Made by a program: the position numbers and the translations under genes. From Candidatus Saganbacteria bacterium (GTDB taxonomy: Bacteria; Margulisbacteria; WOR-1; XYC2-FULL-46-14), in the NCBI GenBank assembly GCA_013202975.1, contig JABMQY010000010.1:1-32329 (forward strand): DNA of 32,329 nt, written 5' to 3'. Below, piece by piece: positions 1 to 32,329 of the stretch. How positions within the stretch are numbered: position 1 is the first letter of the stretch; each line of letters begins with the position of its first letter. The notes below the pieces were generated by a model that searched no databases, had not been told where the DNA came from, and saw only the letters and a program-made list of their open reading frames with translations.

Positions 1-516
1 AATTCTTGTTGACGAGCTTCTTTGACTTATTAATGAGGTACCGGCTTCTACTTTGTCAGACAAATTCTGCTCAACCTGGCGGTTAGTCTTTAGACGGCCC
101 AATAATACTGTTGCCCGAAGATAATTTAATACCGCTGCCTGTACATGACCTGACTTTATCTGCTTTCTGGCCTTAGACAAAGATTGATAAACATCCTGGG
201 CGGCTTTCTTATATGCCGGATTGCTCTGTCTGCCGGCCCACTTTCTGACCCGGCGCAGGCGTCTATAGGCAATTCTGATCCTTCTTTTGAGTTTTCTTAT
301 CTTCCCCGGAGGAATTTTTACTTTCTTAGGTTGTACAACAGCGGGAGTTGCCGATTTATTGTCTGTTTTAAAAGGATTTGAATCGGTATTATCTGGATTA
401 TCGGCAACAGATGGCCTTTTGGTCCCTTCCCCTTTATTTTTGCCCTGGGGTGGCTTATTAATTTTTCTTGGCGGAAGCTGAGGCTTTCTTACCAATCCTG
501 AAACACTTGCATCCAT
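1..516 (-). CDS. Hypothetical basic protein, N-terminal 172 residues (runs off window)
   Basis: An open reading frame without a stop runs from ATG at 516 off the left edge of the window. A good Shine-Dalgarno sequence (AGGAGAGG, about 6 nt upstream) supports this start. I do not recognise the product. Residues 1-75 are Pro/Lys/Asn-rich and look disordered. Residues 76-105 are extremely basic (runs such as KLKRRIRIAYRRLRRVRKW) and lead into a helical, Ala/Lys/Gln-rich region. There is no signal peptide or membrane segment in the visible part. A sigma-28-like promoter lies 70 nt upstream, giving a leader of about 65 nt. The basic helix could bind nucleic acid or an acidic partner, but that is a guess. 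The reading frame is secure; the function is unknown. Confidence 0.75.
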   Translation of the reverse strand, partial: MDASVSGLVRKPQLPPRKINKPPQGKNKGEGTKRPSVADNPDNTDSNPFKTDNKSATPAVVQPKKVKIPPGKIRKLKRRIRIAYRRLRRVRKWAGRQSNPAYKKAAQDVYQSLSKARKQIKSGHVQAAVLNYLRATVLLGRLKTNRQVEQNLSDKVEAGTSLISQRSSSTRI

Positions 517-585
517 TTAGTTCCTCTCCTATTTGCCATAGGGCTACCCCTTCAGGCTCGGGAATCTTATGCGGTTCTATAGATA

Positions 586-613
586 TTATCGGATTATAAG
601 GGGAAAAACTTGC
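586..613 (-). promoter_or_regulatory. Candidate sigma-28-like promoter of the gene starting at 516
   Basis: On the minus strand GCAAGTTT is followed by 12 nt and then TCCGATAA. This resembles the FliA/SigD consensus (TAAAGTTT, about 11 nt, GCCGATAA). The same geometry occurs before three other unknown genes in the window. The leader between it and the ATG contains a G/C-rich stretch (CCCGAGCCTGAAGGGG) that could fold; I match it to no known riboswitch. Confidence 0.4.
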
Positions 614-641
614 ACAGATATGAGAAAATCATGAAATAGCG

Positions 642-669
642 TGAAATTTCTTAAATTATCGTGCGATAA
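642..669 (+). promoter_or_regulatory. Candidate sigma-28-like promoter of the gene starting at 676
   Basis: TGAAATTT at 642-649, a 12-nt spacer, then TGCGATAA at 662-669. The -10-like block ends 6 nt before the ATG at 676, so transcription would start at or next to the start codon. This fits the absence of a Shine-Dalgarno sequence and suggests a leaderless mRNA. Confidence 0.45.
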
Positions 670-675
670 CTAATT

Positions 676-1104
676 ATGAAGATACAATTTTTCGGGCCGT
701 CTTCGGGGAGAGTGGAAGTTAACGGAAAGCTCTTAATTCCAGCACGTTTGTTAACTCCTTTTTATCCACAAAACAGAACACTGGCTTCATGGCTAAAAAG
801 AGAGCTGTTTTATTCGGAAAATTTTCGAGGGGGAGCCAGTAATGAGCTGGTCCAAAAAATAATAGACTGGCCGGTCCCAAGCTTGGAAAAGATAACCGCC
901 CTGGCCCGCTTGGTTCCTCAAGGCAGGGGAGAATGCATAATTGCAGAAGCAATAACTAATAACAATAATAAATTAATACTCCTTTCTAATGATGCTGCTT
1001 TCGCAGATAGGGCGGAAACAGTATTGGGACAGAGAGTTTTTTCCGGAACTCCGGTTAGTCCTCAAAGAGAAGCTTACTATATTGATATTTTCAACCTCGA
1101 TTAA
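676..1104 (+). CDS. Hypothetical protein with PIN-like C-terminal half
   Basis: A 142-residue protein of unknown function with no signal peptide or membrane segment. The C-terminal half (about residues 82-125) reads GRGECIIAEAI, then a hydrophobic strand LILLSND, then AAFADRAETVLGQRVFSGTP. This resembles the second half of DUF3368-type PIN domains (GEAEAI, a hydrophobic strand ending in an acidic residue, then a helix and a V-x-G-T turn). The N-terminal half does not show a clear PIN start, so the assignment is tentative. There is no Shine-Dalgarno sequence before the ATG; a sigma-28-like promoter ends 6 nt upstream. The gene is divergent from the partial gene at 516. It converges with the next gene, the two stops lying only 8 nt apart, which supports it being real. 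No antitoxin-like partner is visible. Confidence 0.6.
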   Translation: MKIQFFGPSSGRVEVNGKLLIPARLLTPFYPQNRTLASWLKRELFYSENFRGGASNELVQKIIDWPVPSLEKITALARLVPQGRGECIIAEAITNNNNKLILLSNDAAFADRAETVLGQRVFSGTPVSPQREAYYIDIFNLD

Positions 1105-1112
1105 AACAACTT

Positions 1113-2036
1113 CTATCTTAGTGATGCAGCAATAATTCCCCAGTTTTCACGCAGGTTTTGACTCATATCTGTTATTTCAAATCTGCCGGTCTCTTTGTTT
1201 TTCCTGACTCTGATAAATGATTTTGGGTTTTGCATATTCCAAGTGATAAAAGCCCCGTCTTCTTCGTTAACTGATACCAGCAATTCATCGCTATCCTTCA
1301 ATTCTGCCAGGAACCTCTGATTTGACAGCACTGTTGTATGTTTTTGGTCGGTGGTCGGCTTATTAATCGGCCAATTCCTCTGGTTCCTTCCATAGCGGTC
1401 AACATAATAAAATTGTGAAAGAGTATTCCGCATCGCATTATATTTATTAACAACCTCACAAATATTTCTCCATTGCGGGATTAATTCCTGTCCCAAACCG
1501 GCCACTTCAATCTGCCCGCTTCTGCCGTCAAACCGAATAGTTAGATTTGGCCTTTGATGACCCTGATTTCCGGAAGACAGGTTTGGCATATTAAGAAGCC
1601 CGTCTCTTTGATCCACATTGATCTGTTTTTCCAGATAAACTACCCCCTCCGGATTAGTTCTTATATCGGCATCGGCATAAAAACTGCTGGAGAAAAGAGC
1701 ATCAATATTTGAGCTTATGACGTCATTTACTCTTGGAGCAAATTGCCCAAATACAGCGGTATCAATACTACCTCTTTGGTACATTATCCGGCTGACTTCA
1801 CCAGTGGGGGCAGAGACATAAACCGACTGGCCGTCCAAAAGATCAACAAATCTTTCGTACTCGCTTTGTCCCAGTTTAAAAATCGTAACCGCAGATCCGT
1901 CTATATTGGTTTTTACCCAAAACCTCTCCCCCCCAAAAATAAAGTCGCTGTTTGCCCTCTTGTTTCTATTAAGCCATTTAATGCCTTGTGGTGATGTTGG
2001 GGATGTTCTTCTGAGAGCTGGATTGATTCTTGCCAT
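1113..2036 (-). CDS. Hypothetical protein, 307 residues, with an internal repeat
   Basis: Cytoplasmic-looking protein without signal peptide or membrane segments; I do not recognise the family. The start at 2036 is preceded by AGAGGAGG about 5 nt upstream. A motif appears twice: residues 165-193 (IRF, then SGQIEV, then GQELIPQWRNI) and residues 274-302 (IRV, then TGRFEI, then SQNLRENWGII). This implies two copies of a small alpha/beta unit. A related segment may lie near residues 36-65. The N-terminus is basic and Pro/Ser-rich. The gene stands alone: pheT ends 107 nt upstream on the same strand, and a sigma-28-like promoter lies in that gap. Function unknown. Confidence 0.75.
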   Translation of the reverse strand: MARINPALRRTSPTSPQGIKWLNRNKRANSDFIFGGERFWVKTNIDGSAVTIFKLGQSEYERFVDLLDGQSVYVSAPTGEVSRIMYQRGSIDTAVFGQFAPRVNDVISSNIDALFSSSFYADADIRTNPEGVVYLEKQINVDQRDGLLNMPNLSSGNQGHQRPNLTIRFDGRSGQIEVAGLGQELIPQWRNICEVVNKYNAMRNTLSQFYYVDRYGRNQRNWPINKPTTDQKHTTVLSNQRFLAELKDSDELLVSVNEEDGAFITWNMQNPKSFIRVRKNKETGRFEITDMSQNLRENWGIIAASLR

Positions 2037-2080
2037 TTTTTCCTCCTCTGATGGGAATGATTTTAGACTCTTCTATGTAT

Positions 2081-2108
2081 ATATCGTTAAATTCGATGAG
2101 AAATTTCA
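2081..2108 (-). promoter_or_regulatory. Candidate sigma-28-like promoter of the 307-residue gene
   Basis: On the minus strand TGAAATTT (2108-2101), 12 nt, then AACGATAT (2088-2081). The 8-mer and most of the spacer (YTCATCGAA) are shared with the element at 7301-7328. The -10-like block lies 45 nt before the ATG at 2036. Confidence 0.45.
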
Positions 2109-2143
2109 GGTGATTTTGGGAAAGAGGGATTTGTAGGGGGAGA

Positions 2144-4438
2144 TTATTTCCTTAATTCAACCCCAAGTTTTGTCGTGAGGGATTTTAAAATCTCTTCATG
2201 CTTAGCATTAACTTCGTCAACTGTTAGGGTTCGGTTTTTATCACGGTAGGTTATACGATAAGCGCGGCTGTTCTTGTATACATCAAATAATTGGATATCT
2301 TCTACCATTGATCCGCCAACTTCGCGGATAGTTTCTAAAATACCAGCATGGGTTACGGAATCCTTAATAAACATCGCAACATCTCGATCAGATTTTGGGA
2401 ATTTTGGAAGGGGTTTGCACTTTTTGGTCAATTTAATAGCACTAAATAAAACCTCTAAATTAATCTCAAAAACATAGACCGGCTTTTTAAAATCATATCT
2501 TTTTGATATATCAGGATTAAGCTCTCCAAACCAACCGACCGCTTTATTCTCAAAAATAATTCCGGCAGATTGCCCGGGATGCAATAAGTTGCTTTGTATT
2601 GACTCAAATTTCGAACTGCCAAATTCAAAAAGCAAAGTTTCAATTATACCTTTTAGGGCAAAGAAGTCAGCTCCCTGCCCGGTCAATGCGCCAGCCAGCA
2701 TATTGGTTTCAACATATGATTTTGCTTTATGATAAACCTTACCAACCTCAAAAATCCCCAAATCATCTATTTGATGCCTCAGGTTGTGGTCAACTGCCTT
2801 TAGGATACTGGGAAGCATAATAGTACGGAGTACAGATTCATCTTCTGTCAAAGGATTAGCAATGGGAATATAGTCGGCCTCCAATCCCAGTCTCTCCGGA
2901 TATTTTGGATCCAAAATGGAAAATGTCTGGACCTCATACAACCCGGCACCAGCCAGGATTTCCTTGATTTTCCTGGAATTTTTCTCAAAGGCATCGGTTG
3001 ATAATTCCTGAGATACACGAGATATGGTAGTATCTATTTTGTCATAGCCATAAATTCGGGCAACCTCTTCTACCAGATCAACTTCTCTTTCTATATCTCC
3101 AAAACGGGAAAGCGGCACAGAAACAGTAACAGATTTCATACTGCTTTTTATCTTCTTAAATCCAAGACGCCCCAAAATCTTAATTATTTCGGCCGCCTTA
3201 AGCTTTGTTCCCAAAAGACGGTTGGTGTTTTCAACTCTTATGGCAAGTTGCTTGCACTTTCGAGATTTTGCTTTTTTATCTATTTTTCCAGCTAATATCT
3301 TTCCTTCCCCCAATTCGGCAATTAATTGGGCTGCACGATCAAGAGCAGCCGCTACCCCGTCCCAATCCACCCCTTTCCCAAAACGAACGGATGATTCAGA
3401 CCTAAGCTTTAGCATCTGAGATGTTTTATTTATCGAAATCGGATTAAAGAAGGCAGATTCTAGCAGGATATTTTGTGTATTCAAAGCAACCTCTGTCCCA
3501 ATCCCACCCATAATTCCGGCAACTGCAATCGGTTTTTTTGAATCTGCAATTACCAGTATTCCCGAGTCAAGTTTCAGTTCCTGTTCATCCAGGGTTTTAA
3601 TTTTCTCACCAGCTTTAGCTTTTCTAACAACTATCTTATCTACTTTATCTGCATCAAAAGCATGCAGGGGCTGGCCGTATTCTAAAAGGACAAAATTTGT
3701 AATATCGACAACATTATTTATCGGTCGAACACCGGATAAAAGAAGCTTCTCCTTTATCCACTGCGGCGAATCCTTTATCTTTACCCCTTCAATTACCCGA
3801 GCCATGTATCTAGGACACAATTCTTTATCTTTTACTTCTACTTTTATATTGACTTTTCGATTTGTCTCAATTAATTTGACATTTGGATTTTGGATTTTGT
3901 CATTTAACACGGCAGCAACCTCACGAGCAACCCCTATAATTGACTGTAAATCACCTCGATTTGGCAAAACATCCAAATCTAATACTATACCGTTTTTCCC
4001 AAGAACTTTTTTTACATCCATACCAATCTTGGCATCAAGAGGAAGCTTCATCACGTGGTCTGCTTTGGCCAGACCAAGTTCATGCGGGCGACAGAGCATG
4101 CCAAATGATTCGACTCCGGAGAGGGCAATTTTCTTAACATGAATTCCCTCTGCTAATTTTGATTCGTCCGACGCTACCGGCACCCTGTCTCCAACTTGCA
4201 GGCTCAAATCATCGGTGATGGTCTTTATTATCTCTGTTCCCAAATCAATTTCGCATATTAAATGCGCATCATTTCTCTCAACTGCTTTTATCTTTCCGCA
4301 TACTACATTTTCGATTCCGCCTCCATGATACTCAATTGCGCCGACTTCGGTCCCGGCCATAGTCAGCTTTTCAGCCAAGTCCTCAGGCGAAAGTTTGAAT
4401 TTAACATATTCTTTAAGCCACTTAATCGGTATTTTCAT
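2144..4438 (-). CDS. pheT: Phenylalanine--tRNA ligase beta subunit
   Basis: The 764-residue beta chain of the alpha2-beta2 phenylalanyl-tRNA synthetase, slightly short for bacterial PheT (about 790-800). Domains in order: an N-terminal MKIPIKWLKEYV start; a tRNA-binding (EMAP/OB) domain at about 40-150; B3/B4 editing region at about 200-370 (NNVVDITNFVLLEYGQPLHAFD); B5 at about 395-470; the catalytic-like core at about 480-665; and a C-terminal FDX-ACB anticodon-binding domain at about 673-764, beginning with FPKSDRDVAMF. The tRNA-binding domain is degenerate: it lacks the usual Pro-Asn-Ala-Asp and I-V-C-G-A motifs. It follows pheS on the same strand with one base between stop and start (TGATATG), so the two are translationally coupled. 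Confidence 0.97.
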   Translation of the reverse strand: MKIPIKWLKEYVKFKLSPEDLAEKLTMAGTEVGAIEYHGGGIENVVCGKIKAVERNDAHLICEIDLGTEIIKTITDDLSLQVGDRVPVASDESKLAEGIHVKKIALSGVESFGMLCRPHELGLAKADHVMKLPLDAKIGMDVKKVLGKNGIVLDLDVLPNRGDLQSIIGVAREVAAVLNDKIQNPNVKLIETNRKVNIKVEVKDKELCPRYMARVIEGVKIKDSPQWIKEKLLLSGVRPINNVVDITNFVLLEYGQPLHAFDADKVDKIVVRKAKAGEKIKTLDEQELKLDSGILVIADSKKPIAVAGIMGGIGTEVALNTQNILLESAFFNPISINKTSQMLKLRSESSVRFGKGVDWDGVAAALDRAAQLIAELGEGKILAGKIDKKAKSRKCKQLAIRVENTNRLLGTKLKAAEIIKILGRLGFKKIKSSMKSVTVSVPLSRFGDIEREVDLVEEVARIYGYDKIDTTISRVSQELSTDAFEKNSRKIKEILAGAGLYEVQTFSILDPKYPERLGLEADYIPIANPLTEDESVLRTIMLPSILKAVDHNLRHQIDDLGIFEVGKVYHKAKSYVETNMLAGALTGQGADFFALKGIIETLLFEFGSSKFESIQSNLLHPGQSAGIIFENKAVGWFGELNPDISKRYDFKKPVYVFEINLEVLFSAIKLTKKCKPLPKFPKSDRDVAMFIKDSVTHAGILETIREVGGSMVEDIQLFDVYKNSRAYRITYRDKNRTLTVDEVNAKHEEILKSLTTKLGVELRK

Positions 4439-4439
4439 A

Positions 4440-5477
4440 TCAAAATTGTTTTAAAAACCTCAAGTCATTTTCGAAAAACAGACGAATATCCGAAATTCCG
4501 AATTTCAACATTGCAATCCGCTCAATCCCCATTCCAAAAGCATAACCGGAATACTTATCCGGATCGTATTTAAGATTTTTAAAAACATTTGGATCGATCA
4601 TGCCGCAGCCCAAAATCTCAAGCCATCCGGTTTCCTTACAAACCCGGCAGCTCTCGCCATTCGACAGTTTACCCTTTCCACCGCAGTTTACACACTCAAC
4701 ATCAACCTCGGCAGAGGGTTCGGTAAAAGGAAAATAACTGGGGCGAAAACGGACCCTTTTCGCCTTTCCAAAAATCGCGTGCAATAAGGCCGTAAGTGTC
4801 CCCTTTAAATCTGCAAAGGTGATGTTTTTGTCAACCATAAATCCCTCTACCTGATGGAACACAGTTGAATGAGTAACATCGGCATCACGGCGATAGACCT
4901 TTCCCGGAGCAATTATTGCCAAAGGCGGCTTTTTCTTTTCCATCACCCTAATCTGCACCGGAGAGGTGTGAGTTCTAAGTAAAGTATCTTTTTCAATATA
5001 TAAAGTACTCCACATATCTCGCGACGCGTGGTGTTTTGGAATATTTAAGGCTTCAAAATTATAATAATCGGTTTCAATATCCGGCCCGTCTGCAATAGAA
5101 AACCCAAGCCGCAAAAAAATATCTACAACTTCGTTCATCACCTGGGTTATCGGATGGAGTTTCCCCCTCTTTATGCCTTTCCCCGGCATGGTTATATCGA
5201 CTGCAGAGGATTTTATTTTCTTCTCTTTGTCGGCAGATTCAAGCGTTACTCTTTTCTCTTTAATTATATTCTCTAATTTGTTTTTAGTGATGTTTAGATT
5301 TTTGCCAAAATGAGGGCGGTCCTCTGTTGGAATATTTTTCAGGTTCTTGACCAATTCGGTTAACAAACCTTTTTTCCCTAAATAGCGAATTCGCCAGGCT
5401 TCAAGTTCCTGAAGATTTTTTATTTCATTTAGACGAGATATTGCTTCGTCTTCAACCGCTTTTATTCTCTCAACCAT
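4440..5477 (-). CDS. pheS: Phenylalanine--tRNA ligase alpha subunit
   Basis: Catalytic alpha chain that charges tRNA-Phe; 345 residues, normal length. The N-terminal about 90 residues form the coiled coil that contacts tRNA. The class II core follows: RTHTSPVQIR at about 168-177 and VYRRDADVTHSTVFHQVEG at about 194-212 (motif 2 region), and motif 3 GYAFGMGIERIAML at 311-324. A zinc-knuckle-like insert carries four cysteines (C262, C265, C277, C280) just before GWLEILGCGM; many bacterial PheS proteins have this insert, E. coli lacks it. The gene overlaps the upstream RNA methyltransferase gene by 8 bp and is followed by pheT. Confidence 0.97.
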   Translation of the reverse strand: MVERIKAVEDEAISRLNEIKNLQELEAWRIRYLGKKGLLTELVKNLKNIPTEDRPHFGKNLNITKNKLENIIKEKRVTLESADKEKKIKSSAVDITMPGKGIKRGKLHPITQVMNEVVDIFLRLGFSIADGPDIETDYYNFEALNIPKHHASRDMWSTLYIEKDTLLRTHTSPVQIRVMEKKKPPLAIIAPGKVYRRDADVTHSTVFHQVEGFMVDKNITFADLKGTLTALLHAIFGKAKRVRFRPSYFPFTEPSAEVDVECVNCGGKGKLSNGESCRVCKETGWLEILGCGMIDPNVFKNLKYDPDKYSGYAFGMGIERIAMLKFGISDIRLFFENDLRFLKQF

Positions 5478-6234
5478 TAATACCCCTTTGTCTTAGCGCT
5501 TCATACATTATAACAGATGCGCAGATGGCTGCATTAAGGGATTCAGCTTTGCCTGGGAGTGGTACTTTTACCACGGAATCTGCAGTGCTCAAAATTTCTT
5601 GGCCTAATCCTGCGCCTTCATTACCAATAAGTACAACCGTATTCTCGGTATAGTTTATCTCCCAGTAATCGCAGATCCCCGCTGTGTCAGTCGCGACAAT
5701 TTTATAGTTTTTTGACTTTAGCCAGACTAAGGCATCACGGATATCGTCCACTTGGACAACGGGAATGTGAAACAAGGATCCCGCGGTTGATCGAATTGTT
5801 TTTTGGTTATAAATATCAACACAACCTTCGCTTGCAATTATGCCGGAAACATTTGCCGCATCCGCTGCTCGGATGATGGTCCCCATATTCCCCGGGTCCT
5901 GGATATCGATGCAGGCAATTATTAAGGAATTAGCCTTGTCGGAAATCTGCTGTAGTGACAAGTCGCGACTTGTCACTACAGCCATTATCCCCTGCGGTGT
6001 GACAACATCGGATAATTTTTTGTATTCTTTGTCAGAAATCTCGTAACAGGGAATACCCTTCTCTTTTGCCTTAATCATCACCTGATGTTTTTTTGTATAG
6101 ATAATGTATTCAATATCAGAGAGTGCTTCTTCTATTAGATGAGGACCTTCTATAACGAATTTTCCTTCCTTCTTGCGAACGGACTTATTTTCGAGTATTG
6201 TCCTAATATTCTGTATTGGAGAACCATTTTTCAT
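5470..6234 (-). CDS. SpoU/TrmH-family RNA 2'-O-methyltransferase
   Basis: A 254-residue SPOUT enzyme that methylates the 2'-OH of a nucleotide in rRNA or tRNA using S-adenosylmethionine; the target cannot be told. The N-terminal substrate-binding domain contains KEGKFVIEGPHLIEEAL (22-38). After a linker, the knotted methylase domain shows motif 1 (IQDPGNMGTIIRAADA, 111-126), motif 2 (LIGNEGAGL, 202-210) and motif 3 (VPLPGKAESLNAA, 224-236) with the expected Asn and Glu residues. The linker (about residues 84-96) is encoded by a perfect 34-bp palindrome. The Shine-Dalgarno (AGGGTGAG) lies inside the terminal repeat of the adjacent DUF559 unit. Placement directly before pheS is common for this family. 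Confidence 0.93.
   Translation of the reverse strand: MKNGSPIQNIRTILENKSVRKKEGKFVIEGPHLIEEALSDIEYIIYTKKHQVMIKAKEKGIPCYEISDKEYKKLSDVVTPQGIMAVVTSRDLSLQQISDKANSLIIACIDIQDPGNMGTIIRAADAANVSGIIASEGCVDIYNQKTIRSTAGSLFHIPVVQVDDIRDALVWLKSKNYKIVATDTAGICDYWEINYTENTVVLIGNEGAGLGQEILSTADSVVKVPLPGKAESLNAAICASVIMYEALRQRGING
5949..5982. repeat. Perfect 34-bp palindrome inside the RNA methyltransferase gene
   Basis: Each 17-nt arm reads GCTGTAGTGACAAGTCG, and the two arms meet with no spacer. It is translated in frame as part of the linker between the two protein domains, so the coding sequence stays open. A perfect palindrome this long is not expected by chance and suggests an inserted or copied repeat unit. 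Confidence 0.85.
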
Positions 6235-6281
6235 GTTTTAACTCACCCTAACCAAACTATAATTTATTTCCAATCATTTCA

Positions 6282-6304
6282 TCCCTCTCTTATGAAGAGA
6301 GGGA
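6282..6304. repeat. Hairpin at the 3' end of the DUF559 gene
   Basis: Perfect 10-bp stem TCCCTCTCTT / AAGAGAGGGA with a 3-nt loop. It overlaps the last codons and stop of the DUF559 gene. There is no strong T-run after it, so I read it as part of the repeat unit more than as a classical terminator. Confidence 0.7.
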
Positions 6305-6670
6305 AAGGTGTTCTTGTAGATATTTTACTATATTATTCAGAACTTTTTCCAGGTTATTTTGGATTGCTTCATTTTTGAAACGAATAATACGGAATCCCAG
6401 GAAGTTTAGAATATGCTCTCGCAAAACATCGTAATCTTTTTGTTTTTCGTGAATACCACCATCAACTTCAATAATTAGCATTGTTTCATGGCAAAAAAAA
6501 TCAGCAACAAAAAATCTTCTGCGGTTGTCATATTTGAATTGAATCGGATGTTGCCTTAGAAATTTCTTCCCAGCAAGTTTTCTATTCCGCAAAGCCCTCC
6601 AGAGGATTTTCTCCGCTTCAGTTTGATTTCTTCTAAGATATCTGGCAACTTGCTTAGGTAATTGCTTCAT
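6290..6670 (-). CDS. DUF559 (Vsr-like, PD-(D/E)XK) endonuclease domain protein
   Basis: A 126-residue single-domain protein. The N-terminal helix LRRNQTEAEKILWRALRNRKL (12-32) and the core FVADFFC (54-60) followed by LIIEVDGGIHE (65-75) match the DUF559 family. These supply the acidic residues of the PD-(D/E)XK nuclease active site (D57, E69, D70); LGFRIIRFKN (91-100) is the usual following strand. DNA cleavage is inferred from the fold; the natural substrate of this family is not settled. The gene lies between inverted repeats and hairpins, as if carried with its repeat, and interrupts an otherwise co-directional gene run. ATG at 6670 has no strong Shine-Dalgarno. Confidence 0.88.
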   Translation of the reverse strand: MKQLPKQVARYLRRNQTEAEKILWRALRNRKLAGKKFLRQHPIQFKYDNRRRFFVADFFCHETMLIIEVDGGIHEKQKDYDVLREHILNFLGFRIIRFKNEAIQNNLEKVLNNIVKYLQEHLSLSS

Positions 6671-6736
6671 AACTCAGCCTGACTAATCATTGTACTATTC
6701 TAACCTATCTATCCCTCTCCTGGGAAGCATGTAATT

Positions 6737-6761
6737 CCCCCTCTCTTTTCAAGAGAGGGGG
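6737..6761. repeat. Hairpin upstream of the DUF559 gene
   Basis: Perfect 11-bp stem CCCCCTCTCTT / AAGAGAGGGGG with a 3-nt loop, closely related to the hairpin at 6282-6304. It lies just beyond the stop of the 167-residue gene on the minus strand and could attenuate or terminate its transcript, although no U-tract follows. Confidence 0.7.
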
Positions 6762-6777
6762 TTAGGGGGTGAGTTTA

Positions 6778-7281
6778 TCAAAGCAACTTAACAGCAGCAC
6801 AGACAGCTCCTCTGTCTCTAAATATTTTTACCGCTTCACCGGCCTGCTGGGCACTCTTTTCTGCCTTTAAGATCAGCTTATTGACAGCTGGTTTGTCTTT
6901 TACTTTTTTTGCAGCAATAGAGGCTCGATCCGCAGCTTTTGCGTCAAGATCTGCTTTTTGCAAGGCCTGACCAACTCTCCTGGTCTCAAGCAGCATCTCC
7001 TTAACACATAATTGCTTTATTTCCACTTTAGTTTTTGAAATATCCCTCCTAACTTTTCGGTTCAATTTTTGCGGGCGGCAGACTAGTTTTCTCTTCTTTC
7101 TTTTGCAGAGAGATATTTTTGGCTTTTGGGCAGGAATAAAATTAAAAACAGTGACTCTCCCGTCAGTTTTAACCTTTCTTACCTCAATTGACCTGCATTT
7201 CTTATCCGAGCAGCAGACATTATATCCATTTACCTTTTTATTATTCGGAGTAACAAGAGTAATATTTCTTAATTCTGTCAT
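6778..7281 (-). CDS. Hypothetical Lys/Ala-rich protein, 167 residues
   Basis: I do not recognise this protein. Residues 1-75 hold a cysteine pair region (CCSDKKC at 23-29), further Cys at 58 and 68, and a strongly basic stretch (LCKRKKRKLVCRPQKLNRKVRR). The cysteines could bind metal. Residues 75-167 are helical and Ala/Lys/Asp-rich (QALQKADLDAKAADRA) and may form a helical bundle or coiled coil. There is no signal peptide or membrane segment. The start at 7281 has a strong Shine-Dalgarno (AGGAGG) and a sigma-28-like promoter 20 nt upstream. It heads the minus-strand run leading to the DUF559 gene, the methyltransferase and pheST. It is divergent from the secreted protein gene at 7388. Confidence 0.75.
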   Translation of the reverse strand: MTELRNITLVTPNNKKVNGYNVCCSDKKCRSIEVRKVKTDGRVTVFNFIPAQKPKISLCKRKKRKLVCRPQKLNRKVRRDISKTKVEIKQLCVKEMLLETRRVGQALQKADLDAKAADRASIAAKKVKDKPAVNKLILKAEKSAQQAGEAVKIFRDRGAVCAAVKLL

Positions 7282-7300
7282 TATTAAATCCTCCTTTTAT

Positions 7301-7328
7301 CTTTCGCATGCTTCGATGAAAAATTTCA
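7301..7328 (-). promoter_or_regulatory. Candidate sigma-28-like promoter of the 167-residue gene
   Basis: On the minus strand TGAAATTT (7328-7321), 12 nt, then TGCGAAAG (7308-7301). The -10-like block is the weakest of the four. Yet 18 bp around the upstream block (7312-7329) match 2092-2109 with a single difference, which is the best evidence that this is a conserved site. Confidence 0.45.
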
Positions 7329-7350
7329 GACTATTTTATCCATTCTTGAA

Positions 7351-7379
7351 TTGACCCCTTCCTTCAATAAGAGTAAAAT
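7351..7379 (+). promoter_or_regulatory. Housekeeping-type promoter of the secreted protein gene
   Basis: TTGACC (7351-7356), a 17-nt spacer, then TAAAAT (7374-7379): close to the sigma-70 consensus with ideal spacing. The -10 ends 8 nt before the ATG at 7388, so the transcript would be nearly leaderless. Only a short AAGG lies 3 nt before the ATG. Confidence 0.6.
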
Positions 7380-7387
7380 TAAGGCAA

Positions 7388-9868
7388 ATGCGCAAGGGAA
7401 TTGCTATCTTATTCATCCTGTTTGCCATCGCAGTTTCTGCCACAGCAAACACAATAATATTTAAGGATCAGGCAGGAAGAATAAATCTTTACACTAATTC
7501 CAACCATTACCAGTCAAATGATATTTCCAGCAATTTTGCCCTGATCAAGAAAGTAGCGGAAACAACCAAAGAGGTCATCTTTTCACAAGACAAAAACGAA
7601 ATATCCGCAGCATTCGTAAGTAATGAATCGTTGTCCATAATTTATTCAAAAGATTATGGATTAAACTTCAAGAGAATCAATACCTCCGCTAAATTAAAAA
7701 ATGCGGACATAAAACACTATTTATTAAAAAACAGCACCACCCATATTGTTTATAGAATAAAAGATGAGCATTATTATATTCATTCAGCAGATAATGGCCT
7801 CTCTTTTAGCCCTCCCCTTCTCTTGAATAACGAATCGGCCGCAGTGAAATCGGATTTTATTACAAACGATAATCTGACAGCCTTTGCTCTTTTGGACAAA
7901 GACAACAAAGCGGTTCTTTGTTCAAAATCAATCAATAACGGACTAAGTTTTTCAAAATCCGAGATAAAAAGACCCGGTTTTGACCAATTTCAGGATATTG
8001 CCCTATTTTTTGACAATGGAAATTCTCTTCATCTTTTGGCAGTAGCAACTGATAAAAATAATTACAAGCTTTATCATTACAAACAAAATGAGGGCCAGTG
8101 GGAGAGAAATCTACTCTATGAAAGCAGTGAAAAAATATATGACCTAAAAGCATTATCCCTTAAAGAGACAAATGCCCAGATTCTAACTTATCAGTCCGGC
8201 AAAAACAGAGTCTTCTGGGCTCTTTCTGTTGATAATGGCAAAAACATATCAGCGCCCCAAGAAATTCTTTTGCAAGACACCACGATGCAAACCATCTTTT
8301 ATGACAATCAAAAGCTCTATTTTGTTTCGGATAAAGGATTAAATGAGATTCAAAACTCTGCGCCCGCAAAAACTTATATTGTGTCCCCAAAAAACCAAAC
8401 CAGCATCAGAGGAACAACTTTAAAATTTAAACTAAAAAGTGAAGACATAGATGAAAATGAATTGCTCTATAAAATCGACCTCAGCCTGGATAAAGATTTT
8501 ATTCAGGATACACTATTGTCTTACACTACGTCATCTGAAGCATCAATTAACATCCCCTTTACCTCCGGTCGATTTTATATTATGGCCTCTGCCTGTGACG
8601 GAATAGCCCGGGGTGAATACAGTCCCCCGGTAGAAATCAACATAGACAACCAGTCTCCCACAATTGAACGTATCGAGTATCCGCAATCAATCAACACCAA
8701 TAATTTTAATGTTAAGATTGTCTTTTCTGAACCAATCACCTATGAATCCGGGTCAATTTTCTCTCTGGAAAATTTATCCTCAAAAAAACCATTAGTCATA
8801 AAAGAACTTTTTGCAGATACTGCATCAATTGAAGCAAAGCTCGAGATTCCGTCTCTTGACGAAGGCACTTATTCCCTTAAAATAAATAATATATCGGATC
8901 AGGCAGGAAATCCGCTTGCGACAAAGAAGCAGTTAACCGTTAGCGTTGACCGAAAATCCCCCATGGTAAATATAATCCAGCCCCACTCAGGCAACTGGTT
9001 CAAGGCAAGCGCAAATATCCTGATTGAAGCAAATATCTCTGACCTGCAAAATGACATTGCTTCAAATCCCCAAATAACCCTTTTAATTGACAAACAACTT
9101 CTTAAGACTACTGGTTTTTATAATAAAAATAATAAGAAATTAATGGGTTTTTTTACGGTTCCGGATGGAGTAACGAACGGTAAACATAACCTTGAGCTTT
9201 CAATTTTGGACAATGCCGGACATGCCGGGTCAGCCAAGACCTCGCTTATGATTGATTCCTCCCCTCCCAAGGCCGCTCCCCCCAACAGCCCCAGCGGAGA
9301 AAAAAAGAAAATCAATATCAGTTTTGTTGAAGGGGGCTCTGGATTAGACCGCGAAAGCTCAATCTTTCAGGTTACATACAGCAGCAAAGAAGTAAATGGA
9401 ACCATTGAAGCTTATGAAAATAGCATAATATTCTATCCACAATCGGAGCTGGTCGATGGAAAATATAATATTAACATCTCATTGCGCGACAAGGCAGGAA
9501 ATAGCGCCTCCCCCCTGCATTTTATCATTGAAATCCAGGATGGTTTTAGCTCAAAAGATATAGAGAATAAGAGCGGAAGCACAGCATCGCTGCGTTATGG
9601 TCCCAATCCCTTTGACCCGCAAAAAGAAGCATGGAAATTACAATATTCATTAAGTTCCGCAAGTGAAGCCAATTTTTTTGTATTTACTTTAACCGGAAGA
9701 AATGTAAACAGGGCTTTTTCCTCCTCTTCCACTCTGCATAATATCAGCTGGGATGGGTTGGATCAGTTCGGAAAAATAGTTCCAAATGGCGTGTACCTTT
9801 TTGCAATTGTAAGAGGCGGCCTGACATCTTCAGAAATCCAGAGAGGAAGAATTATTGTTTTAAGATAA
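7388..9868 (+). CDS. Large secreted protein: Asp-box-like repeats, Ig-like domains, FlgD-like C-terminus
   Basis: An 826-residue exported protein. A signal peptide covers about residues 1-20 (MRKGIAILFILFAIAVSATA). Residues 25-325 look like a beta-propeller, with Asp-box-like motifs SKDYGLNF (87-94), SADNGLSF (133-140), SINNGLSF (181-188) and SVDNGKNI (280-287). Residues 330-625 hold Ig/fibronectin-like domains, each introduced by a D-x-x-x-P turn (DNQSPTIERI, DRKSPMVNII, DSSPPKAAPP). Residues 735-815 match the FlgD Ig-like domain (YGPNPFDPQKE, SWDGLDQFGKIVPNGVYLF), which in several phyla ends secreted surface proteins. Sialidases also use Asp-boxes, but I see no catalytic set, so binding or structure is likelier. 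Its stop codon directly abuts the stop of the convergent sugar transferase gene. Confidence 0.88.
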   Translation: MRKGIAILFILFAIAVSATANTIIFKDQAGRINLYTNSNHYQSNDISSNFALIKKVAETTKEVIFSQDKNEISAAFVSNESLSIIYSKDYGLNFKRINTSAKLKNADIKHYLLKNSTTHIVYRIKDEHYYIHSADNGLSFSPPLLLNNESAAVKSDFITNDNLTAFALLDKDNKAVLCSKSINNGLSFSKSEIKRPGFDQFQDIALFFDNGNSLHLLAVATDKNNYKLYHYKQNEGQWERNLLYESSEKIYDLKALSLKETNAQILTYQSGKNRVFWALSVDNGKNISAPQEILLQDTTMQTIFYDNQKLYFVSDKGLNEIQNSAPAKTYIVSPKNQTSIRGTTLKFKLKSEDIDENELLYKIDLSLDKDFIQDTLLSYTTSSEASINIPFTSGRFYIMASACDGIARGEYSPPVEINIDNQSPTIERIEYPQSINTNNFNVKIVFSEPITYESGSIFSLENLSSKKPLVIKELFADTASIEAKLEIPSLDEGTYSLKINNISDQAGNPLATKKQLTVSVDRKSPMVNIIQPHSGNWFKASANILIEANISDLQNDIASNPQITLLIDKQLLKTTGFYNKNNKKLMGFFTVPDGVTNGKHNLELSILDNAGHAGSAKTSLMIDSSPPKAAPPNSPSGEKKKINISFVEGGSGLDRESSIFQVTYSSKEVNGTIEAYENSIIFYPQSELVDGKYNINISLRDKAGNSASPLHFIIEIQDGFSSKDIENKSGSTASLRYGPNPFDPQKEAWKLQYSLSSASEANFFVFTLTGRNVNRAFSSSSTLHNISWDGLDQFGKIVPNGVYLFAIVRGGLTSSEIQRGRIIVLR

Positions 9869-11209
9869 TCAGTAAGCCCCGCTGCCAAACAAAACAGCCG
9901 GAATAGTTTTAAAAAGTAATTTAATATCCAGCCAGAGCGACCAATTTTCGATATAATAAATATCCAGTCTAACCATATCTTCAAAAGGCAATAGCGAGCG
10001 GCCGGATACCTGCCATAAACCGGTTATCCCGGGGGTAATACGAAGCCTCTTGAGATGCCATGAGGAATACTTTTCAACTTCGTGCGGAAGCGGCGGGCGG
10101 GGGCCAACCAGACTCATCTCCCCCAATAAAACATTAAAAAGCTGGGGAAGCTCATCTATGCTGAATTTTCTGATAAATTTACCAATCCTTGTAACCCGGG
10201 GGTCTTCCTTTATCTTAAATATATGCCCTTCAACTTCAGACTTTTCTTCTAAAGAAGACAAAAGTTTCTGCGCGCCGGAAACCATAGACCTGAATTTGTA
10301 ACAATTAAATTTCGTCCCATTCTTCCCAACCCGCAGCTGCTTAAAGAAAACCGCCCCCTTCGAATCAATCTTTACTAAAACTGCAACAAGAAGGAACAAA
10401 GGAATAAGAAGAATAAGCAAAAAGAAAGAGAGCAAAACATCAAAAATTCTCTTAACCGCGGCTTTTATTCCAGAAAGCCCGATCTCAGAGACAGTGATTA
10501 AGGGAATCCCGCCAACCTCATCAACATCAACCCTGCTGGCAATTAATTCCAGCAGTCCGGGGACGATCTTAAATTTAATATTAAGGACTTCGCATTCGGT
10601 TATAATGTCTAAAATCTGCTGGTGAGATAAATTGCTGGATGCAATTATCAGCTCATCAACCTGATTTGTAATTATTGACTGCTTAATTGATTTAGGATCC
10701 GGACCGACATATCCAACCGGCACATAGCCTAATGATTTATCCTTCAAAAACTTATTAAAGAGCAGCTTAGCAATTTCATTCTCGCCCAAAATTAAAACCT
10801 TCCCCACGCCAATCCCCCGTTTGAGCAGGTAAATTCTAGAGTATGAAGCTATTATCCTTGAAAACCCGATCAAGAATATGGCCATCCACCAGGCATTCAA
10901 TATTAAAAGACGTGAGAACCAAAAACCACGGTATAAGAAAAGTAAGCCAAAAAGCAAAAGAGAAGCAACGCTTACTCCCCAGACAATTCTGGCTAATTCG
11001 TCAATCGTGCCGCCCCCTCTTTCATTTCTATAGAAACCGATTAAATTAAAAACCGCCAGCCACAGAATTGTTACAAAAATCAAAACGCCGCCGTACTGAC
11101 CAATCGGCCCAACCGGTTCCGGTCCGATAAAAGCCAAAACCTCAAAACGAAAATAATAGGCCAGAATAAAAGAAATGTTGATTAATAATGCATCAATTAA
11201 TAATTTCAT
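9869..11209 (-). CDS. Undecaprenyl-phosphate sugar phosphotransferase (exopolysaccharide initiating enzyme)
   Basis: Polyisoprenyl-phosphate hexose-1-phosphate transferase of the WbaP/WcaJ class. It moves a sugar-1-phosphate onto undecaprenyl phosphate at the inner membrane to start a glycan repeat unit. N-terminal membrane segments (about 1-125) are followed by a Rossmann-like CoA_binding_3 region (about 137-240), a further hydrophobic helix (about 255-280), and the catalytic PF02397 domain. That domain shows KFRSM (305-309), DELPQLFNVL (352-361), SLVGPRP (366-372) and GITGLWQVSGR (394-404). Length 446 is typical. It is the last gene of a minus-strand run and overlaps the upstream ligase/polymerase gene by ATGA. 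The sugar it uses (glucose, galactose or other) cannot be read from the sequence. Confidence 0.93.
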   Translation of the reverse strand: MKLLIDALLINISFILAYYFRFEVLAFIGPEPVGPIGQYGGVLIFVTILWLAVFNLIGFYRNERGGGTIDELARIVWGVSVASLLLFGLLFLYRGFWFSRLLILNAWWMAIFLIGFSRIIASYSRIYLLKRGIGVGKVLILGENEIAKLLFNKFLKDKSLGYVPVGYVGPDPKSIKQSIITNQVDELIIASSNLSHQQILDIITECEVLNIKFKIVPGLLELIASRVDVDEVGGIPLITVSEIGLSGIKAAVKRIFDVLLSFFLLILLIPLFLLVAVLVKIDSKGAVFFKQLRVGKNGTKFNCYKFRSMVSGAQKLLSSLEEKSEVEGHIFKIKEDPRVTRIGKFIRKFSIDELPQLFNVLLGEMSLVGPRPPLPHEVEKYSSWHLKRLRITPGITGLWQVSGRSLLPFEDMVRLDIYYIENWSLWLDIKLLFKTIPAVLFGSGAY

Positions 11210-13494
11210 CTGCCAAGCATCCTCTTTGCATAAGAATTATTGGGATCAAGGGATAAAACAGTTTCAAATTCTTCCCGGGCTTTTTTCCTCTCCCCATTTT
11301 TAAAATAAATTGTACCCAAAACATTATACCCTTCTATGAATTTAGGATTTTCCATAATGATTTCCTGGACCATTACAAAAGCTTTTCCGTAATCACCCAG
11401 ATTGACAAGATCCCAAATCACTTTTATTTTTGCTTCAATGATATTAGGATTTAATCGATAGGCTTCTTTATAAAATGTAATTGCTCGATCAGAATTATTA
11501 TCTTTTTGCGCAAGATGAGCCATAATTATATATACCTCAGCATAATAGGGATCGATTTTTAATGCATAAGCTGCCATTTGCTCTGATTGCTCCAGTTTAT
11601 TTTGCATAAGGTATATCCTGGATAAAATATAAAAATTATCCGCATTGTATGGGTCAACCTTAGTCCCATAGCTTAGAATTTCAATCGCCTCTTTATAAAG
11701 AGGAGCCTTGTCTTTTTCTAATTTTAGCGCAGCAGCATAATTAATCAGGCTGATCCCCTTGTGCGTAATAGGTCCGCCTTCAAATGGCTGTATATTAAGT
11801 GAAGCCTCAAAGGAACCTATTGCCGGCTTAAAGTTTCTGCCCTGGCTCAGGGTTTTTCCCATTTTAAAGGCTTTATCGGCCCTGAATGGAATGGATGATA
11901 AATAAATAAGAAATATAGAGACTAAAACAATGATAGCAATGGGAATTAATGGTATATAATCAACATCAGCTCTTTTATCATCTTTTTTATCTACTCTTTC
12001 ATCGGGTAGCTCTTTGACCTTTACCACGACTGCCCACATAACCCAAAAGAGAGAGGTTATTGCGACAACTCCAAAACTAAACTGGTTTTGAATAAGATAT
12101 GCTGTAATAGCTGCTATAAATGCAGCAAATATCAATCCTTTTTGAGGAGAAAAACTACTAAGCTGTTTAAAGCCATGCCTAAAAACCAGCCCCAAGACCA
12201 GAAGATAGGCAAAAAAGGAAACCAATCCCCGGGTAACCGGGACATCAAGGGTTTCGTTATGACAGCGGTCTTGTTTTACATGAAAAGCTTCTTTGAAACG
12301 AAAAAGATCGGTCTCATATCTGGGAAAGACCATCTTTAACACTTCCGGCCCGATCCCAAAAAGAGGATAATCAGCAATTATTCTAAAAGCACTCTTCCAG
12401 GTCTCACCCCGCGACCCGGCTGCCCCCTCAAACTCGATTTCTGAAGATTCAACCTTGATCTCACTGGCCATCCTGGAAAAAAGAGAAAACTGAGGATCTG
12501 CAATTGTAATACCGGTAACCATAGCCAAAGCAATAAATAATATTCCCAGTTTCTGCCAATTTTGGATAATAATTTTACGGGGACAGACAAAGAAAAACAG
12601 AGACAGGGCGGCAAAAAAACCCAAAAATCCACCCCTGCTTTGGGTGTAAAATAAGGCAGTATAAATTAGAATCAGGCCGGCTCCAAGCAAGATATCTGAC
12701 AGCAATGGATCCATATCATCAAATTTATAGGCAAACAAAATAGCCCCAAAAGCACAAATCCCAAATCCCAGATACCAGAAGAAAACTCCGACCGGCCCCA
12801 GAGGATTAATCATTTGTCCCAGAGGATAAATCATAAAAAGAAAAGCTAAAACAGGGATAAAGAAATATAGAAAAGGCAAAAATGAACCACCTTCTGTCCC
12901 TTTCTCCCTTTTTGGAAATAGAAATAAAGCAAAAGTCAGTAAAAATGACATATCTGCATAAGCCGCATAAAAATTAGGCTGTCCAATAGTGGCAATAACT
13001 CTCTGCCAGGTGACAACCCCACCCCAGGCGTAGGGATCGATACCTTTACGCTGGATAATGGCATAAATCGCCATAATAACACCGGCAGAAAACACAGTGG
13101 CAACAAGCCGCCGAACTGCCTTCAGGTCGGTTATATAATTAGTAGCAACAAAGAAAATCAGACCGAAATTATAGAGAGTAATCAATCCCTCAAACCTGCC
13201 GTAAAATCCAAAAAGACTAATATAAACATGAACAGCGGTGATTGTTGCAACTGTGCAGGCTAATAAATAAGTCAGGACCGGCCAGTCTAATACCGACCGA
13301 ACAAATTTATTCTCACGAAAAATGAGGATTTTTATAGCCCAGACGCTAAAGATTATAATAGTGAAAAAGCGTATGGTAGTTGCCTTGGTTAGTGAAAAAA
13401 CAATTCCAATTCTGCGGTCAAAAATAACAGCCGCCAAAAAGAGCAGAGCCAGGAATAATACTTCTATAATTATATTAAAGTGCTTTTGTTTCAT
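11206..13494 (-). CDS. O-antigen ligase/polymerase family membrane protein with C-terminal TPR repeats
   Basis: A 762-residue protein with about a dozen membrane segments in residues 10-540. It carries the Wzy_C/O-antigen ligase signature: a large periplasmic loop after GSRGETWKSAFRIIADYPLFGIGPEV and including the conserved R-x-H/N-E-T region (QDRCHNETLDVPVTRGL). The last about 200 residues contain TPR units (DPYNADNFYILSRIYLMQNKLEQSEQ, DPYYAEVYIIMAHLAQKDNNSDRA, NPKFIEGYNVLGTIYFKNGERKKA). It would polymerise or transfer lipid-linked glycan on the outer face of the inner membrane. Whether it acts as a Wzy polymerase, an O-antigen ligase or a protein glycosyltransferase cannot be decided. TPR-fused members occur in several phyla. 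The gene overlaps GT4 upstream by 20 bp and the initiating enzyme downstream by 4 bp. Confidence 0.9.
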   Translation of the reverse strand: MKQKHFNIIIEVLFLALLFLAAVIFDRRIGIVFSLTKATTIRFFTIIIFSVWAIKILIFRENKFVRSVLDWPVLTYLLACTVATITAVHVYISLFGFYGRFEGLITLYNFGLIFFVATNYITDLKAVRRLVATVFSAGVIMAIYAIIQRKGIDPYAWGGVVTWQRVIATIGQPNFYAAYADMSFLLTFALFLFPKREKGTEGGSFLPFLYFFIPVLAFLFMIYPLGQMINPLGPVGVFFWYLGFGICAFGAILFAYKFDDMDPLLSDILLGAGLILIYTALFYTQSRGGFLGFFAALSLFFFVCPRKIIIQNWQKLGILFIALAMVTGITIADPQFSLFSRMASEIKVESSEIEFEGAAGSRGETWKSAFRIIADYPLFGIGPEVLKMVFPRYETDLFRFKEAFHVKQDRCHNETLDVPVTRGLVSFFAYLLVLGLVFRHGFKQLSSFSPQKGLIFAAFIAAITAYLIQNQFSFGVVAITSLFWVMWAVVVKVKELPDERVDKKDDKRADVDYIPLIPIAIIVLVSIFLIYLSSIPFRADKAFKMGKTLSQGRNFKPAIGSFEASLNIQPFEGGPITHKGISLINYAAALKLEKDKAPLYKEAIEILSYGTKVDPYNADNFYILSRIYLMQNKLEQSEQMAAYALKIDPYYAEVYIIMAHLAQKDNNSDRAITFYKEAYRLNPNIIEAKIKVIWDLVNLGDYGKAFVMVQEIIMENPKFIEGYNVLGTIYFKNGERKKAREEFETVLSLDPNNSYAKRMLGR

Positions 13495-14563
13495 TGAGAA
13501 ATCCTATAATCTTCTCCCTAAATACAATCTTATCAAACTTTTGGGCATGTTTTCTAACAAAATCGCGATCAAATGATATTTTCTCAAAACGAGCTACAGC
13601 ATCAAGAAGAGAATCAACGCTCTGTTCTTTGAAAAAGAGCCCAGTTTTCTGATCAACAATTGTCTCAAGCGCCCCACCCCGTTTATATGCAATAGTCGGT
13701 CGCCCAGATGCGGCCCCTTCAAGCGGCACCATTCCAAAATCTTCTTCGCCGGTAAAAAGTAGGGCCCTGCATTCAGAATACAACCTTTTAAGTTCGACAT
13801 CATCGACTAGACCCAAAAACTCAATATTAAGTGAAGCAGATTTTTTCAGGGTTTTTCTGGCCGGCCCATCCCCTACAATCTTTAAAGGCAAACCCAAACG
13901 AGAAAAAGCCTCAATTGCGATATCAATTCTTTTATATCCCAAAAGACGGGAAACGATCAAAAAATAATTCTTATTGTTTTTGTCCGGACTAAAAGTCTTA
14001 GTTTCAATAGGAGGATTTATTACTGCCGACTCCCTATTATAAAAGGAACTTATGCGTTTTGCGACTGCCCTTGAATTGGCAATAAAATAATCCACCTGAT
14101 TGTTTGTTTGCAGGTCCCACTTCTTGAGCCTATCCAGGAAAAAGGGCAAAAGCTTTTTTGCTGCAATATTAATATTTTCTTGTTTTATATAATCATCGTA
14201 TCTCCAAACAAAGCGCATCGGATTATGGCAATAACAAACATGGAGAGCATCTTTTCTCTTCTTTGCCCCCTTGGCATAGGCCGAGCTTGAAGAAAGAACT
14301 AAATCATATTCACTTAGGTCAAAACTCTCAATTGCTTTTGGGTAAAACCAAAAGTAATAGCGATATTTTTGCATAACAAAAGGAAGTTTTTGCATAAAAG
14401 AGGTCCGGATATCCATTTGCTTAAAAATTTCCGGCATTCGCTTTTCATCATAAATTGAGGTGTAAATTGGGGCATCCGGGAAAATATCATGCAGTGCCGC
14501 AACAACCCTCTCTGCCCCGCCAAATTGGTTTAAATAATCGTGGACAATGGCTATTTTTTTCAC
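13475..14563 (-). CDS. Glycosyltransferase family 4
   Basis: A 362-residue cytoplasmic GT-B enzyme that would add a sugar from a nucleotide donor to the lipid-linked glycan. The N-terminal acceptor half opens with IAIVHDYLNQFGGAERVV (4-21). The donor-binding half has SRLLGYKRID (205-214), VGDGP (230-234) and the E-x7-E type motif EEDFGMVPLEGAASGRPTIA (273-292). The SRLxxYKRxD pattern recalls WbaZ-like mannosyltransferases, but the donor is not certain. The start is GTG at 14563, overlapping the rmlD stop (GTGA). A GTG start fits the protein alignment better than any later ATG. The 3' end overlaps the ligase gene by 20 bp. Confidence 0.93.
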   Translation of the reverse strand: MKKIAIVHDYLNQFGGAERVVAALHDIFPDAPIYTSIYDEKRMPEIFKQMDIRTSFMQKLPFVMQKYRYYFWFYPKAIESFDLSEYDLVLSSSSAYAKGAKKRKDALHVCYCHNPMRFVWRYDDYIKQENINIAAKKLLPFFLDRLKKWDLQTNNQVDYFIANSRAVAKRISSFYNRESAVINPPIETKTFSPDKNNKNYFLIVSRLLGYKRIDIAIEAFSRLGLPLKIVGDGPARKTLKKSASLNIEFLGLVDDVELKRLYSECRALLFTGEEDFGMVPLEGAASGRPTIAYKRGGALETIVDQKTGLFFKEQSVDSLLDAVARFEKISFDRDFVRKHAQKFDKIVFREKIIGFLNETKAL

Positions 14564-15417
14564 AAAACTACAGAAGCAAGGTAATCCTTGAGTGCCTCAT
14601 CCCAGTTACGCATATCTTTTAATCCAATTTTTCTTAAACGGGCATTATCCAGCACAGAATATTTGGGCCGATGGGCTTTTGTTTTGAAATCTACAGAGGT
14701 TGCCTTCTCAACTTTTATATCAATTTTTAATATTTCAAATATTTTTGACGCAAACTCCCACCAGGAACACTGGCCGTTATTTGAAATATGATAAAGCCCA
14801 AAATGTTTGGTTTGTATTAATTGATATAATTTATTAGCTAAATCCAGAGTATAAGTCGGAGTAATTATTTCATCAGTAACAACCCTGATTTTTTCCTTAT
14901 TTTTTTCGCGCCTAAGCATCCCTTTAATAAAGTTTGTTCCGCCTTTTCCTAAGCACCCCGCCTCTCCATATAAACCACAAGTTCGGACAATAAAATGCTC
15001 CGGAAGAATCTCTGCTGCAAATTTTTCTCCCGCTAGTTTGGAGGCCCCATAAACCGTTTTGGGATTAGGAAGATCGTCTTCTGAATAAGGTGCGCCTTTA
15101 TTTCCATCAAAAACATAATCGGTTGATATATGAAGCAGGGTAATTTGAGTCCTTTTGCAGGCCATAGCAAGATTTTTTACAGCAATGGCATTAACCAGAT
15201 CCGCTAATTTAGGATTATCTTCACAATCGTCTACCTTATGGTAGGCGGCAGTGTTAATTACAATATTGGGACTATATTTCTTGAAAACCTGATCAATCTG
15301 AGAAGGATTGGTAATGTCTAAATCTTTAATGGTTAAAGGAATCTGTTCTTCTTTTGGAACAACCCTGCATAAATCTGTACCTAATTGTCCATCAGCGCCG
15401 ATAATAGCAATTTTCAC
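14560..15417 (-). CDS. rfbD: dTDP-4-dehydrorhamnose reductase
   Basis: RmlD/RfbD, last step of dTDP-L-rhamnose synthesis (NAD(P)H reduction of dTDP-4-dehydrorhamnose). 285 residues, normal length. Features: nucleotide-binding GADGQLG (7-13), DLDIT (32-36), NTAAYHKVDDCE (55-66), STDYVFDG (98-105) and catalytic Y123-x3-K127 (YGASK). A GTG start at 15417 follows the stop of the epimerase gene by 3 nt. RmlB is encoded far away at 31264 in the other minus-strand block; RmlA and RmlC are not seen in the window, though either could lie just beyond the right edge. Confidence 0.92.
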   Translation of the reverse strand: MKIAIIGADGQLGTDLCRVVPKEEQIPLTIKDLDITNPSQIDQVFKKYSPNIVINTAAYHKVDDCEDNPKLADLVNAIAVKNLAMACKRTQITLLHISTDYVFDGNKGAPYSEDDLPNPKTVYGASKLAGEKFAAEILPEHFIVRTCGLYGEAGCLGKGGTNFIKGMLRREKNKEKIRVVTDEIITPTYTLDLANKLYQLIQTKHFGLYHISNNGQCSWWEFASKIFEILKIDIKVEKATSVDFKTKAHRPKYSVLDNARLRKIGLKDMRNWDEALKDYLASVVL

Positions 15418-15420
15418 TTA

Positions 15421-16446
15421 TTAAAAAACCTTACCTATTATTTTGAGCTTCTTCTCCATTTCGGACAAAAGCTTCATCCACTCAATATTGTAATAAATAG
15501 GATTAGAAAAATCGCTGTAGCGTCCCGAGTGGAGGATGTTATATATTTCTAGAACTGCATCTTCAACCGAAAATTTCGCCTCAAAACCAATGGCCTTTTT
15601 AATCTTTTCTGCCGAAATCCGATAACTTCTTGATTCCTTGGTGCCAAAAAGGACTTCTACCGACACCGTGATCTGCTTTTTCAAAATCTCTCTTACCCAA
15701 TGACCAAGCTCTAAAATGCGATAATTCTTCTGAACCAGATTAAAGGTCTGTCCAGATATTTTTTCAGCATGAGCAGCCAGACAGGCAATATGAGCCCGGG
15801 AAACATCCTTCACATTTACCAGCGGCCTCCAATTATCTCCCGCACAGTAAACGTAAATGGTGTTGCGGGAACAGGCATCCTTAGTCATAGTATTAACCAC
15901 CAGATCCCAGCGCATGCGGGGAGAAAACCCATAAACAGTTGCCTGACGAATAATAACCGGATTAAACTTTGAAGAAACAAGAGATTTTAAGCCCTCTTCT
16001 GCATCAACCTTTGACTGTGCATATTCTGATTGCGGATTGGACGGATACTCTTCATCCGCAATTCCGTCAACATGGAATCCGATAACAGCTGCAGAAGATG
16101 CAAAGGTCAATCTGGACACCCCTTTTTTAATACAAGCCTCTGCCACCCGCATGGTTCCATCAAAGTTAATCTCTTTATTTGCTTTGGGATCAAATTCTGC
16201 GGTGGGATCGTTTGAAAGAGAACCAAGATGAACAACAGAAGAAACCCCGTCCAAAACTTCTTCCGGAAAATTACGGACATCCCCCTGAACCAAATCTATT
16301 TTTTCCCGAACATCTCTTAACGCCTCATCACCAAAATAAAGCTTATCAAAAACCCTCACCTTTTTACCCTGAGAAACCAGGTCATTTACCAGAACTGCAC
16401 CAATGTAACCGGCACCACCAGTAACCAATACTATATCTCTTCCCAT
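15421..16446 (-). CDS. NAD-dependent nucleotide-sugar epimerase/dehydratase
   Basis: An extended short-chain dehydrogenase of 341 residues with the NAD motif TGGAGYIG (9-16), GDVRN (55-59), the Ser region TFASSAAVIG (114-123) and catalytic Y142-x3-K146 (YAQSK). The C-terminal substrate-binding part includes WRPLVNVKDVSRAH. Members near this type epimerise or dehydrate UDP-, GDP- or dTDP-sugars; which one cannot be told. A strong Shine-Dalgarno (AGGAGGAG) precedes ATG 16446, implying strong translation. It lies between the DUF218 gene (19-nt gap) and rmlD. Confidence 0.88.
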   Translation of the reverse strand: MGRDIVLVTGGAGYIGAVLVNDLVSQGKKVRVFDKLYFGDEALRDVREKIDLVQGDVRNFPEEVLDGVSSVVHLGSLSNDPTAEFDPKANKEINFDGTMRVAEACIKKGVSRLTFASSAAVIGFHVDGIADEEYPSNPQSEYAQSKVDAEEGLKSLVSSKFNPVIIRQATVYGFSPRMRWDLVVNTMTKDACSRNTIYVYCAGDNWRPLVNVKDVSRAHIACLAAHAEKISGQTFNLVQKNYRILELGHWVREILKKQITVSVEVLFGTKESRSYRISAEKIKKAIGFEAKFSVEDAVLEIYNILHSGRYSDFSNPIYYNIEWMKLLSEMEKKLKIIGKVF

Positions 16447-16465
16447 CTTCTCCTCCTAAATTATA

Positions 16466-17062
16466 TTACAAGCCCTTAAAAACATATCCAATCAGCTTAA
16501 TATACTCGAAAACAACCAATTGGGTATCTTCATGCCGCCTCCACCATCCTTTTTTGGAAAAACGGCTCTTCTGGACAGGATAAACAATAACCTCAATCCC
16601 TGCCGGATTAAAAAGGCGCCTAAAGGTTCTGATAGCCCGCCGGGTATGGGTTGGGGATGTCACCAAAATTATTGACTTTATTTTCTTATCAACCAAAGCG
16701 GGAATAGATAGCTTTGCATTCTCATAAGTCGATTCTGACCTATCCTCAACCAAGATAGCGCTCCTGGGAACCCCCAGTGATTCTGCATGCTGCCGTATAA
16801 TATCGGCATAGGTTATTTTCCAATAAAGCTGCCCGCCGCTTATTAGAACGTATTTTGCATAACCATCCTTATATAGTTTTGCCCCCTGCTCCATCCTCTC
16901 CCCGTTGCCATCCCCGGAGAGGACAATTATTGCATCAGCCTTCTTTAAATCATCCTGAACAATAAGAAAACCGGCCATATTTTCCAAAATAAAAGGATGG
17001 AAAACGAGAGTTAATATGAGAAGAATTAAAAATAATATTAGAATTCTATGCTTGAGCTTCAT
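16466..17062 (-). CDS. DUF218/YdcF-like membrane-anchored protein
   Basis: 198 residues: an N-terminal membrane anchor (about 5-30), then a DUF218 domain with ADAIIVLSGDGNGERMEQGAKLY (43-65), ISGG (74-77), EDRSESTYENA (106-116) and ILVTSPTHTRRA (132-143). This is the family of SanA, ElyC and YdcF, tied to envelope polysaccharide and peptidoglycan homeostasis; the chemistry is not established. It is the first gene of the minus-strand block running to 9869 and is divergent from the plus-strand module at 17125. An extended -10 (TGTTATAAT) lies only 5 nt before its ATG. Confidence 0.88.
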   Translation of the reverse strand: MKLKHRILILFLILLILTLVFHPFILENMAGFLIVQDDLKKADAIIVLSGDGNGERMEQGAKLYKDGYAKYVLISGGQLYWKITYADIIRQHAESLGVPRSAILVEDRSESTYENAKLSIPALVDKKIKSIILVTSPTHTRRAIRTFRRLFNPAGIEVIVYPVQKSRFSKKGWWRRHEDTQLVVFEYIKLIGYVFKGL

Positions 17063-17121
17063 GATTAATTATAACACACCAATAGAACACACCACATTTA
17101 AATATAATGATATAATTATTC
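17063..17121. promoter_or_regulatory. Divergent promoter region between the DUF218 gene and the beta-sandwich/GT-C module
   Basis: A 59-bp AT-rich gap. On the minus strand TGTTATAAT (17076-17068) is an extended -10. On the plus strand TATAAT occurs twice (17103-17108 and 17111-17116). No good -35 is visible for either direction, and the spacing to both ATGs is short enough for leaderless mRNAs. It would set expression of two oppositely oriented polysaccharide blocks. Confidence 0.4.
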
Positions 17122-17124
17122 TTG

Positions 17125-18153
17125 ATGAAAAGATTAATTCTTATCGCCCTTCTTCTATTCTGTATTGCAATACCAACTTTAGCCGAAGAAAGCTGGAATT
17201 TCAACAATGACCTCAATGGCTGGTCGACCCAGCAAAACATAACAAACCTAAGTGTTTCAGACGGAATCTTAAAAGGGAGATCAGACGGACCGCTTCCTAT
17301 TTTGGTTAGCCCCAATATATATATTGATACAGATGAAATTGATACACTTGAAATCAGATTAAAAACAGATCAAAAGATTAGTGCGCGAGTCTTTTGGGTT
17401 GGAACATTTGATAAACAATTTATCCCACAAAAACAAGTTGAATTTAGAACAAATAAAGACTTTCGCACTTATCACATAAATCTTAAATCAAGAAATCGTC
17501 TTTGGGACGGCTCGATCAGCAAAATCATAATAAGTCCAACTTCAGGTCAGGGTTATTTTGAGATTGACTATATCAAGCTAAAAAAAGGGACACTGATAAC
17601 CAATCTTATTTCTGGTTTTAATGAATTTTTTGGTCCGAGCGGAAGGGTAATTGCCGGCAGCACCATAAACAATATCCCAAACAGTTCATTCCTGGGAAAA
17701 CCGATAACCTTCTACATTTATGTCTTCTTGTTTATTAGCATCTTTGTTTTGCTAATTAAAAGGAAGGATCCTGGCTCAAAGATAGTATCGATATTATTTG
17801 TATTTTGGATATTGCTTGCCATAAACAGTGAATACAACAATATTAATATCATACGATCCGACTGGCATCTTTTGGGCAAGACACTGGAACAAAAGCAGGC
17901 ATTAACAACTGATCCTGCTTTTTATGCTTTTTTAACTTTTTGCAAAGAGAAGCTCCCTCCCAAATCAAAAATAAAATTTTTAACAGCGGCCGGTTATTTT
18001 GATTCAAAGGGTGCTTATTATCTTTTTCCACATCTCATCAGCGATGAACCGGATTATTTATTGATATATAAGAAGTCCCCTGAGCTCGATTCAACAAAAT
18101 ACACCCTTTATTCAAAATATAAAGAGGGAGAATATATTTTAAAATGCAATTGA
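17125..18153 (+). CDS. Exported, membrane-anchored beta-sandwich protein (module copy 1)
   Basis: About 342 residues; an in-frame TTG at 17122 is possible, but the ATG at 17125 directly starts the signal peptide (MKRLILIALLLFCIAIPTLA). Residues about 22-165 look like a carbohydrate-binding jelly roll: WNFNNDLNGW near the start, then strands such as LEIRLKTDQ, ending in GYFEIDYIKLKK. Two membrane helices follow (about 193-210 and 216-235) and then a C-terminal about 100-residue domain with DPAFYAFLTFCKEKLPPKS and YYLFPHLI. It shares this whole layout with the protein at 25675. It overlaps the GT-C gene downstream by 10 bp. The family has no name I know. A glycan-binding or acceptor-presenting partner for the GT-C enzyme is the likeliest role. 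Confidence 0.8.
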   Translation: MKRLILIALLLFCIAIPTLAEESWNFNNDLNGWSTQQNITNLSVSDGILKGRSDGPLPILVSPNIYIDTDEIDTLEIRLKTDQKISARVFWVGTFDKQFIPQKQVEFRTNKDFRTYHINLKSRNRLWDGSISKIIISPTSGQGYFEIDYIKLKKGTLITNLISGFNEFFGPSGRVIAGSTINNIPNSSFLGKPITFYIYVFLFISIFVLLIKRKDPGSKIVSILFVFWILLAINSEYNNINIIRSDWHLLGKTLEQKQALTTDPAFYAFLTFCKEKLPPKSKIKFLTAAGYFDSKGAYYLFPHLISDEPDYLLIYKKSPELDSTKYTLYSKYKEGEYILKCN

Positions 18154-19499
18154 TTTACAGCATAACCATCCCCTTTCTCTTGGGATTAGGAATTGCTTTG
18201 CTAATAAGCAAAAAAAATACGCTATTAAATCTCGCATTATCCTACCCCATTGGACTGGGAATCCTTGGTTTTATCATGTTTGTTCTTGGAATAGTGAGAA
18301 TTCCCCTTAATGTAATTAATATTTCGATTGTGGCATGGTTAGTTATTGTCCTTCTCTTCATTTTTTCTCTTAGGAAGCCTGAGACTAAACGTCTCGGCTT
18401 CCAATTCCCATCTTGGAAACCGCGAAGCCTGCCCGCCGGAGCCAAAAGGGCGAAGGAGGGTTTATTCGCAGGTTTCCTGATCCTTCTAATCTCCCTAAAA
18501 GTTATATATATATTTTTCGAAGCCATGCTAAAACCGGTCTTTACCTGGGACGCCTGGGCCAGGTACGCTTTAGTTGCAAAAGCTATTTTTATTGATCAAT
18601 CCTTTTTGACAAAATTTGTTATAGAGCGGATCGAAGACTATCCGCTCCTAATCCCATTAAATCAGGCATTTATACAAATGGTTAAGGGGAGCACAAACGA
18701 TGTTGCAATTAAAATCATCTCTCCTATGCTGTTCCTGTCTTTGCTTGGCATTCTCTATTACGGGTTAAGAAGCAGCTTAAACAAAACAAAATCGTTGTTT
18801 ATTGTATTCCTGCTAACCACCCTCCCTCTAATTGTTTTCCATTCAATCACTGCCTATCTTGATCTACCATTGACTGTTTTTTATGCAGCAGGAACTATTT
18901 TCATGTTCTTATTTATAAAACAAAAAGATCAGAAAGATCTTATTATTTGCGCGATTTTACTGGGCTTAGCCGTTTGGACCAAGCGAGCCGGACTCTATCT
19001 TGCAGCAATAAATACAACCATCTTATTTGGTTATTTACTTATGGAATATAAGGAGAAGTTGATGGATGAAATCGGCCCGTTTTTGAACTTTTCAATTATC
19101 TTAGCTGCAATAAGCCTTCCCTGGATTATTTACAGCAAGATAGTCGCTCCTGCACACTACTATACGGTTCAAGCGGTAGCAGAAAATTTCTCCGGCGATT
19201 TTTTCACCAGGACACCAATTGTTATTAGTATTTTTCTTGATAAAATGTTTCATTCTGCCAACTGGCAGCTTAGTTTTGCATTGCTCGTCCTAGTCCTGGT
19301 ATTCTTTTTTAAAAAAATAAAAAAGGAAAAGATCTTTCTGCTTGCAATAATCCTGGCAAACCTATTAACATTAATTTTTATTTTCCAGTTCACCGATGCC
19401 CACAAATCACTCTTAGACGGGACCCTGCTTAATCGTGTAATGATGCCTATGATGCCGATCGTCTTGTTCTTTTGTGGATTAGTTGTTTTTGAGGAGTAG
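18144..19499 (+). CDS. Multi-spanning GT-C-like glycosyltransferase (module copy 1)
   Basis: A 451-residue integral membrane protein with about 11-12 helices. The loop after the third or fourth helix has PVFTWDAWARY (131-141), whose Asp resembles the catalytic Asp of GT-C/GT39 enzymes that use polyprenyl-phosphate sugars outside the membrane. Further shared motifs with the copy at 24338: EDYPLLIPLNQ, FLLTTLPLIVFH, YLDLPLTVFY, VWTKRAGLYLAA and LPWIIY. Residues 77-112 are encoded by two palindromic repeat units and are longer than in the paralogue. No Shine-Dalgarno is obvious; translation is probably coupled to the preceding gene. The 3' end overlaps the convergent GT9 gene by 21 bp. Confidence 0.82.
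   Translation: MQLIYSITIPFLLGLGIALLISKKNTLLNLALSYPIGLGILGFIMFVLGIVRIPLNVINISIVAWLVIVLLFIFSLRKPETKRLGFQFPSWKPRSLPAGAKRAKEGLFAGFLILLISLKVIYIFFEAMLKPVFTWDAWARYALVAKAIFIDQSFLTKFVIERIEDYPLLIPLNQAFIQMVKGSTNDVAIKIISPMLFLSLLGILYYGLRSSLNKTKSLFIVFLLTTLPLIVFHSITAYLDLPLTVFYAAGTIFMFLFIKQKDQKDLIICAILLGLAVWTKRAGLYLAAINTTILFGYLLMEYKEKLMDEIGPFLNFSIILAAISLPWIIYSKIVAPAHYYTVQAVAENFSGDFFTRTPIVISIFLDKMFHSANWQLSFALLVLVLVFFFKKIKKEKIFLLAIILANLLTLIFIFQFTDAHKSLLDGTLLNRVMMPMMPIVLFFCGLVVFEE
18373..18402. repeat. Palindromic unit inside the GT-C gene
   Basis: Arms GGAAGCC-T-GAGAC and GTCTCGGCTTCC pair over 12 bp with one bulged T and a 5-nt loop (TAAAC). It is translated in frame (about residues 77-86) at the start of a hydrophilic loop missing from the paralogue. 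Confidence 0.65.
18415..18477. repeat. Second, imperfect palindromic unit inside the GT-C gene
   Basis: Outer arms GGAAACCGCGAA and TTCGCAGGTTTCC pair with one bulge; inside lie GC-rich half-sites (CCTGCCCGCC and GGGCGAAGGAGGG). The G+C content is far above the flanking gene. It encodes about residues 91-111, including RSLPAGAKRAKEG. Confidence 0.55.
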
Positions 19500-20462
19500 A
19501 TTTACTGAAGCCAGGACCTCTTCAACCGTAATATCTTTCATACATTTTAAATCAAAATCACACTTTTCAAAGGTGCGGTTATCTCGAAAACATGGACTGC
19601 AATATAGCTTTTTATACAAAACAACATTCTTCTCACCATAAGGCCCGGTCTGTTTTGGATTAGTCGGCCCCATTATCGCAACGACCGGCGTTTTGACAGC
19701 AGTGGCAATATGCATCGGTCCGGTATCACCTGTTATTAATAACCTGGATTTTTTAAGTAATGCAGCAAGTTCAAGCAGACTGGTCTTTCCCGTCATATTG
19801 ACAACCGGGAAATCAAGCTGCGAGACAACCTGTTCTACTGTTTTAATATCCGATTTTCCACCGACAAATAAGAGCTGCATTTTTAGTTTTTTAGACAACG
19901 CAACAAAACTTTCAGCCGGCCAACGCTTGCGATCAGTCGTAATCCCGGGATTCTTCCCTCCTCCAACATTTATCGCAATCGTCTCCATCCCCTTTAATGT
20001 TTTATTGGCAAACTCAGGCTCCTCTTTGCCAAGCCAGACATTTGGCGCCCCATAAGACAGCCCGCAAACTTTTAGCGCACGCCCTACCTTATGTTCATCT
20101 TGATCAAAAGAGATCTTATCAAAACCGACCTGCTTCTTTGCGCAAACCAAAGAAATAATCCAATTCATTAGCATTGAGCGGTGCAGGGAGATACTAAGGT
20201 CAAACTTTCTGCTCCGAAGAGCCCGAACAAAAGATAAAAGGGAAAAAAATCTCTTCTTATATATAAGCGAATCATCAATTATAATAATTTCATCAATATA
20301 AGGATTATTTTGGAGCACCGGGGCGGACCATTTTCCAACCAGCCAGGAAATTCTAGCTTCAGGATATTTTTCTTTTAACCCGGGGAGAATTGAGGTTGCC
20401 ATTACAACATCACCGATTGCGCCCAAAAGAACAATTAATATCTTATCTGAATTTTTCGCCAT
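19479..20462 (-). CDS. Glycosyltransferase family 9 (heptosyltransferase-like)
   Basis: 327 residues from ATG 20462, preceded by a G-rich stretch (GGGGGGTTGG). An upstream TTG at 20495 is open but adds no family sequence. The N-terminal motif ILIVLLGAIGDVVMATSILPGLK and the C-terminal GDTGPMHIATAVKTPVVAIMGPTNPKQTGPYG are typical of ADP-heptose:LPS heptosyltransferases. A cysteine cluster (CSPCF, then CDFDLKCM) ends the protein, as in many relatives. It would add a heptose or related sugar to lipid A-core or a glycan; the donor is not certain. It overlaps GT2 upstream by 20 bp and the convergent GT-C gene by 21 bp. Confidence 0.92.
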   Translation of the reverse strand: MAKNSDKILIVLLGAIGDVVMATSILPGLKEKYPEARISWLVGKWSAPVLQNNPYIDEIIIIDDSLIYKKRFFSLLSFVRALRSRKFDLSISLHRSMLMNWIISLVCAKKQVGFDKISFDQDEHKVGRALKVCGLSYGAPNVWLGKEEPEFANKTLKGMETIAINVGGGKNPGITTDRKRWPAESFVALSKKLKMQLLFVGGKSDIKTVEQVVSQLDFPVVNMTGKTSLLELAALLKKSRLLITGDTGPMHIATAVKTPVVAIMGPTNPKQTGPYGEKNVVLYKKLYCSPCFRDNRTFEKCDFDLKCMKDITVEEVLASVNLLLKNN

Positions 20463-21354
20463 TACCAACCCCCCATCTTTGTTTGTAAAAATCAATTATA
20501 CCCTGCAGGGTAGCTGATGCCCCCTTTAGCGATCCGAATAAAAATGAACCAAAAAATCGTTTTAAAACAAGGGAAATAAATTTTGGCCAAAACAAAGGGG
20601 CATTTAATTTTAACTTGTGCTTAAAAAGCAGATGATTGCGGGTCCTGTAATACAAATAAAAAGGCGAGCGCCGACCACCGCTGGAAACGGCCAATTTATG
20701 ATATACCATTGATGTCGGAACATAACTGCATCTAAATCCGGCCTTTTTTGCGCGCAGACAAAAATCCGCATCTTCATGTGAATGATAATAATCCGCATCC
20801 AGCAGCCCTATTTTGTCAAACACAAGACGCCTGATCATGATGCAGCAGCCAGAAGCAAAATCCACTTCCTCAAGTCCAGCGTTTTTATCGAAATCAAGCT
20901 GACCCTCGCCGCGATGATACGTAAATCCGGTCAATTTATTCAAAAATCCGCCGCCATACCAGATTTTTTTAGAATTATAATAATAGATTTTTGGACAGGC
21001 AATATCCGGCCGGCTATCAATTAAAAAACCCAAAAAATCCGGGGTGACAACCGCATCATTATTTAAAAGAAGAACATAGTCTGCCCCATTTTTAAGCGCA
21101 TATCTGATGCCGGTATTATTGCCCTCAGCAAAGCCAAGGTTTTCTTTATTTTCTAAATATATTAGGTCCGGACAACCGGCTTTTGCCGACTCGAGAGAAT
21201 TATCACTTGAAAAATTATCAACAACAACAATTTGAAAGTCAGGATATTTAATTTGTTGCAGGGAAGATAAACACTCAAGCAAATTTGTCCCGCCATTCCA
21301 GTTTAAAATAATAATAAACACACTGGGATTAGATTTAATTTTTTTTAAGTTCAT
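20443..21354 (-). CDS. Glycosyltransferase family 2 (rhamnosyltransferase-like)
   Basis: A 303-residue inverting GT-A enzyme. It opens with SVFIIILNWNGGTNLLECL (11-29); VVVDNFSSDNS (43-53), NLGFAEGNN (72-80) and LLLNNDAVV (95-103; here the metal site reads NND) follow. ASGCCIMIRR and HSHEDADFCLRA contain the late E-D acceptor/base motif. This subtype is often called rhamnosyltransferase, which would fit the RmlB/RmlD genes nearby, but the donor is inferred. The C-terminal about 60 residues are basic and hydrophobic and may sit on the membrane. It overlaps neighbours on both sides by 20 bp. Confidence 0.93.
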   Translation of the reverse strand: MNLKKIKSNPSVFIIILNWNGGTNLLECLSSLQQIKYPDFQIVVVDNFSSDNSLESAKAGCPDLIYLENKENLGFAEGNNTGIRYALKNGADYVLLLNNDAVVTPDFLGFLIDSRPDIACPKIYYYNSKKIWYGGGFLNKLTGFTYHRGEGQLDFDKNAGLEEVDFASGCCIMIRRLVFDKIGLLDADYYHSHEDADFCLRAKKAGFRCSYVPTSMVYHKLAVSSGGRRSPFYLYYRTRNHLLFKHKLKLNAPLFWPKFISLVLKRFFGSFLFGSLKGASATLQGIIDFYKQRWGVGNGEKFR

Positions 21355-22048
21355 ATCTTATTGCCTTTGGAAAAACAATCGAAAAGAGCCGGCCGACAGG
21401 ATAAGTAACAATCCAGACCGGGAATATAATCCAAAAAAGCTTAAAAGAGACAAATAGCCTGGTTGTAAAGAAATCCTCTGAAAACAAACTCATAATTCTG
21501 CGAAAAAACCTGGACTCATTTTTCAAATCTCCTGTATCCCTGACAATAGAATTGCCGCAGAGAAATTGAAGGCTCATATAAATATTTTCAATACCACGCT
21601 TTCTAATTGTCTTTAATAAAGTTAATTTATTGCTTTTAAAAATCTGTTCTATCTGCGCCTCGGCAAATACACTCTTATGACCCGCTTCCAACAGATATCC
21701 CGAATGGATCTTCTCAAGCATCTGCTCTGACCTAAAATATGGGATTTCAATTATCAACAATCCTCCGGGTTTTAGACACCTCAAGATTTCTTTAAGGGCC
21801 GCATCCGGAGAGGAAAGATGCTCCATAACATCAAAAAGATATATTTCGTCAAAAAAACAACTGTCAAACGGCAGGCTATTCTCAGAAATCAAAACAAAAG
21901 ACCTGTCCAAATATTTAGCTTTTGCTCTTTCTATGTTTTCGTTCGATATATCGACCCCGTAATAATCCGCAAATCTCCCAAGATATATAGAGCGGTAACC
22001 ATCCCCGCATCCAAAATCCAAAACTTTTTTTCTTGTTTTTAGCAGCAT
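21335..22048 (-). CDS. Class I SAM-dependent methyltransferase, possibly N-terminally truncated
   Basis: A 237-residue Rossmann methyltransferase with motif I VLDFGCGDGYRS (9-20), YYGVDIS, SLPFDSCFFDEIYLFDVMEHL and CLKPGGLLIIEIP. A hydrophobic pair of helices near the C-terminus (about 195-225) suggests membrane association. Motif I starts only 9 residues after the ATG. Most relatives have 30 or more residues before it, and the preceding 59-codon frame overlaps its start, so the front may have been lost or shifted by a frameshift. No good Shine-Dalgarno precedes ATG 22048. It probably methylates a sugar or quinone-like substrate; the target is unknown. Confidence 0.85.
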   Translation of the reverse strand: MLLKTRKKVLDFGCGDGYRSIYLGRFADYYGVDISNENIERAKAKYLDRSFVLISENSLPFDSCFFDEIYLFDVMEHLSSPDAALKEILRCLKPGGLLIIEIPYFRSEQMLEKIHSGYLLEAGHKSVFAEAQIEQIFKSNKLTLLKTIRKRGIENIYMSLQFLCGNSIVRDTGDLKNESRFFRRIMSLFSEDFFTTRLFVSFKLFWIIFPVWIVTYPVGRLFSIVFPKAIRYELKKN

Positions 22049-22218
22049 TTTTTGATTTTTCTCATATAAGATTTAATTTTATTAATTATTAGAAAAAATG
22101 CCTCATAAGAGCTAATATAGGCAAGTCCTAAGTTTATCCAATTTGAATCCATTCCTCCCTTACCAAAGCTAACGAATCCTAAATTGCTAAAGCTAGGAGA
22201 AACCAATGTAGCCTTCAT
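22039..22218 (-). pseudogene. 59-codon gene remnant resembling the N-terminus of a B12-binding radical SAM protein
   Basis: ATG 22218 overlaps the flippase stop as ATGA, the normal operon junction here, so a real gene once began at this point. Residues 1-37 (MKATLVSPSF, then GGMDSNWINLGLAYISSY) resemble the cobalamin-binding start of B12-dependent radical SAM enzymes (a strand then N-P-P-F, then P-L-G-L-A-Y-I-A). The likeness breaks after SSY. The tail (EAFFLIINKIKSYMRKIKKCC) is basic and ends at TAA inside the start of the methyltransferase gene. It could be a deletion scar, a fusion point, or a frameshifted front of the methyltransferase. Confidence 0.5.
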
Positions 22219-23735
22219 TTGATAATCCTCTTTCCTAATGGAAAATATTTAAGAATCAGCTCCTTATCAAATTGATCAATATAGCCACTTTTCAATAAAA
22301 CATACTCAATTAATACAACATAAGCACCACCTACTAGCCCAAGGGAAAGGATGCTCTGAGGCAATAATAGTAAAAAAATATGACTAATATATGACAGACA
22401 AATACTCATAGTTAAGGTGAATAATAAAATATTTCTGGAAGGATTAATGATAGATATTGATGTTACATAATAAAAGCGGAAATGAAAATAAAGGGCCGCA
22501 ATTAACATAGAAATAAATGTTCCATACACAACCCCCATATATCCAATTTTGATTACTAAAATTAAACTGAGAACAAAATTAAGTACAAGGGCAAGCACCG
22601 AACTTTCCATTCCATACCTTGGCTTTCCAATACCATTTAAAATATTAAAACCTGGTCCGGTTAAAACATTACAAAAGAAGGCTACAAGCAAAAACTGAAG
22701 AGTGATAGCTGAGAGATGGTATCCATCCCCAACCCAAAGAAAAATTACCCTTTGTGCCATAAATACAAAAAAAACAAACAAAGGTAAACAAAAAATAATA
22801 ATGTATTTTGAGGAACGAGAATAAAGAACAGTTAATGTCTTCTGGCTCTTCTTGGCAAATAACTCAGAGGCTGCCGGAAATATTGGCGATATCAAATATT
22901 CAGGAAGACGCCTCATAAAGTATGCCAAGCGAGATGCGATCTCATAATAGGCCACTGCTCCCACTCCCAAATAATAGCTTAATAGAATTTTATCAAAATG
23001 AAAATGGAAAAAAGAAGCAAAAACAGAAGCCTGAAGGTACAAACCGAAGCCCAATAATTCTTTGATGTCCGAAAAATCAAAATGAGTGGGAAATATTTTA
23101 ATTTGAGGATACAATTTTTTTACAGCAAAAGGACTCAAAAGGACAGAAAAAAGAGATCCCGCAAGCAATGGCAGAACCAGCCCACGAAGCCCCAAACCAG
23201 CACTCAAAACAATAAATATGCCTACTCCCTCAATAATAGAAGTTCCGATACTAATTTTATTGATAATATCTATTCTCTGAAAACCTGTCAACAAAGATAC
23301 ATAGGTACTAAAAATTAAATTTATGGCAAAAACAAAAAAAGAAAAGGTTATTAGATAATCAATCTCATCAAACAGCCCTTTAACCCCTATAAAAGAAGTG
23401 ATAATCAAATCTTTTATTACCATGAGAATAACAACAATGACAACACTAACCAATAAATAAACAATAAATGAAGTACTAAACAGCTCATTAATTTTTTTAT
23501 AGTCTTTTCTGACATGATATTCAGCAACAAATTTAACTAAGGCAGAGGAAATCCCTATGTCCGCCAATAAAACATAACTTGATAAAACTCTCACCATTGC
23601 CCAAACTCCAAAACCATTGATCCCTAGTTTATGAATCATAAAAGGGGTAATTATTAAAAAGATTAAAAACATAACCATTCCTTTAATAACATTAAAAGTG
23701 GAATTTCTAATTATTTTATTTGCAATGTGCCTCAT
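22215..23735 (-). CDS. Polysaccharide flippase (Wzx / MATE-like)
   Basis: About 506 residues from ATG 23735 (MRHIANKIIRNST). An in-frame TTG at 23765 would add 10 residues and overlap the regulator gene. It has 12-14 membrane helices and Wzx/MOP features: an N-terminal IIRNSTFNVIKGMVMFLIFL, GINGFGVWAMVRVLSSYVLLADIGISSALVKFVAEY at about 50-85, and a mid-protein YYLGVGAVAYYEIASRLAYFMRRLPEYLISPIFPAASELFA. It would move undecaprenyl-linked oligosaccharide across the inner membrane and pairs with the Wzy-like protein at 11206. It follows the regulator gene with a 14-nt gap. Confidence 0.93.
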   Translation of the reverse strand: MRHIANKIIRNSTFNVIKGMVMFLIFLIITPFMIHKLGINGFGVWAMVRVLSSYVLLADIGISSALVKFVAEYHVRKDYKKINELFSTSFIVYLLVSVVIVVILMVIKDLIITSFIGVKGLFDEIDYLITFSFFVFAINLIFSTYVSLLTGFQRIDIINKISIGTSIIEGVGIFIVLSAGLGLRGLVLPLLAGSLFSVLLSPFAVKKLYPQIKIFPTHFDFSDIKELLGFGLYLQASVFASFFHFHFDKILLSYYLGVGAVAYYEIASRLAYFMRRLPEYLISPIFPAASELFAKKSQKTLTVLYSRSSKYIIIFCLPLFVFFVFMAQRVIFLWVGDGYHLSAITLQFLLVAFFCNVLTGPGFNILNGIGKPRYGMESSVLALVLNFVLSLILVIKIGYMGVVYGTFISMLIAALYFHFRFYYVTSISIINPSRNILLFTLTMSICLSYISHIFLLLLPQSILSLGLVGGAYVVLIEYVLLKSGYIDQFDKELILKYFPLGKRIIK

Positions 23736-23749
23736 ATTCTTCTTGGAAG

Positions 23750-24271
23750 TCAATCCACCCCCCAATAAACCTGGCTCAATCTCTCATCCAGGTTAATAAA
23801 TCGATAACCGTTTAACTTAGAATTTGCCTTTCCGACAAATACTAAAGCATCCGTTCCATCAATTTCCTCAACGCTATTCACCCTCCTATAGTCAAACCCC
23901 TTCAGCGCCAGTTCAATAATATCTGCCAGATCATCATTGCCCAATATAACAAACTTCCTCTGACCCCGGTTGTACTCATCCAATACCAGCTTGGCAATCT
24001 CTTCGCGCACTTTTTTTACCAGATCTACCGTCTTTAGCATATAATTGTAGGTCTTTTTTGCTTTTTCAGAAAACCCCTTAGGTGTAACCATATATTCAGC
24101 CTTTTTTGCAGTTAACCCCCTGGTTTTTATTATCCCGCGTGTAACCAGCCTTTTTATAATAATATTAACAGCCCCAAGAGAAAGATTGGTTTTACTCGAT
24201 AATTCGCGCTGGGTGAGGTTCCCTTTTTTGGTGATTTCTTCTATTACTTTAAGTTCATTTTCATTTACCAT
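23750..24271 (-). CDS. EPS-associated MarR-type winged-helix regulator
   Basis: 173 residues. The N-terminal winged helix (1-75) reads VIEEITKKGNLTQRELSSKTNLSLGAVNIIIKRLVTRGIIK, then a wing and the YMVTPKGFSEKAKKT end; this is the pattern of MarR-type regulators found in exopolysaccharide clusters (SLGxVNxxLKxLxxKGLIK ... LTPKGxxEKA). Residues 78-173 form an alpha/beta segment (RKFVILGNDDLADIIELALKGF, DALVFVGKA) that recalls a nucleotide- or CoA-binding fold and might sense a ligand. A strong promoter and a palindromic operator precede it, so autorepression is likely. It opens the flippase-to-GT9 sub-operon. Confidence 0.87.
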   Translation of the reverse strand: MVNENELKVIEEITKKGNLTQRELSSKTNLSLGAVNIIIKRLVTRGIIKTRGLTAKKAEYMVTPKGFSEKAKKTYNYMLKTVDLVKKVREEIAKLVLDEYNRGQRKFVILGNDDLADIIELALKGFDYRRVNSVEEIDGTDALVFVGKANSKLNGYRFINLDERLSQVYWGVD

Positions 24272-24274
24272 AGA

Positions 24275-24302
24275 TGTTCACTTTGTGTTCAATATATGAA
24301 CA
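24275..24302 (-). promoter_or_regulatory. Candidate operator: three TGAACA half-sites
   Basis: TGTTCA-ATATA-TGAACA at 24286-24302 is a perfect inverted repeat. A third half-site TGTTCA lies at 24275-24280, one helical turn away (11 bp). The palindrome touches the -10 and covers the expected start of transcription, so bound protein would block the promoter. The regulator encoded at 23750 is the natural candidate. Confidence 0.6.
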
Positions 24303-24331
24303 TTATAGCAAAAAGAGGATAGAGCTGTCAA
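24302..24331 (-). promoter_or_regulatory. Consensus housekeeping promoter for the regulator-flippase operon
   Basis: On the minus strand TTGACA (24331-24326), an 18-nt spacer, TATAAT (24307-24302): both hexamers match the sigma-70 consensus exactly. The leader would be about 25 nt. It splits the long minus-strand polysaccharide block into two transcription units. Confidence 0.75.
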
Positions 24332-24337
24332 GAATAA

Positions 24338-25678
24338 CTAGCTTTTTTCTTTAGAAGAAAACTTAAAAGTCAGGCCGATGGTTAAAAGCACGATCGGCAT
24401 ATAAGCTAATACCAGACGATTAAAAGTGACACTAGCCCCCAAAAGCCATTGATACATCTCGGTAAAGCAAAAAACAATAAAAAGAACGATCAAATTAAGA
24501 AGGGTCAGCAGATAGAGATATTTCAGTTTTGATTGGAATATTTTTTTATAAAAAGCAAGAAAAGACAAAACAAAAGCAAACCAGGCCAAATGCCAATTTC
24601 CTTCAAACAAGAACTTTTTATAAACCTGCTGGAGAATAAACCAAAACCTGCCGATCAACTGAGAAATTGAATAATATGTTTCGGGAAATAACCAGTCAAA
24701 ACCTTTTATCCCAAAAGTTGTTCTAATTATTATCCAGGGCAAAATTAACAATAATGCCGGAAAAAAGAATTTCAATATCGGCTTTATCTGCCGTTGTTCC
24801 CTTAACAAATATATTGCCAAAACAAATAATAAGGCAAAAAAGTAGAGACGCCCCTCCGATTTTACCAACATCATCATCCCGGCGAAAAGAGCCGCCAGAT
24901 AAAAACACCCCTCCCCTCTCTTCTCCATAAAAACATATAGATAGGCAACGGCAAAGTAAAAAAAGACCGCAACCGAAAAATCCGCATAAGAGATTGTTGC
25001 ATGATAAGCCAAAAGAGGCAGGGTCGAAAGCAGGAATGTAAAGAAAATCGAATGCAATTGCCCCTTAAACCTTCGCAAAACAAAATAAAAGCTGCCGAGC
25101 ATTGAAGAATAATACAGAGGAAAAATTACCTTATAAAGCTGATCGTTCCATTCCCCAAGAACAATTGAAAACCAGGAAACAATAAGCGGAAGATGCAGGG
25201 GATAATCGGTATTATAAATATTTTGCGGTACTCTCTCATAAAAAATAAATTTAGCCCTTATTACCCAATTTTGCATCGCATCCCAGGTATAAACCGGCCG
25301 AAGCAAAGCCTCTGAAAAGACATAGCAAAGTTTTAGGGCAATTAGGAATAATAACCCAAAAAAGAGCACTCTAGCAAAGCCAAAACCAAAAGTCACGGTT
25401 TTCATTGCATCAAAACCAAAAACCATATTATCCCGAAACTTAAATAACGAAAACAAGATAAACAGGACAGGAAAAACAACTATTACAAGAAAATTCAACG
25501 GAATCCTAAAAAGGACAAAGAGGGTCATTACAAAAGTAAGCAAACCGCTTCCAAGAACAAAGGAAATTGCCATACGTTCCAAAAACACCAATTCATTTTT
25601 CTTGAATAAATATAATAAAAGAGAATACCCCAATAAAAACGGAACCAACAAAGCTAACAATATCCTTATAACCATCAT
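24338..25678 (-). CDS. Multi-spanning GT-C-like glycosyltransferase (module copy 2)
   Basis: A 446-residue integral membrane protein, paralogue of the one at 18144. Shared motifs: RPVYTWDAMQNW (127-138) with the candidate catalytic Asp, TDYPLHLPLIVSW, FLLSTLPLLAYHATISYADFS, the Lys-rich turn in LVKSEGRLYFF, LPWIIIR and GNWHLAWFAF. It lacks the extra hydrophilic loop that the other copy has at residues 77-106. It would use a polyprenyl-phosphate sugar on the outer side of the inner membrane; donor and acceptor are unknown. ATGA overlap with the beta-sandwich gene upstream. It is the last gene before the regulator promoter. Confidence 0.82.
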   Translation of the reverse strand: MMVIRILLALLVPFLLGYSLLLYLFKKNELVFLERMAISFVLGSGLLTFVMTLFVLFRIPLNFLVIVVFPVLFILFSLFKFRDNMVFGFDAMKTVTFGFGFARVLFFGLLFLIALKLCYVFSEALLRPVYTWDAMQNWVIRAKFIFYERVPQNIYNTDYPLHLPLIVSWFSIVLGEWNDQLYKVIFPLYYSSMLGSFYFVLRRFKGQLHSIFFTFLLSTLPLLAYHATISYADFSVAVFFYFAVAYLYVFMEKRGEGCFYLAALFAGMMMLVKSEGRLYFFALLFVLAIYLLREQRQIKPILKFFFPALLLILPWIIIRTTFGIKGFDWLFPETYYSISQLIGRFWFILQQVYKKFLFEGNWHLAWFAFVLSFLAFYKKIFQSKLKYLYLLTLLNLIVLFIVFCFTEMYQWLLGASVTFNRLVLAYMPIVLLTIGLTFKFSSKEKS

Positions 25679-26736
25679 TCTGTCCTCTCCAAAATATAAG
25701 CGCCAGGCCTAAATTCGGCAAAAAGCTTAAATTTCCCCTCCGGCCGCTTATCATCATAAACAATATGGTACTTCGCGTCCTCCCTTGTGGCATTTGGAAC
25801 CAGATAATACGGCCCCTTCATCTTTAAAAAATCGGTCGGAGCCCATCGAACAATCCCCGGCACATGCAAAGTTATCTCTTTTCTACCTCCCAGCTTCTCC
25901 CTGGTCCATTTTAAAAATTGATAATAATCCCTGCCGGTTTCGGCAATATGCTTTTCATCAAGCGATTTTCCATAAAACCTTGAAAAATCATTGTGTAAAA
26001 CCCGATAATCATCATACAAAGACCTTAAAGACAAAACAAACCAAATTGCAAAAATAAAAACAACCGTAACAAAAAGGGCCTTTTGAAAACCACCCTTTTG
26101 GGAAATCAGAAAATAGGAAATAGAAACCAGGAATAATGCTATCGCCATTAAATAAATATATTGGTTGACCGGCTTAAAATTAATAGTAATTGGGGAAATA
26201 ATAAAACAGGTACCTAAATTAGGCATTCGAAAAAATAAAAACTCCTGCCAGGCAGATCGCAAAGAATACCAAAAACCGGGAGGATGAAGCTTGATATAAT
26301 CAATCTCAACTTCACAATTACTAGGAAGAGTTAATAGCAAATGCCTGACCGATCCCTGCCAATAGGGATGGTTCTTCATATCAATAAAATATCGTCTAAA
26401 CTTGTTCATTCCGGCTGTTGCAAAGGAAAGACTTAAACCGCGATCAAAATTTTCAAATCCAAACGGCAAAAAGAATAACCGGGATTCCTGATAAGCCCGA
26501 TTCAACTTCATGCGAATTTCGACCACGGAATAATTATCCGTGTCGATATATTCATATTGAGGACTAACAACATAAGAAGACTCTCCAGTGGTTTTAATAT
26601 TCAACACCCCATCCGACTGCTTTAAAACAACGCCGGCAGAAGCCTGCCATCCAACATTTCCGCCGTCAAAACCCCAGTCGTTGGCAAATCCTGGGGAAAT
26701 AAATAAAATAAATATTACAAGTAATTTAAGTATCAT
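25675..26736 (-). CDS. Exported, membrane-anchored beta-sandwich protein (module copy 2)
   Basis: 353 residues, same layout as the protein at 17125: signal peptide (MILKLLVIFILFISPGFA), a beta-sandwich domain (about 19-165) that begins WGFDGGNVGW and ends VEIDYIKLHPPG, two membrane helices (about 194-212 and 219-236), and a C-terminal domain with DYYQFLKWTREKLGG and GPYYLVPN. The SPQYEYIDTDNYSVVEIRMKL strand pair matches SPNIYIDTDEIDTLEIRLKT of copy 1. ATGA overlaps join it to the methyltransferase before and the GT-C gene after. Conserved pairing with the GT-C gene in two places implies they act together. Confidence 0.8.
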   Translation of the reverse strand: MILKLLVIFILFISPGFANDWGFDGGNVGWQASAGVVLKQSDGVLNIKTTGESSYVVSPQYEYIDTDNYSVVEIRMKLNRAYQESRLFFLPFGFENFDRGLSLSFATAGMNKFRRYFIDMKNHPYWQGSVRHLLLTLPSNCEVEIDYIKLHPPGFWYSLRSAWQEFLFFRMPNLGTCFIISPITINFKPVNQYIYLMAIALFLVSISYFLISQKGGFQKALFVTVVFIFAIWFVLSLRSLYDDYRVLHNDFSRFYGKSLDEKHIAETGRDYYQFLKWTREKLGGRKEITLHVPGIVRWAPTDFLKMKGPYYLVPNATREDAKYHIVYDDKRPEGKFKLFAEFRPGAYILERTE

Positions 26737-27458
26737 ATGCTCTCCGCAATTATTAAAATAGACTGGCCAAAAGGCAGTTTAATAAATCGCTCGATAAAAG
26801 CTATAATCGGGACAAAGCACCTATCATAAAATAGTATGCGCCTGTAATTGGGAATTTTACGTCTTAATACTCTGGAATAGAAAAACCAGGAAAAATAACC
26901 CAAAAAGTTTACGTATCTATAGAAAATGGGGCGAAAACTAGCTTTATTCAGCAAGGCCTTTATCTCTTTCAAATTATATCTTCGATAATGTCCTAAGTTT
27001 TTATCCAAAGAACCAAAAATAGCTTTTCCGGCCGGAACATATAAAATTATTTTTTTGTTCCTTTCAAGCAAACTCCTCAACTGCAGCAAAAAAGCACTAT
27101 CATCTTTAATGTGCTCAAGAACATTTAAAGAAATAACAGTATCGATGTTCTTGTTCCTTAATAAATCCAATGTGTCTTTTTCGGCTATTTCCCTTTTAAG
27201 GAGATTAAAATTAGGCAAAGATGAGAATTTGTGCTTAAGTATTCGATAATTATCGGAATTTGGTTCAGTCAAACAAACAAATTCTTTCGCTTTTAAAAAC
27301 TCATCAAAAATCCCCCTGCCGCAGCCCACGTCAACTATCCTGTCACCTATATATGGAGCGATGAGAGAAAACACCCAGGCATTATAATTATTGGTCCTGT
27401 CCATATACGGAAGCCATGAACAAGAAAGAGTATTGCTATCTTTATTACTAAAAATCAT
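26733..27458 (-). CDS. Class I SAM-dependent methyltransferase
   Basis: 241 residues with the SAM-binding motif IVDVGCGRGIF (41-51), an acidic strand end CLTEPNSDNYRIL, TVISLNVLEHI and KKIILYVPAG. GHYRRYNLKEIKALL followed by a hydrophobic/aromatic C-terminus (YVNFLGYFSWFFYSRVLRRK) is common in polysaccharide-cluster methyltransferases that act near the membrane. It may methylate a sugar or cap a glycan; the target is unknown. ATGA overlaps on both sides place it firmly in the operon. Confidence 0.88.
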   Translation of the reverse strand: MIFSNKDSNTLSCSWLPYMDRTNNYNAWVFSLIAPYIGDRIVDVGCGRGIFDEFLKAKEFVCLTEPNSDNYRILKHKFSSLPNFNLLKREIAEKDTLDLLRNKNIDTVISLNVLEHIKDDSAFLLQLRSLLERNKKIILYVPAGKAIFGSLDKNLGHYRRYNLKEIKALLNKASFRPIFYRYVNFLGYFSWFFYSRVLRRKIPNYRRILFYDRCFVPIIAFIERFIKLPFGQSILIIAESI

Positions 27459-29041
27459 AAATTCTTTTTATAAATCCTTGCCATAATTGAAAGATTTGGA
27501 AATTCCTTTTCTTCATACAACATAATCTTCCCGTCTTTCTCTGCCTGCTTTAAAAATACATTCCATTTGGCCAGCTGCAGCAGCCGACTTTCAAATTTAA
27601 ACTCCCAATAATATGGGCTGTCTTTGCCAATATCAATTGTAATAAAATAATTACTTCTGAAAAAGTCGGGGTGTTTTATCATAAAAGGAGAATAGGATGC
27701 GAATTTATCATAGAAATGGAAAGAGAGCGTATATGGAGTAAAGAAATTACTCTGAAATCCCCAGGAAACACTCTGCCTGGGCGGGATAGCATCATAAAAA
27801 TAGTTCAAAACATCTTCCAGATTACTTACATCCTGCTTAGCTCCGGGGATCTTTATAACCGAATACTCCCGATAAACAATATCAGCTGCCCTGGAAGGAA
27901 GTTTTGTCAAATCATATACCATAATTACCAATAGAAGCAAAACAACAACATAAAGCATCTTCCGCTGTTTAGCAGAAAAACTTTTCACCCACATCATGAT
28001 ATTTATAAGCATAAATCCCGACAGTAAATATAATAATGGGATAAAAGCTGAGAGATAGCGGAACTCCTGATGCTTTATGATTGCCGATAAAACAAGCGGG
28101 ATCAAAACCATTAATCCAAGCACCCTGATTTGTTTATTCCTGAAATGCCAAAAAGAATAGACTAAAGCAGTAAGCAATAAAACACCAATAAGATAAGAAA
28201 ACCCGTAATACTTAAATATTGCGCCAGGATAGTAAGACAGCTTATCCCAAAGGGTAAAATCCCGCCCATGGGTCCAGGCAGCGGTATTCCAGGCATAGAA
28301 CATCATACCTATTTTTTTCTGAACCGGCGGAGTAATAAACCACAGAACCAAAATCGAAAGATAGCCTAAAACTAGAAACAGATATTTATAAAACCATTTC
28401 TTAAGCTCGTCTTTATCTATCAACAACTCCATAATTGCCAGCACAAAAACAACAATACAAAAAATAATACTATACTGGTATTTAACCAAAAATAATACCC
28501 CGAGTGACAAACCGATTAAAATATTTTTCCAGGGGTTATCCCCATCTATAAAAAGAAGATAAATATAAACAAAGCTAAGAGAGAAAAAGACGCTTAAAGA
28601 CTCTATCATACAGGCAGTAGACTGTTTAAGAAAAGCGGGAGCGGTAAGCAGTAAAAAACAGGAAAAAACGGCAATAAACCAGCCCTTTTCACGATTAATT
28701 TGGACTGCAATAAGAAAAAGAAGAAAAAGAGATCCCAGGAAAGGTAAAAGGCTAAAGCTCCTGGCAGAAACATAGCCCGGACCAAAAATTAATAACCACC
28801 CTCCCAAAAACCAGGAATGGATCGGAGGCCAGAGGGTCTGCCGTCCGGTATCCTGCCAAAATTTTCCCCAATTATGATTTTTTATATCGTCATATATTAG
28901 CAGGCCAAAAAAGGCATGATGGGACTCATCCCAATAAAATACATCCCGCGGCAGGACTAAATAATAATATGCAAAGGTTGAAGTAATAATTCCCAAAATA
29001 ATAATAAGGATCAAAGCCAGAAGGTTTTTATTTTTGAACAT
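27455..29041 (-). CDS. GT39-like (GT-C) membrane glycosyltransferase
   Basis: About 528 residues from ATG 29041; the longer frame from TTG 29056 adds five residues. The first periplasmic loop carries [20 protein letters not shown] (33-52), the W-D-E signature of PMT/ArnT-like enzymes that take sugars from polyprenyl phosphate. About 11-12 membrane helices follow, then a soluble C-terminal domain of about 130 residues (from about 395; [20 protein letters not shown]). Donor and acceptor are unknown. It is a different subfamily from the two module GT-C proteins. Overlaps the decarboxylase-like gene upstream by 14 bp. Confidence 0.88.
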
Positions 29042-29960
29042 ACTTGAAATATTCAATTGTTTTAATAAGGCCGTCCTTAAGATCTACCTTGGGATACCAT
29101 TTTAGGGCAGCTTTGGCGTATGACAGGTCCGGCCGGCGAATTTTGGGGTCATCTTTTGGAAGCGGTTTATATTTTAACTTTAGGGGGACCGAACATAATC
29201 CAGAAACCAGTTTTGCCAATTCAATCATGGTAAACTCACTCGGATTCCCAAGATTAACCGGCCCGTGAATCCTGGAAATAATTACCCGATAAATACCCAA
29301 AATTAAATCATCAATATAACAAAAGCTGCGGGTCTGATCTCCCTTACCGTAAATAGTAAAGGGAATTTTTTTCAATGCCTGGCCTATAAAATTAGGCACT
29401 ACCCTGCCGTCATTAATCCGCATACGCGGTCCATAGGTATTAAAGATTCGAATAATTTTAGTATCAATTTTATGAGTTCTAAGATATGCCATGACCAGTG
29501 CTTCGGAAAATCTTTTACTCTCATCATAACAAGAGCGCAGACCAATCGGATTAACATTTCCCCAATAACTTTCTTTTTGGGGAGAAACTTTTGGATCTCC
29601 ATACACTTCAGAGGTCGAAGCCATAAGAAACCGGGCCTTCTTGGCCCTTGCAATCCCAAGGGCATTAAGGGTTCCAAGTGATCCGACCTTTAGGGTTTCG
29701 ATCGGATATTTCGAATAATCGATCGGGCTGGCAGGAGAAGCAAAATTCAATACCATGTCAATCCTGCCGCTTATTTTTATCGGCTTAGAAATATCGTGTT
29801 TTATAAATTTAAATCTTTTATTTTTTAGATTATGAGAAATATTATCAAGGGATCCGGTAATAAGATTATCCAAACATACAACATTATGGCCTTTATCTAA
29901 AAGAAAATCACAAAGATGTGAACCTACAAATCCAGCTCCGCCAATAATTAATGCCCTCAT
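29028..29960 (-). CDS. UDP-glucuronate decarboxylase-like (UXS) SDR enzyme
   Basis: 310 residues, extended SDR that converts UDP-glucuronate to UDP-xylose (or a 4-keto intermediate) with bound NAD. Diagnostic motifs: [15 protein letters not shown] (7-21), KHDISKP (54-60), [11 protein letters not shown] (72-82), [12 protein letters not shown] (86-97), [10 protein letters not shown] (114-123), [19 protein letters not shown] (132-150) with Y145 and K149, and the late R-S-F-C-Y-I-D-D. This block is close to textbook UXS. The UDP-glucose dehydrogenase that supplies its substrate is encoded directly before it (ATGA overlap), which supports the call. Shine-Dalgarno GGGTGGGA precedes ATG 29960. Confidence 0.93.
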
Positions 29961-31267
29961 CTTCCCACCCCGACATACTCAAATCCCGCTTCGGCAAGTT
30001 TTTTCTTGTCGTACATATTGCGGCCGTCAAAAACAACCGCAGACCTGACAAGTTTTTTTACCCGGTCAAAATCAATCTCTTTGAACTCGGGCCACTCGGT
30101 AGCTATTACAATCGCGTCTGCCCCTTTAACTGCCTGGTATAAATCAGAAAAAAATGATACTTTCGGAAGGGACTTTTTGGCAGATGGTTCGGCAACCGGA
30201 TCGTAGGCCAATATTTTAGCCCCGGACTTCAAAAGTGCGGCAATAATTTTGAGCGAAGGAGCATCTCTTAAATCATCGGTCTCCGGTTTAAAAGCAAGCC
30301 CCAAAACAGTGATCTTCCTATTTTTCAAACTCTTAAACCTTTTCTTTATCTTTTGCAAAAACCTTTTAATTTGATCGTCATTAACCATCGATACCGCATC
30401 CAAAATTTTCGCATTATAGCCCAAGGTTTTTGCCAAATGGTTCAGCGCAGAAATATCTTTGGGAAAACAAGATCCTCCATAACCCAGGCCTGAATTTAAA
30501 AATTGGCGTCCGATCCTTTTATCCAATCCCATTCCATTTGCCACCTCAACAACATCAGACCCGACCCTTTCACAAATATTAGCAATTTCATTGATAAAAG
30601 AAATTTTGGTGGCTAAAAATGAATTTGATGCATACTTGATTAGTTCCGCACTCTTTACAGAAGTAAAAATAATGTGGGCATTTAGGGGCCGATACAATTC
30701 GGTAATTACATTAAAAGCCTTATTATTTGATGCCCCAATTACAATCCGGTCCGGATTCATAAAATCAGAAAGGGCCGACCCTTCCCTAAGGAATTCCGGA
30801 TTTGATACTACTGAAAAAAATCTCTCTGAAACCCCGTTTTTAACCAAAATCGTGGTTACCACATCCCCCATCCCCACCGGCACAGTACTCTTATTAACAA
30901 TAACTTTAAAACCCAAATTTTTTGAATTATTCTTTTTTAATTCCTTTGCAATAGCGCATGCCACAGCCTCAACTGCAGAAATATCTGCCTCCCCACCTTT
31001 TTTAGGAGGGGTTCCGACTGCAATAAAAATAACCTCGCAAGATTCTACCGCAGCGCCAAGATCAAAAGAAAAAGAGAGACGGCCGGCTTTATAATTTTTT
31101 TCAACCAGCTCAGGCAGGCCGGGTTCATAAAAAGGGATTTTTCCCTTTTTTAATATTGCAATCCTTTTCTTATCATTATCAATACATATAACATTATTTC
31201 CTAAATTTGCAAGGCAGGCGCCGGTTACAAGCCCGACATATCCGGATCCAACAACAGCAATTTTCAC
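29957..31267 (-). CDS. ugd: UDP-glucose 6-dehydrogenase
   Basis: 436 residues; oxidises UDP-glucose to UDP-glucuronate with two NAD+. N-terminal NAD domain starts [20 protein letters not shown]; middle-domain motifs [13 protein letters not shown] (154-166) and [17 protein letters not shown] (208-224) with the catalytic Lys; catalytic Cys at about 267 in [11 protein letters not shown]-terminal domain [25 protein letters not shown] start at 31267 overlaps the rmlB stop (GTGA). It feeds the UXS-like enzyme encoded next, and possibly a glucuronosyltransferase. Confidence 0.96.
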
Positions 31268-32277
31268 GCCGCACCAGTGAGGGATTTATACCAGCTGGAT
31301 TTAAAAGAATCCTGTTTTTTTAGCAGCCGCTGCCACCATTTTTGATTGTCCAGGTACCAATCAATTGTTTCATCAAGCCTGTCGTCAAAACAAGAATTAA
31401 CTTTCCAGCCAAGTCTTTTTATTTTAGAAGAATTGAGGGAATACCTCCTGTCATGGCCCGGACGGTCATTTACAAATTTTATTAAATCTTTTGGTTTTTT
31501 TAGTTTTTTCAGGATTGTCCTGGCAATTTTTATATTTTGGACCTCAACACCTCCACCAATATTATAAACCTCACCAGCCTTTCCCTTTCTCAAGATCAAT
31601 TCCAAAGCACGGCAATTATCTTCTACATAAATCCAGTTTCGAACATTTTTCCCATCACCATATAATGGCAGCTGCTTGTCTGCCAGTGCTTGCGTTATAA
31701 AGAAAGGAATTAGTTTCTCGGGATACTGGTTGGGACCAAAATTATTCGAGCTGCGGGTTATAATGACCGGTAATCCATAGGTTTTATAATAAGCCCGGAC
31801 CAAAAGATCTCCGCCGGCTTTTGAAGCAGAATAGGGACTGTTCGGTTTTATCGAGCTTTCTTCAGTAAAAGATCCTTTTTTTATGCTTCCATAAACTTCG
31901 TCAGTTGATATCTGGACATATCTGCCCACCTTATATTTTTTTACCGCTTCCAAAAGGACTTTGGTCCCAAGAACATCGGTCTTAATAAATTCGTCCGGAG
32001 ATAAGATAGAACGATCAACATGTGTTTCGGCGGCAAAATTAATTATCGCATCAACCCCCGATGAGACAATTCTTTCTACCAAACCCTTATTGCAGATATC
32101 TCCCTTAACAAATTTATAACCCGGGCTGGAAGAAAGATCCCGCAGATTATCAAGGTTCCTGGCATAGGTAAGCTTATCTAAGTTAATAATCTGACTGTCT
32201 GCATGTTTTGCAAGATAATAGCGTATAAAATTACTGCCAATAAACCCCGCCCCGCCGGTCACAAGGATCTTTTTCAT
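31264..32277 (-). CDS. rfbB: dTDP-glucose 4,6-dehydratase
   Basis: 337 residues, RmlB: converts dTDP-glucose to dTDP-4-keto-6-deoxyglucose. Motifs: TGGAGFIGSNFIRY (7-20), LDKLTYARNLDNL (33-45), AAETHVDRSI (82-91), the catalytic T-D-E in ISTDEVYGS (123-131), Y149-x3-K153 (YSASK), and RSSNNFGPNQYPEKLIP. The end is somewhat extended (SFKSSWYKSL). ATGA overlap with the partial gene upstream. Works with RmlD encoded at 14560. Confidence 0.96.
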   Translation of the reverse strand: MKKILVTGGAGFIGSNFIRYYLAKHADSQIINLDKLTYARNLDNLRDLSSSPGYKFVKGDICNKGLVERIVSSGVDAIINFAAETHVDRSILSPDEFIKTDVLGTKVLLEAVKKYKVGRYVQISTDEVYGSIKKGSFTEESSIKPNSPYSASKAGGDLLVRAYYKTYGLPVIITRSSNNFGPNQYPEKLIPFFITQALADKQLPLYGDGKNVRNWIYVEDNCRALELILRKGKAGEVYNIGGGVEVQNIKIARTILKKLKKPKDLIKFVNDRPGHDRRYSLNSSKIKRLGWKVNSCFDDRLDETIDWYLDNQKWWQRLLKKQDSFKSSWYKSLTGAA

Positions 32278-32329
32278 AGTTTTATCTTACCCTCAACCAG
32301 TAACCCCGCCCTCTCAATAGATTCAAAGG
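32274..32329 (-). CDS. C-terminal 17 residues of an upstream operon gene (partial)
   Basis: A frame open from the window edge to TGA at 32276-32274 encodes FESIERAGLLVEGKIKL. Its stop overlaps the rmlB ATG as ATGA, the junction used throughout this operon, which argues that it is real coding sequence. Too short to identify; a nucleotidyltransferase such as RmlA would fit the position, but nothing in the residues shows it. Confidence 0.55.
   Translation of the reverse strand, partial: FESIERAGLLVEGKIKL

What the first reader, a model, noticed from the sequence alone, without database searches (positions are those of the whole stretch)
586..7328. Four unknown genes share a sigma-28-like promoter architecture
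The elements at 586-613, 642-669, 2081-2108 and 7301-7328 all read N-N-A-A-R-T-T-T, exactly 12 nt, then N-N-C-G-A-T-A-A or a close variant. Two of them also share most of the spacer (18 bp with one mismatch, 2092-2109 and 7312-7329). The shape recalls FliA/SigD promoters, with one extra spacer base. No flagellar gene is in the window, so the regulon would consist of unknown proteins, perhaps tied to motility, surface change or a cell-state switch.
Basis: partly seen in the sequence, partly recalled or inferred. Interest (0 to 1): 0.62.

Follow-up and report, generated by a model that had tools for sequence, protein, structure and literature searches.

The report
Giant sigma-28 regulon in immotile bacteria
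Three of the four flagged sites belong to a real promoter class that precedes about 170 mostly unknown genes in the readable part of this Saganbacteria (WOR-1) genome; its most likely sigma factor is FliA, in a lineage that kept the flagellar protein-export machine but lost filament and motor, which suggests that the regulon is the cargo of a secretion system.

Summary
Three of the four sites (644-669 +, 2081-2106 -, 7301-7326 -) belong to a promoter class STGAAATTTYY-N12-CGATAWATATA; the fourth (586-611) scores as background. In the 1.61 Mb read (73% of the genome), 173 sites lie within 120 nt of a gene start, against 1 for the reversed matrix. Forty-two start codons lie exactly 6 nt after CGATAN and almost all of those lack a ribosome-binding site, so the motif sets a transcription start at or near the AUG. 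Spacing is that of sigma-28; there is no extra base. Among 84,980 GTDB species a stringent form occurs only in Saganbacteria/Margulisiibacteriota records. A FliA-type sigma gene lies in the flagellar operon and in 30 of 31 genomes of the class; the rival ECF sigma is missing from 11. The class keeps flagellar export genes but no flagellin, FlgM or FliG torque domain. Proteins behind the motif mostly lack Pfam matches and carry an Arg-rich, acid-poor, non-Sec N-terminus. Best reading: FliA drives substrates of an immotile flagellar-type export system. Promoter class firm, FliA probable, secretion inferred.

The parts
644..669 (+). Sigma-28-type promoter (TGAAATTT...CGATAA); CGATAA ends 6 nt before the ATG at 676, so a leaderless mRNA is predicted
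   Evidence: 27.5 bits; distance class d=6 shared by 42 genes
676..1104 (+). Unknown protein, 142 aa, behind the 644-669 promoter
   Evidence: No Pfam match
2081..2106 (-). Sigma-28-type promoter, 44 nt before the start at 2036
   Evidence: 31.6 bits
1113..2036 (-). Unknown protein, 307 aa (MARINPALRRTSPTSP...), with the Arg-rich acid-poor N-terminus
   Evidence: No Pfam match; no homologue in 37 relatives, one paralogous domain in the same genome
7301..7326 (-). Sigma-28-type promoter, 19 nt before the start at 7281 with a Shine-Dalgarno sequence between
   Evidence: 24.6 bits
6778..7281 (-). Unknown protein, 167 aa, behind the 7301-7326 promoter
   Evidence: No Pfam match
586..611 (-).
   Evidence: -1.7 bits, background level
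1..516 (-). Unknown Lys/Pro-rich protein (172 aa shown, runs off the window) whose N-terminus (MDASVSGLVRKPQLPPRK) resembles regulon proteins; promoter unproven

Best explanation
The sites are promoters of the FliA (sigma-28) form of RNA polymerase in a Saganbacteria (WOR-1) bacterium. The -35 element reads STGAAATTTYY and the -10 element CGATAWA, at sigma-28 spacing; transcription starts about 7 nt after the -10 element, at the AUG itself in about a quarter of the genes. FliA is encoded inside the operon of a flagellum-type export machine (FlhA, FlhB, FliPQR, FliI, FliF, rod, P and L rings, a hook-like protein) that has lost flagellin and the FliG torque domain. Class III flagellar genes have been replaced by a very large set of lineage-specific genes. 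Shown by computation: the promoter class, its size, its class-wide conservation and the gene content. Probable: FliA as the cognate sigma. Inferred: that the Arg-rich, acid-poor N-termini are export signals and that the regulon is the secreted cargo, made when FliA is active.
For: Spacing peak and 173 sites before starts versus 1 for the reversed matrix; shuffles 0-2; start codons at exactly +6 with SD in 5% versus 91% when the start is 17 nt or more away; TTGA[CA][AT]-N16-18-TANAAT before 31 of 501 other genes and 0 of 138 regulon genes. Motif in 31 of 31 class genomes with zero control hits; stringent form only in Saganbacteria/Margulisiibacteriota/WOR-1 records of GTDB; 22 of 31 unselected sites in those loci again before starts. 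FliA orthologue (62-79% identity in 29 relatives) in 30 of 31 genomes including own, versus ECF missing in 11. FlhA in 30 of 31; flagellin, FliG_C and FlgM in 0 above cut-off, while all 8 flagellin-bearing relatives have FliG_C and 7 have FlgM. N-termini: Arg 2.0x, Glu 0.6x, Arg excess confined to residues 2-31, Sec/TM-like 5% versus 26%; no acidic residue in the first 12: 74% versus 32% of controls without a hydrophobic N-terminus; aliphatic or Pro at 3/4: 72% versus 50%. Pfam families: 46 and 39 in 75 and 70 regulon proteins versus 189 in 75 controls.
Against: No transcript, binding or secretion data. FliA is divergent (137 bits, below the TIGR02479 cut-off of 190), and -35 has G where the sigma-28 consensus has T, so an ECF-like reading (TGAAAT-N16-CGATA) is not absurd. 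Some FliA-bearing class genomes have few strict sites (G023 1; G006, G008 and G030 2 each). Ser, the residue most enriched in known type III signals, is not enriched, and Arg enrichment is not typical of them. The regulon also contains central-metabolic enzymes. The KLISFD-domain members lack the basic N-terminus.
Confidence: 0.62

Rival explanations
1. The motif is read by the ECF sigma factor (contig C24), with an ECF-type -35 TGAAAT and a -10 of CGATA; the position of the ECF gene behind a motif-bearing tpi-like gene would be autoregulation.
For: TGAAAT-N16-CGATA resembles SigW-type promoters (own knowledge); the tpi-like gene just upstream of the ECF gene has a site (24.2 bits).
Against: No ECF match in 11 of 31 class genomes, including G025 (36 sites) and G017 (28 sites), both 94-95% complete; FliA tracks the motif.
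Confidence: 0.1
2. FliA drives a developmental or cell-state regulon (as sigma-28 does in Chlamydia and WhiG in Streptomyces) whose products stay in the cell; the flagellar export genes serve something else.
For: Second copies of phosphofructokinase, aldolase, triosephosphate isomerase and PPDK are in the regulon; non-motile Chlamydia uses sigma-28 for late genes (PMC12282069).
Against: The sharp N-terminal signature, the conserved export genes in 30 of 31 genomes and fliA lying inside that operon are not predicted by it.
Confidence: 0.22
3. The motif is the operator of an unknown transcription factor or a dispersed repeat, not a sigma-specific promoter.
For: Conservation is higher and longer than in most promoters (STGAAATTT nearly invariant).
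Against: Fixed distance to leaderless starts, orientation toward genes, and absence of housekeeping promoters before the same genes.
Confidence: 0.05

Closest known systems
Sigma-28 (FliA/SigD) class III flagellar promoters
   Same: Same -35 to -10 spacing, CGATAA -10, FliA/WhiG-family sigma encoded among flagellar genes
   Different: -35 is TGAAATTT rather than TAAAGTTT; targets are mainly unknown proteins, not flagellin, and very numerous; many transcripts predicted leaderless
Chlamydia sigma-28
   Same: Non-motile bacterium with a flagellum-related export system and a sigma-28 that does not make flagella
   Different: Chlamydia sigma-28 bound only two sites, hctB and tsp, by ChIP-seq (PMC12282069); here about 170 first genes
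Campylobacter flagellar co-expressed determinants (Feds)
   Same: Sigma-28-dependent proteins not needed for motility, co-expressed with flagella (PMC9856085)
   Different: Four proteins in a motile, flagellated bacterium; here the filament and motor are absent and the set is large
Filamentless hook-basal bodies (Buchnera) and other exapted flagellar T3SS
   Same: Flagellar export genes kept, filament lost, secretion proposed (PMC3459982)
   Different: Here FliA is kept and precedes a large regulon across a whole class

Membership tests
Sigma-28 promoter | -35 TAAA-type and -10 CGATAA-type elements at N15 spacing (TAAA to GCCGATAA) | tested here: met
   GAAA to NNCGATA spacing N15; unique spacing peak; first base of TAAA is G, so the -35 is a variant
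Sigma-28 promoter | Directs transcription by FliA holoenzyme | not testable with these tools
   Only co-occurrence: FliA in 30 of 31 class genomes with the motif
Sigma-28 promoter (flagellar class III) | Controls flagellin and other class III flagellar genes | tested here: not met
   No flagellin or FlgM gene in the genome or class
FliA/WhiG sigma factor family | Regions 2 and 4 with best match to FliA/WhiG models | tested here: met
   TIGR02479 is the best NCBIfam model, E 7e-40 but below the curated cut-off; best PDB relatives include FliA and WhiG
ECF promoter | Cognate ECF sigma present wherever the motif is used | tested here: not met
   ECF missing from 11 of 31 genomes including motif-rich ones
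Flagellum (motility organelle) | Export apparatus and basal body genes | tested here: met
   FlhA, FlhB, FliI, FliF, FliM, FliN, hook/rod and FliK families matched; FliPQR, FliE, FlgA-C and FlgF-I recognised by sequence inspection
Flagellum (motility organelle) | Filament (flagellin) and torque ring (FliG_C) | tested here: not met
   0 of 31 class genomes above cut-off; FliG is 171 aa with N and M domains only
Non-flagellar T3SS (injectisome) | Secretin outer-membrane pore and needle | not tested
   FlgH and FlgI ring genes are present, which points to the flagellar type
Type III secretion substrates | N-terminal signal: acid-poor start, aliphatic/Pro at 3/4, Ser-rich | tested here: inconclusive
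   First two strongly enriched, Ser not (rules from PMC3338616)

The most novel reading that the evidence does not exclude
A whole bacterial class (Saganbacteria/WOR-1) has turned the flagellum into an immotile secretion machine and the flagellar sigma factor into the master switch of a secretome of about 200 fast-evolving substrates, including a polymorphic KLISFD-domain family and spare glycolytic enzymes, used on other cells.
Probability: 0.4. Interest if true: 0.88.

Novelty: new variant of a known kind. Interest (0 to 1): 0.72.

Why it matters
It gives a one-line sequence handle (TGAAATTT-N14-CGATA) that picks out a coherent set of about 170 mostly unannotated genes in an uncultivated lineage near the Cyanobacteria. 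If the regulon is exported, it would show how a flagellum can be exapted for secretion while its sigma factor is re-tasked, a route proposed for flagellar export systems but documented so far only with small sets of proteins, and it would give testable substrates for an uncultured class.

Tried and rejected
Extra spacer base relative to sigma-28: rejected, alignment artefact. ECF sigma as reader of the motif: considered because of the SigW-like -35; rejected on phylogenetic profile. Housekeeping promoter: rejected, TTGACA/TATAAT-type promoters sit before other genes and not before regulon genes. Flagellin promoters of flagellated relatives as a canonical sigma-28 comparison: no convincing site found in the four short loci held. 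FlgM as the switch: none found in the class. KLISFD domain: no Pfam family covers it in the members tried, PDB profile matches only at chance level (E 0.13), AlphaFold model poor (mean pLDDT 63.5), so no fold search was made. Homologues of the 307-aa window protein: none in 37 relatives.

Full report
Setting. The window is contig C87 of a 2.20 Mb draft genome (139 contigs, 91% complete, 2% contamination). A stringent form of the motif, searched in one genome per species of 84,980 GTDB species, matched 38 stretches, all titled Saganbacteria, WOR-1 or Margulisiibacteriota. The organism is therefore placed in Saganbacteria (WOR-1), from the motif distribution and kinship, not from a 16S gene. I could read 1.61 Mb (73%) as sequence; genes there were called with a simple ORF caller of my own, so start sites are approximate.

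The observation. The four strings are present as described. Their spacing class is strikingly non-random: AAATTT followed by CGAT occurs 133 times at a gap of 14 and 3 to 14 times at other gaps. A matrix trained on these sites converges on ATAnnSTGAAATTTYYnnnAAAnnnTnnCGATAWATATATA, with 173 sites intergenic and within 120 nt of a start versus 1 for the reversed matrix. Three window sites belong (31.6, 27.5, 24.6 bits); the 586 site does not (-1.7). The gene at 1-516 still looks like a regulon protein at its N-terminus, but its promoter is unproven.

It is a promoter. The distance from CGATAN to the start codon is bimodal: 42 genes at exactly 6 nt, 11 at 9 nt, few from 10 to 16, and most from 17 nt on. 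Genes at 6 nt have a Shine-Dalgarno-like sequence in 5% of cases; those at 17 nt or more in 91%. That is what is expected if transcription begins about 7 nt after the -10 element: either the AUG is the first codon of a leaderless mRNA, or there is room for a ribosome-binding site. Non-regulon upstream regions carry TTGA[CA][AT]-N16-18-TANAAT (31 of 501) and regulon ones do not (0 of 138), so this is a second, separate promoter class. In 38 loci from other Saganbacteria, 22 of 31 sites not used in the selection are again intergenic and just before starts; the reversed matrix gives 0 of 2.

Which sigma factor. The genome has three sigma-70-type genes: a housekeeping one, an ECF and a FliA-like one. 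The FliA-like gene lies between flgJ-like and flgB genes in a flagellar operon; its best NCBIfam model is FliA_WhiG (E 7e-40, below the curated cut-off) and its best solved relatives include FliA and WhiG. The motif spacing is that of sigma-28. The strict motif is present in all 31 genomes of the class, with zero control hits in each; a close FliA is in 30 of them, the exception being 79% complete. The ECF is missing in 11, including two of the motif-richest and nearly complete genomes. This favours FliA strongly but is not a binding experiment.

What the machine is. FlhA is in 30 of 31 class genomes. Flagellin, FliG_C and FlgM are in none above cut-off, while the eight relatives outside the class that have flagellin all have FliG_C and seven of them FlgM. 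In the window's genome FliG is 171 aa with N and M domains only, and the hook-like protein is 267 aa. So the class has a flagellar-type export apparatus and basal body but no filament and no torque ring. Exaptation of flagellar export systems for secretion has been proposed, for Buchnera among others, and flagella-like loci occur in a dozen species not thought to have flagella (PMC3459982). The 2019 Saganbacteria genome paper does not mention flagella, secretion or sigma factors (PMC6349859), and library searches for Saganbacteria or WOR-1 with flagella found nothing relevant.

What the regulon is. Its 171 first genes are poor in known domains: 46 and 39 Pfam families in sets of 75 and 70, against 189 in 75 length-matched controls. 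The 307-aa window protein has no homologue in 37 relatives. Residues 2-31 show Arg 2.0x, Gln 1.5x, Pro 1.4x, Glu 0.6x; outside the KLISFD family the Arg excess falls off at residue 31 and acidic residues are 2.7% versus 8.1% in residues 2-11; only 5% have a Sec/TM-like N-terminus versus 26%. The same bias appears in the 22 proteins from other Saganbacteria (Arg 2.4x, Pro 2.0x, Asp 0.5x) and more weakly in operon followers. Of three published rules for type III substrates in Pseudomonas syringae (PMC3338616), two are strongly enriched (no acid in the first 12, 74% versus 32%; aliphatic or Pro at 3/4, 72% versus 50%) and one, Ser content, is not. Twenty-six first genes belong to a paralogous group of 54, most of it sharing an N-terminal KLISFD domain in front of varied C-terminal regions.

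Conclusion. Firm: a large, class-wide promoter family with defined start geometry. Probable: FliA as its sigma. Inferred: that the N-terminal bias is an export signal and that the regulon is the cargo of the filamentless export machine. The main alternative is a FliA-run cell-state programme whose products stay inside; the second copies of glycolytic enzymes in the regulon fit that at least as well. Sigma-28 control of non-motility proteins is known in Campylobacter, and non-motile sigma-28 use in Chlamydia, but with small sets of targets (PMC9856085; PMC12282069); the scale and the setting here are the new part.

Noticed in passing
L091:403-627, L120, L127 and others; alignment A4: A KLISFD...LRxxGxPxAxPLI N-terminal domain of about 70 residues heads 66 proteins in this genome, 43 in G025, 13 in G006, 3 in G001 and 1 in G004, with varied C-terminal parts (LRR, HEAT); not found in 52 other relatives.
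   Followed up: partly
L101:870-2132, L119:3009-4004, L027:1991-2848, L058:13762-16437: The regulon holds divergent second copies of phosphofructokinase, class II aldolase, triosephosphate isomerase and PPDK; first copies of the first three lie together in L104:14134-17794 without the motif.
   Followed up: partly
L027:707-2848 (contig C24): An ECF sigma, a small probable anti-sigma membrane protein and a CpxP/Spy-like protein follow the tpi-like regulon gene on the same strand.
   Followed up: no
window:1-516, L105:5336-9829, L015:7255-9027: Three unknown proteins start with MDASVS, and the L105 protein carries a C-terminal copy of the 307-aa window protein.
   Followed up: no
L129:2721-3849: FlhB is read as two ORFs (208 and 136 aa), and a separate 117-aa FlhB C-domain protein lies in L018:12564-12917; a frameshift or assembly error is possible.
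   Followed up: no
G032, G034, G037, G039, G042, G045, G047, G050: Flagellin-bearing relatives in the same phylum show two or three FlhA matches each, suggesting a true flagellum plus a second flagellar-like export system.
   Followed up: no
window:7388-9868: 826-aa protein with a Sec-type N-terminus and bacterial Ig-like domains, divergent from the 6778-7281 regulon gene and without the motif.
   Followed up: no
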